A DNA stretch of 64,000 nt from Spongiibacter sp. IMCC21906 (GTDB taxonomy: Bacteria; Pseudomonadota; Gammaproteobacteria; Pseudomonadales; Spongiibacteraceae): assembly GCF_001010805.1 (NCBI RefSeq), contig NZ_CP011477.1:1069001-1133000 (forward strand), given 5' to 3'. Both the position numbers and the translations under genes were made by a program. The stretch's first letter is position 1. Every line of letters begins with the position of its first letter. Shown piece after piece: positions 1 to 64,000 of the stretch. Under the pieces are notes generated by a model. It worked only from the letters and a program-made list of their open reading frames with translations. It did not search any database and was not told the DNA's origin.

Positions 1-1
1 A

Positions 2-1141
2 GCTTACAAAGGGGCATTTAATAACAGTAAGTCGCCGAGTATTGCTGCTGCGGCAATACGCGCGGCGGTAGAGCGTGCCGGTCTGGCTGGAGAGGAGATT
101 GAAGATTTAATTTTGGGTTGCGTTTTAACGGCGGGGACTCAGGGCTTAAACGTAGCTCGGGCTTCGACTCTGGCAGCAGGCCTGCCTGTGACGGTGCCGT
201 CACAGACAGTTGATCGTCAGTGTTCATCGGGGTTAATGGCGATTGCGATTGCCTCGCGACAAGTTATTGCCGATGGAATGAATGTGGTATTGGCTGGCGG
301 CGTAGAAAATATTACCGCCATGAACGCACCTTATTTTCAATGGGCGCGAGAAGAGCGCGATCCCGCAGTATTGAAATTCCATAAGCACGCGTATATGCCT
401 ATGCTGGAAACGGCTGAGTTTGTCGCTAAAAAATACCGGGTAAGTCGTGCCCGACAAGATGCTTATAGCTTGCAGTCCCAATTGCGGATGGCTGCAGCTC
501 AGGCTGAGGGGCGTTTTGATCAGGAGATTGTTCCGGTCACTGTGACTCAGGCTGTTAAGAACAGAGAGAGCGGAGAAGTTAGCTATCGCGAAGTGACGAT
601 TGAAGGCGATGAAGGTTGTCGTCCCAATACGACTTTAGCTGGTTTGGAAGCGTTGCAACCGGTCGTTGAAGGCGGTTGCGTCACGGCAGGTAATGCCAGT
701 CAGTTATCAGATGGTGCCTCGGCCTGTGTGGTAATGGAAGCAGGTGAGGCAGCGAGGCGTGACTTGGCGCCATTAGGCCGTTATATCGGAATGGCTGTTA
801 TGGGCAATGCACCAGAGGAAATGGGCATTGGCCCTGTTTATGCCATTCCTAAATTATTAGCTCGACATGGGCTGAATATTGACGATATCGGCTTATGGGA
901 ATTAAACGAAGCCTTCGCCGTACAGTGTCTTTACTGTCGGGATGCTTTGGGTATTGATCCTGAGCGCTACAACGTCAATGGTGGCGCTATTGCCATGGGC
1001 CATCCTTATGGCATGAGTGGTGCGCGCATGGTGGGGCACGCGTTAATTGAAGGTCGACGCCGTGGAGTTAAGTATGCGGTGGTGTCGATGTGTATTGGTG
1101 GCGGTATGGGTGCAGCGGGTCTGTTTGAAGTATTTTCCTGA
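2..1141 (+). CDS. Thiolase (acetyl-CoA acyltransferase), 5' truncated by window
   Basis: Thiolase-family enzyme, expected to cleave 3-ketoacyl-CoA with CoA or to condense acyl-CoAs. The frame is open from base 2, so about 10 N-terminal residues lie outside the window; the first internal ATG at 113 is too late because conserved thiolase sequence ([20 protein letters not shown]) precedes it. The nucleophile cysteine sits in DRQCSSG, the histidine motif in MGHPYGMSG, and the second catalytic cysteine in CIGGGMGAA. These are the expected family positions, and the length of about 390 residues is normal. It ends 11 bp before the enoyl-CoA hydratase gene, so the two are very likely co-transcribed as beta-oxidation-type steps. 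The substrate is not evident from the sequence. Confidence 0.93.
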
Positions 1142-1152
1142 GGGTTATATTT

Positions 1153-1944
1153 ATGAGTGATGCGAATCCACTGGTGCTATTGACGATTAATGGGGCCATT
1201 GCCGACGTTTGTTTTAACCGCGCCCAGGCACTGAATGCCATTACCGTGGAGATGGCAATTGAACTACGAGATATTTTTTCGGCATTGGCACAGAACAGCA
1301 ATGTTCGCGCGGTTATCTTGCGCGGTGAGGGCCGGGCTTTTATGGCGGGTGGCGACCTTAATTATTTTCGCCAGGCTGATAATAAGGAGGCAGCCGCTAA
1401 TGCCTTGATAGAGCCCATTCACGAGGCGGTGAGTTTAATGGCAAGCCTGCCCCAAGTCGTAATTGTCAGTTTGCACGGTGCGGTGGCCGGGGCGGGAATG
1501 AGTCTGGCGATGGCTGCCGACCTCGCGGTGGCGGAACAGGGGACCGTGTTTAATATGGCCTATGCAAAGGTAGGAAATAGCCCTGATTGCTCTGGTTCTT
1601 GGAGCTTGCCACGGCTTGTTGGAACGCGTCGAGCCCTTGAAATCGCGCTGCTGTCAGATGATTTATCTGCGGAACAGGCCCTTGATCTGGGGTTGATTAA
1701 CCGCCTGGCCGATAAAGGTCAGCAGGAATTTGAAGCGAAAAAGTTAGCTGAGCGTATTGCGGATAGCTCCCCTGCGGCGATGAGAAATATTAAAAGGCTA
1801 ATGCGCCAAAGCCATAGTCATGGTCTTGCGGAGCAGCTGGATGCAGAAGCAGAGGCTTTTGCGACTACCGCTGGTGAAGAAGATTTTAGTGAAGCAGTCG
1901 AAGCCTTTTTTGAGCGCCGTAAAGCGGTGTTTCACGGTAGATAG
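1153..1944 (+). CDS. Enoyl-CoA hydratase/isomerase family protein
   Basis: Crotonase-fold protein of 263 residues, the usual size. The family signature is visible: the NAIT segment near residue 28, the oxyanion-hole region GRAFMAGGDLNYF, and the second oxyanion motif VAGAGMSLAMAADL. A catalytic Glu is not obvious in the usual E-x-x-G position, where AKVGNSPDCSGSW appears. The chemistry could therefore be isomerase or another crotonase reaction rather than simple hydration. The ATG lies 11 bp after the thiolase stop, which supports an operon. A weak hairpin follows the stop. Confidence 0.9.
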   Translation: MSDANPLVLLTINGAIADVCFNRAQALNAITVEMAIELRDIFSALAQNSNVRAVILRGEGRAFMAGGDLNYFRQADNKEAAANALIEPIHEAVSLMASLPQVVIVSLHGAVAGAGMSLAMAADLAVAEQGTVFNMAYAKVGNSPDCSGSWSLPRLVGTRRALEIALLSDDLSAEQALDLGLINRLADKGQQEFEAKKLAERIADSSPAAMRNIKRLMRQSHSHGLAEQLDAEAEAFATTAGEEDFSEAVEAFFERRKAVFHGR

Positions 1945-1956
1945 CTATTGTTGCGC

Positions 1957-1981
1957 GGCCTCAGAAAAAGCGAGGCCTTTA
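1957..1981 (+). terminator. Possible weak terminator after thiolase/hydratase operon
   Basis: GGCCTC at 1957-1962 pairs with GAGGCC at 1972-1977, followed by only three T residues. The stem is short and the T tract poor, so it may be a partial terminator; the next gene on the same strand starts 40 bp later. Confidence 0.35.
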
Positions 1982-2019
1982 CCTGCCACTCATCCATAAT
2001 CCAGTAAAGGAAGCGGCCT

Positions 2020-2844
2020 GTGACGGCGATGGATAAAAAAACGATACAACACCGCGTTCAGGCAGAGGGGGTTGCCCTCAATGTTTTCGAATGGCCGGGT
2101 TATTCGCCAGACAGTCCGGTCATGTTGTTGGTGCATGGCTATCGTGCCAATGCACATTGGTGGGATGAAGTTGTTACTGCGTTTGCCGGGCATTATCGTA
2201 TTGTCGTGCCGGAATTTTCAGGAATGGGCTTGAGTGGGTGGCGAGAGCGCTATGATCACTGGCAGGGTGCACGCGACCTTGCGGCGGTATTCGATGTTTT
2301 AGATATTGTTGTGGATATTGCGGTGGCTCACAGTTGGGGCGGCTATCAAATGCTGGGTTTTTGTTGTGATAACCCTGAGCGAGTCCGGCAATTAATATTG
2401 GTGGATAGTTTTTTTATGGTTGGACCGGATCAAGATATTCCCGCCGGGGCGCCCATTGGTAATACCCGAGTCTATGCAGATAAGCACGAAGCCGTTCAGC
2501 GCTTTAGAACCTCTCCTCGGCAACCAATTCCAGAGCCGCGTCGAGTCGCCTTGGCTGAGGCATCACTGCGGGAAGTCGAAGGTGGTTGGTCGTGGAGCTA
2601 TGATCCACAGCTACCAATGCTTGACCCAAGTGACGATGATGAAAATTTGCTGAGGGCGCTGGAAACACCATGTGATTTTATTCTGGCTGGTTCCGGCGGC
2701 GTGGTGAGTTATGACCGGGCAAAAACAACTGCAGATCTCGCAGCTTGTCGTTCACTCATCGTGTTTGAGGATGCTCATCATCATCTTATGTTGGAGTGTC
2801 CCGAGCGGTTGGTGAAATGTATTTCTGATCTGGTTGACGAGTGA
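2020..2844 (+). CDS. Alpha/beta hydrolase
   Basis: Alpha/beta-hydrolase-fold enzyme of 274 residues. It shows the oxyanion-hole motif LVHGYRAN, the nucleophile elbow AHSWGG (Ser flanked by His and Trp, with Ala instead of the first Gly), and a C-terminal catalytic-His region EDAHHHLML. A GTG start at 2020 is preferred because AAAGGA lies about 8 bp upstream; an ATG at 2029 is the alternative. It lies 75 bp after the hydratase on the same strand and probably belongs to the same catabolic unit, perhaps as a CoA-thioester, ester or C-C hydrolase. The substrate is unknown. Confidence 0.85.
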   Translation: MTAMDKKTIQHRVQAEGVALNVFEWPGYSPDSPVMLLVHGYRANAHWWDEVVTAFAGHYRIVVPEFSGMGLSGWRERYDHWQGARDLAAVFDVLDIVVDIAVAHSWGGYQMLGFCCDNPERVRQLILVDSFFMVGPDQDIPAGAPIGNTRVYADKHEAVQRFRTSPRQPIPEPRRVALAEASLREVEGGWSWSYDPQLPMLDPSDDDENLLRALETPCDFILAGSGGVVSYDRAKTTADLAACRSLIVFEDAHHHLMLECPERLVKCISDLVDE

Positions 2845-3045
2845 CTGCTTGATAAAATATTGGCCACAAATAATCAATAAGCTGACGTTTACAAAAGGCT
2901 TGAGAGGAGGAGTGCGAGGTTGGTTTGAGAGAACAGCGCTTGGCTTATAGTCCTCTGTAGAAGCAGGCGCCGTAAATAGCGCCCGTAATGAGGTATTGGA
3001 AGCTCTACATTGTGTTTTATAATGTGCAGTTTGTAGGGGGGGATT

Positions 3046-3732
3046 TTAAACCCGCCCTGTGACCGGAATAAGGGCACCGGTGATAGCTTCCGCTTTTGTC
3101 GATAACAAGAAACACAGCACATCGGATAATTGTTTGGGAGTTACCCAGCTGGAAAAATCGGCATCGGGCATGTCGCGCCGATTAATAGGGGTGTCGATAA
3201 CACTGGGCAATACGGCATTCACGCAAACATTGTCTGCCTTGCCTTCTTCAGCCAGTGATTCAGTCAGTTTGGCCACGCCAGCTTTAGATGCTGCGTAGGG
3301 GCCAAAACCTGCACCTGCTTTGCTTGCACCGGCTGCGCCAATATTTACAATTCGGCCTGCGGACTTGGTCAGTGAGGGAAGAGCGGCACGGCAGGCATTG
3401 CTTGCGGTAAGCACATTGATTCGAAACATCTTGTCCCAGCTGCTGGTTTCACCATCTGCCAGGGTCTCCCAGCAAAAGCCACCGGCGATATTGGCAAGGC
3501 CGTGAATGGCACCGTATTTTTCTGCGATTTTGGTAAACACTGTGGTGCTGGCGTCGACGTCAGTAAGGTCGATACCACTAAAACCCTCAAAGTTTTTTGC
3601 CTCAAAGTCTATTTGGGCGTAGTCGATACCAATAACGGTCGCGCCTTCATCCAGGGCGGTTGTAATCATGGTGGCGCCAAGATTGCCTTTGGCACCGGTG
3701 ACGACAATAATTTTTCCGTCTAGCAAGGCCAT
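3046..3732 (-). CDS. Short-chain dehydrogenase/reductase (SDR)
   Basis: Classical SDR of 228 residues. The N-terminal cofactor motif is TGAKGNLG, a variant of TGxxxGxG, followed by the acidic residue IDYA, which suggests NAD(H) preference. The catalytic Tyr-Lys is in YAASK, with the supporting NIAG-type segment (LANIAGG) before it. It is the last gene of a minus-strand run (SDR, SCP2-thiolase, SDR), with a 40-bp gap to the thiolase, consistent with oxidation of a hydroxyacyl-CoA or alcohol intermediate. Convergent with the hydrolase at 2020; about 200 bp between them shows no gene. Confidence 0.88.
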   Translation of the reverse strand: MALLDGKIIVVTGAKGNLGATMITTALDEGATVIGIDYAQIDFEAKNFEGFSGIDLTDVDASTTVFTKIAEKYGAIHGLANIAGGFCWETLADGETSSWDKMFRINVLTASNACRAALPSLTKSAGRIVNIGAAGASKAGAGFGPYAASKAGVAKLTESLAEEGKADNVCVNAVLPSVIDTPINRRDMPDADFSSWVTPKQLSDVLCFLLSTKAEAITGALIPVTGRV

Positions 3733-3772
3733 ACTGAATTCCTTTAATATTCTGTGAGTGTTAACGAGCTGG

Positions 3773-4954
3773 TTAAGCTCGTTTTAAAACCGATACGACG
3801 CAGGCGCCGCCGAGGCCGATGTTATGTTGTAACGCTATGTTGGCGTTTTCGACTTGGCGTTCGCCTGCGGTGCCACGTAAATGCCAGGTCAATTCGGTGA
3901 TTTGCGCTAAGCCTGTTGCCCCCAGGGGGTGGCCTTTTGAGAGCAGGCCGCCGGAAGGGTTGGTTACCACCTTGCCGCCATAGGTATTGTTGCCTTCGAC
4001 AACAAATTTTTCTGCGCCTCCTTCTGGGCACAGTCCCAAGGCTTCATAGCTAACGACTTCGTTAGTGGAAAAACAGTCGTGTAATTCCACTAAATCAATT
4101 TCTTCTGGAGAAACGCCAGATTGTTCATACGCAGAAGCTGCTGCGCGTCTGCTGGCATCAGCTCCAATAGCGTTAATCATGCTGCCGCTGCTAAAGCTGG
4201 CATCGGTGTCTGTGGTTAAGGCCATGCCCGCAATTTCGATAAGGTTCTTTAAACCTTTCCTTTGTGCATAGCGTTCAGAGACGACCAGCACGGCGGCGCC
4301 ACCGCAGGTTGGTGGGCAGCACATCAGTCGGGTGAGGGGGCCGAATATAGCCGGTGAACTCATAACTTGCTCGAGGCTAAGCGGGTCGGTGAACATGGCG
4401 TAGGGATTGCGGCGGGCATGATCCCGGGCTTTCACCGAAACCCGGCCAAACAGTTCAGCGCTAGCGCCGTATTTCTCCATATATTCACGGCCGGCACCAC
4501 CGAAATACTGAGCGGCTTGCATGGCCTTGTCATCCCATCCCTGGATGAGACTGACGGTTTTGTCGAGTCGTGCAGTTGTGGCCTTGCGATCACTGGTGCT
4601 GCTGGCAAGGGCGCCACTGGGCATTTGATCAAACCCAACTGCGAGGGCTACATCTACTGCGCCGGACTCAACCGCCTGGCGAGCTAAGAATAATGCGGTA
4701 GAGCCTGTTGCGCAGGCATTGTTGACGTTGATGATCGGGATTCCGGTCAAGCCAACAGAATATAAGGCGGTTTGTCCTGAGCAGGTATCACCAAACACAA
4801 ATCCAGCATAGGCTTGTTGAACTTCTTGATAGTCGATTCCGGCGTCGTCCAAGGCTGCGCGGGCAGCTTGGGCGCCTAGCACATCGTACTCTTCGCTTTT
4901 ACCGGGCTTGGTGAATTTCACCATGCCGACACCGGCGATAAATGCTTTGCTCAT
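3773..4954 (-). CDS. SCP2/SCP-X-type thiolase (lipid-transfer protein family)
   Basis: 393-residue thiolase of the sterol-carrier-protein-X branch. Family marks are the start SKAFIAGVGMVKFTKPGK, the nucleophile cysteine in NACATGSTAL, the HDCFSTNE segment, GHPLGATG with its histidine, and a C-terminal GGACVVSVLKR. Such enzymes cleave branched or sterol side-chain 3-ketoacyl-CoAs, or act as non-catalytic partners, in steroid and terpenoid catabolism. It lies between two SDR genes on the same strand with short gaps, so it is read as one operon. The actual substrate is inference. Confidence 0.9.
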   Translation of the reverse strand: MSKAFIAGVGMVKFTKPGKSEEYDVLGAQAARAALDDAGIDYQEVQQAYAGFVFGDTCSGQTALYSVGLTGIPIINVNNACATGSTALFLARQAVESGAVDVALAVGFDQMPSGALASSTSDRKATTARLDKTVSLIQGWDDKAMQAAQYFGGAGREYMEKYGASAELFGRVSVKARDHARRNPYAMFTDPLSLEQVMSSPAIFGPLTRLMCCPPTCGGAAVLVVSERYAQRKGLKNLIEIAGMALTTDTDASFSSGSMINAIGADASRRAAASAYEQSGVSPEEIDLVELHDCFSTNEVVSYEALGLCPEGGAEKFVVEGNNTYGGKVVTNPSGGLLSKGHPLGATGLAQITELTWHLRGTAGERQVENANIALQHNIGLGGACVVSVLKRA

Positions 4955-4985
4955 AATGTAGGCCTATTTGTTCTTGGTGCCGTGT

Positions 4986-5849
4986 TTATTTGGCGAAATC
5001 GTGAATGGTTAAGCTCGGTGCATCTAGAAAGATTGCGTCGCTTGCTGCGGCAATGCCTTCGGCAGTCAAATCACCGTTTTCACCACGACCGCGAATGCCT
5101 TCAGCAGATACCAGCTTTAACTCCCTGATACTCTGGCCCGAGGCGAATAGGCAGTGGCCGGTTTTTTGGCCAGAGAGATCGCTAACCATATAGAGCATTG
5201 CTTCCGCGACGTGGGCCGGGTCTAACAATTGCTTTTGTTCGTCGTTCATTAAAGGTGCGGTCAAGGCCGACGTAGCGGCAGGAGCTAGGGTCCAAACCCG
5301 GATACCCGCTTTGGCACCCTCAATGGTCAATACATTGGACATGCCGAATACCCCAGCCTTAGCTGCTGCGTAATTCAGTTGGCCAAAATTGCCCACCAGG
5401 CCAGAGGTGGAACTGGTGTTCACAATAACGCCGCCGCCGTTCTCTTTCATCCAGGCAAAAACTGGTTGGGTGACAGTAAACATGCCTTTAAGGTTGACAC
5501 CTAAAACGCTGTCCCAGTCGGCCTCGGTGAGCTTTAGAAAGCTTTTATCCCGTAAAATACCGGCGTTATTAATAAGAATATCTGCTGAGCCAAAAGCCTC
5601 TAGTGCTGTTTCTAATAAGGAGGCGCCGCCAGCCATTGTTGCAATATCGGCAGTGTTTGCCGCCGCTTTGCCGCCGTTGGCAATAATAGTTTGCGCAACG
5701 TGTTCTGCCAGGAATTCACCGCTTTCATTTTTACCTAAATCGTTAACTACAACAGCGGCACCGTGTTCGGCAAGAGATTTTGCATAGGCTTCGCCAAGGC
5801 CGCGGCCAGCGCCAGTGATAATCGCAACTTTATTGTCCAGAAGGGCCAT
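4986..5849 (-). CDS. SDR, 3-hydroxyacyl-CoA dehydrogenase-like
   Basis: SDR resembling the dehydrogenase part of peroxisomal multifunctional enzyme type 2. It shows TGAGRGLGEAYA at the cofactor site, VVNDLG with the Asp that selects NAD, the NNAGILRD motif and a catalytic YAAAK. The start is placed at the ATG at 5849 (MALLDNK) because GGAG lies about 6 bp upstream. A longer frame beginning at 5870 would start inside the TGACA dyad at 5865-5877, so it is less likely. First gene of the minus-strand operon that includes the SCP2-type thiolase and the second SDR; the dyad sits directly in front and probably controls it. Confidence 0.9.
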   Translation of the reverse strand: MALLDNKVAIITGAGRGLGEAYAKSLAEHGAAVVVNDLGKNESGEFLAEHVAQTIIANGGKAAANTADIATMAGGASLLETALEAFGSADILINNAGILRDKSFLKLTEADWDSVLGVNLKGMFTVTQPVFAWMKENGGGVIVNTSSTSGLVGNFGQLNYAAAKAGVFGMSNVLTIEGAKAGIRVWTLAPAATSALTAPLMNDEQKQLLDPAHVAEAMLYMVSDLSGQKTGHCLFASGQSIRELKLVSAEGIRGRGENGDLTAEGIAAASDAIFLDAPSLTIHDFAK

Positions 5850-5864
5850 CTTAACTCCATTAAG

Positions 5865-5877
5865 TGACATAGTGTCA
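5865..5877. promoter_or_regulatory. Operator-like dyad TGACA-N3-TGTCA
   Basis: Perfect inverted repeat TGACA-TAG-TGTCA followed by GTT, 16-28 bp upstream of the SDR start at 5849. It shares TGACATA-x-TGTCAGTT with the site at 7402-7414. The placement suggests a repressor site, probably TetR-type, for the SDR/thiolase/SDR operon; the regulator is not identified. Confidence 0.55.
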
Positions 5878-5955
5878 GTTCTGTGTTTGTTGTTAAGCCT
5901 GTCTCGCTGAGGGCGGACAGGCTTAAAGTGCTAGGGCTTGATAGAAGAGTGCTTT

Positions 5956-7263
5956 TTAGCTCTTGGCACCGACGTCCAGCATTTTGCTTAATTGACCGGT
6001 AACGTCGCCAAAGGTAACAGGACCCGTATGCTGAGCGGGGGGAACTCCTTTACCTTCAGTATTGGTGAAGCTCAGGTCGACATCACTGGCCTGGGCTCGC
6101 AGCGCACCGACAGTGCAGTCTTCTTTCTTCATGTGTTTGAAGGGGTCAAACTGGAAGGCCTTCATGGCATTCAAATGCGTGATCATGTCGATCTCTTCAT
6201 CTGGAATGTCTTTGATACTGGGCCACAGTGTTTCTGGCGCCTTTGGCCAGGTTGAGTCTGAGTGGGGGTAGTCACACTCCCAGGTCATTTTTGACAGGCC
6301 CGCATCGTGGCGTACTTTGATGCCGACTTTATCGTCAATGAAGCAGGTGTAAACGTGTTTAAGGAACAGTTCGCTTGGCTTCATGCCGCCAAAGTCCTGG
6401 TTGGTCCAAACATGGCGCTCATGAACATAGTCAATACGCTCAAGGAAATGCGGAATCCAGCCTACGCCACCTTCTGACAAAGCAAAACGGATGTCTGGGA
6501 ATTTACGCAGAATGGGCGAGAATGTCAGGTCGGTTGCGGTCGCATATAAGGAAACCGGCATGTTAGCGATCATGACATCAACAGGCGACTCTATTGACGG
6601 TACGGCGTTTGACGCGTCGGCAATATGCAGGCAGACAACAACCCCGGTATCGCTACAGGCTTTCCATAATGGATCCCATAATGGGTTGTGCAGGCTGGGA
6701 AGCTTACTCAAACAAGGGTTGGGCGGGAAAGAAATGGCGTAGCAGCCTTTTTTGGCAATGCGGCGTACTTCTTCTGCAGCGGCAATAGGGTCCCAGTTAC
6801 TGACAATACCTACAGGAATGAAGCGACCGGGGTAAGCACCGCACCACTCATCGATATGCCAGTCATTCCAGGCGCGAACAATGGCAAGGCCGAGCTCGCG
6901 ATCCTGTACTTTTTCTAGTGTCTGACCGCCAACCCCAACAAAGGAGGGAAAGTTCAGGCCTGCAAGTTGCCCGTTGACGTTCATGTCGCCAATACGAGAA
7001 TGCACGTCATAGGTGCCTTTGCGAAGCTGGGCAAAACCGGTGGGTTCAAAGCCGTATTCTTCAGGGCGGCGGCCAGCAACGGCGTTAAGGGCAATATTGG
7101 GCACCGGCATGTCGCCAATCATCCACATATCTTCACCCTGTGGGCCTTGCACAACGTGGGGCATGCGGCCTTTAAATTTGGCAGGGGTGTGTTGATCAAA
7201 CATGTTTGGCGGTTCAATCAAGTGATCGTCGACGCTGATCAGGACCATATCGTCCATATTCAT
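5956..7263 (-). CDS. Amidohydrolase family protein (ACMSD-like TIM barrel)
   Basis: 435-residue metal-dependent hydrolase of the amidohydrolase-2 group, which includes decarboxylases and hydrolases of the ACMSD type. The N-terminus carries ISVDDHLIEPP, where this branch has D-x-H in place of the usual H-x-H metal motif. CLHIADAS and the late segment MTWECDYPHSDSTWP fit the other metal or catalytic histidine and aspartate sites. Many actinobacterial and marine proteobacterial homologues sit in steroid or terpenoid degradation regions (family knowledge). It is the upstream neighbour of the SDR/SCP2-thiolase operon, 106 bp apart, with its own dyads upstream. Reaction and substrate unknown. Confidence 0.85.
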   Translation of the reverse strand: MNMDDMVLISVDDHLIEPPNMFDQHTPAKFKGRMPHVVQGPQGEDMWMIGDMPVPNIALNAVAGRRPEEYGFEPTGFAQLRKGTYDVHSRIGDMNVNGQLAGLNFPSFVGVGGQTLEKVQDRELGLAIVRAWNDWHIDEWCGAYPGRFIPVGIVSNWDPIAAAEEVRRIAKKGCYAISFPPNPCLSKLPSLHNPLWDPLWKACSDTGVVVCLHIADASNAVPSIESPVDVMIANMPVSLYATATDLTFSPILRKFPDIRFALSEGGVGWIPHFLERIDYVHERHVWTNQDFGGMKPSELFLKHVYTCFIDDKVGIKVRHDAGLSKMTWECDYPHSDSTWPKAPETLWPSIKDIPDEEIDMITHLNAMKAFQFDPFKHMKKEDCTVGALRAQASDVDLSFTNTEGKGVPPAQHTGPVTFGDVTGQLSKMLDVGAKS

Positions 7264-7326
7264 ACTGGCTTCTCCTTCCGGGCCAGCTTGGCTGGCAGGG
7301 ATCTTATTGGTTGGTGATTAAAAAAT

Positions 7327-7345
7327 AACTAGTAGTCAGTTATAG
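7327..7345. promoter_or_regulatory. Imperfect dyad with AGTCAGTT half-site
   Basis: ATAACT-N7-AGTTAT inverted repeat 64-82 bp upstream of the amidohydrolase start. Its right half (GTCAGTTATAG) resembles the right halves at 7402-7414 and 14080-14092, so it may be a weaker site for the same regulator or part of the promoter. Confidence 0.35.
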
Positions 7346-7401
7346 TTTGCGCATAGCCCCGAAATTTGTCAAAGCTTTTTATGTTAAGTTGTCTTAATAA
7401 T

Positions 7402-7414
7402 TGACATACTGTCA
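7402..7414. promoter_or_regulatory. Operator-like dyad TGACA-N3-TGTCA
   Basis: Perfect inverted repeat TGACA-TAC-TGTCA followed by GTT, about 140 bp upstream of the amidohydrolase gene. It is nearly identical to the dyad at 5865-5877, which points to a common regulator of the two adjacent minus-strand units. Confidence 0.5.
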
Positions 7415-7524
7415 GTTGTTGGTCTGGAAATCAAACCGCCTATCGTTAGAGTTTTATGCTGCTTCCTCGGCTTGTTCTACGGTTAGTCGTGGGCTGTGTG
7501 GGTGATTTTTGAGGGCTTATTGTT

Positions 7525-7786
7525 AAGGCACCTCTGATTAATTCGGTAATGTTTCAACGGAGTCTCTGGCGCGCACTGGCAAGGCGCGATGCGAACGACT
7601 GCATGGATGCAGGAGGTAGCGCAACGAAGCCCAGTGTTCGCCAGAGGCCTGCCCCTCGGGGCTTAGCCAAAACGGATCCACTGCATTGCCGCCACTTGAA
7701 AGGCAAGCAGCATCCTTCATGTCGGCGCCTTGTTGAGCCGCTTTTGGCTGAGCTTGAGATATCACCGAATTAATCAGAGGTGCCTT
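7525..7786. mobile_element. MITE-like element with 23-bp terminal inverted repeats
   Basis: A non-coding element of about 262 bp bounded by a perfect 23-bp inverted repeat: 7525-7547, beginning AAGGCACCTCTGATTAATTC, and its complement at 7764-7786. Inside lies a second imperfect palindrome (CTCTGGCG near 7563 paired with CGCCAGAG near 7640) and a GCCCC-TC-GGGGC hairpin near 7651. The flanks TTAA and TTGA could be a decayed 4-bp target duplication, but this is uncertain. There is no transposase gene. The right end abuts, and may supply, the start region of the next gene. Confidence 0.7.
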
Positions 7787-9071
7787 GAATATTCCTCTTT
7801 TTACAGCAGCTTATATTTTTTTACAATATTGGTTAATGCGTATGATTTTTGCCTTAGCGTGTGTTCTTTTGTTGCTGTCTTTATCTTCGGTTGTTTCACT
7901 GAAATACCGTCAGCTTAAGGTGTGGTCAGCGCTGTATTGGTTGCTGGCGGTCACAGGGCAATTGTTTGCGTTGCCGATTTTAATCATAGCATTAAGCCTG
8001 TTTTTAACTGGAAGAGATCAGCCTGGTGTAGCAATTGTTTCTGCAGTAACTGCACTGGCAGCTTCGTTGAGTTTGCTAAAGCAGTTGCAGGTTCGCAAGG
8101 CGGTTGCGACCTTTGCTGAAGACTTGGGAATTGCTACTCGCAGGGACTTTTATTATTCCTGGCAGAAAATCTGGCGCTCTGTGTTGGTATTGCACTGTAA
8201 CCGTCGTGGAATGCAGCTCGATAAAAATATCAGCTACGGTGACTTGGCTGAGCAGCGCTTGGATATATACCGTCTAGACACTAGTAAGAGTGCTATGAGT
8301 ACCTCTGAGCTAATGCCAATCTTGATTCACATTCATGGCGGCGCCTGGGTGGCAGGCAAAAAAGGGCAGATGGGGCGCCCATTAATACACGATATGGCCA
8401 CCGAGGGTTGGCTAGTCGTAGATATTGAATATCGGCTGGGGCCGGAACACCGCTATCCGGCAATGATAGAGGATGTGTTAAAAGCCATTGCCTGGGTGAA
8501 GACTCATGCGGAAGAGTATGGTGGCAGCGCTAACTTCATTGCTCTTACAGGTGGATCGGCAGGGGGGCATTTGAGCGCTTTAGCTGGATTGTTAGATTGT
8601 GGTGAGCGGCGGGGGTTGCAGCAAGGTTTTGAGGAAGTAGATACCCGGGTTCAGGCTATTGTGCCTTTTTATGGCCGCTACGATTTTCTGGACCGTTTTA
8701 ACATCATTAATGATCCCAAAATCAAACAATTTATGATTGATAAAGTGATGCCTGTTGGGCCCATTGATGCGGGTGAACAACTGTGGCGTCAGGCCTCGCC
8801 CATTGATCATGTTGCTGGGCATTTTCCGCCCTGTTTGCTTATTCACGGTAGCTCAGATTGCATGATAGATGTGGCGGAGGCCAATGCGTTTGTTGATGCT
8901 CAGCGCCCTTTGAGTACAGCCCCTTTTTATTTTGTAACGGTGCCGGGAGCACAGCATGCCTTTGATTTGGGCTATTGCCTGCAGGCGGAGGCGGTTAATA
9001 CATTAACACAGTATTTTTTGAAAGATTGTTATCGGCAGTTTGTCAGCTCGACCTCGTTTGAAAAGTCGTAA
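7785..9071 (+). CDS. Alpha/beta hydrolase, hormone-sensitive-lipase type, membrane-anchored
   Basis: Up to 428 residues. The N-terminal part (about residues 15-90) has two or more hydrophobic segments that would anchor it in the membrane. The C-terminal part is an esterase/lipase of the HSL class: oxyanion motif HIHGGAW, nucleophile motif GGSAGG, catalytic Asp in SSDCMID and His in GAQHAF. The frame opens with a TTG at 7785, inside the terminal repeat of the MITE-like element, with AGAGG just upstream. An ATG at 7836 directly before a hydrophobic stretch is an alternative native start. It overlaps no neighbour; a patatin-like gene follows 25 bp later, so the two probably form a lipid-hydrolysing operon. 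Confidence 0.87.
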   Translation: MNIPLFTAAYIFLQYWLMRMIFALACVLLLLSLSSVVSLKYRQLKVWSALYWLLAVTGQLFALPILIIALSLFLTGRDQPGVAIVSAVTALAASLSLLKQLQVRKAVATFAEDLGIATRRDFYYSWQKIWRSVLVLHCNRRGMQLDKNISYGDLAEQRLDIYRLDTSKSAMSTSELMPILIHIHGGAWVAGKKGQMGRPLIHDMATEGWLVVDIEYRLGPEHRYPAMIEDVLKAIAWVKTHAEEYGGSANFIALTGGSAGGHLSALAGLLDCGERRGLQQGFEEVDTRVQAIVPFYGRYDFLDRFNIINDPKIKQFMIDKVMPVGPIDAGEQLWRQASPIDHVAGHFPPCLLIHGSSDCMIDVAEANAFVDAQRPLSTAPFYFVTVPGAQHAFDLGYCLQAEAVNTLTQYFLKDCYRQFVSSTSFEKS

Positions 9072-9096
9072 CAAAAGATCGAATTGTGGAGTAGCA

Positions 9097-10584
9097 ATGA
9101 TTAAATTCCCCATTAGTAGTAGATGGTCGCGTCTGGAATCTGCATTGGCGACGGCGGGAACCTATGATGAATGGCGAGAGTTGGCCGGACAGCTTGACGA
9201 GCTGTCTGGTGCGAATAAATGGAAAGCTAGCATCGATAGTGAATATTTTGATGCCAACCAGATTAGTATGCGTTATCGGCGTATGCAGGATTGCTTGGAC
9301 AACGGCGACTATGAAGAACTCCTGTTTACCTTGAATGAAGGTATTCACGGCAATATGGCCGGTATGGGAAGTGCGGCGCTATATTCCCGGGCGCGCTTTG
9401 GCACCAAACAGTTGATTGTAGACTTTGTCGAGCTTATCGCCAGTGCCCTGCGGCGTTTGGTTGACGCCCCGGAAGCCGTTATCAGCAAAGAGCAAAAGCG
9501 CAATTTTTTTCGCCGTGCCAGCCATTGTTATGGACGTTCAGCGCTTAGCTTAAGCGGTGGGGCGGGGTTGATTTATTTTCATCATGGCGTTGTTGACGCT
9601 CTGCTGGCTGAGGACCTGTTGCCCAGAGTGATTTCTGGTGCCAGTGCTGGCTCCTGGGTATGTGCTCAAATTGGCACCCTGAGTGACAGGGAGCTAAATG
9701 GTTATTTTAAAAACAAGCGATACGATGGCCGATTTTTTAAATTCAGTGAGCTGATTCGGGAGCGTTCAAGCCAGGTTGTGGCATCGGCGAGAGACGATAT
9801 GATCGATTCTTTTGTGGGTGATATGAGCTTTGAAGAGGCCTATGAGCATACTGGGCGGCATATTAATATCTCGATAGCGCCCCATGAGAAACATCAAAAA
9901 TCACGATTAATGAACGCGATGACGTCGCCTAATGTCACCATTCGGTCAGCGGTAAAAGCATCATCGTCGCCCAGTGGATTGGCACCACCGGTGCAGTTGG
10001 AAGCCAAGGATTCGCGCGGTCGACTGAAGGCGTATTTGCCTGGGCGTTATTGGGTAGATGGCTCCACCGCCGATGATCTGCCGTTTAAGCGCCTGGCACG
10101 TTTATATGGCGTTAATCATTTTATTGTCAGCATGATTAACCCAGCAGGTTTGCTAGCTAACATGGAGCCTGGCTTCTCAAGTCAAGAGAATATTTTTCGC
10201 TCGGTGAAGCGAGTTTATTTCTCGGCATTAAAGGAGTCGGTCAGAAACGTACGGCGTTTTTCTTCAAAAACGGCCATTACTTCGTCGATTGATTACATGC
10301 TTTCAAGTTTCTACCAAGTGCTTGATCAATCCTATGCCGGGGATATTGATATTACCCTGAGTTTAAAACATCTTCGTCTTCGCAATCTGCTGTATCAGTA
10401 TGCCAATGACGGTGAAATAGAGGCGATATACCGGGGGGGATTAGAAGCGAGTTGGCCAAAGTTAGAACAGATTCGCATGGCGAGTTTGATCAGTAAGGAG
10501 ATCGACAATTGTCTTGAGCGGCTGGAGATTGATGCCATACATCAAGCTGGCCACGATGCCTTGCTTCATCACCCGCTATTGTAA
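9097..10584 (+). CDS. Patatin-like phospholipase (DUF3336-type)
   Basis: 496-residue patatin-family acyl hydrolase. The start is set at the ATG at 9097 because GGAG precedes it by about 6 bp; the longer frame overlaps the upstream gene. The N-terminal part resembles the DUF3336 region of Tgl3/SDP1-like triacylglycerol lipases. The catalytic domain has the glycine-rich oxyanion loop LSGGAGLIYFH, the nucleophile motif GASAGS (G-x-S-x-G) and the dyad Asp in VDGST, where many relatives have DGG/DGA. It probably hydrolyses storage or membrane acyl lipids, which fits the esterase upstream and the wax-ester synthase elsewhere in the window. Confidence 0.9.
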   Translation: MIKFPISSRWSRLESALATAGTYDEWRELAGQLDELSGANKWKASIDSEYFDANQISMRYRRMQDCLDNGDYEELLFTLNEGIHGNMAGMGSAALYSRARFGTKQLIVDFVELIASALRRLVDAPEAVISKEQKRNFFRRASHCYGRSALSLSGGAGLIYFHHGVVDALLAEDLLPRVISGASAGSWVCAQIGTLSDRELNGYFKNKRYDGRFFKFSELIRERSSQVVASARDDMIDSFVGDMSFEEAYEHTGRHINISIAPHEKHQKSRLMNAMTSPNVTIRSAVKASSSPSGLAPPVQLEAKDSRGRLKAYLPGRYWVDGSTADDLPFKRLARLYGVNHFIVSMINPAGLLANMEPGFSSQENIFRSVKRVYFSALKESVRNVRRFSSKTAITSSIDYMLSSFYQVLDQSYAGDIDITLSLKHLRLRNLLYQYANDGEIEAIYRGGLEASWPKLEQIRMASLISKEIDNCLERLEIDAIHQAGHDALLHHPLL

Positions 10585-10641
10585 GTTGGGGGGATATTTG
10601 TTTAACCGTCCCCAGTTAATAGGCGTGTTGCAGAAAAGCTC

Positions 10642-11586
10642 TTAGCTATTGTTACCGCGTATTTTCTCGATAATATCTGTCATTACCTGTTGGGAATGAA
10701 TGCTGAGATTACTGGCTTTTAATGACAGGATGCCGAGTGTTCTGAGGTCACCATGATTGGCGACTTGATGGTCGATTCTGAGGAACTCACCTGTTTCAAA
10801 TTCGGTACTAACATTTAGATCTGCGGTTGCAAATATCGCGTTTGTCCGGCGTGTTATCTCTTTCAGGCTTTGGATGTTGGGACAAACGATTTGGCGTTTT
10901 CGTTGCCAAGCTTCATCATCGATGCTATTCCAACGCAGTGATTCCCACGTACTTTCATGAACGTTGGTTGGCGTCAGTATGTGGTATTCGTATATTTGCT
11001 GAAGTGGAACCTTGGTGTTGTTGCTCAACGGATGGCCTTGCCTGACATAAAAACTACCGCGAATCTGTCTCAATTGGGTGAGGTGAATATCCCGCATATC
11101 AATATTGCTGAAGTCGGTAATGTCCGCGACAAAAAAATCAATACTGTGATCTTGTAGCAAGCTCATCAAGGTGCTTCTTGATTCTACTTTTACTTGTACT
11201 TGCATTAAGTTTGAGTGTTTAACAACATCCATTAAAGTATCGGTAAGGAAAATGTCCGCAGTAACGGGGTCCATGCCAAACAGCAATACACTGCGTGCGC
11301 CACTGCTTAGTGCCCGGGCGTCTGCATACAACTCTCCGGCTTGAGAGAGTAATTCACTCGCCTTGTTGATAATAATTTGACCCTCAGCGGTGAGTTCTAT
11401 TCCTGTGGATTTGCGCCTGAATATTTTGATGCTTAGCTCATCTTCCAGAGACTGAATACTTCTGGTTAGCGCCGATTGGGTGATATGTAGTTTCTTGCTT
11501 GCTGCAAGGAGAGAATGCTCTTGGGCAACAATCAGGGCGTGGAGCAGTTTTTGTAAATTGAGCGTCTTCATCTGTGAGTTGTGCAT
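10642..11586 (-). CDS. LysR-family transcriptional regulator
   Basis: 314 residues, normal for the family. The N-terminal winged HTH is clear (AASKKLHITQSALTRSIQSLEDELSIKIF spans it), followed by a co-inducer-binding domain. It is divergent from the reductase-like gene at 11699, and the 24-bp dyad at 11640-11663 lies between them, the classical LysR arrangement. It probably activates that gene and represses itself. Start is at 11586 or the ATG at 11571; neither has a strong ribosome site. Confidence 0.92.
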   Translation of the reverse strand: MHNSQMKTLNLQKLLHALIVAQEHSLLAASKKLHITQSALTRSIQSLEDELSIKIFRRKSTGIELTAEGQIIINKASELLSQAGELYADARALSSGARSVLLFGMDPVTADIFLTDTLMDVVKHSNLMQVQVKVESRSTLMSLLQDHSIDFFVADITDFSNIDMRDIHLTQLRQIRGSFYVRQGHPLSNNTKVPLQQIYEYHILTPTNVHESTWESLRWNSIDDEAWQRKRQIVCPNIQSLKEITRRTNAIFATADLNVSTEFETGEFLRIDHQVANHGDLRTLGILSLKASNLSIHSQQVMTDIIEKIRGNNS

Positions 11587-11639
11587 CTTTATTTAGTTAT
11601 GAGTATGTCGCATAGCAAGCTAGCATTTTTTGCATTTGG

Positions 11640-11663
11640 ATTATATGTGAAGAAGCATATAAT
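11640..11663. promoter_or_regulatory. Dyad in LysR divergent promoter region
   Basis: Perfect 8-bp inverted repeat ATTATATG-N8-CATATAAT, 54 bp from the LysR start and about 36 bp upstream of the start at 11699. The overall span fits a LysR-type box with its T-N11-A core. Confidence 0.55.
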
Positions 11664-11698
11664 CACTTGTACTGAAAATAAATAATAGGATGTCAGTT

Positions 11699-12802
11699 AT
11701 GCGTGCGCCATATAAAGTCATTGTTTGGGGACCGGGAATTGTCGGTAACGCTTGTATTAAAGAAGTAATAAAAAAGCCAGAGCTGGATCTGGTGGGTGTA
11801 TTGGCTTACAGCAATAGCAAAAACGGTGTTGATGTCGGTGAGTATCTGGGGATGGATGCTATTGGCCTGAGCATGACCACCGATCAGGAGGCGATCATTG
11901 CGATGGATGCTGATGTGGTGCTGTTTTCAGTGAATATGAGTACAGAGTTAAATCTGGATTCTGAGGCGACTAACATTGCTTGTCGTTTGCTTGAGTCCGG
12001 TAAAAGTCTGGTCACGTCCGCAGGGTGGTGGTATCCCGCCTATCATTCACAAGCGTTGCACGACAAGCTGGAGGCGGCCTGTAAAAAAGGGGGCAGTTGT
12101 TTGCATGGCACAGGCGTGAACCCGGGCTGGTTATATGAGCGAATTATTTCGACATTTACTGGGGCCTCTACCAGTATCAAGCATATTCATGTCCAGGAAT
12201 TGTCCGACAACAGTCATATTGAAAGTGCCGATATGATGGGTGGTTTGGGATATGGTTCTGATATGTCAGAAAAACCATGGATAGAAAATGTCGGTGATCG
12301 TGGTTACGAAGAAACGCTGGCGCTGACCTGTCATGTTATGGGCGTCAAGCTCGATCGTATCGAGTCAGAGAAGAAGTACTTTGTTGCCCGGGAAGATACC
12401 AAGCTTATCCCTTTGACGGTGCCAAAAGGTAAACGTAACGGGGTGAATTTTCTCTATCATGCCATTGTGGACGGCAAAAAATTTATTACTCTGGAAGAAA
12501 TCTGGTATGTCGATGAGCGTGATCTGCCAGACGGCCTGCACCGCGGTGACTATTACAATATTAAAATAGAGGCCGAGCCGGTTTCTGTACGGGGGCAGTT
12601 CCAGTTAATGGCCTCGGTGGAAGACAATCTTGAGCACCGCGAAGGGGATAATACTCTACCAGCTTACTACGCAACTGCCATGCCAATGATTCAGGCTATT
12701 CCCATTGTGTGTGGCGCCAAACCTGGCATTGTTGTGCCCTTTAACTTCGCCAATTACAGTCCTGATCTACGTAACTTCAAGAGTCCGTTGATTGTTCGAT
12801 AG
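11699..12802 (+). CDS. NAD(P)-binding dihydrodipicolinate-reductase-like protein
   Basis: About 367 residues with an N-terminal Rossmann segment (YKVIVWGPGIVGNACIKEV). The layout resembles the dihydrodipicolinate reductase / 2,4-diaminopentanoate dehydrogenase-like group (N-terminal nucleotide-binding part, GTGVNPGW segment mid-protein). The start at 11699 is favoured by TAGGA about 8 bp upstream; ATG 11690 is the alternative. It is divergent from the LysR gene and likely its target. A perfect terminator follows. Homologues of this type sit in hydrocarbon or steroid catabolic regions, but the reaction here cannot be deduced. Confidence 0.75.
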   Translation: MRAPYKVIVWGPGIVGNACIKEVIKKPELDLVGVLAYSNSKNGVDVGEYLGMDAIGLSMTTDQEAIIAMDADVVLFSVNMSTELNLDSEATNIACRLLESGKSLVTSAGWWYPAYHSQALHDKLEAACKKGGSCLHGTGVNPGWLYERIISTFTGASTSIKHIHVQELSDNSHIESADMMGGLGYGSDMSEKPWIENVGDRGYEETLALTCHVMGVKLDRIESEKKYFVAREDTKLIPLTVPKGKRNGVNFLYHAIVDGKKFITLEEIWYVDERDLPDGLHRGDYYNIKIEAEPVSVRGQFQLMASVEDNLEHREGDNTLPAYYATAMPMIQAIPIVCGAKPGIVVPFNFANYSPDLRNFKSPLIVR

Positions 12803-12823
12803 GATTTATTGTTGATTTCGCTT

Positions 12824-12857
12824 AAGCCGCTGCAGAAGCATTTGCAGCGGCTTTTTT
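12824..12857 (+). terminator. Rho-independent terminator
   Basis: Perfect 11-bp stem AAGCCGCTGCA/TGCAGCGGCTT with an 8-nt loop, followed by a T run to 12857. It ends the reductase-like gene. Confidence 0.9.
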
Positions 12858-12918
12858 AGGCCAAGTGTTTGCAGTAGAGCAGGTAAGCGCCAAAAATTAT
12901 CCAATGTTTCGCTCGCAT

Positions 12919-12950
12919 AAAAAAGCTCCGGACCAACTACTTCCGGAGCC
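12919..12950 (-). terminator. Rho-independent terminator
   Basis: Read on the minus strand: stem GCTCCGGA/TCCGGAGC (12925-12932 with 12942-12949), then six T residues. It ends the lipocalin-like gene, which stops 23 bp upstream. Confidence 0.88.
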
Positions 12951-12972
12951 ACAGCTATCTGATGTCGTTTGC

Positions 12973-14046
12973 CTACTCAGCGTAGGATTTCAGGGGAATT
13001 GCTGTCCAGCCGTGTTCGATGTAGGTACGCATATCCTTGAGCTCGAAGTTGCGACCATCGGTCAGCTTCATGCTGCCTTCGGCGTGGGAGTGCAGGCCGT
13101 AGTGCATGGTGGCGCCCGAGGTGGTCAGGTAGCTGTAGAAGGTTCGGTGTGCAGCTTCGATATTCAGATCGATAACACCGTTCTTAGATTCCAGATTGAA
13201 GTGCCATTTAACCGGTACACGCATACGGGTTTTGGGATCGATCCAGAACTCCTTCTCTTCCATGGTGATATTACTGTGACCATTTTCGGAGAATTGGATT
13301 TCTTCGCCGTCAACGGTGACGTGGCTGAAGGTTTTGCCCACTGACGGGTAGTAGTAAATGAATACACGTATGTTTTCGCAGGCCCACCAGTTCCAGTAGT
13401 ACGTTTCACCGCGCAGAATGTCGGCCAGATCCCACGCTGGCTGGATGAACTTTTCCTGGCAGCCAAAGGTGTTTTCTTTGCTGATGTGATAGGTTTTGCC
13501 TTCGGCTTTAATGGTGCCTTCTGCACATATGGGGTGTTCAAATCCCGCGATGTTGTTCTTTTCCAGATCGGCAAAGGGGCCCTTGTGGTAGGGGGCATCG
13601 CCGATACCGGTGAGTTTCAGGTCGAACTCGATGCCCATATGCTCGCCCTTGATTTCCCAGTAGGGAGGACGACAGATGTGTTGGCGGTTACCCAGGGTCC
13701 AGATTACTGCGTCGTCGACTTGTTCTACACTGCCAGATTCCCAGTGGTCGGTAGCCCAGGTGCGATTGCCGATAAAGTGGTTGTCCTGCATGCCGCCAGT
13801 GTGTCCCTTAGGGACTGCCATAAAGGTGGTATGACCTTTGTAAACGTCATCGACTTGCCATGGGCCATCTTTGCCGCCGCCGACGCGGAAGATACAGGAA
13901 ACAAATGAAAATTCTTCACCTTCATCTGTTTCGCCCATAATCATGAAGCCATTGTTCTCCATGTAAGGCATACCGGCGGGTAGCTTATCGACATAGCTTA
14001 ATTGATCTGCCAGTGTGACATTTGTTTGTGCTTTTATTTCAGTCAT
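12973..14046 (-). CDS. Uncharacterised lipocalin-like (possible AttH/CrtC-type) protein
   Basis: 357-residue soluble protein without signal peptide. It is rich in Trp, Tyr, Gly and alternating beta-strand patterns (for example YYWNWWACENIRVFIYYYP, and HYGLHSHAEGSM near the C-terminus). The overall pattern resembles two-domain lipocalin-like proteins of the AttH/CrtC group, but this is a fold-level impression, not a firm family call. A dyad related to the two TGACA operators sits 34-46 bp upstream, so it probably belongs to the same regulon as the amidohydrolase and SDR/thiolase units and may bind or transform the same hydrophobic substrate. Confidence 0.7.
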   Translation of the reverse strand: MTEIKAQTNVTLADQLSYVDKLPAGMPYMENNGFMIMGETDEGEEFSFVSCIFRVGGGKDGPWQVDDVYKGHTTFMAVPKGHTGGMQDNHFIGNRTWATDHWESGSVEQVDDAVIWTLGNRQHICRPPYWEIKGEHMGIEFDLKLTGIGDAPYHKGPFADLEKNNIAGFEHPICAEGTIKAEGKTYHISKENTFGCQEKFIQPAWDLADILRGETYYWNWWACENIRVFIYYYPSVGKTFSHVTVDGEEIQFSENGHSNITMEEKEFWIDPKTRMRVPVKWHFNLESKNGVIDLNIEAAHRTFYSYLTTSGATMHYGLHSHAEGSMKLTDGRNFELKDMRTYIEHGWTAIPLKSYAE

Positions 14047-14079
14047 CGCTCTAACTCGTCTTTGGGTTGCCCATAAAGC

Positions 14080-14092
14080 TGATATATTATCA
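14080..14092. promoter_or_regulatory. Operator-like dyad TGATA-N3-TATCA
   Basis: CTGATA-TAT-TATCAG inverted repeat followed by TTATAG, directly upstream of the gene starting at 14046. It matches 13 of 16 positions of the 7402 site (TGACATACTGTCAGTT), so it is probably read by the same regulator. Confidence 0.5.
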
Positions 14093-14099
14093 GTTATAG

Positions 14100-14507
14100 T
14101 GGGGCGGATTCAATATCCGCAAGGATGTAGATTTAATTTAGGCGAAAAATTTCATCGATTGGAAACTGGGCTCAGGTTTAGACCCAAAATGAACACGGAG
14201 CCAATCTTTGGCGTGGTTATCTTGAGTCGGGCATTAACAGGCAACCGTCAGCTTCTTATTCAGTGTGCTTTAGCGGCAAGTAGGACGGTGGGTTTGGAAT
14301 AAGGGGACGTGTTGGTTGGTCTTGAGTCTCTAATGTTTCAGACTAATTTTATCGTTGCTGTATTAGTGGTGAGGTGATCGAAGGTCATAGAAGTGGTTGC
14401 TAGTCATGGGGTAGAAGCGTTCCCGAAGGTCATGTAGGAAGGGCTGGATTTTTGCAGAGGTTGCACTGTAGGCACAGGATGGGCACAGAGATCAAGGTTA
14501 ATAGACG
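14100..14507. other. Intergenic stretch, no gene seen
   Basis: About 400 bp between the dyad of the lipocalin-like gene and the terminator of the tRNA gene. Short frames are present but lack ribosome sites and recognisable motifs. No repeats or RNA genes are seen. Confidence 0.5.
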
Positions 14508-14546
14508 AAAAAAAACGGCAAGCCAGTAAGTTACTGATTTGCCGTT
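14508..14546 (-). terminator. Terminator of initiator tRNA gene
   Basis: Read on the minus strand: AACGGCAA pairs with TTGCCGTT (14514-14521 and 14539-14546), with an inner CAGTAA/TTACTG stem. A run of T residues (A run at 14508-14515 on the plus strand) follows. Confidence 0.85.
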
Positions 14547-14554
14547 CTTTAATG

Positions 14555-14631
<77 letters not shown>

Positions 14632-14750
14632 ACTGACTTTACGCTGTTTTTGAGCCTTGCGTTTGGCTGTCTCTGTATCAGAGGTTGCGCATTATAGGGA
14701 TGGGACTTGGGGATTGCAACACCTTAGCCGGTTTGTCTTTGATTTATCTT

Positions 14751-16112
14751 TCAAAGGGTTTGTCTGGCGCTGGGTTGACCTCTAAAGCTGTGGGGGTCTA
14801 GGTGGTGGCGACGGAGCAAGCGATAAAATTCGGTGCGGTTGCGGCGGGCGAGTTGTGCGGCCTGGGTGACGTTGCCAGCGGTGATATGGAGGACTTCAAC
14901 GAGGTAGTCCCGCTCAAAGTGGTCACGGGCATCGGCAAAGGGGACGATTTCGCCGTCGTCTTTTTTTAGCGCGCGTTTGACCAGGGCTTCAGGAATGACG
15001 GTGGTGTGGGAAAGCACCATGGTTTGTTCTACTACGTTGCGGAGTTGACGGATGTTGCCTGGCCAAGACGCAGACGCTAGGGCTTCCATGGCTTCAGCGG
15101 AGAAATGCCGTGGGGCTTTCCCTTTTGGGGAGAGCTGTTCCAGAAAATGCTGGGCAAGTAGGGGGATGTCGTCTCTGCGGGCACGTAGGGCGGGGAGCTC
15201 TAGCTGGACGACATTTAACCGGTAGTAGAGGTCCTCGCGAAAGCTGCCTTCTTCTATTAAGGCTTCCAGATCTCGATGGGTTGCGCAGATGACACGCACA
15301 TCAATAGGCTTGCTGCCGGTAGAGCCGACAGGTCTTACTTCTCGCTCTTGTAATACCCGTAGCAGCTTGACTTGAAACTCCAGTGGCATGTCGCCCACCT
15401 CATCCAAGAATAATGTGCCGCCTTCTGCTGCCTGGATTAAACCTTGGTGGTCTCGGTTTGCGCCGGTAAACGCGCCTTTAACATGGCCGAATAATTCTGA
15501 TTCAAGCAATGAGTCGGGTACCGAGCTGCAGTTCAGAGCCACAAAGGGTTTATCCGCTCTGGGGCTTGCTTTGTGTATGGCGCAGGCAAGTAACTCTTTG
15601 CCGGTGCCGCTTTCGCTCTGGATGAGTACACTGGCTTCGCTGGCCGCTACCATATTTGCTTGCTGAAGCGCTTCGAGTACATCGGCATTGCGGGTAACGA
15701 TTTCGGCGAAGGCAGATGACTCGTTACCGTTTCCCTGGTTGTCTTTATTGCCAGCCAGCGACAGTGCCTTGTCGACTTCTTCTAACAGCGCGTTGCTATC
15801 AAAGGGTTTGGTAAAGTAACTAAAGGCGCCGCGTTTTGTCGCTTCTATTGCGTGGGGAATGGAGCCGTGAGCGGTAATGATGATGATAGGTAGCGATGGC
15901 TGGTTAAATTTGAGTTTTTCAAATAATGCCATGCCATCCATACCGTCCATACGCAGGTCGGTAATGACCAGTTGCGGTTGAAACGTCGGTACAAAAGCCA
16001 AGGCCTGCTCCGCACTCTCGGCTGTTTCAACGGTGTGACCTGATGACTGCAGGCGCATTTTTAATAAGTGAAGAATATCCTTATTATCGTCAACGACCAT
16101 TAACCTTGACAC
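14751..16112 (-). CDS. glrR: Sigma-54-dependent response regulator, GlrR/QseF type
   Basis: 453 residues: N-terminal receiver domain with the phospho-acceptor Asp in ITDLRMDG, then an AAA+ sigma-54 activation domain with Walker A SESGTGKE and the GAFTGA loop that contacts sigma-54, and a C-terminal Fis-type HTH ([21 protein letters not shown]). Last gene of the glrK-qseG-glrR order seen in enterobacteria, where the system activates sRNA genes controlling GlmS. Here glmS itself lies 3.5 kb away on the same strand, which supports the assignment. The gap to the lipoprotein gene is 25 bp. Confidence 0.88.
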
Positions 16113-16137
16113 TAGATGTCCTCCAGTTTTTTACTGT

Positions 16138-16656
16138 TTATCGAAAGGTGGTGGCTTGAGGTTGGCTCAGTTTGTTTTCGATCAACATGAGCTGCTCAAT
16201 TTTTTGTTTAAGAGAAAGGTTCTCTGCCACTATTTTTTTGCGTTGCTCCAAGTGGTTCAGTAAAAACTGAGCAACGGGTTCGTAACGGTTGTAGCTGGAT
16301 GTCAGGGCGCTGAGCCCAGTTTTACGCTTGGCTTTTCTCACATAGCTATGCAGGATGTTTTCTGCTTGCTGCAGATTGGCGGTGTTGGTGCTTGTTTGCA
16401 TGAGCGCTGCAGCTAAGCGAAGCGTGTTGTAACTGTCGTTGTCGCGCTGATAATTTTTACGAGCCAGGCTTAGTTCTTGGCTGGCTTGGGCATGACTCAC
16501 GTTGTCGAGGTAATTGGCAAAGCTGATAATGCCCAGTTCACTTCGCGCAAAAAGCTGGCCATCTGATGTGGATGCCATACTTGACTTCATTCCTCTGATT
16601 TCCTGCATACTGCAAGCGCTGAGAAGCGACTGCAGTAGCAGTACGCTTATGAGCAA
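16138..16656 (-). CDS. qseG: QseG-like outer-membrane lipoprotein
   Basis: Small lipoprotein of about 172 residues. A hydrophobic signal LLISVLLLQSLLSAC ends in a lipobox (LSAC), so the mature protein starts at Cys and is lipid-anchored. The rest is helical with a likely C-terminal coiled coil (NLSLKQKIEQLMLIENKLSQ). The frame extends to 16770 but overlaps the kinase gene by about 95 bp; a TTG at 16656 with AAGG upstream gives a normal signal peptide and is preferred. Its position between kinase and regulator identifies it as QseG/YfhG-like, an accessory factor of the GlrK kinase. Confidence 0.75.
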   Translation of the reverse strand: MLISVLLLQSLLSACSMQEIRGMKSSMASTSDGQLFARSELGIISFANYLDNVSHAQASQELSLARKNYQRDNDSYNTLRLAAALMQTSTNTANLQQAENILHSYVRKAKRKTGLSALTSSYNRYEPVAQFLLNHLEQRKKIVAENLSLKQKIEQLMLIENKLSQPQATTFR

Positions 16657-16675
16657 TCCAGCCTTGGTGTATCGC

Positions 16676-18169
16676 TTACTGAAGTTTGGGCTGAAGCGGA
16701 AGCGTAAGTCGGAGCCGGGCTCCGTGAGGGTAGTGGATGACTTCAATGTCTCCTCCATGTGCATTGGCATATTGTTTGGCGATGGACAGGCCCAGCCCCG
16801 AGCCTTCTACATCTCTATTTTCAGGGTTTCTAACCTTGTAGAACGCGTCAAATATGCGTTCTTTTTCTTCTTCGTCGATACCGGGCCCTTGGTCGGTCAC
16901 TTCGACGATGGCGCGATTACTGTCCTGCCATAAGTGAATGTCGATCTGCCCGCGTAGCGGCGAAAACTTCACTGCGTTTGACAGCAGGTTATCGAGAACC
17001 GTGGTGATCTTGCCGGCGTCTTCTAAAATCGTAACGGCTTCAAGGTTCGTCTTAATTATCAGTTCTTTGGCACGAATATGGAGATTGTGTTCCCTAGTGA
17101 CGCCGGTAATTTGCTCATCAAGGCGAATTTGTTGATAGTCATACGCTTGGAAGGGTTGCATGGAAACGCTGTATTTGAGCAGATCCTCGATGTTTTGCTG
17201 CAAACTACTGCAATTTCGCTGCAAGATTGCGCAAACCTCTTCTTGCTCTTGGTTGATCGGGCCGGCGACGCCATCCGCCAGAAGACAGGCACCTTCGCGT
17301 AAACTGGCCAGTGGTGTTTTTAGCTCGTGGGAAAAATGGCGTAAAAAATGTTGTTTTTGTGTTTCCAGTAACAGTAGCTGGCGGCGCAGCCACTCTAACC
17401 TGGCACCTAAATCACGGATATCCTTGGGGCCTTGGAGGCTAATTTCCCTATCCAGGTTGCCCCGGCCAATTTGCAAAATGCTTTGGTCTAGTTCTCGGAT
17501 GTAACGTACTAACGGCGGTATGACAAAGATAGCGACAGCGCTAACAAGGAGGATGGCGGCCAGGCCCTCCCAGAGTAGAGTTTGGCGGGTAGAGCGAGCG
17601 GTGGCTTTCATCTCATTGACGCGAATCTCCACTTCTCGGCTATTCACTGAAATGAGGGTTCTGGCAATATCGCGAATGGTGGTAAAGGATTCTATCGCCT
17701 GGCTGGCAGCCTCTGACCCGGGTTTCGCGGTGGAGATAATCGCAAAGGCGTCTTGCTCAAGGGTGAGCAATGCTGTGATTTGGGCTTTGATGGCTTCGGG
17801 TAGGTCCAGCCCGCTAAGCTGCTTTGCAGTAACTTGCAGTTGGCTGCGAAACTGCGAATAGCTGGCCAGCAGGCTATCGTTGCCCAGTACTTGATAGACT
17901 CTGGCACTGCGTTCCATGTCTTTGGTGAGGTCCGATAACGCAAGACTATATTGAACGGCTTGCGTTGAGAAAATAACGGCTTTTTGGCCCTTGGTCGTGG
18001 CGCGCTCCAGGTAGACGCCCGCCAAGGCCAGCGCCACTACCAACATTAAAACTAAGGTCAGCAAGCCGAGTGAGACCAAGCGTGCCATTGAGTGTGGGTA
18101 GACGGATAACCAGCGACTGGAAACCACAAAGCCTTGAAGCTGTTGCAGTATTTGTCGTGGTATTTTCAA
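16676..18169 (-). CDS. glrK: Sensor histidine kinase, GlrK/QseE type
   Basis: 497-residue membrane kinase. It has a TM segment near residues 28-50, a periplasmic helical sensor region, a second TM near 198-218, HAMP-like linker (ELDQSILQIGRGNLDREI), HisKA domain with the phospho-His in RHFSHELKTPLASL, and an HATPase domain with the N, G1 and G2 boxes (NLLSNAVKFS, DQGPGID, GSGLGLSI). First gene of the operon with the QseG-like lipoprotein and GlrR. A dyad about 120 bp upstream may be an autoregulatory site. Confidence 0.9.
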   Translation of the reverse strand: MKIPRQILQQLQGFVVSSRWLSVYPHSMARLVSLGLLTLVLMLVVALALAGVYLERATTKGQKAVIFSTQAVQYSLALSDLTKDMERSARVYQVLGNDSLLASYSQFRSQLQVTAKQLSGLDLPEAIKAQITALLTLEQDAFAIISTAKPGSEAASQAIESFTTIRDIARTLISVNSREVEIRVNEMKATARSTRQTLLWEGLAAILLVSAVAIFVIPPLVRYIRELDQSILQIGRGNLDREISLQGPKDIRDLGARLEWLRRQLLLLETQKQHFLRHFSHELKTPLASLREGACLLADGVAGPINQEQEEVCAILQRNCSSLQQNIEDLLKYSVSMQPFQAYDYQQIRLDEQITGVTREHNLHIRAKELIIKTNLEAVTILEDAGKITTVLDNLLSNAVKFSPLRGQIDIHLWQDSNRAIVEVTDQGPGIDEEEKERIFDAFYKVRNPENRDVEGSGLGLSIAKQYANAHGGDIEVIHYPHGARLRLTLPLQPKLQ

Positions 18170-18284
18170 AACTGCCTCCTCCCCGAGTGTCCTTCTTGCC
18201 GATGTCTTTGTTTCCTATTCGGCTAGGACAGTATTGCTGATTTTTTTCAGCTTCTTTTGTAGGTCACTGTTTGTGCGTACTTTT

Positions 18285-18300
18285 TGTCAGTAGCGTGACA
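18285..18300. promoter_or_regulatory. TGTCA-N6-TGACA dyad upstream of glrK
   Basis: Perfect 5-bp inverted repeat 116-131 bp upstream of the kinase start. It reads TGTC-N8-GACA, close to the TGTC-N10-GACA site known for E. coli GlrR, but two bases shorter. Possible GlrR autoregulation; no convincing sigma-54 promoter was found nearby. Confidence 0.35.
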
Positions 18301-18422
18301 GCGCAAATAGCCGTCACTACACGGTCTAAACGGCTTGAGATAGCTGCGCCGGTCATTAGCAGACTGCAATGACATACGTTGGTTCAGTGTGAACTTTTCG
18401 TCTTGACTTTGTTACTCAGCGA

Positions 18423-19616
18423 CTAAAGTTGCCTGCCCAGAAGGTCTTGCATATTGTCGCTGGGCTTTTGTGGATGGAAACTGGCGCCACCATGGCTAAT
18501 GCCTCGGCTCCAGGCCCATACCGCATTGCCTAGAAAAAACGGATTGTCTCGAATGTTGGTTTCAGTCATGGCGGTAAATACTGCTTGAACGTAATCCAGC
18601 TGGGACGTGGGCAGTGGTGTTTTCTTTTTGCAGGGCGGGCCTTTACAGTCAACATACTCATGCACCGAGGCGGCGGCGGGAATGCCTATTTTAAAGGGAA
18701 CCTCCGCTTGCTTAGACCACCGGTTCAGCATATCGAGTTGGCGTTGGGCAAGTTTACGGTAGCGCTTTACCGAGGTTGAGTGTCCGAGTGGGGTGGCGTC
18801 CAGATCGTAGATGGGGGCGATCAAATAGCCATTTTGATGAGCGCTGAAAATGGCTTGAAGGTTTTTGGCACTTTGGCTATTGGCCTTGAGACTATGGACT
18901 GGCGCAAATACCGAAAAATAACGGCCTTGAGGGTGGTTTTCGTCAATGCAGGGGCCGTTATCTTGAGCGAAAAGCGCTGCTATCCGTTTATAAAAAAAGT
19001 ACTGGCCATTTTTTTTACGGACATCCAAGGGTTCCAAATCAAACTGCACCCCCTCAATATTAGGATCTTGGCATAGGGCAGCGGCGACTTTTTCAGCGAA
19101 AGCGTTGGCGGCTTCTTGTGAGAGTTCGTTAAACCCCTTCAAGCTGCCTTCATAGTGGCCGTTTACTACGCCGTCTATGATCGCCACGCTGCCTACTCCT
19201 TCAGGAAGCTTGTCGCTGGCACCTAATGTTTGCCGATAATGGGCAACGCTGCTGCGCTGATGATTGGCTGCTGAGCTTTCGGTCGCCAAGCTTAAAATGA
19301 GCTTGTCGGGCGGGCAGTGCTTGGGGTCGTGTTTGGAGCAGTACATCTCCATGCTGCCGTGGTAGCTGTAGATGGTGCTTATTTTGTGTCCGGGATCGGC
19401 ATTGCGGTTGTAACGTGCTATTTCCGCCGAGAAAAAGCCTGGACTTACTGTCCGTGGCTCTCCCGGTACGTTGTGAGTATCGTAAACCCAAGCGCTATGG
19501 CCGCTAAAGGGCCATGCTTGGGCCTTGCTGTCGCTAGCCGCTTCGGCAGTTACGATTGAGGTAATGACCGGCAAGCCTAATAGCATCAGCGGTTTTAATA
19601 AACGGTTTAGCATCAT
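18423..19616 (-). CDS. Secreted protein of unknown function, possible TIM-barrel glycosidase-like
   Basis: 397 residues with a clear signal peptide (LLKPLMLLGLPVITSIVTAEA). The mature part has a YDTHNVPG segment, several Cys residues in pairs (CSKHDPKHC, CKGPPC) and a GVQFDLEPLD strand resembling the acidic strand of GH18-like or other TIM-barrel glycosidases. The match is only local, so function is open. It lies 13 bp downstream of glmS on the same strand and may be co-transcribed with it. Link to cell-wall amino-sugar metabolism is inference. Confidence 0.7.
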   Translation of the reverse strand: MMLNRLLKPLMLLGLPVITSIVTAEAASDSKAQAWPFSGHSAWVYDTHNVPGEPRTVSPGFFSAEIARYNRNADPGHKISTIYSYHGSMEMYCSKHDPKHCPPDKLILSLATESSAANHQRSSVAHYRQTLGASDKLPEGVGSVAIIDGVVNGHYEGSLKGFNELSQEAANAFAEKVAAALCQDPNIEGVQFDLEPLDVRKKNGQYFFYKRIAALFAQDNGPCIDENHPQGRYFSVFAPVHSLKANSQSAKNLQAIFSAHQNGYLIAPIYDLDATPLGHSTSVKRYRKLAQRQLDMLNRWSKQAEVPFKIGIPAAASVHEYVDCKGPPCKKKTPLPTSQLDYVQAVFTAMTETNIRDNPFFLGNAVWAWSRGISHGGASFHPQKPSDNMQDLLGRQL

Positions 19617-19629
19617 CTGTGGCTCCGGT

Positions 19630-21459
19630 TTATTCCACTGTCACTGATTTAGCCAAGTTGCGGGGCTGATCAACGTTGGTCCCTCTAAAGACGGCCACGT
19701 GATAAGAGAGCAATTGCAGCGGGACGGTGTAAAGAATCGGCGCAAGAAAATCGTCAACACTCGGCATCGTCAAAATGCGGCTGTTAGGACTCGGTTGAAA
19801 GTCACTTTTCTTGTCAGCAAAAATCAGGAGCTTGCCGCCCCGGGCCTCTACTTCTTGTAGGTTGGCTTTCATTTTTGGCAGTAGATCATTGTTCGGCGCA
19901 ACCGCGACAATGGGCATGTCGTCGTCAATTAATGCTAGCGGACCGTGCTTCAGTTCGCCGCCGGGATAGGCTTCGGCATGAATATAGGAAATTTCTTTGA
20001 GTTTTAGTGCGCCTTCCATTGCAATGGGGTACATATTGCCGCGGCCTAGAAATAGGCAATGGTTAACGTCCACCAGTTGTTTTGCGAAGTCTTTGATCTC
20101 GCTGTTCAGCTCCAAGGCAGATTCAATGGCAAAGCTGGCTTGCTTCAGTGATTGCACTAGCGACAGCTCTTCAGCGCTATCTATGCCGCTTCGGCGCGCT
20201 AACAGTATGGCCAATATATTCATTGCCATAAGCTGGGTGGTAAACGCTTTTGTGGACGCTACTCCAATTTCTGGTCCTGCCTGGGTGATAAACGTGAGAT
20301 CAGTTTCTCTTACCAGTGAGCTGCTGGCGACATTGCATATCGACAAGGTGGCGGCATAGCCAGCCTCTTTGGCATAACGTAAGGCCGCTAATGTGTCTGC
20401 CGTTTCGCCAGACTGGGATAACACCACAAATAAAGTATTGGGGGTGACGACAGGTGAGCGATAACGAAACTCGCTGGCATGCTCTGCTCGACAAGGTCGT
20501 TTGCCTAGCTTTTCTAAAAGATAGCTGCCAACCACACCCGCATGATAACTGGTGCCACAGGCGCAAATGTGAACTTGCTCTATACCGTCTAAAATGTGAC
20601 TGGCGTCGTCGCCTAATCGCGATTCTTGCAGCGTATCGTTATCAAGATAGGGACTGAGCGTCTGTCGCAGCGCGGTGCTTTGCTCATAAATTTCCTTGAG
20701 CATGAAATGGGGATAATCACCTTTTTCAACCGCACTCTTGGTCATTGTGGATTTTTGAATAGGCCGCTCCGCAATACGGCCGTACTGATTGTAGACCGTG
20801 ACCGCGTGACTGCTGATGTCAGCAATATCGCCTTCTTCAAGATAAATAAAATCTTGAGTTTCTGACAACAGCGCGGAGACATCGGACGCAATAAAATTTT
20901 CGTCTGTGCCAATGCCCACAACCAATGGGCTGCCTCTGCGCGCTGCAATAATACGGCCCGGCTCGTTGTTACTGATGGCCGCAATGGCAAAGCTGCCCTC
21001 AAGCTCGGGCAGTGTTTTTTGAATTGCTGTTAGCAATGAGTCTTCGCTTTGCAAGTGTTGGTGAATCCGATGGGCAATGACTTCGGTATCGGTTTGTGAG
21101 TCAAAGTCGTATCCAAGATTTTGAAGATCTCGGCGCAGCGTTTCGTAATTTTCAATAATGCCGTTGTGGACGACGGCAACCAATTCGGTAGAAACATGGG
21201 GGTGGGCGTTGTTTTCTTCTGGACGTCCATGGGTTGCCCAGCGGGTATGCCCAATGCCCATCGTGCCCGACATGCCAGTAGAGGCAAGTTGTTTGGCGAG
21301 CTCTTCGACTTTGCCAACTGACCGCTCTTTTTTCAGACCTTGGCCATTAAGTGTAGCGACCCCCGCTGAATCGTAACCCCGATATTCAAGACTACGCAGG
21401 CCGTCAACTAAGAAAGGGATAATATCTCGATTTGCCGTTGCGCCAACCAATCCGCACAT
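19630..21459 (-). CDS. glmS: Glutamine--fructose-6-phosphate aminotransferase (isomerizing)
   Basis: 609 residues, the standard GlmS length. It makes glucosamine-6-phosphate from fructose-6-phosphate and glutamine, the first step to UDP-GlcNAc. The N-terminal glutaminase begins MCGLVGA with catalytic Cys2; the middle carries CGTSYHAG and the two SIS sugar-isomerase domains (LSQSGETADT). The C-terminus ends DQPRNLAKSVTVE with the conserved DxPRNLAKSVTVE signature. It lies downstream of nothing obvious on its own strand. The nearby GlrRK system suggests regulatory linkage. Confidence 0.98.
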   Translation of the reverse strand: MCGLVGATANRDIIPFLVDGLRSLEYRGYDSAGVATLNGQGLKKERSVGKVEELAKQLASTGMSGTMGIGHTRWATHGRPEENNAHPHVSTELVAVVHNGIIENYETLRRDLQNLGYDFDSQTDTEVIAHRIHQHLQSEDSLLTAIQKTLPELEGSFAIAAISNNEPGRIIAARRGSPLVVGIGTDENFIASDVSALLSETQDFIYLEEGDIADISSHAVTVYNQYGRIAERPIQKSTMTKSAVEKGDYPHFMLKEIYEQSTALRQTLSPYLDNDTLQESRLGDDASHILDGIEQVHICACGTSYHAGVVGSYLLEKLGKRPCRAEHASEFRYRSPVVTPNTLFVVLSQSGETADTLAALRYAKEAGYAATLSICNVASSSLVRETDLTFITQAGPEIGVASTKAFTTQLMAMNILAILLARRSGIDSAEELSLVQSLKQASFAIESALELNSEIKDFAKQLVDVNHCLFLGRGNMYPIAMEGALKLKEISYIHAEAYPGGELKHGPLALIDDDMPIVAVAPNNDLLPKMKANLQEVEARGGKLLIFADKKSDFQPSPNSRILTMPSVDDFLAPILYTVPLQLLSYHVAVFRGTNVDQPRNLAKSVTVE

Positions 21460-21683
21460 ATGAATTCCTCGTTGCTTTATTTCAATGGTTTAACAGCCGT
21501 TTTTGTATTCCGTGGTAACGGTGCGGCCGAATACTTAGAAACTCATAGGGCAAGGAGTATGCCAGTCAGTGTTTAGACTGTAGTGGTGGGGCTTGCAGTG
21601 GAGTATGTGGCGTTTATTTTTATCTAAGTCTTTGAATAAAGCTTTATTTGTCGCTGATTTAAGACGGCGTTTCGACGCTTGTT

Positions 21684-22442
21684 TTAAATGAAGCGGCTTT
21701 TTCTGCGGCGCTTCATCCATTTGATTTGTGATTGCAGTCGTTGATCTGTTACGGCTTCGTCCAGGTTTTGATGAAATACATGAAGTCGATCACGATCGTT
21801 TAAATCTTGAATATCCTCGCGAAGATCCTGTCGAATCGATAATTCGGTTTGTTGATAATTCCTCAAAATCGCTAACTGGCGGTGACGGTATAGTTGTTGC
21901 AGTTTGCTATCCATGTTTGCCCCGTCGTTAAAGCTGTGGAGGTTTTCCTCTTCTTGTCGCCGAATCGATACGATAAGCGCCTCAAGTTTTTGTTCTGCTG
22001 CCCGATGTTGACGAACCGTTCTAGCCCGTCGTTGTTGAAGCTCATTGGCTTTGCGGCGGTTTTTAAAAAATAACAACAGTGATCGAAATAAACCTTGTGT
22101 CGCTAAACTATGATTGTGATCAGCAATCTCTACGGACAATTGTTCGATTTTTGACTTTGCACTGTATAACGCGCGTTCTGCTTCGTGTAGCTGGCCGCGA
22201 CTGGCAGCACTAAGCGCGGCGATGTCTTCTGGCGACAGCATCGCTTTATTTTCGTTATAACTTCCTTGTGCTAATGCATTAAAAGACTGTGATGCTGTTT
22301 CGCAGGCGTCGAGGCGTTTTTGAAAAAAAACAATTTCTGAATCCAGCGCTTCTTTAATTTCCGACAGTGGCACTTGCCATCGATGTCCCTTTCGACGCGG
22401 GGTTGGCTGCGTGCGGAAGTTTATTACTTTGCTGTTTGTCAC
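21684..22442 (-). CDS. Hypothetical coiled-coil protein
   Basis: 252 residues, no signal peptide or membrane segment. Charged, Arg/Gln/Glu-rich, with long predicted helices from about residue 27 to the C-terminus (for example LQQRRARTVRQHRAAEQKLEA) and a very basic tail KRRRKSRFI. No family recognised. It stands alone between glmS and the AT-rich region before the polysaccharide locus. Frame is long and codon use matches neighbours, so it is likely real. Confidence 0.65.
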   Translation of the reverse strand: MTNSKVINFRTQPTPRRKGHRWQVPLSEIKEALDSEIVFFQKRLDACETASQSFNALAQGSYNENKAMLSPEDIAALSAASRGQLHEAERALYSAKSKIEQLSVEIADHNHSLATQGLFRSLLLFFKNRRKANELQQRRARTVRQHRAAEQKLEALIVSIRRQEEENLHSFNDGANMDSKLQQLYRHRQLAILRNYQQTELSIRQDLREDIQDLNDRDRLHVFHQNLDEAVTDQRLQSQIKWMKRRRKSRFI

Positions 22443-22860
22443 CCTGTCTCAATCCTCGCGTAGGCCATTTTTTGTATCTGTACAATGGCGTTTAATCAGC
22501 TTGGCTTAGTTTTGGCGTGCGAGCCAAATCGTCAATGTAATAATGGTATATGCAAGAATTGATCACACATTTGTCATAATTTTTAAAAAGTTCCCGGTGT
22601 TTTTTCCAAAAAATTACTCATCCGTTGCAATAAAACATGACTAAAAAATAGAATAATTTTCGTATTGTCGCAAATTGGCGACGCGTTAAATTTTAATAAA
22701 AACAATAACTTAGTGGTTTATTTTGGCTTCGGTGTGTGTCGATGGCAACAGTGCTGCGCGCATCCTGTTCGTTAAATGTTTAGATTTTATTTTTGTGTGT
22801 CCGGTATCGCCCTCTAGCCCACGCAGAATGGCGCTATTTTATAGCTGGCATACAACTTGC
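22443..22860. other. AT-rich intergenic region
   Basis: About 420 bp of AT-rich sequence upstream of the iterated repeats, between divergent genes. It probably holds promoter sequence for the coiled-coil gene (minus) and distal control sequence for the polysaccharide operon. No gene is recognised. Confidence 0.5.
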
Positions 22861-22865
22861 CATGT

Positions 22866-22960
22866 TGGGAGTCAACATGCAGGGAATCAATACTGTTGGG
22901 AGTCAACGCTGCAGGTAATCAATGCTACTGGGAGTCAACGCTGCTGGTAGTCAATAAAGC
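22866..22960 (+). repeat. Six iterated 16-bp units upstream of the polysaccharide operon
   Basis: Tandem units with core G-G-(A/T)-(A/G)-TCAA. The TCAA core begins at 22872, 22887, 22903, 22919, 22935 and 22951, so the spacing is 15, 16, 16, 16, 16. Odd-numbered units read GGGAGTCAAC, even ones mostly GG(A/T)ATCAAT, giving a 32-bp higher-order repeat. Spacing of 1.5 helical turns suggests a multi-site binding array for a regulator of the operon at 23136. Confidence 0.75.
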
Positions 22961-23056
22961 CGTTATCTACAGCGATGAATACTGTGAAAAGGCCACATAG
23001 AATTTTTTTAAAATTGCGGACATTTGCAATAACAGCGCAGTTTAAGAGGTAGGTCA

Positions 23057-23069
23057 GTGCAAATTGCAC
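23057..23069. promoter_or_regulatory. 13-bp dyad GTGCAA-A-TTGCAC
   Basis: Perfect 6-1-6 inverted repeat 67-79 bp upstream of the first gene of the polysaccharide operon, a likely position for an operator near the promoter. Regulator unknown. Confidence 0.45.
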
Positions 23070-23135
23070 GACAGCGCTATTTTTTTGGTAAGTAGAACGT
23101 TTTTCAATATTGCAAGGTAAAGGGAGTGAATAATC

Positions 23136-24551
23136 TTGATTAAGAAACCACTTGGATCATTTTTTCTGTTAGCTGCTATGGGGGCGCCAGGGTTGATTCA
23201 TGTTGCCGCTGCTCAGCCGGCAGCGGCGCAAGATGCGCAAACTCCGGTCGCCAGCCAGCCACGGCAAGCCCAGCCCCAGGCAGTGTGGCTAAATTTTCTG
23301 GATCAGCTTAAAGAAGTGGCCAAAAACTCTCCTGAGATGATGGCAGAGGCCGCATTGCTGGAGGCCGAGAAAGAAAGTTATTACGCCGAGCGCGGTGATC
23401 TGGGTCTGGAATTATCGTTGAGCCATACGCGGTATCCCGAGGGTTCTGGATCTTCGTCTTCGGGTAGTGGCTTCACGGCGCTGGAGGAGTATTCAGAAGC
23501 GAGAATCTCTATTGATTTAATGCATCTGTTGGCGCGGCGCAGCTCCAGTATCGATAGTGCAAAAGCCAGAGTGGAAAGCGCTGAGTACGAGGTGGACTTA
23601 AAGGCAATAGAGGCGACTATTCGGCTAATGGAAGATGCAGTAACTGCCTGGACTTACGGTTACCGACGCGAAGCGCTGAACAATGCCTTGGCCAGTATCG
23701 AGGGCGCAAAGAGCAAGTTGAAGCTTTCCGAGCAGGCGGCAATGCCTGAAATTACCAAGGCAACACCGACCAAGGTTGCCGAGGCGATCATTTTACATAG
23801 CGAAATTAATAATAATCTCAAAGCGATATCGTCTTTAATCCCCAACATTCCGCCTTCGCCCAATGATTTTTCTGTGCTGCCGATTACGCCGCCAGACGGG
23901 GATGACATCTACGAGTTGGCTAGCCAGGACTTGAACGCTCAAATTCTTAAAGCAGAGTCCTTGGCCTACAAGGAAAAGGCCGAGTCACTCCGGGGCAACG
24001 GCGTTTCTCTCAGCTTGTATGGCGGTTTTGTCGAACAGGAAACCCAAGCAGCGTCAGGCACTGATACCGAAGATGGACCACAATATGGCGCCCAGTTAAC
24101 CGTGCCGCTGGGAAGTAATCAGCATCATCTTCGTAAAAAAGCCGAATTTGAAGCCCATGCTGCCAAACTTGGTGCACTGGCTGCGGTCCGAAATAGTCAA
24201 CGCAGTTTAGTCGAATTGCGAGATCACTGGGCAGAAGCCGTTGCGCGAATGAATCAGTCGCAAGAAAACATGCGCCAGCAGGCAGCGCTGTTATCAAAGC
24301 TTCGTCGTCGCGCTGGTTCGCCCGGCTCAGGTCAAGCGCCAGAACCTTGGGAAGTGGATATGCAAGCGGCAGTGTTTTGGACCGCGGTGGCAAATGTGTG
24401 GGAAAAACGTGCGGTATGGGTAACCGACGCGCTGACTTGGGGGTTGTTAAGCCCTGAGTATTTGCAGGCTAATGCGCGCACTGGAAATGCCCAAAGCAGT
24501 CGGTCTTTATGTGCGCCATACGTGTCTTGCGACGAAATTGCAGGCAACTGA
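23136..24551 (+). CDS. TolC-like outer-membrane factor of the polysaccharide locus
   Basis: 471 residues starting at a TTG with GGGAG about 10 bp upstream. A signal peptide ends near AAA (LIHVAAAQPAAA). The mature protein is dominated by long amphipathic helices and Ala/Glu-rich stretches with two beta-type segments (LGLELSLSHTRYP; GVSLSLYGGFVEQ), the pattern of TolC-family outer-membrane channels. It differs from the usual beta-barrel exporters of synthase-dependent polysaccharides (BcsC, PgaA, AlgE). First gene of a four-gene operon; gap to the next gene 28 bp. Confidence 0.8.
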   Translation: MIKKPLGSFFLLAAMGAPGLIHVAAAQPAAAQDAQTPVASQPRQAQPQAVWLNFLDQLKEVAKNSPEMMAEAALLEAEKESYYAERGDLGLELSLSHTRYPEGSGSSSSGSGFTALEEYSEARISIDLMHLLARRSSSIDSAKARVESAEYEVDLKAIEATIRLMEDAVTAWTYGYRREALNNALASIEGAKSKLKLSEQAAMPEITKATPTKVAEAIILHSEINNNLKAISSLIPNIPPSPNDFSVLPITPPDGDDIYELASQDLNAQILKAESLAYKEKAESLRGNGVSLSLYGGFVEQETQAASGTDTEDGPQYGAQLTVPLGSNQHHLRKKAEFEAHAAKLGALAAVRNSQRSLVELRDHWAEAVARMNQSQENMRQQAALLSKLRRRAGSPGSGQAPEPWEVDMQAAVFWTAVANVWEKRAVWVTDALTWGLLSPEYLQANARTGNAQSSRSLCAPYVSCDEIAGN

Positions 24552-24579
24552 AATTTAAATAGCAAATAGGATTGGTGAC

Positions 24580-26001
24580 ATGGTTCTTTCAGTAAGCAAA
24601 CGCAATGTACAAAGTAACGATAATGCGGAGCTTGGCAGTTATGAAATGTTAGAACTGCGGGAGTTTGAGCGGGGCACTGACGAGGCCGATGCCGTGAAGT
24701 CTGTGCTGGGTAACCCAGTGATAGAGCTGGGTGACTTGGATGAAGGTGTAGTGCCGCTCGTGATTGTGGGTTACGACCAAATCAAGATCGAACAAATACT
24801 GCAAGAGCAGCGCGAAGGTTTTTCGGCCTTGCGTCCTATTGCGGTCATTGGTCTCAACGCCGATGCGTTGACGGCGGATATTCTTCATCTTGCTGATGTG
24901 GTTTTGCCGCCACGACCCCAGCGTCAAGATTTGCTGGGGGTGGCTCGTAGCCTGGCGGTTTTGTCTACCCATATTAATCGCTTGCACCGGTCACCACGGG
25001 ATAGCGCTATTACTCTGTTGCAGTTTCTTTATACCCGAGGTCGTGATGTTGAAGCCGATGTCGATCCAGAAAGCCCTATCGCCTATCGCTTTCCTTTAGC
25101 GGAAACGCTGTTGCAGTGCGACACCCTCGAAACGTCATCGTTGTTACAAGAGCTTGCGATTAGGGATCTGTTAGATGCCCGGCATGTGGACCGGGTTTTT
25201 ACCTGTCCATCGTGTAATGGCTATCGCGTTCCGGTTAAAGAGCTCTGCCCAGAATGCGGTTCTAGTCATTTAGGGGTAGAGGAGTCTATCCATCATTTTC
25301 GCTGTGGCTATGTTGCGCCCGAATCAGAATTCAATGCGAGTGGCGCCAGCCAGTGCCCTAAATGTTCGGGGGGGCTTCGTCATATCGGTGTGGAGTACAA
25401 CCGTCCTGGCCGCTTTGCTATTTGCCGACAGTGTAACCATTGGGCAACAGAACCCGAGCTTGCGGCATGGTGTGCTGATTGCAACGAGTATCATTCGCCC
25501 GGTGACTTGGTGGCCGAACAAATATGTAATTACGCCGTTGGCCAGAGTGGTGCAGAGGTTGCTCGTAAAGGCCGCTGGGGACCATCTGCGTTGGAAAGCG
25601 AAATGCTGATGGAACCACCTATGCCATTTTCAGATCTTGATGGCGCGTCTCCAGTAGATAGCGATTACTCTAAGGAACTTGCGTTTAAAGTAGTTGAGTT
25701 GGCCCAGCAAAGTGGACGGCCAATGACGATTTATAAAGCCTTGTTGTTAGTAAATGATGTTGATAAAGAACGTCTTGAGGAGCTTTTGGCTAAAACCAGA
25801 GAAATACTCAGGGGCATACTGCGTGATTCAGATGTTGTGGTGAATACCAGTGACAATGAGTTTTTACTGCTGCTACCCGCCCATGATATCGAAGAGGTGC
25901 CAAGCGCTCAGGCCTTGGAAGATTTCGTACTTGACCGGGGCGCAATGCACTTGTCGGTAAGCTGCGTCAGTGGTGATGAGCCGTTGACGGCTTCAGCTTG
26001 A
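24580..26001 (+). CDS. TackOD1 zinc-ribbon protein with degenerate GGDEF-like C-terminus
   Basis: 473 residues, cytoplasmic. Residues about 45-135 look like a receiver-type fold without the usual Asp signature. Residues about 205-310 carry paired cysteines (C209/C212, C223/C226, C242, C259/C262, C282/C285, C298/C301) with IHHFRCGYVAPESEF and LRHIGVEYNRPGRFAICRQC, matching the TackOD1 output domain as I know it. Residues about 365-470 resemble a diguanylate-cyclase core, but the signature reads SDNEF (424-428) instead of GGDEF, so catalysis is unlikely. It sits between the outer-membrane factor and the glycan synthase; a regulatory role, perhaps nucleotide sensing, is inferred. Confidence 0.75.
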   Translation: MVLSVSKRNVQSNDNAELGSYEMLELREFERGTDEADAVKSVLGNPVIELGDLDEGVVPLVIVGYDQIKIEQILQEQREGFSALRPIAVIGLNADALTADILHLADVVLPPRPQRQDLLGVARSLAVLSTHINRLHRSPRDSAITLLQFLYTRGRDVEADVDPESPIAYRFPLAETLLQCDTLETSSLLQELAIRDLLDARHVDRVFTCPSCNGYRVPVKELCPECGSSHLGVEESIHHFRCGYVAPESEFNASGASQCPKCSGGLRHIGVEYNRPGRFAICRQCNHWATEPELAAWCADCNEYHSPGDLVAEQICNYAVGQSGAEVARKGRWGPSALESEMLMEPPMPFSDLDGASPVDSDYSKELAFKVVELAQQSGRPMTIYKALLLVNDVDKERLEELLAKTREILRGILRDSDVVVNTSDNEFLLLLPAHDIEEVPSAQALEDFVLDRGAMHLSVSCVSGDEPLTASA

Positions 26002-26018
26002 TGAATCAGGGACGGTAA

Positions 26019-27344
26019 GTGTCAATGTATGAGCTAATCAATAGCGCTATTGAGTATGTAGAGGCCAGTATCGGCATGTTGTTTGCCATGTCGCCCCAGC
26101 ATTTGGTGATGTTGCTCTGGCCTTTTTTATTACTATCAATTCCCAGGTATTTGCTGACCGAGTTCTTCGCGCTGTTTTTAGCAATGCGACCGGAGCCAAA
26201 AGAGAAAGCCGCCTTTCGAGAGGAATTGCATCGTAATCCACCGTTTGTCTCGGTGTTGTTACCTGGTTTTAATGAGCGAGAAACCTTGGAGACAACGGTG
26301 TTGTCGTTGCGGGAGCAGAACTACCCAAACTACGAAATTATTGTGGTTAATGATGGCTCCAGTGATGGTATGGGTGAGGTAGGCCGAAAGTTAGCTCGAC
26401 GTGGTTGGGTGCGGTACTTTGAGCACCGCATGCGGGGTGGCAAGTCTTCTGCGGCAAACTTTGCACTGAATGCGGCGCGGGGTGAGTATGTTGTTATTTG
26501 CGATGCCGATTCCACCTTCGATAGCAATTCAATCTGGCATTTGTTGGTGGAATTTTATCGACCTGAAGTTGTCGCAGTGGCGGGCAATCTTCGTGTCCGC
26601 AATGCGGATGCGAATCTGTTAACACGTATGCAGGCTATGCAATATGTCTTCGGCATTGGCTTGGGTCGACGGGTGTCGGCGATGCTGGGTATTTTGTTTA
26701 TTGTTTCGGGTGCCTTTGGTGCATTGCGTCGGTCTACCCTAATTGGAACAGGTGGCTGGGAAACGGGTCCGGGTGAAGATGGCGATGTTACGGTAAAAGC
26801 GCGGATTGCTGGTGGCGATGTCGCCTTTGCTCCCGAGGCAATGTGCATGACAGATGCACCGGATGCATGGTGGCCATATTATCGTCAGCAGCTACGCTGG
26901 AATCGCAGCATGATTCGTTTTCATGTGCGTAAATACGGTTGGTTATTTAATCCTTTTCGGCGTCCCTTCGACGTTCGCAATTTGATCGCCAATATCGATA
27001 CGGTGTTGTATCAACTGGTATTGGGTCTGACGTTTCCTATTTATATTATTTATATGTACATGTATCACAGTGATATTTTCTATCAACTAATGTTGGTGGT
27101 GTTGATCTTGTACACCGCGATAAATTACCTGCATTTTATTGTCGCCTTGGCGCTCAGTGAGCGACCTTGGACTGACTTGAAAATGTTTCCTTATATTCCC
27201 TTGTACGGTTTTTTTATGGGTTTTTACCTTCGTGTGGTGAGACTTATTGCTTATGCAGATGAGTACTTTTTCCGCACTTCTTATAAAGAATCGTACGTGC
27301 CCGAACATGTTCAGAAACAATCAAGGATATACGATCCATGGTAG
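26019..27344 (+). CDS. Processive family 2 glycosyltransferase (polysaccharide synthase)
   Basis: 441 residues. Two N-terminal membrane segments (about 20-56), a cytoplasmic GT-A domain and three or four C-terminal membrane segments (about 318-405). Catalytic motifs of processive beta-synthases are all present: NDGSSD near 111-116, DAD at 162-164, GED at 252-254 and QQLRW at 290-294 (the Q-x-x-R-W motif). It should polymerise a nucleotide sugar and move the chain across the inner membrane, like PgaC, Alg8 or BcsA, but has no PilZ domain. Starts 17 bp after the previous gene and overlaps the next by 7 bp. The sugar is unknown. Confidence 0.9.
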   Translation: MSMYELINSAIEYVEASIGMLFAMSPQHLVMLLWPFLLLSIPRYLLTEFFALFLAMRPEPKEKAAFREELHRNPPFVSVLLPGFNERETLETTVLSLREQNYPNYEIIVVNDGSSDGMGEVGRKLARRGWVRYFEHRMRGGKSSAANFALNAARGEYVVICDADSTFDSNSIWHLLVEFYRPEVVAVAGNLRVRNADANLLTRMQAMQYVFGIGLGRRVSAMLGILFIVSGAFGALRRSTLIGTGGWETGPGEDGDVTVKARIAGGDVAFAPEAMCMTDAPDAWWPYYRQQLRWNRSMIRFHVRKYGWLFNPFRRPFDVRNLIANIDTVLYQLVLGLTFPIYIIYMYMYHSDIFYQLMLVVLILYTAINYLHFIVALALSERPWTDLKMFPYIPLYGFFMGFYLRVVRLIAYADEYFFRTSYKESYVPEHVQKQSRIYDPW

Positions 27345-28675
27345 ATAAAATGTTGAGTAGTGATGCCAGAAGTGGCTATCCCCGTCGGCAAAATAGCAAG
27401 CCGGTCAGCAGGGGTGGGCGAAAGTCGCCACCGGTCGCTGCCCGGCAAGCTGGCGGAGGACTGGAGGCTAAGCCTTGGCGTCAGTGGCATACGGCAAGTC
27501 AAGGCGTGGCGCCTGCAGCCTTGGAGGTGGCCATGCCTAAAAAGCCACAGTGGGGTAAATGGATTTACTTTGCCATATTGATGGCTATTGTTTTTATTGC
27601 TGCCCGTTTTGTGTATATGAATTTTTTTTGGTATTCCGCAGACGGCTTTGTGAGCGGCAAGCAATATAATGTGTCGCCTTCGGATACGGTGTCGATACAG
27701 GAGATTTATGTCAGCCCGTCCGATACCGTCAAGGAGGGCCAGCTGCTGGTTAAGTTAAGCTCGCCGGCATTGGTACAGACGTTGGCAAAAAACGAGGCTG
27801 AGATTGCTCGTTTGCAAAGTGATTTGGCTCAACAGTCGGTGACTAGCAGTGGTAATGAGTCACAGCTACGGGCCAGTCGAGATGCTTTGTCGGCGCAAAT
27901 GCAGTATTTAGAGTCTCAGTATTTTCAGGAAACGCAGCAGTTGAACGCGCTGCGTGAATTGGTGCAGAAGGGCGCGAGTCAGCAAGGCAATATCGACCAA
28001 CTGCAAGCCCAGCACAATAAAACCTGGTCTGAGTATAAAGGGGTAGAGGCAGAGTTACGGTCTACCCGCAGTCAGCTTGCCAATTTGCGCAGCAGTACCG
28101 AGGGGAGTGATGCGCCTGAGCTGTCCGAGCGCCTATCTTCCTTAAAGCAGCTGCATGCCTCAATTGAAGATCAGCTTGATGCCCTTGAATTGCGGGCGCC
28201 AACGACTGGCACGGTGGCCAAAGTGCCTGTCTCTAAGGGTGACGTGCTTAGAGCCGGTGAGCCAGCGGTAGAGTTGGTGGACAAAGAAGAGTTACGGGCG
28301 TATTTATACTTTCCTCCTGCAGCTCAAGGCAAACTGCATGAGAATATGCGTATTGCTGTTGCCCGTGCTGACGGCTCTGAAATAGAGCTGTTGGTAAAGA
28401 AAATTTACCCCTCTACGGCGTCGCTTCCCGACGAGTTTAGGCAGCAATATCAAGCCGACCGCTCTGCGGTAGTGGTGGAGGCCAGCCCCGTGAAGGGTGA
28501 TGTGTCTGAGCTGGCGATGACCTCAGGTACTCCTATAAAAGGCAGGATTCCCCGGTGGTCAATTCTCGCTGATATCGAAGAGGCTGCTGTAGCTAATGAG
28601 GTAGAAGAGCCAGCCGCACCAAACGGCGAGCTTAAAACGGTGGGCGAGACGGAGCGATTGGCTGAAGCTAAGTAA
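27338..28675 (+). CDS. HlyD-like membrane fusion protein (Alg44-type role)
   Basis: 445 residues. A basic cytoplasmic N-terminus of about 70 residues without a recognisable PilZ domain, one membrane segment (WIYFAILMAIVFIAARFVYM), then periplasmic HlyD features: a lipoyl-like half (SIQEIYVSPSDTVKEGQLLVKL), a long coiled coil, and the returning lipoyl half (LELRAPTTGTVAKVPVSKGDVLRAGEPAVELV). It would bridge the GT2 synthase and the TolC-like channel. The ATG overlaps the synthase stop by 7 bp, showing translational coupling. A strong terminator follows. Confidence 0.85.
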   Translation: MVDKMLSSDARSGYPRRQNSKPVSRGGRKSPPVAARQAGGGLEAKPWRQWHTASQGVAPAALEVAMPKKPQWGKWIYFAILMAIVFIAARFVYMNFFWYSADGFVSGKQYNVSPSDTVSIQEIYVSPSDTVKEGQLLVKLSSPALVQTLAKNEAEIARLQSDLAQQSVTSSGNESQLRASRDALSAQMQYLESQYFQETQQLNALRELVQKGASQQGNIDQLQAQHNKTWSEYKGVEAELRSTRSQLANLRSSTEGSDAPELSERLSSLKQLHASIEDQLDALELRAPTTGTVAKVPVSKGDVLRAGEPAVELVDKEELRAYLYFPPAAQGKLHENMRIAVARADGSEIELLVKKIYPSTASLPDEFRQQYQADRSAVVVEASPVKGDVSELAMTSGTPIKGRIPRWSILADIEEAAVANEVEEPAAPNGELKTVGETERLAEAK

Positions 28676-28703
28676 AGTTCTTTAAGTATTCGCTCTGAAA
28701 TTA

Positions 28704-28738
28704 AACCTTGGCTATCCCATTCTAGCCAAGGTTTTTTT
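28704..28738 (+). terminator. Rho-independent terminator of polysaccharide operon
   Basis: Perfect 11-bp stem AACCTTGGCTA/TAGCCAAGGTT with an 8-nt loop and a run of seven T residues, 28 bp after the HlyD-like gene. Confidence 0.92.
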
Positions 28739-28769
28739 ATGGATAAGGTTATGTGCTTTAAGGCCCTGG

Positions 28770-29579
28770 TTAAGTCGTCAAGCTGGATTGAGCCTGCAGC
28801 GGTTTGGGGGTGAACAGCGAGGCGCCGTACACTGCAATTGCGCACAAGCCTATTGTCAGGAAGGTGGATATCCAAACAAAGCCGGTACTGAATTCAGCCT
28901 CAGACAAATGTAAGGCAACGATAATAGGGGCGCCAAGTCCGCAATTGGCACCCATCATGGTGATTGGGAAAATGGCAAAAAGACCGAGTAAGCCGTAGTT
29001 GCTGGTTGTGCGCCGCCAGAACTGGACGGCTAGGGTGGTGTACAAAATAACCTGAGTCCCCTCAAGTACGCCAATTACCAAGGGGTAATTCCACAGGCGT
29101 AAAACATAAGGCCCGTAGTAGGTATAAACATTGGTTGCGGTGCCAATACCTTCAAAAACACAGGAAACGGCAATTTCTGCCAGCCAGATTGTGAACAGTA
29201 GCGGGGCGGTCATTCGCCCTTCATACATCATGCGGCCAGCGTATAGGCAAGCTGATGCATACAAAATCATATAACCGCTATGGGTCCATATCGGTTGCAC
29301 AATGCCGAAAGCAGTAAAGTGCGAGTACATGGCCCCAGACTCGCCATTGTGAACGTCATAAAACCACAAATCGAAGGCTACATCATAGAGAGGTTCGATG
29401 TAGGCACCCACGCCAGCAGCTAGAACAGCGATGACATAGAACGCAGTTTTTTGCTGACGTCCCATACGCCAAGCAATAAGCAGCATAACCACGACGATGG
29501 CCCAACTTAGCCAAGTGAATATATCTTGCCAGACAAGGCTGAGTTCACCTTGCAATACGCTGGATGGCATTCTTCCCAC
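28770..29579 (-). CDS. Polytopic membrane protein of unknown function
   Basis: 269 residues with about seven hydrophobic segments across most of the length (for example WLSWAIVVVMLLIAW, FYVIAVLAAGVGAYI, MMGANCGLGAPIIVAL). Conserved-looking polar residues within the membrane (EPLYDVAFDLWFY, HSGYMILY, WNYPLVIGVLEGTQ) could bind a substrate or cofactor. No family recognised. It lies 141 bp downstream of a TetR gene on the same strand with a dyad in between, so it may be the regulator's target. Confidence 0.75.
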   Translation of the reverse strand: MGRMPSSVLQGELSLVWQDIFTWLSWAIVVVMLLIAWRMGRQQKTAFYVIAVLAAGVGAYIEPLYDVAFDLWFYDVHNGESGAMYSHFTAFGIVQPIWTHSGYMILYASACLYAGRMMYEGRMTAPLLFTIWLAEIAVSCVFEGIGTATNVYTYYGPYVLRLWNYPLVIGVLEGTQVILYTTLAVQFWRRTTSNYGLLGLFAIFPITMMGANCGLGAPIIVALHLSEAEFSTGFVWISTFLTIGLCAIAVYGASLFTPKPLQAQSSLTT

Positions 29580-29628
29580 GATGCAGTCCTCTAGGTCGAT
29601 ATAGTTTTATTGTTCTGATTTAAGAAAG

Positions 29629-29642
29629 TTAGTGCTCACTAA
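29629..29642. promoter_or_regulatory. Dyad TTAGTG-N2-CACTAA
   Basis: 14-bp inverted repeat 50-63 bp upstream of the membrane-protein gene and downstream of the TetR gene. AAGTTAG also recurs in opposite orientation near 29660. Possible operator; different from the 22-bp dyads found around the TonB receptor. Confidence 0.35.
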
Positions 29643-29720
29643 TGCCACCCTGTTAAGTCAGCTAACTTTGAAGGGTGGTGTCAACGTTATTTATTTGAGT
29701 AAAGCGGTTGCCCCTTGGAC

Positions 29721-30458
29721 CTATACTTCCGGCGGTTGTATATAGGAAAGTACGAGGGCTTGGATGGTGCTGTGCACGGTTTTATTTGAACTACCCGATA
29801 AGCTCATATGTGCAATAGTGTGTGCCATCCCCAGAATAATTCTGGCAGCATCGCCGGCGTTAATGGACGGGGAGATAGAGTTATCCCTGCGTCCTTTCAT
29901 AATTAAGCGCTTCAGTGCCTTTGTGGCGTCGTCATAAAAAGAAAGGTATTGGTCCCATATCGCACCGCGACTGCTTCCGCTCCATTCCAGCCATATTCTA
30001 ATGTACTCGGTGTGTTCTTTTACGGCGTCACGGAAATCAACAAGCATCTCTTCAATAATTTGATAGCTGGGCTTGTGTAGGTGCATTCGTGTTAAAACGA
30101 AACCATCGAGTAAAAAGCGTCGAACCTCAACCAGTACCTGCTCTTGGAGCACTTCAATTGTAGAAAAATAGTGAAAAACAGTAGGCACTGAAACGCCAGC
30201 CAAGGCAGCTACATCGGCGTGGGTGGCATTGTCGATCCCTTTGCTTGCAAAGGCCTTAATGGCGCAGCCAAGTATTTGATCCTGCCTTTCAACGGGAGAC
30301 ATGCGCCTTGCACGGGGTTTTGGACTGGCTTTCTCTGTTACAGGCAATTTCAGTTCTCGATAATCCTGATTCAGTGGGGATAAGCTTCCCGGAATCATAG
30401 CTGAATCTGGATAATAAGGCGACCCCGGAGGTGCTGCTGATCTGGTATCGTCCCCCAT
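29721..30458 (-). CDS. TetR-family transcriptional regulator
   Basis: About 245 residues from the preferred ATG at 30458 (MGDDTRSA), which has AAGGG upstream; the open frame reaches 30536. A proline-rich N-terminal extension of about 55 residues precedes a standard TetR HTH (AIKAFASKGIDNATHADVAALAGVSVPTVFHYFSTIEVL). The C-terminal ligand domain is unremarkable. Divergent from the TonB-dependent receptor across 635 bp containing two copies of a 22-bp dyad, one nearer each gene; it is the best candidate to read that dyad, which also occurs in front of the oxidase-subunit operon at 36743. Confidence 0.88.
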   Translation of the reverse strand: MGDDTRSAAPPGSPYYPDSAMIPGSLSPLNQDYRELKLPVTEKASPKPRARRMSPVERQDQILGCAIKAFASKGIDNATHADVAALAGVSVPTVFHYFSTIEVLQEQVLVEVRRFLLDGFVLTRMHLHKPSYQIIEEMLVDFRDAVKEHTEYIRIWLEWSGSSRGAIWDQYLSFYDDATKALKRLIMKGRRDNSISPSINAGDAARIILGMAHTIAHMSLSGSSNKTVHSTIQALVLSYIQPPEV

Positions 30459-30755
30459 GAGCGGAACCCTTCTGTTGTAAGAGATTGTATTAAAAATGCG
30501 GCTGCATCGCAGGGTAGTGATTACTACCTTAACCATGCAGCCGCCAAGGGTGGTCTTATCTGGCGCTAGCAGTTATTGCTTGCGCTGATGGGGTGAGCAC
30601 TGGCTCCCCTTTAGTATCTCTCAGTTGGTACTATATTGGTCTTGGCTAAATCACGTTGACTTAGTTGTGTGTTTTTCGCCCTGTGCCGCCATTTGATTCG
30701 GTCTGAATTGAAGGCAGTACAGATTGGTTTTTATGAATATGGCTATAGCTTACCT

Positions 30756-30777
30756 ATATTAACGTTTAAGTCAATAA
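30756..30777. promoter_or_regulatory. 22-bp operator-like dyad, copy 1
   Basis: TATTAA-N8-TCAATA, the same 7-8-7 geometry as copies 2 and 3 with one mismatch in the core left arm. Lies in the TetR/TonB divergent region, on the TetR side, about 300 bp from the preferred TetR start. Confidence 0.5.
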
Positions 30778-30917
30778 AATTTTTGTCCCGTTATATTATC
30801 TTTAGCCTCCCGTTATATTTTCGAGGGCTGTAGGCATGGTATTGCTTGTTTTTTGTGATGCGGTTCACGTTTTTAGAGGTGAATTGCCGCCTTATCGTCG
30901 TCTGGCTTTCTTCTTTA

Positions 30918-30939
30918 TTATTGACTAGCAAATCAATAT
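30918..30939. promoter_or_regulatory. 22-bp operator-like dyad, copy 2
   Basis: TATTGA-N8-TCAATA with perfect 6-bp arms, 155-176 bp upstream of the TonB-dependent receptor start. Same arms and spacing as the copy at 36815. Confidence 0.6.
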
Positions 30940-31093
30940 CAAGTAATTTGCACGCTGAGGGTTAGGCATGCTTACGGCATACCTACAACAATATTGTCCG
31001 TGTTCGTTCTAGCCCACTACAGAAAGGATAATAAAGCTCAACCTCACGCTTTTGAATCAGAGGGTGGGAGTTTTCATTTTTGAGGAATATTAA

Positions 31094-33397
31094 ATGACTA
31101 TAAAATCACTAAGCTCTAGGGGTGGAGCACGATTTATCGCGAGTCGTTGTTGGAAAGTTGCGGGGCTTTCTTTAGCCGTTGCCGCAGTTTCACCGTTAAC
31201 GTTTGCGCAATCGTCCAAGCTCGAAGAAGTCGTGGTCTCTGCGCGTAAGACCTCGGCAAATACCCAGGATGTTTCGACCAGTATTTCGGCCTTCAGTGGC
31301 GATGCTCTGAATTCTGCGGGTATCGCGGATATCAAGGACTTGCAGAACGTCACTCCTGGTTTGATCGTGAGTGAAATGGCAAGTTACAGCATGATCTTCC
31401 TTCGTGGTATCGGTACGGACTCCTTTCAGGGGCCGATCGATTCCAGTGTGGCAACCTATATCGATGGCCTTTATATCACTTACACCTCGAGTCAGGCCCA
31501 GTCACTAGGGATAGTTGAGTCAGTAAATGTTTTTAAAGGTCCACAAGGTACGCTTTACGGCCGTAACGCTGTCGGTGGGGCGATTGTTGTTGAAACCAAA
31601 AAGCCATCATTTCAGGATAATGAAGTACTCGCCAGTATTGAAGGCGGTAATTACAATATGCTGAAAGGTAAGCTGCATTTGTCAGGCCCTGTTAACGATA
31701 ACTTGGCACTTAGTGTTTCTGGTCTGTATACCAACCGTGAAACCTATTTGACGTATACACCAGACCCCTCGCAAAAGCATAAAGACTATGATGACCGGGG
31801 GTATAAGTTTGCGGCCCGTTGGACACCTACTGATTGGCTCGAAATTAACGCTAGCCAATATAAGATCCGTCATACTTCTGCCGATGGTGTTCCGCTCACC
31901 AACGCGGATGTCTCGCCTGCATTTGAAGCGGTTTTGACAGAGAACGATAAAACCTGGGAAACAGGTGTTGGTACTGAGGTGTTTACCCAGATGGAGTCCA
32001 CTGCGACTCAGCTTTCCTTTGATATTCTCAATGAGTGGGTGAATACCAAGGTGTTATTTGGCCGCACTGAGTTTATCAGTGATATCTTTTGGGACTTTGA
32101 CCTGTCCAAAGAGAAGGTGTTGATCATTGAGGCGACACCCAATACCGCTGACACCGACTCCCTGGAAATTGTATTTAACTCGTCGGAAAGAGGCCCGGAC
32201 TGGCTTTCCTGGGTAGGTGGTGTGTATCTGGAAGATACGTTTAAGGATCAAGGTACCCCCCTCTATGTGGATGGGCTTGTTGCTGTTCAGGGTGTGACTG
32301 GTATCGATTTAACGGTCTTCAACGACCTGCTTGGTGAGCTGGGGCTTGGCGCGCTGGGTTTGTCGAATACTGAAACGGTTAACCTGAGGCTCTATGGTGG
32401 CGTTGACACTGAGGCCTTTGCGGCCTTTGCCGAGTTCACGTTTGATATTACCGACACCATTTCTGCCCGCCTCGGTGGACGCTATTCTGACGAAACCCGC
32501 ACAATCACAGAGTCCTATGTAGATGCCCGGGTTCAGGGCTTGCCCATTTTGGGGACCACCGATTTTATACGGGCGATTGATTACCCGTCTGAAGAGAGCT
32601 CGTGGACTGACTTTACCCCCAGTGCCGGTGTCGATTGGCGCTATAACGACACCTCGATGCTGTACTATAGTTACTCTACCGGCTTTAAATCGGGTAACTA
32701 TAATGCCTTGAACATCAATGCGCCCCCGGAGGCTATCGAGCCTGAAGAAGCTACGTCCCACGAAATCGGTTTGAAGGCAGACTGGTTGGACGGGGATTTG
32801 CGAACCAATGTGTCGGTATTTACCACTACGGTTAAAAACGGTCACGCTCAAATTCTATCGTTGGCCAGTGGTGGTGTTACGCGCCTGGAGAACTCTGGTG
32901 AATATGGTATTGATGGGGCTGAGGCTGAAATTACCTATACTGGTTTGATTGATGGTTTGCGGCTCACCTTTGCAGGAACCTTCTTGGATGGCGAGTACAA
33001 AGAATTTGAATGTACTGGTTTTGATCCAGATACGGGTCTGCAGAGAACCTTTGATTGTGCTGGTAAGGATACCGTTCGTACGCCTGATTTCAGTGGTACC
33101 TTGGATGTTGCCTACTCTTTCAATGTGTCACGCTTTGAAGGTGAGGTTGGTGTAGGTGCTTACTACAACTCAGGTTTTTGGTTTAACCCAAATAACAACG
33201 TTGAGGAAGAGGAATACTATAAGACCTCTGCCCGGGCGAGCCTCTACGATCCAGAGACAAATTTAAAGCTCTATGCTTATGGTTCTAACCTGAATAATGG
33301 GGTAAGTCATTTGCAAAGGTTCCGTCAGGACTTTGGTGTGGGTGAGAGTTATGCGCGCCCCAGAATGTATGGCGTTGGTATCGAGTATAAGTACTAA
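31094..33397 (+). CDS. TonB-dependent outer-membrane receptor
   Basis: 767 residues. Signal peptide ending near TFA-Q, then a TonB box-like EEVVVSA close to the N-terminus, a plug domain (VTPGLIVSEMASYSMIFLRGIGTD; VFKGPQGTLYGRNAVGGAI) and a 22-strand-type barrel ending in an aromatic-containing strand (MYGVGIEYKY). The sequence style is of receptors for hydrophobic or unknown organic substrates in marine gammaproteobacteria rather than a siderophore type, but specificity cannot be read. Divergent from TetR and preceded by the 22-bp dyad. The repeat protein follows 105 bp downstream and could be co-expressed. Confidence 0.93.
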   Translation: MTIKSLSSRGGARFIASRCWKVAGLSLAVAAVSPLTFAQSSKLEEVVVSARKTSANTQDVSTSISAFSGDALNSAGIADIKDLQNVTPGLIVSEMASYSMIFLRGIGTDSFQGPIDSSVATYIDGLYITYTSSQAQSLGIVESVNVFKGPQGTLYGRNAVGGAIVVETKKPSFQDNEVLASIEGGNYNMLKGKLHLSGPVNDNLALSVSGLYTNRETYLTYTPDPSQKHKDYDDRGYKFAARWTPTDWLEINASQYKIRHTSADGVPLTNADVSPAFEAVLTENDKTWETGVGTEVFTQMESTATQLSFDILNEWVNTKVLFGRTEFISDIFWDFDLSKEKVLIIEATPNTADTDSLEIVFNSSERGPDWLSWVGGVYLEDTFKDQGTPLYVDGLVAVQGVTGIDLTVFNDLLGELGLGALGLSNTETVNLRLYGGVDTEAFAAFAEFTFDITDTISARLGGRYSDETRTITESYVDARVQGLPILGTTDFIRAIDYPSEESSWTDFTPSAGVDWRYNDTSMLYYSYSTGFKSGNYNALNINAPPEAIEPEEATSHEIGLKADWLDGDLRTNVSVFTTTVKNGHAQILSLASGGVTRLENSGEYGIDGAEAEITYTGLIDGLRLTFAGTFLDGEYKEFECTGFDPDTGLQRTFDCAGKDTVRTPDFSGTLDVAYSFNVSRFEGEVGVGAYYNSGFWFNPNNNVEEEEYYKTSARASLYDPETNLKLYAYGSNLNNGVSHLQRFRQDFGVGESYARPRMYGVGIEYKY

Positions 33398-33502
33398 GTC
33401 TTTGAGGCTGTGCTGTGTCGTTAGATTTGTGAGCGGCATCACAGCCTTTAAATACCCAAGGCAGTACTATTGGTACGTAATCTAATTTGGAGCAAATAAA
33501 TA

Positions 33503-34375
33503 ATGAACGCATTTAAAAAATCTATCTTAGCTGCCGGTGTGGCAATGGTGTGTTCTGCGCCTAGCCATGCACAGATTCCTGTTGTTGGTGGCCTGCTTGG
33601 TGGCGATCTATTAGGTGGTGGTATTCCCGTTGTTGGTGGCCTGCTTGGTGGCGATCTATTAGGTGGTGGTATTCCCGTTGTTGGTGGCCTGCTGGGTGGC
33701 GATCTATTAGGTGGTGGTATTCCCGTTGTTGGTGGCCTGCTTGGTGGCGATCTATTGGGTGGTGGTATTCCCGTTGTTGGTGGCCTGCTTGGTGGCGATC
33801 TATTGGGTGGTGGTATTCCCGTTGTTGGTGGTCTGCTGGGTGGCGATCTATTAGGTGGTGGTATTCCCGTTGTTGGTGGCCTGCTTGGTGGCGATCTATT
33901 AGGTGGTGGTATTCCCGTTGTTGGTGGCCTGCTAGATGGCGGTTTGCCCGGCCTTGATCTGCTATCAGGTGGTGGCATTCCTGTTGTAGGTGATCTTCTG
34001 GGCGGAGGTTCTGGCTTGGCTTCCATTCCAGCTGTTGGGCCTGCTTTGGAGTTCATTCTTGCCGGAGACTTCCTGCCACGTCTTTTGCCAGACGGTGCTG
34101 AGCTTATGCAGTTGACTAATATTACTTCGACAGTCACACAATTGGTACCAGGAGTTCTCAGTAACCCGGATGCTGTATTATCTACCGTCAATGAGCTGGG
34201 TATTAATGCTGCAGTGGGCGCGGCCCCTATTGTTGCTGTGTTATTAGAGAACCCAGCTGGGGTTTTGGAGTATATCTCCAATGGTGGAACCATCTTGATG
34301 CAGGGTTTGAATGGTTCGGGTGGTAACTCTGTTATTCCGGGCATCCCCCTGTTGACCCAGCCGCTGGGTATATAA
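33503..34375 (+). CDS. Exported Gly/Leu/Val repeat protein of unknown function
   Basis: 290 residues. A signal peptide ends at HAQ (residue 24). Residues 25-136 are seven perfect copies of a 16-residue unit, IPVVGGLLGGDLLGGG, followed by two diverged copies (to about 170). A non-repetitive hydrophobic C-terminal domain of about 120 residues follows (LEFILAGDFLPRLLP; ITSTVTQLVPGVLSNP). GGAG lies about 11 bp before the ATG and a strong terminator follows the stop, so this strand is the coding one. No family recognised. The exported, extremely regular glycine/leucine repeat suggests a surface or periplasmic structural or lipid-interacting role, an inference only. Confidence 0.8.
   Translation: MNAFKKSILAAGVAMVCSAPSHAQIPVVGGLLGGDLLGGGIPVVGGLLGGDLLGGGIPVVGGLLGGDLLGGGIPVVGGLLGGDLLGGGIPVVGGLLGGDLLGGGIPVVGGLLGGDLLGGGIPVVGGLLGGDLLGGGIPVVGGLLDGGLPGLDLLSGGGIPVVGDLLGGGSGLASIPAVGPALEFILAGDFLPRLLPDGAELMQLTNITSTVTQLVPGVLSNPDAVLSTVNELGINAAVGAAPIVAVLLENPAGVLEYISNGGTILMQGLNGSGGNSVIPGIPLLTQPLGI
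33575..33910 (+). repeat. Seven perfect-protein 48-bp tandem repeats
   Basis: Seven 48-bp units start at 33575, 33623, 33671, 33719, 33767, 33815 and 33863. They encode identical 16-residue units and differ only at a few synonymous bases (ATTCCT/ATTCCC, CTGCTT/CTGCTG, TTA/TTG). A diverged eighth unit begins at 33911. Such an array is prone to copy-number change. Confidence 0.92.
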
Positions 34376-34407
34376 TTTGTAAGGTATCTTGATGCGTACA
34401 ATATAAG

Positions 34408-34436
34408 GCGAGGGGCGAAAGCCTCTCGCTTTTTTT
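34408..34436 (+). terminator. Rho-independent terminator of repeat-protein gene
   Basis: GCGAGGGGC pairs with GCCTCTCGC around a GAAA loop, followed by seven T residues, 33 bp after the stop. Confidence 0.9.
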
Positions 34437-35051
34437 GTGCCTGCAAAACTGCTGTGAAAATGCCTGCCTCCATTACAGGTATTAAATGTTGACCCTGAAT
34501 TGTTGGTTGCTAACTTTCCTCATTCCTTTCTATTTTCCCTAATTTAATTTTGTCACGTTGATGCCTGTTTTATATCCCCTTAGCGGTGACTGTCCTCGGT
34601 TCAAAAATGAAAAACCTGACTCACATGTAACTCGGCGTCGTTAGTATTCGCATTGGTTTGTGTGTGGGGCTGAGTTGAGGTGGTTGTTTTGCTATGGGCT
34701 GCGTCAGATTGCTTGGTGCAAGTATAGCGGCTCGGGGGGATTACCCTGGGAAGTCCAAAAATAGCGCGGAAGCATCCAGGATTCAGGGGAAGTCTGGTTG
34801 GCAATAGTTGTCGTTTTAAGAGAGGTTGCCACCACCAATCTAGCCAGGCTTTGATGTCTCGTCTTCGGGGGGAGTCTAAAGTGCTTAGCGGGGTGTTGGC
34901 GGTATTGATTGCTAGGTTTGATGATAGGTAGGGCTAGTTTCCTGTGGCCGCCTTTCTAGGACTTTAAGTGAGGTCTCGGATAGTGCCGCAGCTTGGGCAG
35001 AGGTTATTAAATCTTATGGGTGTCTTGGATTGAATATCAATTGATGAGCTT
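34437..35051. other. Intergenic stretch of about 615 bp
   Basis: No convincing open frame with a ribosome site, no repeats and no tRNA seen. It ends in a plus-strand terminator-like hairpin although no plus-strand gene is recognised, so an unannotated RNA or decayed gene is possible. Confidence 0.4.
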
Positions 35052-35085
35052 GAGAGGGAGTGTTTTTACCCCTCTCTCTTTTTTT
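35052..35085 (+). terminator. Plus-strand terminator-like hairpin
   Basis: GAGAGGG at 35052-35058 pairs with CCCTCTC at 35070-35076, followed by TCT and seven T residues. The T tract is on the plus strand, facing the minus-strand operon that ends at 35084. Confidence 0.55.
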
Positions 35086-35356
35086 AACTTATGTACCAAA
35101 ATCCAAGGATAATCCCAGTGCAAGCTAGTAGCCAAAGTTCAAAGGGTAGGCGTAGTTGCAGGGGTGCAAACTTAACATCCATATAATATAAAATAATGGC
35201 TCTGGCTTTTATTGCGGCAACTAAAACGACGGCAACAACAGTCCAGGCACCAAAAATACCATGGTGATCTCCCAGCCAGGCAACGCTGATACTGGCGACA
35301 ACCAAGAAAAGCCAGATGCCTACCGCCTGTTTTGAAGAGACATGTTTGTGATTCAT
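35084..35356 (-). CDS. Cytochrome c oxidase subunit IV-like small membrane protein
   Basis: 90 residues with three hydrophobic segments (IWLFLVVASISVAWL, WTVVAVVLVAAIKARAIILYYM, LWLLACTGIILGFWY). The K-A-R-x-I-x-x-Y-Y-M-D-V-K pattern is typical of prokaryotic COX IV/NorF-like subunits. Its start overlaps the stop of the COX III-like gene (TAATG), so they are translationally coupled. Expected to be an accessory subunit; no COX I or COX II is encoded nearby. Confidence 0.82.
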   Translation of the reverse strand: MNHKHVSSKQAVGIWLFLVVASISVAWLGDHHGIFGAWTVVAVVLVAAIKARAIILYYMDVKFAPLQLRLPFELWLLACTGIILGFWYIS

Positions 35357-35964
35357 TAAGCCCCCAGTAGATATAGCAGCGGAAAGATAAATATCCAGAG
35401 CAGGTCAACCATGTGCCAATAGAGTGCGACTGATTCAATGGTGTTGAAAAATTTGCCGTCTACTTTTTCGTTCTTGGCTGCAAACCAGATAAAGATAAGC
35501 GCCACCATGCCGCCAATAAAGTGCAAAAAGTGGGCGCCAGTTAACGTGAAGTAAAACATGTAAAAATCATTGCTGTGCATGGTGATGCCATGACTGATTT
35601 TGTCACTGTATTCAATCACTTTGCTGACGCCAAAACCTGAGCCTACTACGGCGGCAAGGGCAACCCAGTTTCGAGTTTTGGCTTTGTTACCTTCCCTGGC
35701 AGCGTTAACGGCGAGCACAACAAATAGGCCGCTGGTGACAAGGATCAGCATGTTGATGATGCCTGCCCAGGGGCTTAATGTTTGTGCAGACTGGTTAAAG
35801 GTTTCAACATCGGCTGCGCGCTCTACCATAAAACCCGCAAACAGAGCGGCAAATACAATAATGTCGGCAATGATAAAAAAATGAATGCCAGAGATGATTT
35901 CTTCTTTTAGAGAAGGGGCGTCCGAGGAGGACGCCCCTTGTGGGCTGTGTAAGTTATTACTCAT
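35356..35964 (-). CDS. Cytochrome c oxidase subunit III-like (NorE-type) protein
   Basis: 202 residues with five hydrophobic segments. COX III marks include ISGIHFFIIADIIVFAALFAGFM with a membrane Glu later (VSKVIEYSDKI), YFTLTGAHFLHFIGGM and SVALYWHMVDLLWIFIFPLLYL. Short forms like this are called NorE when near nitric-oxide reductases. Here it lies between the COX IV-like gene and an unknown membrane protein, with TAATG overlaps on both sides. The catalytic subunits are absent from the whole window, so the partner complex is unknown. Confidence 0.87.
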   Translation of the reverse strand: MSNNLHSPQGASSSDAPSLKEEIISGIHFFIIADIIVFAALFAGFMVERAADVETFNQSAQTLSPWAGIINMLILVTSGLFVVLAVNAAREGNKAKTRNWVALAAVVGSGFGVSKVIEYSDKISHGITMHSNDFYMFYFTLTGAHFLHFIGGMVALIFIWFAAKNEKVDGKFFNTIESVALYWHMVDLLWIFIFPLLYLLGA

Positions 35965-36743
35965 TATGCTGGGTCTGTATTGGCTGCTGTTTTATCGTTT
36001 AGGCCCAGCATGGCTGCGCGCTCTTCGCGAAGGCGAGGAATCGCTTTCCAAACGTAATAGGAAGTGATCAGTATATAAAAGAACCAAACAAGAAATTCTA
36101 CCCAGAAGTTGAGCCAGCCTTGGCGAGCAAAAAGACCGGTTTTGAAGAAAGGCATAAGCAGTTCAAACAAAAAGCTGATACCTGCCCAGATGGAGAACCA
36201 GCAAGCCCAGCGTGGGAATAAGCGATTTGCACGTTGATCTGTCAGCCCTGCAACACCAATGGCAACCATCGGGATGGTGGTAATAGCGTAGAACATATCA
36301 ATGAGCAGCCAGCCTTGGTCGTACAGCATTTGTAGCATAAAGGGCGGCAATTCGTGGGGGCGGTAGGACGCGGTAAGCCAGAAAACGGAAGAGGTCACCA
36401 GAGGTACAACGGTGAGACCGCCGCCCCACATTTGCAAGGTAGACATCATGTCGTTTTTGTTAGGGTTGATCCATTGCATTACCTTGGTGATGGACAGTGT
36501 CCAAGGCAGATAAAGCACACCAAAAAGCATGGCGCCAGCCATACCTGCTCGGGTTTCATTGTAGTGCTCACGGAAATGCGCGGCCATTTGGTCTGCGGTC
36601 CAGTCAGCGGGAATGGGGGGAACGTTGAAGCCCAATGCCCCCCAGAAAATAAGAAAGCAGGCGAGAAAAGTAGGCCCCATCGCACAACACACGCGCCAGT
36701 ACTTAAAATATTCTTCGTTATCCAAATGCGACATTGGGTTCAT
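35964..36743 (-). CDS. Polytopic membrane protein in COX III/IV-like operon
   Basis: 259 residues with about six hydrophobic segments (for example GPTFLACFLIFWGALGF, MAGAMLFGVLYLPWTLSI, FWVEFLVWFFYILITSYYVW). No cofactor motif recognised. First gene of the three-gene operon, preceded by the third copy of the 22-bp dyad at 36815-36836, which links it to the TetR/TonB region. Function unknown. Confidence 0.8.
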   Translation of the reverse strand: MNPMSHLDNEEYFKYWRVCCAMGPTFLACFLIFWGALGFNVPPIPADWTADQMAAHFREHYNETRAGMAGAMLFGVLYLPWTLSITKVMQWINPNKNDMMSTLQMWGGGLTVVPLVTSSVFWLTASYRPHELPPFMLQMLYDQGWLLIDMFYAITTIPMVAIGVAGLTDQRANRLFPRWACWFSIWAGISFLFELLMPFFKTGLFARQGWLNFWVEFLVWFFYILITSYYVWKAIPRLREERAAMLGLNDKTAANTDPA

Positions 36744-36814
36744 GGTATGTCTCCTCGAGATGTACGGTCAGCTTGTCAGGCATTTTTTTGTTTATATGCG
36801 GTTAAGATATACTC

Positions 36815-36836
36815 TTATTGATATTGATGTCAATAA
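36815..36836. promoter_or_regulatory. 22-bp operator-like dyad, copy 3
   Basis: TTATTGA-N8-TCAATAA, perfect 7-bp arms, 72-93 bp upstream of the operon start at 36743. Same design as the copies at 30756 and 30918. Confidence 0.62.
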
Positions 36837-36913
36837 ATATTGAGAGAAGTATTGTTGGGTTTTGCTTGATAAAGATAGCGCTACTATTGGCTTGTAATAA
36901 ATACACATAGCCG

Positions 36914-36931
36914 AATATGCCATAGCATATT
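36914..36931. repeat. Inverted repeat AATATGC-N4-GCATATT
   Basis: Perfect 7-4-7 dyad in the 380-bp AT-rich gap between two minus-strand units; no T run, so not a terminator. Possibly a regulatory site. Confidence 0.35.
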
Positions 36932-37071
36932 TATGGTTTTGAAATAGCAATAAATTTCTTTTAATTGAAATTAAAAAATGGCGGATTATTTGATGAGAGA
37001 TGTCCGCTTGGAGTTGATTTTATTCTATGTGAGGCTATGGCTCTAAAATGAATTTTTGTGAGTTAAGTTAA

Positions 37072-37104
37072 GCTTTATGCCTGTGAGCTTGGCAGGCATA
37101 AAGC
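37072..37104 (-). other. Strong 3'-UTR hairpin after the fusion gene
   Basis: GCTTTATGCCTG at 37072-37083 pairs perfectly with CAGGCATAAAGC at 37093-37104 around a 9-nt loop, 19 bp after the stop of the gene at 37123. No T run follows, so it may stabilise or process the mRNA or act with Rho. Confidence 0.5.
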
Positions 37105-37122
37105 GTTGAAAAGGTAAGTTGA

Positions 37123-39597
37123 TCAGTGTGGGCTGGCTTGGCGCGCGAGGCGGCTTGGATTCATTGAAAGGGACACCGATTTTATGCAGCCTTCGATGGT
37201 AGATAGTGCCGATTCTATCCGGGTTTCTGTTTCGTAAAAAGGGACGCCAAAGCGTAACAACATTCTGTCTTCGCCGGTTTTGCACTTGTCTTTAATGCAT
37301 TTGCAGTGCACGCCTTGCTGGTTCATCGCTTGATACAGTGGATAGGGATCGTATTCTGGCATTGCCACCGTTACTACGCCCGCTTCGCAGTCTACGGAAT
37401 ACTGCTGGTTCAAAAAGTGGTGATTGATATCGTGACGATCGAGAATATCGCTAAGGCCACTGCGTAAATTATTGGCGAGGTAGCGACCTCTCTGACGAAT
37501 CGTTTTATCGCCGATTCTTTGATGTAGCGTCAATGCGGCCTCTACGCCGGCTAATACTGAAAAATCCATGCCTCCGGCTGGAGAAAACCCTGTTGCTCCG
37601 GGTTCATCAATCAGTGGAGCGCCCGACCAATGCAGAGCGCCAGCGCGTTCACGGAACGCTTGGGTCGTCCACATCATACCGCTGCCTCGAGGTCCAAATA
37701 ACCACTTATGGCAGCTGCCAAACACGGCATCGGCGTGCTCAAGAGGTGGTGGGATTAACCCCAGCGATTGGGAAACGTCAAAAATAACGCAGCACTCAGG
37801 AACCATGTCTTTAATGGTTTTACCCCACTGATCTACCGGAAAAATATAAGCGCTGTCATAAGCAATATGAGAAAAAAAGGCCACATCTGGACGGAGTTTT
37901 GCTACTCGCTTGGCAAACGCGTCGGGGTTATTGATCTCCTCTTTGCTTAAATAATGCACTTCAAATTCTGGCAGTCGTTCAAATGCACCTGTCCCGCCTA
38001 TATGTTCATGGGGCGTAGTAAGCACTCGCATTTTCCAACCGTTTGCGGCAGCTTGGCGAGCGAGGTTAAGGGCGAGAAGGTTTGAGCATTGGGAGGCCCC
38101 GGAGCTGATCTGCAATTGATGGCTAGTGCTGGGCCAAAGTGATGTTGCGATGCTTTGCGTATTTAAAAGGGCCTTGCGTCCCTCGCCATATTGACCGAGG
38201 GGATAGGCGAGTACATCACTGTGATGAAACGTTTTGATAGCAGATAGCACCGAAGTCGCAGGGCTGCCCAGTGTGCCAGGGTTAAGATTGAGATTTTGGT
38301 ATGGAAATTCTTGTTGGCGAAATTGCTCCCAGCGTTGCTCATCACCCTGACCTAGCGGGGGCATATTGAGGGTAATAACCTCTCCGCCGTTTTGCTCCGG
38401 TTGCGAGATGTCGGTTTGCCACTGGGTATGAGGGGCAAAACGTTGCTTGTCGATCTGGTCGCGATAGGGCATGAGCATCGCCACGGTTTTACTAATGACG
38501 TCGGCCAGACCTTCTTGGGGGCCGCGCTGCTGGACATGGCGGCGTTCAACCGAATACTGCATCTTGCTTTGTTCGGTCTCTTGGCGGGGGTCAAATTCGC
38601 CACGCTGAATATCGACAGGGATACCTTGTTTAGAGAGCAGGTCTTTTACGGTATCGGCCAGCTCATTAATGGAGAACGATGCCTCAGTAAGATGGTTGAT
38701 TACTCGGTGCTGGCCCGGCGCCGGCGTCTCGGACCACAGCTCTGACATGGACGTTACTGAGTCATTGAGGGACATTAATCCGGTTCGTTGGTGGCCGGTA
38801 CCATATACAGTGAGTGGGCAGCCGCATAATGCTTGGGTGATAAAGCGGTTGACGACAGTGCCAAAGTATTCGTCGTAATCCAGGCGGGTGTAGAGTGCCT
38901 CGTGGTCGCCAATATCCGGCGTCCACGCGCCAAAAATAGTGGATTGCATCACATCCGTGATCCGCAAACCCCACATGCGGCAGGCAATAGAGATGTAATT
39001 GGTGTCGTTGATTTTGGATGCATGATAAAAATCGTCGGATTGACGAGGGTAGGGAATCGCCCGCTCTGCGGTTTTGCCGTTATAGCTCGGTTTGAAGTAG
39101 CCCTCGGCAATATCCAGGCCGGATTTAGCGTATTCGCCAAAGGTCCCCAGCTTGATAATGTGGCAGTCGGGGGCATGTTCTTTAACGGCCCACAGCAAAC
39201 GCATATTGCCTTCTTCATTGTTGCGCAGGGTGTGCAGGGCATCCTTCATGCTGCGCATGGACAGGGGGGCGGAGCACTGCTGGGCTAAATGATAGATAGC
39301 ACCGGGCTGTCGGGATTGTATAAGCGAATTCAATGAATCGCTGTTAACGTCTAAATGCAGGTATTCGAGGTTGGTAATGTTGTGAATGCGCCGACAGGCG
39401 GCAAGTCGCTCGCTGGAACTGAGTATGGGGGTAAGGCTGCCAGCCTCCAATTGTTTTGCCCAGCGGCGCCTTGAAAGGTTATCAACAATAATAATTTGTC
39501 GCTGGGGGAGTTGTTTTGCCAGCCGTAATGCCAGTGGCCAACCAAGATAACCGTCGCCCCCAAGTACAATAATTGGCGATATCATTGTTCTGTCCAT
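37123..39597 (-). CDS. Fusion: SQD1-like UDP-sulfoquinovose synthase domain + class V aminotransferase/C-S lyase-like domain
   Basis: 824 residues. Residues about 8-385 are an extended SDR strongly resembling UDP-sulfoquinovose synthase (SQD1/SqdB): GGDGYLGWPLAL, VDNLSRRR, HLAQQCSAPLSM, KLGTFGEY with Thr152, YPRQSDDFYHASK with Tyr191 and Lys195, and RLDYDEYFGT, PLTVYGTG. Residues about 420-810 are a fold-type I PLP enzyme of class V: LNLNPGTLG, ISSGASQ, VIFDVSQSLG with Asp607, GSCHKWLFGPRGSG with the PLP-binding Lys631, and a late RFGVPFYETETRIE. This half resembles isopenicillin-N epimerase/EgtE-type enzymes. AAGGGG lies just before the ATG. No glycosyltransferase is adjacent. A coupled sulfur-donor and sugar-sulfonation function is inference. 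Confidence 0.85.
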   Translation of the reverse strand: MDRTMISPIIVLGGDGYLGWPLALRLAKQLPQRQIIIVDNLSRRRWAKQLEAGSLTPILSSSERLAACRRIHNITNLEYLHLDVNSDSLNSLIQSRQPGAIYHLAQQCSAPLSMRSMKDALHTLRNNEEGNMRLLWAVKEHAPDCHIIKLGTFGEYAKSGLDIAEGYFKPSYNGKTAERAIPYPRQSDDFYHASKINDTNYISIACRMWGLRITDVMQSTIFGAWTPDIGDHEALYTRLDYDEYFGTVVNRFITQALCGCPLTVYGTGHQRTGLMSLNDSVTSMSELWSETPAPGQHRVINHLTEASFSINELADTVKDLLSKQGIPVDIQRGEFDPRQETEQSKMQYSVERRHVQQRGPQEGLADVISKTVAMLMPYRDQIDKQRFAPHTQWQTDISQPEQNGGEVITLNMPPLGQGDEQRWEQFRQQEFPYQNLNLNPGTLGSPATSVLSAIKTFHHSDVLAYPLGQYGEGRKALLNTQSIATSLWPSTSHQLQISSGASQCSNLLALNLARQAAANGWKMRVLTTPHEHIGGTGAFERLPEFEVHYLSKEEINNPDAFAKRVAKLRPDVAFFSHIAYDSAYIFPVDQWGKTIKDMVPECCVIFDVSQSLGLIPPPLEHADAVFGSCHKWLFGPRGSGMMWTTQAFRERAGALHWSGAPLIDEPGATGFSPAGGMDFSVLAGVEAALTLHQRIGDKTIRQRGRYLANNLRSGLSDILDRHDINHHFLNQQYSVDCEAGVVTVAMPEYDPYPLYQAMNQQGVHCKCIKDKCKTGEDRMLLRFGVPFYETETRIESALSTIEGCIKSVSLSMNPSRLARQASPH

Positions 39598-40068
39598 TTT
39601 CCGCCCCTTGGTGTTTTCCTGTTGAAATGTGAGTCACGCTTTGTGACGTATTTTTCTGATTAGCGATTGATAACAGGCTAATGGCAAATGTTGTGCCATG
39701 TAAAAAAATTCAATTAAATCAGTTGGTTATTTTGTTTTTAGAGTTTTTTGGCAGAAATGCTGGGTGTGTGTGTTGCCGATTTCCAACAGCGTTTGAGAGC
39801 TGAGGCTAGTCGCTTGAGTGCGGGCATGGCTTGAGGATGCTTTTTGATAGAGACGACGGCGCTAAAGGAGCTTGCATAAGGGGCTTTACTGCATGTGGCG
39901 GGAGTGAGCGGAACGGGTACGGGCTTGAAAATGTCCTTTGTGGCCGCTGTTTCTGATTGGCGACACCGGTTTCTATGGGCTTAGCAGGGCTGGCGTATAG
40001 CCGTTAGGGATGACGGATTAGGGCGAATCGGCTATGGTACGCCCCTTTTAATCGTGAGTGTTTGATAA
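39598..40068. other. Divergent intergenic region
   Basis: About 470 bp between the minus-strand fusion gene and the plus-strand acyltransferase. It must hold both promoters. No RNA gene, repeat array or convincing small frame is seen. Confidence 0.5.
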
Positions 40069-41223
40069 ATGGATGACTTTGCTGATATTCGGCCCTACCA
40101 AGACGAGGAAGTGGCGCCGGTTTTAGCCAAGTTGGTCTCAGACCCTGAGTTGCTGGCAGCACTGGCTAAATTAAAAGCGCCAGTGTTGAGCCGGTTTTTT
40201 GGCTTTGCGGTCCGACCCTTGCTCAAATTGTATTTGCGTCGAGAGCTGCGTGGCGTGACAACGGTGCGTGACTTTCAGCTGCATGTCGAACACTATATGG
40301 ACCAGATGATTGAAGGCTCCACCCGCCGCTTTACCGTGTCGGGCATTGAAGACCTCGATCCCAAAAAGTCCTACCTCTTTATCAGTAACCATCGAGACAT
40401 TGCGCTGGACCCCGCCTTTTTAAGTTATGCGCTTTATCATAATGGTCAAGATACCGTGCGCATCGCCATTGGTGACAACCTGCTCTCTAAGCCGTTTGCC
40501 GCTGACTTAATGCGCTTGAACAAGAGCTTTATTGTTCGTCGCTCCGCCAAAGGCCCCAGACAAATGCTGGCGGCGTATCGAAAATTATCCGCGTATATTC
40601 GGCACTCTTTGCTTGAAGAGCGAGAATCTATTTGGATTGCCCAGCGAGAAGGTCGCGCTAAAGATGGAAATGACGCAACCGAAACCGCCGTGATTAAAAT
40701 GATTTGCATGGCTCAGGATAAAGAGCATGAGAGTTTTGCGGATTACGTGAATAACCTCAATATAGTGCCGGTTTCCATTGCCTATGAATGGGACCCTTTA
40801 GATGTTGCCAAGGCTCAAGAGTTAGTGCATACCGCTAGAGATGGCGCGTATCAGAAAGCAGAGCACGAAGACCTGAAAAGTATTGCCGCAGGTATTCTGG
40901 GTGATAAGGGCGATGTGAATGTGCATTTTGGCAAGCCCCTGCAGGGGGATTACGTCAATGCTGTTGCTGTCGCCGCAGATTTGGATACGGCAATTATTCA
41001 GCAATACCGCTTGTACGATAGCAATATTCTCGCGTATCAGGCCGTTGTCGGTGATGATCGTTGGCAAGAACTGGATGCCGAGGTGCCAGATGCGGGACAG
41101 CGGGCAGCGTTTGATAATCGTATGTCAGCAATACCGGCAGCCTACCGGCAAAAGGTACTGGAGATTTATGCCAACCCGGTTATCAATAAACTGCGCCGCC
41201 AGGATATGCAGGCAATGCATTAA
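40069..41223 (+). CDS. Glycerol-phosphate-type acyltransferase
   Basis: 384-residue PlsB/PlsC-superfamily acyltransferase. The catalytic H-x4-D motif is in SNHRDIALDPAF, and a substrate-site region IAQREGRAKDGND takes the place of EGTR. An N-terminal helical part of about 95 residues and a C-terminal extension of about 130 residues surround the core, unlike a minimal PlsC. It probably transfers acyl groups to a phospholipid or related acceptor. Monocistronic in appearance, with a weak hairpin before the DinG gene. Confidence 0.82.
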   Translation: MDDFADIRPYQDEEVAPVLAKLVSDPELLAALAKLKAPVLSRFFGFAVRPLLKLYLRRELRGVTTVRDFQLHVEHYMDQMIEGSTRRFTVSGIEDLDPKKSYLFISNHRDIALDPAFLSYALYHNGQDTVRIAIGDNLLSKPFAADLMRLNKSFIVRRSAKGPRQMLAAYRKLSAYIRHSLLEERESIWIAQREGRAKDGNDATETAVIKMICMAQDKEHESFADYVNNLNIVPVSIAYEWDPLDVAKAQELVHTARDGAYQKAEHEDLKSIAAGILGDKGDVNVHFGKPLQGDYVNAVAVAADLDTAIIQQYRLYDSNILAYQAVVGDDRWQELDAEVPDAGQRAAFDNRMSAIPAAYRQKVLEIYANPVINKLRRQDMQAMH

Positions 41224-41311
41224 GCTGGCTAGCGCTATAAACGTTGACAGACCGCGCGGGTGAGCAAGGATAGTTGTTGGGGGGATCTTTACGATCAGTC
41301 GCTGGCAGCTC

Positions 41312-41329
41312 CCCGTCAGGCGGGTTTTT
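41312..41329 (+). terminator. Possible weak terminator
   Basis: CCCG-N5-CGGG stem followed by five T residues between the acyltransferase and DinG genes. The stem is only 4 bp. Confidence 0.3.
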
Positions 41330-41406
41330 CATGACCTGATTCACGGCGTTGCCCTTGTTCTTTGGGTCGCCTAACACAACCGCTTTTATTGGAGGCGAGC
41401 CGCCGG

Positions 41407-43533
41407 GTGCTCAGCGAGGATCTTAAACAAGAAATTCAAACCGCGTATCGGAGTTTTCTCTCTGCTAAAAGTCTGCGCCCGCGCACTGGGCAACGATTAA
41501 TGGTGGCGCATATTGCGCGGATGCTGGGGTCGATCAAGCGCAATCAAGAAGGCATTCGCAGTGCGGGCGATCACCTGTGCGCCATTGAGGCGGGGACCGG
41601 TACGGGTAAAACCTTGGCGTATACGCTGGCAGCCATTCCGATTGCCAAAGCACGAGATAAAACCCTCGTTATTGCCACCGCCACCATAGCCCTTCAAGAG
41701 CAAATCTTATTTCGAGATTTGCCTGATATTCTCCAGCACAGTGGTTTAGATTTTAGTGTTAGCTTGGCTAAAGGTCGCCGGCGTTATCTATGTCTGTCGA
41801 AATTGGATCAAATTTTATCGGGGGGCGACGCCCAAACCCTGCCGCTGTTAAATCTCGACGATAAGCAGTCCAGTCCAGATGACGCCAACTTGGGCTTATA
41901 TACCCAGCTTGCTGAAAACTTGGCCACGGGCCAGTGGAGTGGCGATCGAGATGCCTGGGACACCGTGATTGACGACCAAAGCTGGTCTCGGGTCACCACA
42001 GATCACGCCCAATGTACGGGGCGCCGTTGCAGTCATGTAAAGCAATGTAGTTTTTTTAAAGCGCGCGACTCTATGGGGCAGGCCGATGTTGTGGTGGCGA
42101 ACCACGATTTGGTGTTGGCGGACCTGGCTTTGGGCGGCGGTGCGATTTTACCCCCACCAGAAGACTGTATTTATATTTTTGACGAAGCGCACCACCTACC
42201 CGACAAGGTGATTAATCACTTTAGCGCCAATGTGCGCCTGGGTGCCACAGAGCGTTGGTTTGAACAGGCCGAGCGCAGCTTGGCAGCGATCATATCGCTA
42301 CCCGCCTTGGACTTGAGCCTGCGGGGGCCCATGGAAACCTTGATGGGAACGCTGTCCCAAAGTCGTAAGGCCATGGGACCATTACGGCCAATGTTGGAGG
42401 CCCTGTTAGAAGAAGCTTCTGCGGCAGGTTTGTCGCGGGGTTATCGTTTTGTTGATGGACTGATACCGGAGGCGTTGGCCAGCCAAAGTCGAGATTTAAA
42501 TCAGGGCTTTTCTGAGCTGGTGTCTCAGGCTGAGCAATTGCTGGATAAGGTGCAGGAAGGGCTCGATAAAAACCACTTTAAAGCTCCTCACGAAGAGGTC
42601 GAGCAGTGGCTGACAACCTTGTCGGCTATTCGCTATCGATGTCAGGCGGGGGCCTTGTTATGGAGTTCTTACGCTAGCGATGCCAGTAAGGAAAAACCGC
42701 CTCAGGCGCGCTGGTTGGCGATGGTGGAAACCGGACAGGGTCTCTTGGATATCGAGCTAAACGCCAGTCCGATATTGGCGGCCAATGCGCTGCGTTACTC
42801 GCTGTGGTCGCGATGTTATGGGGCGGTGATGACCTCGGCAACGCTCACGGCGCTGGGCAGTTTTAATCGTTTTAGTATGCGGGCGGGCTTGGCCAGTGAT
42901 GCTAGCTTTGAGGTGGTGCCGAGTCCCTTTAATCATGTCGAAGCGGGGGAGTTGTATATTCCCAAGATGGACTGCGACGCTGGCGATGCGGTGGCCCACA
43001 CTGAAGCCTTAATCAACATGCTGCCAACGCTGTTAAATCCTGAAGAGGGCAGTCTGGTGCTGTTTGCCTCTCGCAAGCAAATGCGTGGAGTTTACGAGGG
43101 CTTGCCGTCGGAATGGCAAGCACGGATTTTGGCTCAAGACAGCTTGCCCAAGCACGAAATTCTGAGCCGCCACCGGGAGGTGGTAGATAAAGGCAGCGGC
43201 AGTGTTATTTTTGGCCTGGCCAGCTTTGCCGAGGGTGTCGATTTACCCGGTAACTACTGTTCTCATGTGATTATCGCTAAAATTCCATTCTCGGTGCCAG
43301 AAGACCCTGTGGAAGAGGCTTTGGCTGAGTGGATCAGTCGTAACAACGGCAATCCTTTTATGGAAATTACCGTGCCAGATGCCGCAGTGCGTTTGGTGCA
43401 GGCCAGTGGTCGCTTATTGCGTAAAGAGTCTGATCGGGGCCGAATCACGATTCTTGACAGACGAATTGTTAGCCGTCATTACGGTCGTAAAATTCTCATG
43501 TCTATGCCGCCGTATCAGCACAATATCGAGTAG
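41407..43533 (+). CDS. dinG: DinG-family ATP-dependent DNA helicase
   Basis: About 708 residues from the GTG at 41407, chosen for GGAGG about 10 bp upstream; a TTG at 41362 is the alternative. Superfamily 2 iron-sulfur helicase of the XPD/DinG class: Walker A EAGTGTGKTLAY, four cysteines of an Fe-S cluster in CTGRRCSHVKQC and the preceding LCLSK segment, the DEAH box in IFDEAHHLPD, motif VI region QASGRLLRKESDRG. DinG unwinds D-loops, R-loops and forked DNA in repair. The YqcC gene follows 8 bp later. Confidence 0.9.
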   Translation: MLSEDLKQEIQTAYRSFLSAKSLRPRTGQRLMVAHIARMLGSIKRNQEGIRSAGDHLCAIEAGTGTGKTLAYTLAAIPIAKARDKTLVIATATIALQEQILFRDLPDILQHSGLDFSVSLAKGRRRYLCLSKLDQILSGGDAQTLPLLNLDDKQSSPDDANLGLYTQLAENLATGQWSGDRDAWDTVIDDQSWSRVTTDHAQCTGRRCSHVKQCSFFKARDSMGQADVVVANHDLVLADLALGGGAILPPPEDCIYIFDEAHHLPDKVINHFSANVRLGATERWFEQAERSLAAIISLPALDLSLRGPMETLMGTLSQSRKAMGPLRPMLEALLEEASAAGLSRGYRFVDGLIPEALASQSRDLNQGFSELVSQAEQLLDKVQEGLDKNHFKAPHEEVEQWLTTLSAIRYRCQAGALLWSSYASDASKEKPPQARWLAMVETGQGLLDIELNASPILAANALRYSLWSRCYGAVMTSATLTALGSFNRFSMRAGLASDASFEVVPSPFNHVEAGELYIPKMDCDAGDAVAHTEALINMLPTLLNPEEGSLVLFASRKQMRGVYEGLPSEWQARILAQDSLPKHEILSRHREVVDKGSGSVIFGLASFAEGVDLPGNYCSHVIIAKIPFSVPEDPVEEALAEWISRNNGNPFMEITVPDAAVRLVQASGRLLRKESDRGRITILDRRIVSRHYGRKILMSMPPYQHNIE

Positions 43534-43541
43534 GGAGAGTT

Positions 43542-43862
43542 ATGAGCCAATATCATCAAGTGGCGTCGGCATTAATGGATATTGAAGCGGCACTGCGCCA
43601 GTTGCATTTGTGGCAGTCTGAGCCTCCGCCTGCAGAGGCGCTGCGCAGCGAACAGCCGTTTGCGGTCGACACGCTGCAGTTTGAGCAATGGTTGCAGTTT
43701 ATCTTTTTGCCAAAAATACGGTTCCTGGTTGATCAGGAGCAACCATTGCCCGGTCAATGCAGTATTGCACCAATGGCCGAGGAGAGCTTTCGGGGGCGGC
43801 AACTGGCGGTAACCGAGTTGCTGGCTGCGTTGGAAAATATCGACGCCCTGCTCAGTCAGTAA
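43542..43862 (+). CDS. YqcC family protein
   Basis: 106 residues, all-helical, matching the YqcC/DUF446 pattern: LMDIEAALRQLHLWQSEPPPAEALRSEQPFAVDTL, then FEQWLQFIFLPKI and a PLPGQCSIAPMAEE segment. Function unknown in the family. Follows dinG by 8 bp, so likely co-transcribed; convergent with the response regulator that ends 25 bp later. Confidence 0.88.
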   Translation: MSQYHQVASALMDIEAALRQLHLWQSEPPPAEALRSEQPFAVDTLQFEQWLQFIFLPKIRFLVDQEQPLPGQCSIAPMAEESFRGRQLAVTELLAALENIDALLSQ

Positions 43863-43887
43863 GCAGAGCGCGTGACAAGGCGAGGTT

Positions 43888-44502
43888 TTAAGCCTCGTCT
43901 TTGGCGGCCATCACCATACGCACCAGGTGGGCCAGCGAGCGAACCGTCATTTTCTCCATCACCCTGGCTCGGTGTATTTCAACGGTGCGTTGGCTGATAT
44001 CCAGGTCGTAGGCAATGACCTTATTGGCTTTGCCTTCAATCATCAGTTCCATGACTTGGCTTTCTCTGGGCGTCAGCTCGCTGAGCTTTTGCTGGATCTT
44101 CTGTTTTTCTAGTAATGACGCCCGGGCTTCAACATCGGCGGCAATGGCCTGCTGAATCTTGTTAAGCAGCTCTTCTTCGCGGTAAGGTTTTTGGACAAAA
44201 TCGACCGCGCCCCGCTGCATGGCTTCCACCGCCATTGGCACATCGCCATGGCCGGTTACAAAAATAATAGGTAGGATCGAGTTGAGGTTATTGAGTTGGC
44301 GCTGTAATTCCATGCCATTCATGCCAGGCATACGAATATCGAGTACGATACATCCAGCCATTTCGGGGCTAAACTGTTCTAAAAAGCTGTCTGCGCGGGA
44401 ATAGGCTTCGACTTTATGACCCACAGACTCCAATACCAATTGCAGTGAGTCGCGTACTGCATCGTCATCTTCAACTAGGTAAACAGTGGCTTCATCATTC
44501 AT
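43888..44502 (-). CDS. FixJ-type LuxR-family response regulator
   Basis: 204 residues. The N-terminal receiver has the acidic pocket VEDDDAV, the phospho-Asp55 in VLDIRMPGMNG and Lys in QKPYREEEL. The C-terminal LuxR HTH reads LTPRESQVMELMIEGKANKVIAYDLDISQRTVEIHRARVMEKM. Divergent from the hybrid kinase at 44667 across 164 bp, so it is the probable output of the adjacent kinases, in the FixL/FixJ or DctB manner. Confidence 0.92.
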   Translation of the reverse strand: MNDEATVYLVEDDDAVRDSLQLVLESVGHKVEAYSRADSFLEQFSPEMAGCIVLDIRMPGMNGMELQRQLNNLNSILPIIFVTGHGDVPMAVEAMQRGAVDFVQKPYREEELLNKIQQAIAADVEARASLLEKQKIQQKLSELTPRESQVMELMIEGKANKVIAYDLDISQRTVEIHRARVMEKMTVRSLAHLVRMVMAAKDEA

Positions 44503-44666
44503 TATTAGATCCTTCTGTTTTTTATACGGTGTTCGCTACCACATGGGTGGGGCTGCGAGTGTGTCTGTTTTCAGTGTATGGCGCTGGCGATATACGTCAA
44601 GACTGGATAAGATTTCGTTTAAAACTCTTACAATGCGAGTTTCCCTTACACATGCAAGGATTGCGC

Positions 44667-47600
44667 ATGCGAACTAAGCGCAGTTTAGTACAGATTTATC
44701 TCCTGAGCCTAGTCGCCTTGTCTGCGATTCCGCTTTCTATCTTCGGTTATATTTGGATAGCGAAGGAATATGACGGGTTTAACACGCAGAGCGAGGCGTT
44801 GCGCAATACCTATATCGAGTCTCGTCGTGAGTTACTGCGCCGAGAAGTCGACAAGGCCATGGAGTATCTGGACTTTAAACGGTCCCAGTTAAACCGCCAG
44901 CTATACCAGGACCTGCGTCAACAAGTGGCGGTGGGTTTAGCGCTGATTGAAAATACTCGCAAAGAGTTTGCCCAAGAGAGCAAGCAGCAACAGCTGGCTC
45001 GCTTGCGCAGCACCATGTCATCGCTGAGCTTTTTGGGCAACAAAGGGTTTTTCTTTCTGTTTGACGAGCAGGGCACAACACTGCTGCCGCCAATGCACCC
45101 CTCCGGCGATACTCGCATTAGTGATAAAACGGCTTTGAAGTCCTTTGTCAGCCAAATTGTCACGGCCACTGGTGATAAAAAATACGATTTTGTTGAATAC
45201 CGCTTTACCCGCCCCAGCGATCCGTCTCGCAGTGATCGTAACTTTAGTTTTGTGTATCACTACAAGCCATTAAATATCTACATGGGTGCCAGCGTGTACC
45301 TTAACGATGAGGTGGCTAGGGTTAAACAGGAGGTGATTGAGCGTATTGCTGCGGTGCCCATCGACCCCAATAACTCCATTCTGTTTATTGTTGATAGCAA
45401 CGGCAATCAACTGGTTAATGCCTACGATTCAGCCCGGGTTGGTAGCGTAATGCCGGGCGTTGTGGAGGCCAGCAAGAAAGTCAGTGGTAAAGATAATAGT
45501 TTATTTACGGAGTTAAGTTGGCAGGCAGGCGACGAAGGCGAAAAGCCGGTGGTCTCGTATTTGCGTCGCTATGAACCCTGGGGTTGGGTGCTCGGTTCTG
45601 GTGTGTTTCTTGACGAGCTGAACGTTCGGCTTGCGGATCAACGCGCCGACTTGCAAGAACGGGTCAATGAGCACATTCGCTTTATCGTTATTATTGCCTT
45701 TGTGTTGATGGTGTTATCCGCTGTTGCCGCGCGACTACTCGCCCGCAGCAGCGCCCGGGGCTTTGATATTTTCCAACAGTTTTTTGCCGATGCGAGTAAA
45801 CGTTCCACCGCGATTGATATTGCCAAACTGCCCTTTGCCGAATTTCAGCATTTGGCAGAAGACGCCAATTTCATGGTGGAAAAACGTAGCCAAACTGAAC
45901 GGGCGCTCAAACTCAGTGAGCGGCGTTTTCAGCTGGCACTGGATGCGGCGCAAAACCATTTGTGGGATCTGGATTTACAAACTGGCTATGTGACGGTGGC
46001 GCCAAGCTTTTTCCGCATGATGGGCTATGAAGTACCCAGTACCCCCTATGCCGTTGCGGCCTTCAAACATGTGGCTCACCCAGACGATATTGAGATTATT
46101 GCCGCAGCGGTAGATAGCTGGCTGGGGCTGGCCACGGGAAACAGTGTGGAGTTTAGGGTACGAAACCGGGCGGGTGAATATCACTGGATTTATAGCCGTG
46201 GCGATGTGGTAGAAAGTGACGAGCACGACCAACCTATTCGCGCGATGGGCATTATGACCGATGTCACTCAGCGCAAACGTATGGAGCAGGAGTTGTTAGA
46301 TGCCAAAATTGCTGCTGAAGATGCCTTGCATGCCAAGAGCCAGTTTTTATCCAGTGTCAGTCATGAGCTGCGCACCCCGCTCAATGGCGTGCTGGGCTAC
46401 GCGCAATTACTGCAGCGGGAATCTGATCTTCCCAGCGGTAGCGAGGAATATTTACGCGCGATAGAAAATTGCGGTAAGCACTTGTTGACCTTAATTAACG
46501 ATGTATTGGATTTAGCCAAAATTGAAAGTGGCAACATCAATATTGTCCGCCGTCCCAATAATATCGACGATGTGGTGACGAGCGTTGGGGACATTGTTGG
46601 TCAGCGGGCCAAGTCAAAAGGCTTGGATTTTGTGTTAGATGTGGCTGCTGATGTGCCGCGTAATGTCGAAATTGATGAGGTAAAATTGCGGCAAATTTTG
46701 GTTAACCTACTCGATAATGCGGTGAAGTTTACCAAGCAGGGTAAAGTTGATTTAAAGCTCCGGGTAGACCCTAGCCGTCAGCAAATGCTGTTCTCTGTGA
46801 CCGACACCGGCATCGGTGTGCCCGAGGATAAAATCCGCGATGTGTTTGAACCATTCCGCCAGGTTAATCCGCGAGATGGGCAGGGAACCGGTCTGGGTTT
46901 AGCAATTTGCCGACGTTTAGTTGAAGCAATGGGGGGCAGCCTGGATCTGCGCAGTGAGTATGGCAAAGGCAGTTGTTTTTATTTTGATATACCGTTGATA
47001 GAAGTCGATTCTCACTACCACGACAATGATGTAGATGAGAGTGTAGATGAGCAAGAGCTTGCCGAGAGTGTGGCGCATTTTGACAACCCAGCCATCATTG
47101 TTGCAGATGATGTTGCCGTCAATCGTCAAGTATTAATCGGCATGCTTAGTGATGTCAGCTCAGATATTCGTGAGGCCGCCAATGGTTTAGAAGTGGTTGA
47201 ACAAGTGAAAGAGCGGGCACCGCAGCTGATCTTGATGGACCTGCGGATGCCTGAGATGGACGGTCTGGAAGCAACACGAATTATCAAAAAAGATCTGCAA
47301 TGCAACGATGTGCATGTGGTAATGGCATCTGCGACCACAGATGAAACCATGATGAAGCAAGCTATTGATGCTGGGTGCGACGGTTTTTTGCCCAAGCCGA
47401 TTGGTATGGACGCGCTAATGAAAGTGCTTGTTGATACCTGTTCTGTGGTGGCTCCAGAGCCGGAGCCCTCCGTAGTCGTGAGTTTTCCAGCCAAGAATAA
47501 CAATATTCAGGCGCCAAACGGGGTCGTAGAGTCTCTACATAAAGCAGTGGAAGTGGGTGATATTGCGGCGCTGGGTGATCAGTTACATGCGTTACGGCAA

Positions 47601-47723
47601 GATCGACCAGAATTCATTGCATTTGTGGAGCAGGCTGAAGAGTGTCTGCGCAATTTTGATTTTGAAGGGATATCTGATTTGTTAGTGATGGTATCTCACG
47701 AGGCCGATCCCGATGATAGCTGA
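44667..47723 (+). CDS. Hybrid sensor histidine kinase (Cache-PAS-HisKA-HATPase-REC)
   Basis: 1018 residues from the ATG at 44667, chosen for AGGA 8 bp upstream and the following signal-anchor (MRTKRSLVQIYLLSLVALSAIPL). The upstream open frame to 44445 runs back over the divergent regulator and is not used. Domains: TM, a double Cache-type periplasmic sensor of about 300 residues, TM (IVIIAFVLMVLSAVAARLL), PAS (QLALDAAQNHLWDLDL to MTDVTQRK), HisKA with SVSHELRTPLNGVLGYAQLL, HATPase (NLLDNAVKFT, GTGLGLAI) and a receiver with LILMDLRMPEMDG. A C-terminal tail of about 90 residues may be Hpt-like. Overlaps the next kinase gene by 11 bp. Confidence 0.9.
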   Translation: MRTKRSLVQIYLLSLVALSAIPLSIFGYIWIAKEYDGFNTQSEALRNTYIESRRELLRREVDKAMEYLDFKRSQLNRQLYQDLRQQVAVGLALIENTRKEFAQESKQQQLARLRSTMSSLSFLGNKGFFFLFDEQGTTLLPPMHPSGDTRISDKTALKSFVSQIVTATGDKKYDFVEYRFTRPSDPSRSDRNFSFVYHYKPLNIYMGASVYLNDEVARVKQEVIERIAAVPIDPNNSILFIVDSNGNQLVNAYDSARVGSVMPGVVEASKKVSGKDNSLFTELSWQAGDEGEKPVVSYLRRYEPWGWVLGSGVFLDELNVRLADQRADLQERVNEHIRFIVIIAFVLMVLSAVAARLLARSSARGFDIFQQFFADASKRSTAIDIAKLPFAEFQHLAEDANFMVEKRSQTERALKLSERRFQLALDAAQNHLWDLDLQTGYVTVAPSFFRMMGYEVPSTPYAVAAFKHVAHPDDIEIIAAAVDSWLGLATGNSVEFRVRNRAGEYHWIYSRGDVVESDEHDQPIRAMGIMTDVTQRKRMEQELLDAKIAAEDALHAKSQFLSSVSHELRTPLNGVLGYAQLLQRESDLPSGSEEYLRAIENCGKHLLTLINDVLDLAKIESGNINIVRRPNNIDDVVTSVGDIVGQRAKSKGLDFVLDVAADVPRNVEIDEVKLRQILVNLLDNAVKFTKQGKVDLKLRVDPSRQQMLFSVTDTGIGVPEDKIRDVFEPFRQVNPRDGQGTGLGLAICRRLVEAMGGSLDLRSEYGKGSCFYFDIPLIEVDSHYHDNDVDESVDEQELAESVAHFDNPAIIVADDVAVNRQVLIGMLSDVSSDIREAANGLEVVEQVKERAPQLILMDLRMPEMDGLEATRIIKKDLQCNDVHVVMASATTDETMMKQAIDAGCDGFLPKPIGMDALMKVLVDTCSVVAPEPEPSVVVSFPAKNNNIQAPNGVVESLHKAVEVGDIAALGDQLHALRQDRPEFIAFVEQAEECLRNFDFEGISDLLVMVSHEADPDDS

Positions 47724-49227
47724 AAAGGGCGGAGAACAGGTTTTATTGGTTGACGACAACCCCACTAATCTTCAGGTGTTATTTAAAACCCTGGAGGGTA
47801 GTGGCTATCGTTTGCTGGCCGCCCGGGATGGCGAGGCCGCCATCAAGATTGCCCGCAAAGCCAAACCTTCGCTTATTCTTTTAGATGTCATGATGCCTGG
47901 TATTGATGGGTTCCAGGTTTGCGAAGCGTTAAAATCAGATCCTGACACTGAAAATATTGCTGTGATCTTTTTGTCGGCGCTAACCGATAGCCAATCAAAA
48001 GTACATGGTTTGGCGGTGGGGGGTGTCGATTATATCGCCAAGCCTTTTCAATCTGACGAGGTGTTGGCCCGTGTCAAAACCCATATCAAAATTCATCGTC
48101 TTGAACGGGCCCTGGCAGCACGCAATATTGCCCTCGAAGATGAAAATCTCAGCATTTTAAACGCCGTAGAAGAAGGGATTGTGGGCTTGGATCAAGAGGG
48201 GCGAGTCAGCTCAATCAATCGCCAGGCTTTGGTGTTGATAGAACAGTCGGAAGCGGATGTGCTGGGCAAGACAGTAGAAGAGCTTCAGCTATTCAATAAC
48301 GATGAGAGTGTGTCAGCTAATATCAAGCTGCTAATAAACAACAGTGAGCCTTTGAGTCGGGCTTTTGTTGAGCTTTCTACGGCCCAGGGGGCAAGCATTT
48401 CGGTCTCGTTAACCGGTTCTCCCCGTCAGGGAGGGTCGGTATTGGTCTGGCGGGATATCCGCGACTGGTTGAAGAGTCAGCAGGCGCTACAGACGGCAAG
48501 AGAAGAGATTGATGAACAGCGTCAACATATGGCTCATATCGAGCGGCTGAGTACGGGTGGTGAAATGGCTGCAGGTATTGCCCACGAAGTGAATCAGCCG
48601 CTAACTGCCGTAGTCAATTATGCTCGGGTGTGTCAGCGCATGATCGCAACTGACGGTCAGCCTAATACCGAAAAAGTCTCTGAGGTCTTAGATAAAATTG
48701 CGGTGCAAGCTGAGCGCGCGTCAGCGGTAATCCAGCGCATGCGCAGCTATGTGAAAAAGCCCACCGGTGGCAAAGAGCGATTATCCATGAATACGATGTT
48801 GGCTGAGGTTGTCGCCTTGGCTGAAGTGGATTCTCGTACCCACGGAATTGATATTGAATTTGTAAGGGCTGACGCCCTTGCTGACTTCCAGGCCGATGAA
48901 GTTCAGATTCAGCAAGTTGCCTTAAACTTGCTTCGCAATGCCATAGAGGCGAGTGCGGCGGTAGACGTTAATAGAACCGTGCAAATTGCGAGCTTTGGCA
49001 ATGCCGATACGGTTGGTTTTGTTGTTAAGGATTGGGGGGCGGGTTTAGATCCCGATGTGGAGACGCAATTGTTCTCGCCCTTTGTGAGCTCTAAAGAAGG
49101 GGGGATGGGAATAGGTTTGTCCGTGTCGCAGTCAATTGTTCAGGCGCATGGTGGTGATCTTCAGTATTCGCCCAATCCCGAGGGCGGGGCGATTTTTCGT
49201 TGTGAATTTCCGCTGTATCAAAGCTGA
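47713..49227 (+). CDS. REC-PAS-histidine kinase
   Basis: 504 residues, soluble. An N-terminal receiver (LLVDDNPTNLQVL, LILLDVMMPGIDG, AKPFQSDEVLARV), a PAS domain (ILNAVEEGIVGLDQEG) and a FixL/DctB-type kinase core: GGEMAAGIAHEVNQPLTAVVNYAR with the phospho-His, then HATPase NLLRNAIEAS, DWGAGLD, GMGIGLSV. Its start lies inside the end of the hybrid kinase gene. With the divergent FixJ-type regulator this looks like a multi-step phosphorelay. The SprT/YgjP-type gene overlaps its stop by 1 bp. Confidence 0.9.
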   Translation: MIAEKGGEQVLLVDDNPTNLQVLFKTLEGSGYRLLAARDGEAAIKIARKAKPSLILLDVMMPGIDGFQVCEALKSDPDTENIAVIFLSALTDSQSKVHGLAVGGVDYIAKPFQSDEVLARVKTHIKIHRLERALAARNIALEDENLSILNAVEEGIVGLDQEGRVSSINRQALVLIEQSEADVLGKTVEELQLFNNDESVSANIKLLINNSEPLSRAFVELSTAQGASISVSLTGSPRQGGSVLVWRDIRDWLKSQQALQTAREEIDEQRQHMAHIERLSTGGEMAAGIAHEVNQPLTAVVNYARVCQRMIATDGQPNTEKVSEVLDKIAVQAERASAVIQRMRSYVKKPTGGKERLSMNTMLAEVVALAEVDSRTHGIDIEFVRADALADFQADEVQIQQVALNLLRNAIEASAAVDVNRTVQIASFGNADTVGFVVKDWGAGLDPDVETQLFSPFVSSKEGGMGIGLSVSQSIVQAHGGDLQYSPNPEGGAIFRCEFPLYQS

Positions 49228-49961
49228 TGGTGAAAACTGAGCGCCGCCAGCTTCGATTTGGTGATCAATCGTTAGACCTTTTGGTTAAGCGCAGTGCCCG
49301 TCGAAAGCGACGTTTGTCCCTATCTTTAAATGCCCAAGGTAAGCCCTTGTTGCAGGTGCCAATGTCCGTTTCAAACGCTGAAATTGAGGCGATGGTAAAA
49401 AACCATTTAGATTGGCTTATAAAAAAACAGCAAGAGTTTGATGAGCATTGCCAAGAGCATCCGCCGATTCATTTTGTGGATGGCGAACAAGTCGAGTTTC
49501 TTGGCAGAGAGCTAACATTAGCCGTTGATGCTGCTCCTGGGCGAGGGCAGGTTCTCTTACAAAACGACTGTTTAGCAATTAAAGTGCCCAGTTATTCACC
49601 GCAAAAAATATCCGCACAATTACAACGCTGGTATCGTCTTCAAGCCCAGCAGATCTTTATGGAACGTTTAGTTTTTTGGAGTAGCCAAATTTCCTGGGTA
49701 AGCGCGGTGCCCCCACTGCGTATTCGCCGAATGCGGTCGCGCTGGGGAAGCTGCAGCAGCGATGGTCGTATCTGTTTAAACAGTGAGTTAATACGTTTAG
49801 ACCCGCAGTACCTCGACTATGTTATTGCCCATGAACTTTGCCATCTTCAAGAGTTTAATCACAGTAAACGGTTTTATGCCTTGATGGATTCGGTGATGCC
49901 AGATTGGTCTGTCCGAAAAAAAGCCTTGGCCAAGGTTAATCTCAGGCGTTTGCTGATGTAG
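49227..49961 (+). CDS. YgjP-like zinc metallopeptidase
   Basis: 244 residues of the YgjP/DUF45 family. The zinc site is visible in VIAHELCHLQEFNHSKRFYALM (H-E-x-x-H plus downstream His), preceded by the family segment RMRSRWGSCSSDGRICLNSELI. The N-terminal part is a basic beta-rich region (RKRRLSLSLNAQGKPLLQVP). The start overlaps the kinase stop (ATGA-type), implying coupling, although the families are not functionally related. A small gap separates the acyltransferase. Confidence 0.88.
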   Translation: MVKTERRQLRFGDQSLDLLVKRSARRKRRLSLSLNAQGKPLLQVPMSVSNAEIEAMVKNHLDWLIKKQQEFDEHCQEHPPIHFVDGEQVEFLGRELTLAVDAAPGRGQVLLQNDCLAIKVPSYSPQKISAQLQRWYRLQAQQIFMERLVFWSSQISWVSAVPPLRIRRMRSRWGSCSSDGRICLNSELIRLDPQYLDYVIAHELCHLQEFNHSKRFYALMDSVMPDWSVRKKALAKVNLRRLLM

Positions 49962-50019
49962 TAGCGCGTAGAGAGCAAGTGTTAGTATCGCGTTATGCTT
50001 AAACAGGTTTGTCAGAATA

Positions 50020-50664
50020 ATGAATACAACAGACAAAGCGATCAAGACAACTCTCAACGAGCGTACTATTTGCCATTATCCTAGGGTGTTGAGGGTAGTG
50101 CAGAGGGTTTTCTCATTTCTGTTTAGACTGCGTGGCTGGACGTTTGATGATCAGTTACCTCGCAGTAAAAAATACGTCATGGTTGTTGCGCCGCATACTA
50201 GCAACTGGGATTTTTTTCTCATGGTTTCTATGGGTGCGGCACTGAAACGTCAAGTGCGGTTTATGGGTAAGCACAGCATTTTTATCGGTCCACTTGCGCC
50301 TTTGCTAAGATGGTTGGGCGGTATTCCCGTAGAACGGAATAGCCACCATAATTTTGTCGAACAAATGGTGCAGCAGTTTGCTGATTGTGACGATATGGTA
50401 TTGGTGATTGCACCAGAGGGCACCCGAAGCAAGGTCGATGCTTGGAAGGGGGGCTTTTATCATATTGCCGCTGGAGCAAAGGTGCCGGTGGTTGCGGTGG
50501 CATTGGATTATGGGCGGAGACGGGTCGGTATTGTGGCAGAAGTTTTGCCCAGTGGAGATCTGCACGCAGATATGGCGGCAATTGCCCGTGCCTATCAGGG
50601 GGTCACGGCTTGTCACCCTCAGCTGGATGGCTTTCCCCGGAACGAGAGGCTTGTAAAGCCTTGA
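50020..50664 (+). CDS. PlsC-like 1-acyl-glycerol-3-phosphate acyltransferase
   Basis: 214 residues, compact PlsC-family acyltransferase. The catalytic motif is HTSNWD (H-x4-D) and the substrate motif is APEGTRS; the intervening RFMGKHSIF and GGIPVERNS fit the family. A short hydrophobic region near the N-terminus (VQRVFSFLFRL) may lie on the membrane. Convergent with the small exported protein gene that ends 33 bp later. Confidence 0.87.
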   Translation: MNTTDKAIKTTLNERTICHYPRVLRVVQRVFSFLFRLRGWTFDDQLPRSKKYVMVVAPHTSNWDFFLMVSMGAALKRQVRFMGKHSIFIGPLAPLLRWLGGIPVERNSHHNFVEQMVQQFADCDDMVLVIAPEGTRSKVDAWKGGFYHIAAGAKVPVVAVALDYGRRRVGIVAEVLPSGDLHADMAAIARAYQGVTACHPQLDGFPRNERLVKP

Positions 50665-50696
50665 TTTGTTGGTAGTGGCCTGGGGCCTGCTACCCG

Positions 50697-51008
50697 CTAA
50701 GGCATAGTGCCTTGTTGTTGGGTGTCTGGCAGGCTGGTGCTGTGTTTGCTTTTAGGAATCCCGCGTCTGTCCAAACGTATTTTACCAGAGGTGTAGCTGC
50801 TGCCAGCCCGGGGCCTTGGTTCTTCGCGGACGGGCGTTTTTTTCGTTTTTTCGGGTTTAATGGCTTGCAGCGTTTTATATTCTCCACCGTCATCCTTCTT
50901 AGAAGACTCTGAAGCAGCTGTATTGGCTTTATCACCTGCCAGCGCGAAGGAGCTCAACAAGAGAGCGGCGAAACCACAATAGTGTATCCATTTTTTATTC
51001 ATAGGCAT
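50697..51008 (-). CDS. Small exported protein of unknown function
   Basis: 103 residues. A signal peptide (WIHYCGFAALLLSSFALA-G) is followed by a Lys/Glu/Arg/Pro-rich low-complexity mature part (YKTLQAIKPEKTKKTPVREEPRPRAG). No family recognised. It lies 51 bp downstream of the anti-sigma gene on the same strand, so it may be the last gene of the ECF sigma operon and be involved in the same stress response. Confidence 0.6.
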   Translation of the reverse strand: MPMNKKWIHYCGFAALLLSSFALAGDKANTAASESSKKDDGGEYKTLQAIKPEKTKKTPVREEPRPRAGSSYTSGKIRLDRRGIPKSKHSTSLPDTQQQGTMP

Positions 51009-51059
51009 TTAACTGTATTTGGGACTGTGTAATGGCTACGTCGCCACTACATTTTTCGA

Positions 51060-51308
51060 TCACGAGTCGTCTATCTTTTTTTCTTCCTGCAGGCGCTTGA
51101 GAATTGTTTGCGCGGCGTTATCGTCCCGGTTCCACAGCCGCTTGGCAATTGCAGCACCAGTGAGTCGGCTGTGATCCAGATGCCGTTTAAAGCGGCGGCA
51201 GTGACGGCAAATCAATAAGTGCGCTTTGATTTCTATCGCTTTCCAGCCATGAAATTGACCATCGAGGTGGTCGCTGCTCAGCTCGGTAAATTGTCGACAG
51301 TTTAACAT
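51060..51308 (-). CDS. Zinc-finger anti-sigma factor-like protein
   Basis: 82 residues. It has the zinc-binding anti-sigma pattern: an early Cys (NCRQF) and H-x3-C-x2-C in AHLLICRHC, then a helical tail. No membrane segment is visible, so it resembles a soluble ZAS-type anti-sigma factor that may sense thiol or metal stress. It overlaps the ECF sigma gene by 7 bp, the standard arrangement. Confidence 0.85.
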   Translation of the reverse strand: MLNCRQFTELSSDHLDGQFHGWKAIEIKAHLLICRHCRRFKRHLDHSRLTGAAIAKRLWNRDDNAAQTILKRLQEEKKIDDS

Positions 51309-51916
51309 TCCCCCGTCTCCTGATAATGATCAACCACTTGCATAAGACGCAGCCTTGCGCGATGCAATAACACTCGCACATTGTTGTCGCTCAAGCCCAA
51401 AACCTCGCTGATGTCGACTAAAGCATGCTGTTCAACATCGCGTAACAGAAACACCGCTTTTTGTTTTTCTGGTAGTACGCTCAATGTGTGCTCAATGCAT
51501 TTTTGCAATTCGCTTTCCTGCAACATCAGCTCCGGCGTGGCGATTTCCCAGCGGGTGGGAGGATTGCTCCAGTGCCCCTGTTGGTCAAAGTGTTGGCTGT
51601 CTCCACCGTGACCGAGCTCTTCTATATCCGCAACATTCATGTGGCGTTTTTCTCGACGCAGGCGCGATTTAGCCTCGTTGCTGACAATTTGAATAATCCA
51701 GGTGCTAAGGCTGGAGCGCCCTTCAAATTTAGCAATGGCGCGATACACCGATGACCAGGCATCTTGCACCACGTCTTCTGCAAAAATCTCTCCGACAATC
51801 GAGCGAGCGATAATCAGCAAACGTGGCTGATGTTGCGCAATCAGTGATTGAAATGCGGCATTGTCACCGCTTTTCAATCGCTCGATGAGGGCTTCTTCGT
51901 CGGTGTTTGTCGACAC
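51302..51916 (-). CDS. ECF-family RNA polymerase sigma factor
   Basis: 204 residues from the GTG at 51916, supported by AAGGA 6 bp upstream; the open frame continues upstream but without family similarity. Region 2 (FQSLIAQHQPRLLIIARSIVGEIFAEDVVQDAWSSVYR; STWIIQIVSNEAKSRLRREKR) and region 4 (LSVLPEKQKAVFLLRDVEQHALVDISEVLGLSDNNVRVLLHRARLRL) are clear. A matching ECF-type promoter (TGTAAC-N16-CGTC) lies before the DoxX gene upstream in the same operon and another before the KCGE-repeat peptide gene, so autoregulation is likely. Confidence 0.93.
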   Translation of the reverse strand: MSTNTDEEALIERLKSGDNAAFQSLIAQHQPRLLIIARSIVGEIFAEDVVQDAWSSVYRAIAKFEGRSSLSTWIIQIVSNEAKSRLRREKRHMNVADIEELGHGGDSQHFDQQGHWSNPPTRWEIATPELMLQESELQKCIEHTLSVLPEKQKAVFLLRDVEQHALVDISEVLGLSDNNVRVLLHRARLRLMQVVDHYQETGEC

Positions 51917-52005
51917 GGGGCGTCCTTTCGGTTTGAAGCGCCATAGTGTCGACCATTCTTGTATAAAAAGGCAATCCCGATGAGGCGCCCGATGCCATTT
52001 AGTTG

Positions 52006-52608
52006 TTATTGCTTGCAAGGCTTCCACCGTTTGGCTATCCAGTAATCCAGGCTGACATAGCGACCACCGCCGGTTTTTACTAATGCCAGCAGCATTAGTA
52101 AATAGGTGACGGCAAACTCAATACCGTTATTTAATATCACCAGTTTGCCGCTGCTGGTTAGCCACTGGTAGTTGCCGTGGGTTTTGAGGATGTCTCTTGC
52201 GGCTTGCAGTTTTTCGGGAGCTGCCATTACCCGCTCATTGGCAAAGGGTGCGCTGGCGTCGGCAATCGCCTGCCAGCCATTGGGTAAATGTACGGTAATA
52301 GCGGCGACTAGCATGGTGATAGCCAGTGGAATGGATATCCAGCGGGTTGCTAAACCCAGTAGCAATAATGCCGCGCCGCCAACTTCGGCCGCCGTGGCAA
52401 GGCTGGCCATTAATAGCGGAAAAGGTAGCCCTAGGCCCCAATCTGGGTTGCCAAACCAGTTTACCGTTGACGAAAAATTCATGAGTTTATTGTTACCCGC
52501 CATCCATAGTGTCGGCACTAAATAAAGGCGCAGCCCCAGCGCGGGTAGGCCATCTAGATGTGATAGGCGACACAGTACAGAGCGATAAATCTGGCAGAGT
52601 CGATCCAT
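52006..52608 (-). CDS. DoxX family membrane protein (HvfX-like)
   Basis: 200 residues from the ATG at 52608, supported by AAGGA 8 bp upstream. DoxX-type four-helix membrane protein: LRLYLVPTLWMAGNNKLMNFSSTVNWFGNPDWGLGLPFP, then TAAEVGGAALLLLGLATRW, AITMLVAAITVHLPNGW and a final VTYLLMLLALV. The lengthened loop between helices 3 and 4 with FANERV is typical of the HvfX/BufD-like members found with bufferin-type peptides. First gene of the operon with the ECF sigma and anti-sigma; divergent from the peptide gene. Confidence 0.85.
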   Translation of the reverse strand: MDRLCQIYRSVLCRLSHLDGLPALGLRLYLVPTLWMAGNNKLMNFSSTVNWFGNPDWGLGLPFPLLMASLATAAEVGGAALLLLGLATRWISIPLAITMLVAAITVHLPNGWQAIADASAPFANERVMAAPEKLQAARDILKTHGNYQWLTSSGKLVILNNGIEFAVTYLLMLLALVKTGGGRYVSLDYWIAKRWKPCKQ

Positions 52609-52644
52609 TGTCGAGTTCCTTGCGTATGAAGTTTGCTTCTGTAT

Positions 52645-52670
52645 GACGAGGAGCAAGCCGCCTTGTTACA
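52645..52670 (-). promoter_or_regulatory. ECF-type promoter of doxX-sigma operon
   Basis: Read on the minus strand: TGTAAC at 52665-52670, 16-bp spacer, CGTC at 52645-52648, with the DoxX start about 37 bp further. It mirrors the plus-strand element at 52714-52739. Confidence 0.7.
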
Positions 52671-52713
52671 AATTAGTGTATCGAGGCTGGTGAAAATATT
52701 TTTGTGCTGGCGT

Positions 52714-52739
52714 TGTAACATTGAGTAGGCTAAAACATC
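52714..52739 (+). promoter_or_regulatory. ECF-type promoter of KCGE-repeat peptide gene
   Basis: TGTAAC at 52714-52719, 16-bp spacer, CATC at 52736-52739, 77 bp before the peptide start. Same -35 and spacer length as the divergent element, with one change in the -10. Confidence 0.65.
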
Positions 52740-52816
52740 CTATGAGCAGCGCAGGTATTCTGCGCAGTGATATTCTTTTTAGCTATGCACTACCACAATC
52801 AAAGGAATTTTTTATC

Positions 52817-53077
52817 ATGAATAAATCTATCAGTATTCTGGGCGCGGCAATGGTCGCTTCTTCACTTGCCTCAGTTAGCATGGCTGACAGCGCTGCAAAT
52901 CCATTCACTGCAAAATCCTTGAACAGCGGCTATCAAGTCACTAACTTTGGTGATGGCGAAGCGAAATGTGGCGAGTCTAAGTGCGGCGAAGCGAAATGTG
53001 GTGAAGAGAAGAAAGGCGCTGAGGCTAAATGTGGCGAGTCCAAGTGTGGCGAAGCTAAATGCGGCGAAGAAAAGTAA
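52817..53077 (+). CDS. HvfA/bufferin-like exported KCGE-repeat peptide
   Basis: 86 residues from the ATG at 52817, supported by AAGGA upstream; the longer frame to 52721 would begin inside the promoter region. A signal peptide ends at SMA-D (about residue 23). The mature part begins with an HvfA-like NPFTAKSLNSGYQV segment and then six KCGE units in two blocks of three (EAKCGESKCGEAKCGE), giving six cysteines. In related systems Cys in EGKCG-type motifs is modified by an MNIO (DUF692) enzyme with a partner, to give a metal-binding peptide (family knowledge). Neither partner gene is seen in this window. A perfect terminator follows. Confidence 0.85.
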   Translation: MNKSISILGAAMVASSLASVSMADSAANPFTAKSLNSGYQVTNFGDGEAKCGESKCGEAKCGEEKKGAEAKCGESKCGEAKCGEEK

Positions 53078-53093
53078 GTAACAAGTGATCCGC

Positions 53094-53121
53094 AACCTCC
53101 GGGTAACCCGGAGGTTTGTTT
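53094..53121 (+). terminator. Rho-independent terminator of KCGE-repeat peptide gene
   Basis: AACCTCCGGG pairs with CCCGGAGGTT around a short loop (TAA), followed by a T-rich tail TTTGTTT, 17 bp after the stop. Confidence 0.85.
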
Positions 53122-53182
53122 ATCTACAATGCTTTATCGGTAGTACTCTAATTTCCTCTAAGCTTGTCCAAGATGATTGCGT

Positions 53183-54895
53183 TTAATCATTTGGGTACAG
53201 CGGTCTTAAGCCTGAATCAACTTTCTTTGTCGCTGTTTTCGGCAATGTTTTTCTGCATTTGCTCACTTCATGTAGCAGTGCGTTGCGGTCCAAATCCATT
53301 TCATCTTGGCTGTAGAGACTGGCATCCAGTGCCCGGCAGTAGGTGTCGAGATTGGGAAAGGCGCCTGCCAAACCCGTTAAACTGACGTTTTCTTCCAGAG
53401 CCGCGCTCCCCCAGTCCAGCAGCTTCTGACGAAGCTCATTAGTGTTGCCGTCGCGTTTACAGGCTTGACGCAATGCTTTGAAGGTGGCTTTTTCATCCAG
53501 GTTTGCCGTCCCGTTTACCGCGGCGGTCTCTGCCGCTGGGGTAGAGCGGGCCGCTCTTAGCCACAGGCTCGCAAATAACAGGTTGCCCAAGGCTAGCACA
53601 GCGATAATGGCCCATTGCCAATTGGGTAGCAGCGTTGATGCAATCGTCTCCGCCTTGGTTTTGGTGTCGGCTTGTTGAGATGACGGTGGCGGATTTGCTG
53701 GTTGCTGGCTTACTGGAGCAGTAACGGTGAACTTACGCGGCGGCAATACCGCGTACTCTTGTTGATTGCTCTCGGTATTCCACCAGGCTATGCGAATTTC
53801 TGGCAGCTCGTAGCTGCCGGGTTTGGTGGGAATAATGGCCACGGATTCGGTGCGCTGTCCGGTCCAGTCGCCTTCTTCCGGGTTGCTGATACTGGCTTGG
53901 TCGGGATAGAGCTTGGCATTGGCCAGCTCGCTGCTTGGCAAAGCAGGGAGCTGTGAGCCGAGCAGGCCGTCGGCTTCGATCTTGATACTGCGGGTGACCG
54001 AGTCGCCAACCTCAATGCTGTCCAGGCTCTGGCTCCAGCTGTCGCTGATGCTTAAGGCTTTTGCGGGTAGCCAGACAGCGCCGTCAAAGTCACTGGCCGG
54101 CGGCATAACCCGCACGCGGTGCGCACTGCTACGCTTTACCACTAAGCGACCGGGGTCCAGCATGGACTGGCGGTAGCTCTCGACTCTGGCCTGTAAGGTC
54201 AGGGCCGGAATTTCCAGCTCGCCGCTGTGTTGGGGGTAGAGGCGGTAGCGGCGTTCGATAACTTGGTAGTAACGACCGTTAATGGTGGTTTGATAGCGTT
54301 CTTCTCCCGCGGCTTCAACGGTGGCGCCGGAGACTTCTAAGGGCTCCAGGGACGCTTCTAAAAAATTGACTGAGGTGAAAATTTTGACGGTGTAGGCCAG
54401 TTCCGATTGCACATAGGCAGAGCGGGGGGTGACGTCTGATTCCAGATAAACTTGTTCACTGCCGGTATTTTGTCGCTGAGGAGCATCGCTGACGGTCACG
54501 GTAATGGGCCGGGTGCGATATTTGCCCATTTGAATGGACGGAATAGATAAGTTGCCTTTGCGCTTGGGCGACAGGGTGTAGTCCCACTGCCGGAGTGAGC
54601 TGACCTTGCCGTTGATAAAGCTGCTGCGGCTGCTTTCCTGCTGATTGAGAATTCTAAAATCCTGCTCCAGTGCCTGTACCTCTGGGTCGGCAGAAAAGCT
54701 GATGCTATCGGCGGTCAGGCTGAGAGTGAGGGTTTCATCCAGTGACAACTGGTTGCGGTCTACCGTGGCCCGAACTTGGGTTTGCGCGGTAGCTGCATTG
54801 GTCCACAAACCAAACAGCAGGCTGAATATGGCGATTATCCAGAACGAGCTTTTGGTTGAGGGCTGGGCCTGTTTAATAGGGTGCATAGGCGTCAT
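53183..54895 (-). CDS. batD: BatD-like protein (aerotolerance operon)
   Basis: About 570 residues from the ATG at 54895; the frame opens at 55018 inside the preceding gene. It has a signal peptide (SSFWIIAIFSLLFGLWTNAATA), a BatD body of immunoglobulin-like beta domains (VRATVDRNQLSLDETLTLSLTADS; YVQSELAYTVKIF; PLEVSGATVEAAGEERYQTTINGRYYQVIERRYRLYPQHSGELEIPALTL), and a single C-terminal membrane segment (WAIIAVLALGNLLFASLWL) with a cytoplasmic tail. Last gene of the moxR-bat operon; role in envelope stress or oxygen tolerance is by family. Confidence 0.9.
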   Translation of the reverse strand: MTPMHPIKQAQPSTKSSFWIIAIFSLLFGLWTNAATAQTQVRATVDRNQLSLDETLTLSLTADSISFSADPEVQALEQDFRILNQQESSRSSFINGKVSSLRQWDYTLSPKRKGNLSIPSIQMGKYRTRPITVTVSDAPQRQNTGSEQVYLESDVTPRSAYVQSELAYTVKIFTSVNFLEASLEPLEVSGATVEAAGEERYQTTINGRYYQVIERRYRLYPQHSGELEIPALTLQARVESYRQSMLDPGRLVVKRSSAHRVRVMPPASDFDGAVWLPAKALSISDSWSQSLDSIEVGDSVTRSIKIEADGLLGSQLPALPSSELANAKLYPDQASISNPEEGDWTGQRTESVAIIPTKPGSYELPEIRIAWWNTESNQQEYAVLPPRKFTVTAPVSQQPANPPPSSQQADTKTKAETIASTLLPNWQWAIIAVLALGNLLFASLWLRAARSTPAAETAAVNGTANLDEKATFKALRQACKRDGNTNELRQKLLDWGSAALEENVSLTGLAGAFPNLDTYCRALDASLYSQDEMDLDRNALLHEVSKCRKTLPKTATKKVDSGLRPLYPND

Positions 54896-56840
54896 CTTCG
54901 CTAAGGTCCTGCCGATTACTTCTTTGCTGTGATTGATAGCGGAATTTCCTTTCCAGTAAACCTGCTGGGTTGTCCGGTATTTTCCGCAGCCATTGTTCTC
55001 TGGCTTGCTGGTCTTCACTTAATTGTTGGTCTTCCTGCGTGGCGGCGCGGCCTTGGGCAGCCTGAGCTTGCGGTGGCTCTTTATCGTCATTGCTACTGGC
55101 AGCTTGCTGCTCGGGCTGGCCTTGCTGAGCATGGTCTTTAGCGGCTTGAGCTTGGCGCTGTTCTTTCTGCTGTTGCGCTTGCTGCTGAGCGTCGTCCTTG
55201 CCTGCTTGGTCGTTTTGTTCTTGCTCTTGGTTCTGGCCGGATTGCTGATCTTTAGCTTGATCACCATTTTGACCTTGCTTGTCAGACGGTTGGCCATCTT
55301 GCTTTTGGTTTTGTTTTGATTGGCCGTTATCTTGTTGATTTTGCTGATCTTGATTCTGTTCTTGCTGCTTCTCGTTCTGTTTATTCTGATCCTGCTGGTT
55401 TTGATTTTGTTGCTGCTTGTCTTGCGAATCAGAATTCTGCTGATCATCGCCACCTTGCTGCTGCTGCTGTTGTTTTTCCTGTTGCTCTTTCAGTTCTTGA
55501 ATTAACTGACGATTAGCGTGGGCGTCGGTCATTTTTGGCTGTTTTTCCAGCGCTTTGTCATAGGCGGCAATCGCGCCATCTAAATCACCGGCGTTGGCAA
55601 GCGCGTTGCCACGGTTGTAGTGAGCGTCTGCGGTGTCGCTTTGGCCAAAGGCCTCTGCTGCGGCAGCGTAATTACCGGCGCGATAATTAGCGGCGCCTTG
55701 CCACATGGGGTCTTTAAACGCTTTTGCCGCCTCGGCGGGGGCGCTCTCCATCAGCGCCGCGCCGCGTTGGTCCGGGGTTGTCCAAAGTTCTCCCCAGCTG
55801 AGGGCGTAGGATGGGTTGCTATGACTGCCGAGTAGACCTGCTAATAACAGTGTTGGCATCCAGCTGCGTCTAAAGCAGAGCAGTGCAAGGGGGAGACAGA
55901 GTAATACCAGCCAGTGTCCCGCGTCTTGCCATTGGTCAAAACGGCGATCCAGGCTGTGCTGTTCGCCTTTATCAACTTGGCTAGCCACGGCATTCAGGCT
56001 TTCGATGTCGCTATTGTCCAAGCTAAGGCTTCGGTACAGCCCGCCACTAGAGGAGGCCAGCTTGCGAAGATTGGCTTCTTTGAGTTTGGGAACAATAATG
56101 CTGCCGTCGTTATTGCGGGCAAAGCCGCCGTCGCTCAGAGGGATGGGCGCGCCGTCTTTGCTGCCCACCGCCAATACGGATACGGGGTAGGGCGTGTCGG
56201 CCAGCAGTGATTTAATCCCGTCCATTTGCTGATCTTCTACGCCATCGCTAATCAACAATATCTGCCCATTGCTGCCTCGGCCATTGTCCAGCAGTTCAAT
56301 GGCTTTTTGCATTGCCGCTTTCGGGTTGCTGCCAATAACCGGCATCATGCCTGGGTATAAGCCCGGCAATAAGGTGAGCAAGGTGTTGCTGTCATCGGTG
56401 AGGGGGGCAACCACAAAGGCATCGCCGGAAAACACCACCAAACCTGTCTGACCATCTTCCCGTAGTTGCAGAATATCCCGGAGCTTGAATTTTGCCTGCT
56501 TAAAACGCGAGGGCTTAATGTCCTCGGCCAGCATGGAGGGCGACATATCCAAAATGATCGCTAGTGCCTGCTGATTTTTATACAGGGCAACGGGTGCCTG
56601 TTGCCATGACGGGCCCAGCAAGGCGAGTTGTAGCAATAGGGCGGCCGTCATCAAGCTGAGTAATCTGCGGCGAGGTTTGGTGTGCACCTCATTTTGCAGC
56701 AGATAGGGCAGCAGTGTGGGGTCAATATATTTTTGCCAGCGCTGGCCTTGCCAGCGGCCTCTCATTAATAAAATGACAGTGAGAATAAGTAGCGGCGCTG
56801 CCCAGAGCATCTCGGGGCGCAAAAAGTGCAAGTCTGGCAT
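54873..56840 (-). CDS. BatB/BatC fusion: vWA domain, TPR and Gln-rich tail
   Basis: 655 residues. Two N-terminal membrane segments, a von Willebrand A domain with the MIDAS motif DMSPS (98-102), a membrane segment near 307-323 and another near 327-340, then TPR repeats (about 355-440), so BatB and BatC functions are joined. Residues about 452-605 are an extreme Gln/Asn/Asp/Lys-rich low-complexity stretch (for example DQQNSDSQDKQQQNQNQQ), encoded at about 55026-55487, before a conserved tail WLRKIPDNPAGLLERKFRYQ. The gene starts 1 bp after batA ends. Confidence 0.9.
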   Translation of the reverse strand: MPDLHFLRPEMLWAAPLLILTVILLMRGRWQGQRWQKYIDPTLLPYLLQNEVHTKPRRRLLSLMTAALLLQLALLGPSWQQAPVALYKNQQALAIILDMSPSMLAEDIKPSRFKQAKFKLRDILQLREDGQTGLVVFSGDAFVVAPLTDDSNTLLTLLPGLYPGMMPVIGSNPKAAMQKAIELLDNGRGSNGQILLISDGVEDQQMDGIKSLLADTPYPVSVLAVGSKDGAPIPLSDGGFARNNDGSIIVPKLKEANLRKLASSSGGLYRSLSLDNSDIESLNAVASQVDKGEQHSLDRRFDQWQDAGHWLVLLCLPLALLCFRRSWMPTLLLAGLLGSHSNPSYALSWGELWTTPDQRGAALMESAPAEAAKAFKDPMWQGAANYRAGNYAAAAEAFGQSDTADAHYNRGNALANAGDLDGAIAAYDKALEKQPKMTDAHANRQLIQELKEQQEKQQQQQQGGDDQQNSDSQDKQQQNQNQQDQNKQNEKQQEQNQDQQNQQDNGQSKQNQKQDGQPSDKQGQNGDQAKDQQSGQNQEQEQNDQAGKDDAQQQAQQQKEQRQAQAAKDHAQQGQPEQQAASSNDDKEPPQAQAAQGRAATQEDQQLSEDQQAREQWLRKIPDNPAGLLERKFRYQSQQRSNRQDLSEDDAYAPY

Positions 56841-57848
56841 TTATCTGCTCCTCCCGAGTCGGCTAAACAGTGCCAGCAATCCCATTGCTCCGGCGGCAAA
56901 CAACAACGGCCATTGCAGCAGTGAGCGTGTGGGCCTAAGGGTTTCGCCTTCTTGCTCAATAGGCTCCAGCTCGGCAATGGCTTGATAGGCTTGTTGCAGT
57001 TCTTGTGGATTGCGAGCCCGGAAATATTGGCCGCCAGTGGTGTCAGCAATGGCCTTGAGGCTGGCTTCATCGAGGTCGGCGGAAGGGTTTACCGTACGGG
57101 CGCCGAAGTTGCTGCCAAAAATCCCCGGCACTTTCATTTCGGTGGCACCGACACCAATTGTATAAATTTTAACCTGCTCTGCTGCGGCCAGCTTGGCAGC
57201 TTGGATCGGGTCAATATTGCTGGCGGTGTCGGCACCGTCGGTGAGCAATACCACCACTCGGCTATCGCTGGGGCGGTCCCGCAAGCGTTTAATGGCAAAG
57301 CCGATGGCGTCGCCAATGGCGGTTTGTTTACCCGCAAAACCCACTTGGGCCTCGTCCATTAGCGTGCCTAGCGTATTCAAGTCGAAAGACAGTGGCGATT
57401 GAATATAGGCTTGGCTGCCAAATAAGATCAGCCCTAAGCGGTCACCGCTGCGCTGGCGAATAAATTCTTTCACCACGGCTTTGACCACGGTAATTCGGGG
57501 CAGGGCCTCGTCTTGAATTACCATATCTTCTTGGCGCATAGAGCCAGAAATATCGACAGCGAGCATCAGGTCACGGCCACTGGTTTCTAAGGTAATAGGC
57601 TGGCCAATCCAGACGGGGCGAGCCGCACCGGCCAGCAGTGCCAGCCAGATCAGTAGCAATAACAACAGGCGCCACCAAGGGTTGGCGCTCGTTTTGTTTA
57701 AATGCTGGGCGTCGCCTAATGATTGTAGGCGGTCAAAAAATGGCACCCGCAGTGCCGCGCCGGTAGCGGCGGGCTTAGAGAGCAGGTACACCAACACTGG
57801 CAGGGGGATTAACCAAAACAACCACGGCCATTGAAACTCAAACATGCT
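56841..57848 (-). CDS. batA: BatA-like vWA-domain membrane protein
   Basis: 335 residues from the ATG at 57848, preceded by GGAGG; a longer frame overlaps the DUF4381 gene further. N-terminal membrane segments (PWLFWLIPLPVLVYLL; LLLLLLIWLALLAGA), a vWA domain with the MIDAS motif DISGS, and a C-terminal membrane segment (LLQWPLLFAAGAMGLLALF). It is the usual partner of BatB and lies directly upstream of the BatB/C gene. Confidence 0.92.
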   Translation of the reverse strand, partial: SMFEFQWPWLFWLIPLPVLVYLLSKPAATGAALRVPFFDRLQSLGDAQHLNKTSANPWWRLLLLLLIWLALLAGAARPVWIGQPITLETSGRDLMLAVDISGSMRQEDMVIQDEALPRITVVKAVVKEFIRQRSGDRLGLILFGSQAYIQSPLSFDLNTLGTLMDEAQVGFAGKQTAIGDAIGFAIKRLRDRPSDSRVVVLLTDGADTASNIDPIQAAKLAAAEQVKIYTIGVGATEMKVPGIFGSNFGARTVNPSADLDEASLKAIADTTGGQYFRARNPQELQQAYQAIAELEPIEQEGETLRPTRSLLQWPLLFAAGAMGLLALFSRLGRSR

Positions 57849-58311
57849 GGCCTCCCCGGTGTTTACGCAGCCAGCGTCTAATCTCTGCCAGCAGGGTTTG
57901 TCGATCAGCAAGCTTGGCGCTAGGGTTGTAGGCCGCGTTGCTGAGCTTGTCAGCTTGTGTCGGTGAAATAAGACCGTCCTGGCTTAAAAATGCGGCCCAG
58001 CTGTCGCCACTCAGCGCGGCAACCTGTTGGGGCGGGTAGCTTTGCATGGCCACTCGACGCAGCAGGGTATTGAGTTGTTGGGCGAGCTGATGGTCTGAGG
58101 CAATCTCGGCCACACTGGCGAGCTCGGTCAATGCCTCTTGGCGGTAGGCCTTTTGTTTGCGATTGCGCCGCCATAGCCCAATACCAATAATGGCGCTTAA
58201 GACCACCACGGCTATGACAAGCCACCACCCTATGGCCGGAGGAAACCAGTGGATAGCGCTGGGTAGATGAATGTCCGCAAGTCGGGCGGTGTCGGGAATC
58301 GCACTGTTCAT
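57838..58311 (-). CDS. DUF4381 family membrane protein
   Basis: 157 residues with a proline-rich N-terminus (LADIHLPSAIHWFPPAIGWW), one membrane segment (WLVIAVVVLSAIIGIGLWRR) and a cytoplasmic helical tail (LLRRVAMQSYPPQQVAALSGDSWAAFL). This matches DUF4381, a regular member of moxR-bat operons. Overlaps both neighbours by a few bases, so tightly coupled. Confidence 0.9.
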   Translation of the reverse strand: MNSAIPDTARLADIHLPSAIHWFPPAIGWWLVIAVVVLSAIIGIGLWRRNRKQKAYRQEALTELASVAEIASDHQLAQQLNTLLRRVAMQSYPPQQVAALSGDSWAAFLSQDGLISPTQADKLSNAAYNPSAKLADRQTLLAEIRRWLRKHRGGQHV

Positions 58312-59261
58312 GACAGCCCCAGCTCTTTTTGCAGCACTGGAAAAAAGGCCTGGTCGGTGGTGAGGTTGATGAGTCGAATGCCCATTTTTCGGAGCTGTAG
58401 CTTGAGGTTTGTTTGTTGCTCGGCACTGTGGTCAGAAAAACGTTGGCGCAGATTTTTGCCAATATTTAAATGCAGACGCTGTTGGCCATTACTGACGCTG
58501 AGAAGGCCTGCGTTGGGCAGTTGCTGTTCCATGGGGTCGTGTATGTTTAGCGCAAACACATCGCTGTGCCGGCTGAGTAGATGTAGCTGCCGAATGCCTT
58601 CTTCATCCAAGCCTTGAAAGTCACTGATTAAAAATACTGAGCTGCCGGGGCGGTTGATGCGGCGCAATTCCTCTAAAGCCTTGGCCAGGCTTTGGCCGGT
58701 ATTTGGGGAGGCGGCCGGGTTTTCTGCTAAGGCGTGATTGTATTCCACCGCTTGGTGGATCAGAGAAAGGGCCGAGCGGTGGTTGCGCCGGGGCCGTACT
58801 TCTTTGTGGCCGGTATCATTAAAAATGAGGCCGCCGACCCGGTCGTTACTCTCTAGTGCTGTCCACGCCAAGAGTGCCATAACATGGCTGGCCAGTACCG
58901 ATTTGAAACAGCGCTGACTACCAAAAAACATATTTTGGCGCTGGTCCAGAAACAGCAGTACCGGCCTCTCGGTTTCTTCTTCAAAGACTTTGGTGTGGGC
59001 GGTGGTGGTACGTGCGGTAACGCGCCAATCGATATGACGAATTTCATCGCCACCTTGATATTCGCGAACATGGTGAAAGCTCAGGCCGCGGCCGCGAAAG
59101 GGTGAGGCGTGACCGCCTAGCTGGCGACTGCGCTTGCGGCTCTTCCAGCGTTTGACGTGCTTGGCCAGCAGGCGCAGGCGAATCAACGCCGGTTGTTCTA
59201 CCAGCGCGCCATAGGCACTGCCCAGCTCCAGGGTGGTTTTTTGCTCTTGCTGAGCACTCAT
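58308..59261 (-). CDS. DUF58 domain protein
   Basis: 317 residues. The DUF58 hallmark is present: GRGLSFHHVREYQGGDEIRHIDWRVTARTTTAHTKVFEEETERPVLLFLDQRQNMFFGS, where the last part begins a vWA-like domain with Asp in LFLDQRQ. Between moxR and DUF4381 in the canonical order, overlapping moxR by 4 bp. Confidence 0.93.
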   Translation of the reverse strand: MSAQQEQKTTLELGSAYGALVEQPALIRLRLLAKHVKRWKSRKRSRQLGGHASPFRGRGLSFHHVREYQGGDEIRHIDWRVTARTTTAHTKVFEEETERPVLLFLDQRQNMFFGSQRCFKSVLASHVMALLAWTALESNDRVGGLIFNDTGHKEVRPRRNHRSALSLIHQAVEYNHALAENPAASPNTGQSLAKALEELRRINRPGSSVFLISDFQGLDEEGIRQLHLLSRHSDVFALNIHDPMEQQLPNAGLLSVSNGQQRLHLNIGKNLRQRFSDHSAEQQTNLKLQLRKMGIRLINLTTDQAFFPVLQKELGLS

Positions 59262-60214
59262 GCCACGGGGACGACCTGAAGGAGACGATCAATGACCCGA
59301 TCTTTGGCAATGCCATCTGCTTCGGCTTCAAAGCTTAAAATTAACCGGTGCCGAAGCACGTCTCTTGCTACCGATTGCACATCGTCGGGGCTCACATAGT
59401 CGCGTTCCCGCAGCCAGGCTTGGGCGCGAGCGCAACGGTCTAAGGCAATGGTGGCGCGGGGGCTGGCGCCCACCTCTATCCAGCTGGCCAGTTCGGCATC
59501 AAAAGCCTCGGGCTTGCGGGTGGCGATAACGAGTTGTACTAGATATTGCTCGACGGTTTCGGCCATATGCAGGCCGAGAATATCTTGGCGGGCAGCTAAA
59601 ATTTGCTCGGGACTAATGACCTCGGGTTGAGGAATGTCGCCCAGTGCTTCGGCTCTGACCCGGCGCAAAATTTCTAGCTCAGCGGCGGCGTCTGGATAGT
59701 CTACATTGACATGCATTAAAAAGCGGTCGAGCTGGGCCTCTGGCAGAGGGTAGGTGCCTTCCTGTTCCAATGGGTTTTGGGTGGCCATCACCAAAAACAA
59801 CTCTGGCAGTGGAAAGGTGTTGCTACCGACGCTGACTTGGCGCTCGGCCATTGCCTCTAGCAAGGCGGACTGGACTTTGGCCGGGGCGCGGTTGATTTCA
59901 TCGGCCAGGACCAGATTGTGAAAAACCGGCCCGGCTTGAAAGTTAAATTCGCCAGTTTCGGGGCGGTAAATATCGGTGCCGGTCACGTCCCCGGGAAGCA
60001 AATCGGGGGTGAACTGGATGCGTTGAAAACTGGCATCGATGCCATCGGATAGGGTTTTGATGGCCTTGGTTTTTGCCAGCCCCGGTGCACCCTCTACTAA
60101 CAGATGGCCATCGGCCAGCAGGGCGATAAGCAGGCGCTCTACCAAGGCTTCTTGGCCAATAATATGGGCGTTCAGCCATTGCTGTAATTGGCTGATGGCG
60201 TGTCGTTGGGTCAT
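59258..60214 (-). CDS. MoxR-type AAA+ ATPase
   Basis: 318 residues. Walker A GAPGLAKT, Walker B LVLADEINRAPAKVQSALLEAMAERQVS, sensor 1 VMATQNPLEQEGTYPLPEAQLDRF and the C-terminal lid with YVSPDDVQSVARDVLRHR. MoxR ATPases act as chaperones for the vWA proteins encoded in the same operon. First gene of the moxR-DUF58-DUF4381-batA-batB/C-batD operon; 92 bp separate it from the wax-ester synthase gene on the same strand. Confidence 0.95.
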   Translation of the reverse strand: MTQRHAISQLQQWLNAHIIGQEALVERLLIALLADGHLLVEGAPGLAKTKAIKTLSDGIDASFQRIQFTPDLLPGDVTGTDIYRPETGEFNFQAGPVFHNLVLADEINRAPAKVQSALLEAMAERQVSVGSNTFPLPELFLVMATQNPLEQEGTYPLPEAQLDRFLMHVNVDYPDAAAELEILRRVRAEALGDIPQPEVISPEQILAARQDILGLHMAETVEQYLVQLVIATRKPEAFDAELASWIEVGASPRATIALDRCARAQAWLRERDYVSPDDVQSVARDVLRHRLILSFEAEADGIAKDRVIDRLLQVVPVA

Positions 60215-60306
60215 GGAACGATTTTCCTTGCTCGCTTAGATTTTTATTGACGCTCAATACCGTTATTTGGGGGTGTTTATCGGTATTTCAAGCGCCGCTA
60301 TAGCAG

Positions 60307-61749
60307 TTAATGTCCAGTGGCAGTGAGCAACTCTTGGTAGCTCTGTTGCAAACAGTCGCGGTATTTTTCGGGCTGAGTGAGGGTGTTGGGTGCACTCAAT
60401 ACAGTTAAGCAAATTCTTTGCTGATAACTCAGGGCAACATGGAACAGACCGCAGCCATCAGTAATCAGGCCAATGGCTTGAATATCCACTAATTCTGCGC
60501 CATTTAAGGAAAGGCTTTCTCTCGGCCCGGGAATATTACTTAGCACTGTTGCCAAGGGCATAGGTAAGCCGCCGGGAATTTGGCAAGCGGCACTCAAGCC
60601 CCATAGCAGAGATTTTTCTGCCAGGCTGGGCATATGTTTGGCGACATTCATAAGTGAAAAGCGGCCCATGCTGTCTGAGGATTTTTTGGCACAGTGGGCG
60701 CTATAGCGCACGGCTTGTAAACGCTGCAGAGGATCCTCGATATCCACCCTGAGTCCCGCCACCATCATGCCCAATGCGTTGCCGCCTTTACCGCTTTTTT
60801 TCGTGCGCACGTTGATGGGCACGAGGCCGCCCAGAGGGTCGGCGGGGAGTTGGTTTTGGGCGATGAGATAGTGTCGTAAGCCGCCACTGACAATGGCCAG
60901 CAGTACTTGATTGAGAGTGGTGCCCGGTTGCTGTTTACGGATGCTGTTTAGCGCGTCTAACTCAAAGTGGAGGCTGAGTAGCTGCCGCTCGGCAGTGATC
61001 TTTTTGTTAAAGGGGCTGCGTTGCCAGCTGGGCGGCAGCTGGCGATTACCCTCTGGGCTCACTTGCGAGCCGTCGTGTTGCGCTTTTGCGCGCTGCATTT
61101 TTGGCAGTAGCTTGCGACCTTCACTGAGTAAATGCAGGGGGCGACGGAAGTGATTGATATAGGCCCGCCACAAGAGGCGGGAAGATGACGGTGCAGGTTC
61201 TCCTACCCATGAGTCTGTTTCACGGTTGTCGATATTACTGCTGGTATTACGCTGAGGGTTATCGTGAAGCGAGGCTAAAATTTGGGTTGCTGATACGCCG
61301 TCCAAGGCGGCGTGGTGAACCTTAAGAAACAGCCCATAGCTATTGCTGGGGTACTCTGGGAGCTGGCCCAAACCGTCGATGATGTGGGCTTCCCAAAGGG
61401 GCTTTGAAAAATCCATAGCTTGGCCATGAAGGGTGGCCAGTAGTTGCTCTAAATTCTGATGATTGGCTTTGCTTCCCAATCGGTGCCGAAAGACGTGTTT
61501 TTCCAGGGCAAAGTCGGCATCTTCGATCCAATAAGGGTGGTCCAATCCTTTGGGGACGGTGACCAGTCGGCGCCGGAACACAGTGGACAGCGGCAGTGCG
61601 TGACTGATGCGCTGGCAGAGGTTTTGGTGGCGAATGTCCGGGTGGACTCGAGTGGTTTCCTTATACACCAGCATGGCAGCGATGTGCATCGGCGTGCGCG
61701 GGCTTTCGCCGTGAACAAAAAAAGCGTCTAGTCCATTTAACTGTTCCAT
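60307..61749 (-). CDS. Wax ester synthase/diacylglycerol acyltransferase (WS/DGAT)
   Basis: 480 residues, the usual length. The start MEQLNGLDAFFVHGESPRTPMHIAA and the catalytic motif HHAALDG (145-151, H-H-x3-D-G) are family signatures; later the PLGGLVPINVRTK and NIPGPRESLSLNGA segments agree. The enzyme esterifies fatty alcohols or diacylglycerol with acyl-CoA to make storage wax esters or triacylglycerol. It fits the lipases at 7.8-10.6 kb and the acyl-CoA genes of this window. Confidence 0.95.
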   Translation of the reverse strand: MEQLNGLDAFFVHGESPRTPMHIAAMLVYKETTRVHPDIRHQNLCQRISHALPLSTVFRRRLVTVPKGLDHPYWIEDADFALEKHVFRHRLGSKANHQNLEQLLATLHGQAMDFSKPLWEAHIIDGLGQLPEYPSNSYGLFLKVHHAALDGVSATQILASLHDNPQRNTSSNIDNRETDSWVGEPAPSSSRLLWRAYINHFRRPLHLLSEGRKLLPKMQRAKAQHDGSQVSPEGNRQLPPSWQRSPFNKKITAERQLLSLHFELDALNSIRKQQPGTTLNQVLLAIVSGGLRHYLIAQNQLPADPLGGLVPINVRTKKSGKGGNALGMMVAGLRVDIEDPLQRLQAVRYSAHCAKKSSDSMGRFSLMNVAKHMPSLAEKSLLWGLSAACQIPGGLPMPLATVLSNIPGPRESLSLNGAELVDIQAIGLITDGCGLFHVALSYQQRICLTVLSAPNTLTQPEKYRDCLQQSYQELLTATGH

Positions 61750-61862
61750 GGTGCCTTCTTGGTATTCAAGGTGGATGTCGCTGGATCACGCAGTCTGCGC
61801 GTTGAATTGTCGCTGCTTAAAATTATCATTGTCCCGGCGGCTAAGACAGGGCCGAGACAGAT

Positions 61863-62720
61863 TTACTGGGAGAAATTTTTAAGAATTCGCAACTGCACGT
61901 CAATAGTGACCGTTAGGGCGGTGATTTGTTGCACGCTCTGCCGGGCTTCTTGGCTACTGCGGTAAAAATGCGGCGTCATGGCCAGCAGCCACTGCAGTTG
62001 TTGTTGTGGAATGGTTGGGCTGCTGTAGTTGAGCTGCTGGTCGACGACGAGCTGCCATTGCTCGTTTAGTTCTGCAGCCAGGCTGCTGACTGGATTGCGC
62101 CGCACTTCGGGGTACAGTCGTTCTCTCAGTTCGATAAGGTGGTCTGGTCCCGCGTCCAGCATCACAATAAGGCCGCCGGGTTTAAGCACACGTTTGAATT
62201 CGTCAAACACCGGAAAACCAAAGTTACAGAGCACAATATCCTGGCTGCTGGTGCTGAAGGGGAGCTGTCGATTGCTGGCCACAACCCCTTCTAAGCCGGG
62301 GTTGCGGGCGCGGCAGGCTCGCACGGCCCATTTGGATATATCCAGGCCGCAAGCTTGTATTGCGGGTTGGCGCGGAAGCAAGGCATGGCAGAGCTGGTTC
62401 AGGTAATAGCCTTCGCCGCAGCCAGCATCGAGAATGCTGACGGTTTTGCCCTCGGTTAGCAGTGGCATAAGTTTGCTGTTGATTGCCGCTGCGAGAGGTT
62501 GATAAACCCCAGTGTCGAGAAAATCCCGTCGGGCGTTGACCATGTCTCGGCTGTCGCCAGGGTCTTTTGAGCGCTTGTTTTGTACCGGTAATAAATTGAC
62601 ATAACCCTGCCGGGCGATATCAAAACTGTGGCCTGATGGGCAGCGCCAGCTTTGCTCTGTTTGGCTCAAGCCTTGCTGACAAAGCGGGCATTGTAAATTG
62701 CTTAAGGGAAGGTATGACAT
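61863..62720 (-). CDS. rlmA: 23S rRNA (guanine-N1)-methyltransferase RlmA-like
   Basis: 285 residues from the ATG at 62720; the frame opens further upstream over the ABC gene without similarity. An N-terminal zinc finger (CPLC then RCPSGHSFD) precedes RQGYVNLLP, the RlmA signature. The SAM-binding motif is SILDAGCGEGYYL, followed by DISKWAVRACR and VVLDAGP-type segments (LIVMLDAGPDHLIELRERLYPE). It methylates G745 of 23S rRNA in E. coli. Convergent spacing to the wax-ester gene is 113 bp. Confidence 0.87.
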   Translation of the reverse strand: MSYLPLSNLQCPLCQQGLSQTEQSWRCPSGHSFDIARQGYVNLLPVQNKRSKDPGDSRDMVNARRDFLDTGVYQPLAAAINSKLMPLLTEGKTVSILDAGCGEGYYLNQLCHALLPRQPAIQACGLDISKWAVRACRARNPGLEGVVASNRQLPFSTSSQDIVLCNFGFPVFDEFKRVLKPGGLIVMLDAGPDHLIELRERLYPEVRRNPVSSLAAELNEQWQLVVDQQLNYSSPTIPQQQLQWLLAMTPHFYRSSQEARQSVQQITALTVTIDVQLRILKNFSQ

Positions 62721-62824
62721 TAACTCAGCGGGGCCGTGGTGGTTAAGGAGGCGATTATGGCGTGATCGGCTCACAGAGACCAGCGCCGCTCGCCAGCAAC
62801 TCGGTTCGTCATTAAAAAGTGCGC

Positions 62825-64000
62825 TTATCGTTGGTCCAGGTCTCGTTGCTGCACGGCCCATAGCTTAGCGTAGTGGCCATTATGTTCGAGCAGTTCGCGG
62901 TGATGGCCTCTTTCGACGATTCGGCCCTGATCCAATACCAGAATTTGTTCGGCGTCGACTATGGTGGAGAGTCGGTGAGCAATCACCAGCATGGTGTGTT
63001 CTCTAGCGATGGTTTTGATGGCGTCTAAAATCAGCTGCTCAGAGCCGCTATCCAACGACGAGGTGGCCTCATCAAAAATCATGATCGGTGCATTTTTGAG
63101 CAAGGCTCGGGCAATCGATACCCGCTGTTTTTCACCGCCAGAGAGCTTTAAGCCGCGCTCGCCTACCAAGGTGTCGACCCCTTGCGGGAGGTGTTTTATA
63201 AAGTCCTCGAGGTGAGCCATGCGAATCGCGTTTGCGACTTCTTCATCGCTGGCATCGATACGGCCATAGCGGATGTTTTCTAAAATGCTTTGATTAAATA
63301 AGACGGTATCTTGGGGAACAATACCCAGCTGTTGCCGCAGCGAACGTTGGCTGACGTGGCTAATATTTTGGCCGTCAATACAGATCTCGCCACTGCTGGC
63401 GTCATAAAAACGGAACAACAGTTTTAGCAGGGTCGATTTACCGGCACCACTGGCGCCGACAATAGCCACTTTTTGACGGGCGGGGACGGTAAAGGAAATG
63501 TTCTCCAAAATAGCGCGATCACTGTGGTAGTGAAAACTTAGGTTTTTGACCTCGATGCTGCCGCTGCCAATCTGGAGCGCGGTGGCATTTGGGGCATCGT
63601 TTAAGCTCGGTTGTTGTTTTAGCAGGTCGAACATGGCCTCGATATTGGCCAGCGAGCCTTTCATTTCTCGGTAAACAAAGCCCAAAAAATTTAAGGGCAT
63701 AAAGACCTGCATCATAAAAGCATTGATCAGCGCAAAGTCGCCCAAGGTCATTTCTTCTGCCAATACTTGCTGAGCGGCCAATACCATGGCGGCGGTCATC
63801 GCGGCGGCAATGATAAAAGCTTGCCCGGCATTGAGGGCAAACAGGCTTAGCCGGTTCTGGCGCCGGGCTTGCTCCCAGCTGGCCAGCTCGCCGTCGTATT
63901 GCCTGGCTTCGTGTTCTTCGTTGTTGAAGTATTTGACGGTTTCAAAATTGAGTAGGCTGTCGACGGCCCGGGTGCTGCTGCGGGACTCTGCCTGATTGGC
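62825..64000 (-). CDS. Atm1/HMT1-like ABC transporter (permease-ATPase), 5' part outside window
   Basis: 392 residues visible; the frame stays open to the window end, so the first roughly 200 residues lie beyond. The visible membrane part matches the Atm1/HMT1 half-transporter pattern (ESRSSTRAVDSLLNFETVKYFNNEEHEARQYD), followed by FMMQVFMPLNFLGFVYREMK. The ATPase domain has Walker A GASGAGKS, signature LSGGEKQRVSIARA, Walker B IMIFDEATSS and the H-loop IAHRLST. Such exporters move glutathione-linked sulfur or metal conjugates. It overlaps the region upstream of rlmA by no coding bases. Confidence 0.92.
   Translation of the reverse strand, partial: ANQAESRSSTRAVDSLLNFETVKYFNNEEHEARQYDGELASWEQARRQNRLSLFALNAGQAFIIAAAMTAAMVLAAQQVLAEEMTLGDFALINAFMMQVFMPLNFLGFVYREMKGSLANIEAMFDLLKQQPSLNDAPNATALQIGSGSIEVKNLSFHYHSDRAILENISFTVPARQKVAIVGASGAGKSTLLKLLFRFYDASSGEICIDGQNISHVSQRSLRQQLGIVPQDTVLFNQSILENIRYGRIDASDEEVANAIRMAHLEDFIKHLPQGVDTLVGERGLKLSGGEKQRVSIARALLKNAPIMIFDEATSSLDSGSEQLILDAIKTIAREHTMLVIAHRLSTIVDAEQILVLDQGRIVERGHHRELLEHNGHYAKLWAVQQRDLDQR

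Follow-up and report, generated by a model that had tools for sequence, protein, structure and literature searches.

A HvfABCX copper-peptide system very probably divided between two chromosomal sites and joined by one ECF sigma regulon in Spongiibacter sp. IMCC21906

How might a cysteine-rich peptide of the HvfA type be matured when the enzymes that would modify it are not encoded beside it? This question is raised by a window of 64,000 nucleotides (the whole stretch of Spongiibacter sp. IMCC21906 DNA that was analysed), in which a small KCG-repeat peptide gene faces an operon for a DoxX-family protein, an ECF sigma factor and an anti-sigma factor. In EGKCG peptides, cysteines are oxidised to heterocycles and copper is bound (PMC12538549, PMC13097082), the heterocycle being a thiooxazole in PMC13097082. 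A 2025 survey considers that precursors without an adjacent MNIO gene are perhaps modified from another locus, or not at all; it also considers that several precursors might share a single modifying MNIO pair, and it contains genomes with several precursors and one pair (PMC12452194). The reading best supported here, on the basis of gene content and shared promoter elements, is that the peptide very probably belongs to an HvfABCX system for copper peptides of the captophorin/oxazolin type, with genes at two chromosomal sites that are joined by one ECF sigma regulon.

The open reading frames bear out the original prediction of an exported 86-residue peptide with six KCGE units and an HvfA-like segment (NPFTAKSLNSGYQV, NPF..LNSGY), encoded divergently from doxX-sigma-anti-sigma (Table 1). 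Its N-terminus resembles a signal peptide by eye, and the peptide thus combines the Sec-like signal and repeated K-C-G (six KCG) of such precursors; its units are EAKCG/ESKCG, whereas the characterised peptides carry EGKCG repeats. The peptide passes the NCBIfam model for the HvfA-family KCGExKCG domain (NF050137; 32.8 bits, cut-off 19.5) but does not reach the HvfA equivalog (NF050188; 23.6 bits, cut-off 95), and it lacks the DUF2282 domain of Buf1 bufferins, the Pfam scan returning only a GETHR match below cut-off. The gene is here called hvfA2, for an HvfA divergent from hvfX-sigma-anti-sigma, while hvfA1 denotes an HvfA beside hvfBC. No further HvfA was found in the source genome with the NCBIfam domain and an alignment of seven HvfA sequences. 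A terminator-like hairpin follows hvfA2, suggesting that it forms a single-gene unit; five terminator-like sites occur in the region against a shuffle mean of 2.8, and the hvfA2 hairpin is a consensus match only.

Table 1. Features of the two hvf sites (positions refer to the window unless a contig is given)
Feature	Position	Strand	Basis
Zinc-finger (ZAS-type) anti-sigma	51060..51308	-	PF13490 (zf-HC2) and NF052368 (antisigmaE) over cut-off
ECF sigma factor	51302..51916	-	PF04542 and PF08281 over cut-off; TIGR02937 93.5 bits (cut-off 42.9)
hvfX (DoxX family)	52006..52608	-	NF050144 234.5 bits (cut-off 80); PF07681 70.6 bits (cut-off 23.6)
ECF-type promoter element of hvfX-sigma-anti-sigma	52645..52670	-	TGTAAC-N16-CGTC
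ECF-type promoter element of hvfA2	52714..52739	+	TGTAAC-N16-CATC
hvfA2 (hvfA-type precursor)	52817..53077	+	ATG at 52817, 86 aa, stop ends 53077
Terminator-like hairpin 3' of hvfA2	53094..53116	+	10-pair stem, 7 G-C
hvfB + hvfC	contig C1 ~2,078,418-2,080,044		~956 kb from window peptide

In the divergent operon, the assignment to the DoxX family made in the original prediction was right, but the identity of the protein as HvfX had been missed. The sigma gene, whose GTG start was picked by eye, and the anti-sigma gene both fall outside positions 52006-53121, to which that prediction had been attached. The anti-sigma factor carries C-x25-H-x3-C-x2-C from residue 4, in agreement with the ZAS motif C/H-x23-26-H-x3-C-x2-C (PMC7907618). 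At 51 bp past the anti-sigma gene lies a 103-residue open reading frame (50697-51008, reverse strand) with a signal-like start and no cysteine after the mature start, which matched nothing in Pfam or NCBIfam up to E 0.1 and has no counterpart among the open reading frames of the other hvf loci scanned. A second HvfX-family gene (contig C1 ~3353611-3354162; L131 4558-5241, reverse strand; 211 bits, cut-off 80) has a counterpart over cut-off in 16 of the 18 genomes of the genus; it sits between moeB/hesA-like and helicase-like genes (named by eye), away from other hvf genes, and was set aside.

The claim that no modifying enzyme is present holds within the window, where no MNIO or DUF2063 gene occurs because the single matches of the genome are located elsewhere, but fails for the genome as a whole. 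A search of the complete genome (3.48 Mb, two contigs) for DUF692 and DUF2063 genes, which the original prediction had proposed, yielded one match each, in adjacent genes (hvfB and hvfC), and ruled out the reading that there is no enzyme. Both proteins reach equivalog level, HvfB with NF003818 (433.2 bits, cut-off 360) and the RRE partner HvfC with NF050145 (279.8 bits, cut-off 142), while HvfB stays below the cut-off of the bufferin MNIO model (272 bits, cut-off 310). HvfB aligns to PDB 3bww (E 1.9e-77) through LLDVNNIYVN and DTHG, which, judged from the motifs only, probably hold the equivalents of N175, D242 and H244, residues that were mutated in PMC13419390. The pair is preceded by an hrpA-like gene and followed by a lipoprotein-like gene (both named by eye); the gap before hvfB measures 118 bp and holds no precursor, and no precursor remnant was seen by eye upstream of hvfB in the sequences inspected. 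The precursor and its putative maturase are ~956 kb apart rather than adjacent, and the only HvfA found in the genome is that of the window. The alternative of an enzyme encoded elsewhere thus gained support from this pair and its promoter element of the same type (see below), while a reduced or unmodified system is not supported, since the genome holds HvfA, HvfB, HvfC and HvfX, with HvfX adjoining the peptide.

The elements of the form TGTAAC-N16-C(G/A)TC that had been predicted on both strands were recovered, lying back to back between the operons at 77 bases from the start codon of hvfA2 and 36 bases from that of hvfX. They are the only matches to TGTAAC-N15/17-CRTC in the window (100 shuffles averaged 0.59, with at least two in 12 of 100). 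Genome-wide, TGTAAC-N16-CRTC matched 13 times and the reversed control also 13 times; since the pattern alone is thus weak evidence, it was dropped as an argument by itself and conservation was used instead. A further element, TGTAAC-N16-AGTC, lies 134 bp upstream of hvfB. The form TGTAACA-N15-VRTCT has four sites in the source genome (reversed control 0), located before hvfB, before msrP, before a DUF1223 gene and before no clear gene. These four do not include the two elements of the window, which deviate from this form at the last base; the T following TC is present in 45 of 50 aligned sites and absent from both window elements.

Conservation was assessed in 21 genomes, comprising 18 of the genus, which we infer to be Zhongshania (the source genome and 17 congeners), and three from a sister genus. 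TGTAAC-N16/17-NNTC occurred upstream at 51 of 51 positions (hvfA1BC or hvfBC, 21/21; hvfX with adjacent sigma, 16/16; hvfA2, 14/14), against 2 of 628 control stretches of the same loci. The count for hvfX was obtained with a scan extending 150 bp into the open reading frame and is 14/16 otherwise, some called frames starting too far upstream. The -10 words vary, and in the stricter form N16-[ACG][AG]TC the counts are 20/21 for hvf(A)BC, 16/16 for hvfX and 4/14 for hvfA2 (control 0/628; shuffled upstream regions average 0.02-0.035 matches per group), the remaining 10 of the 14 hvfA2 elements fitting the looser NNTC form only. Both msrP and the DUF1223 gene were first spotted from pattern matches and then tested on genus homologues: the element was found upstream of msrP in 14 of 15 (the exception, in G004, being a locus that is partly N) and upstream of DUF1223 in 11 of 11 genes found, one of which (in G017) looks broken. 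The link of msrP to the putative hvf regulon is thus drawn from the promoter element, and the DUF1223 gene is a candidate member. In the source genome, the DUF1223 element lies at contig C1 1686837-1686863 (L244, L314), and the gene carries a CSSCP motif. An element also precedes a glutathione-dependent oxidoreductase gene in G012 and G013, the family being named from G012 only. In G010, which is without hvfX, a sigma gene lies elsewhere and has its own element; in G007, an element precedes hvfA and none was found before sigma. In the sister genus, hvfABC has the element in three of three genomes, and the two hvfX loci fetched have neither sigma gene nor element. This conservation strengthens the case for divergent ECF promoters, and the loci look like one regulon.

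A comparison of the neighbourhoods of homologous peptides, also proposed originally, showed that 10 of the 18 genomes contain both hvfA1 and hvfA2 (gene maps and HvfA searches), four contain hvfA2 only (the source genome G000, G012, G013 and G014), four contain hvfA1 only (G001, G004, G007 and G010; in G001 and G004 no hvfA2 open reading frame lies opposite hvfX) and none contains neither. An MNIO gene is present in 18 of 18. In G013, where the HvfA is of the divergent type only, there are two, the second (contig C11 ~105757-106572, L132) being divergent in sequence with a weakly HvfX-like gene nearby. Of the 20 relatives fetched, 19 (all but G007) have the hrpA-like gene upstream of hvf(A)B, as does the source genome, and the loss of hvfA1 therefore happened in place. 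On the HvfBC tree two such losses are required, and none of 200 bootstrap trees (0%) needs only one; the well-supported branches are compatible with a single loss. In G007, the genes for sigma, anti-sigma, A, B, C and X stand in one row, and HvfBC is divergent and on a long branch, so that this cluster was perhaps acquired. Complementary loss of the precursors (four and four of 18, none lacking both) would arise by chance about once in three by hand reckoning, and was rejected as evidence by itself.

Outside the genus, 80 named HvfX loci (the best 80 of 102) were compared. The commonest order, in 33 loci that all belong to Acinetobacter, is anti-sigma-sigma-C-B-A divergent from X. Among the same best 80 of 102, 23 loci outside Zhongshania have no hvfB in the fetched flank, and an MNIO gene was found elsewhere in 22 of the 22 genomes of these that could be searched. 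In 20 of these split genomes the element could be evaluated (two had no usable sequence before hvfA): nine have it before hvfX as well as before the hvf genes at the other site, and 11 at neither place, a contrast that is inflated by relatedness, chiefly among Cellvibrio. In two of the 11, the scoring also included MNIO genes that lack an hvfA, and the form of the element used had 14 chance matches in 1844 control stretches. All seven split genomes with a sigma gene beside hvfX belong to the nine. Seven loci, from five Cellvibrio, one gammaproteobacterium (together L185, L189, L191, L201, L204 and L211) and Simiduia (L181), show hvfX-sigma-anti-sigma apart from hvfABC with an element of the same type at both sites.

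The best reading of these results is that HvfA2 would be matured in trans by the remote HvfBC under one ECF sigma factor. The arrangement would then be a variant on the HvfABCX/sigma-E system already known, and not a case of a reduced or unmodified peptide. The window would supply the precursor HvfA, HvfX, sigma and the ZAS anti-sigma, and the second site HvfB and HvfC. By analogy with the meningococcal and Haemophilus homologues, metal or oxidative envelope stress would lead the anti-sigma factor to release sigma, which, to judge from the shared elements, would switch on its own operon, hvfA, hvfBC, msrP and the DUF1223 gene. HvfBC would then act in trans, before export, turning the cysteines in the six KCG units into thiooxazoles, and the window peptide probably binds copper. 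The ancestor of the genus probably had two precursors and one HvfBC, and the source lineage would have lost the precursor beside hvfB while retaining its promoter element.

Several alternative explanations were considered. If HvfA2 were unmodified, it would be a plain Cys-rich periplasmic buffer for metals or oxidants, and HvfBC would serve nothing or an unseen precursor. Its lack of linkage to HvfBC and its EAKCG/ESKCG core units would agree with this, and PMC12452194 leaves the option open; yet four genomes retain full-length hvfBC and its promoter element although the sole HvfA found is remote, the six KCG sites are retained, and the HvfA sequences of the two types, 31 of 31 taken together, have NPFxAxx(L/M)xxGY after the signal region, so this explanation is improbable. 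It is highly unlikely that HvfBC acts on some other, undetected small Cys peptide, with the shared promoter reflecting general stress control only: hundreds of diverse small precursor candidates do lie beside MNIO genes (PMC12452194), but the gap between the hrpA-like gene and hvfB is too short for a typical precursor, the gene after hvfC is lipoprotein-like, and HvfB is assigned by its own model and not by that of bufferin MNIOs. An assembly artefact as the source of the split is scarcely credible, since a single 3.47-Mb contig carries both loci, 19 of 20 relatives share the hrpA-hvf neighbourhood and three other congeners lack the same precursor; no point in its favour was found.

The adjacent sigma factor is inferred to read the element, and the idea that TGTAAC-N16-xxTC is read by another regulator would account for the two split genomes that have it at both sites with no sigma gene beside hvfX. 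In addition, among the best 80 of 102 HvfX loci the exact TGTAAC element is present in 17 of 52 with sigma and 4 of 28 without (p 0.11), and with NRTCT added in 15 of 52 against 3 of 28 (p 0.09); the lack of significance in the exact-element test traces to the Acinetobacter-type loci, 33 of 34 of which have TGTAAT in place of TGTAAC on the hvfA strand. The form TGTAAY-N16/17-NRTCT, which was chosen post hoc, separates the same loci (48 of 52 with sigma, 3 of 28 without) and occurs in 3 of 1844 control stretches. Together with the element before the sigma operon in all 16 genus loci and its resemblance to the Caulobacter sigma-F element (GTAACC-N16-CGAA; PMC3511200), this makes another regulator unlikely.

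Beyond maturation in trans, it can be proposed, as a rather doubtful generalisation, that the Hvf pathway consists of two separable modules joined by the shared promoter only, in which one maturase serves precursors from several loci and outlasts the deletion of its own precursor, and HvfX belongs to stress sensing and not to Cys oxidation. The sensing module would comprise HvfX, sigma and anti-sigma (and the precursor HvfA in Zhongshania), the maturase module would hold HvfBC and, in most cases, a precursor, and HvfX would perhaps be a membrane sensor or a post-export partner. The genomes described here make the question of modification in trans raised in PMC12452194 testable, because the single precursor and the single maturase pair that were detected lie far apart with matching elements, and the relatives with two precursors or with the operon precursor only offer natural controls. 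Searches for gene clusters that demand adjacency would call the window peptide an orphan. The putative regulon joins copper peptides to methionine repair in the periplasm (MsrP) as well as to a DUF1223 protein. Among the matches listed, no description of the split arrangement was found in the open-licence literature.

The individual parts have parallels in the portions of the literature drawn on here, where sigma/anti-sigma systems control hvf- or bufferin-type genes together with methionine sulfoxide reductases or YedY (PMC3240639, PMC7907618, PMC3511200). In Neisseria meningitidis, sigma-E/MseR governs the operon NMB2140-NMB2145 and msrA/msrB (PMC3240639, PMC7907618), and the present system likewise has an ECF sigma factor, a ZAS anti-sigma factor, a DoxX cluster and a methionine sulfoxide reductase in one small putative regulon; however, the meningococcal genes form one six-gene operon, while here ~956 kb separate precursor and maturase, and MsrP is the reductase. 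In Haemophilus influenzae, RpoE2/HrsE is associated with an hvf (DoxX) operon and msrAB (PMC7907618, PMC13419390); the sigma gene there is distant from the maturase genes it controls, as it is here from those it would control, and both systems have HvfABCX parts, but in Haemophilus hvfA, B, C and X stand together, whereas here A and X accompany sigma and B and C stand alone. The Caulobacter sigma-F regulon unites a similar element with DUF692/DUF2063 operons, DoxX and the MsrP-type YedY (PMC3511200), and differs in having DUF2282 proteins as precursors and DUF1109 as negative regulator, and in that the precursor gene remains in every operon. The Microbulbifer mmrABC system also pairs a KCG-type precursor (EGKCG) with MNIO and DUF2063 proteins that modify it to the copper chelator bulbicupramide (PMC12538549), but as a compact ABC cluster for which the portion drawn on describes no split such as that seen here. 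Counterparts in gene arrangement are the stand-alone bufferin/oxazolin precursors of PMC12452194, whose genes are likewise not beside an MNIO gene; their modification is left open in the survey, whereas in the present genus the shared elements and the loss in place argue for modification in trans.
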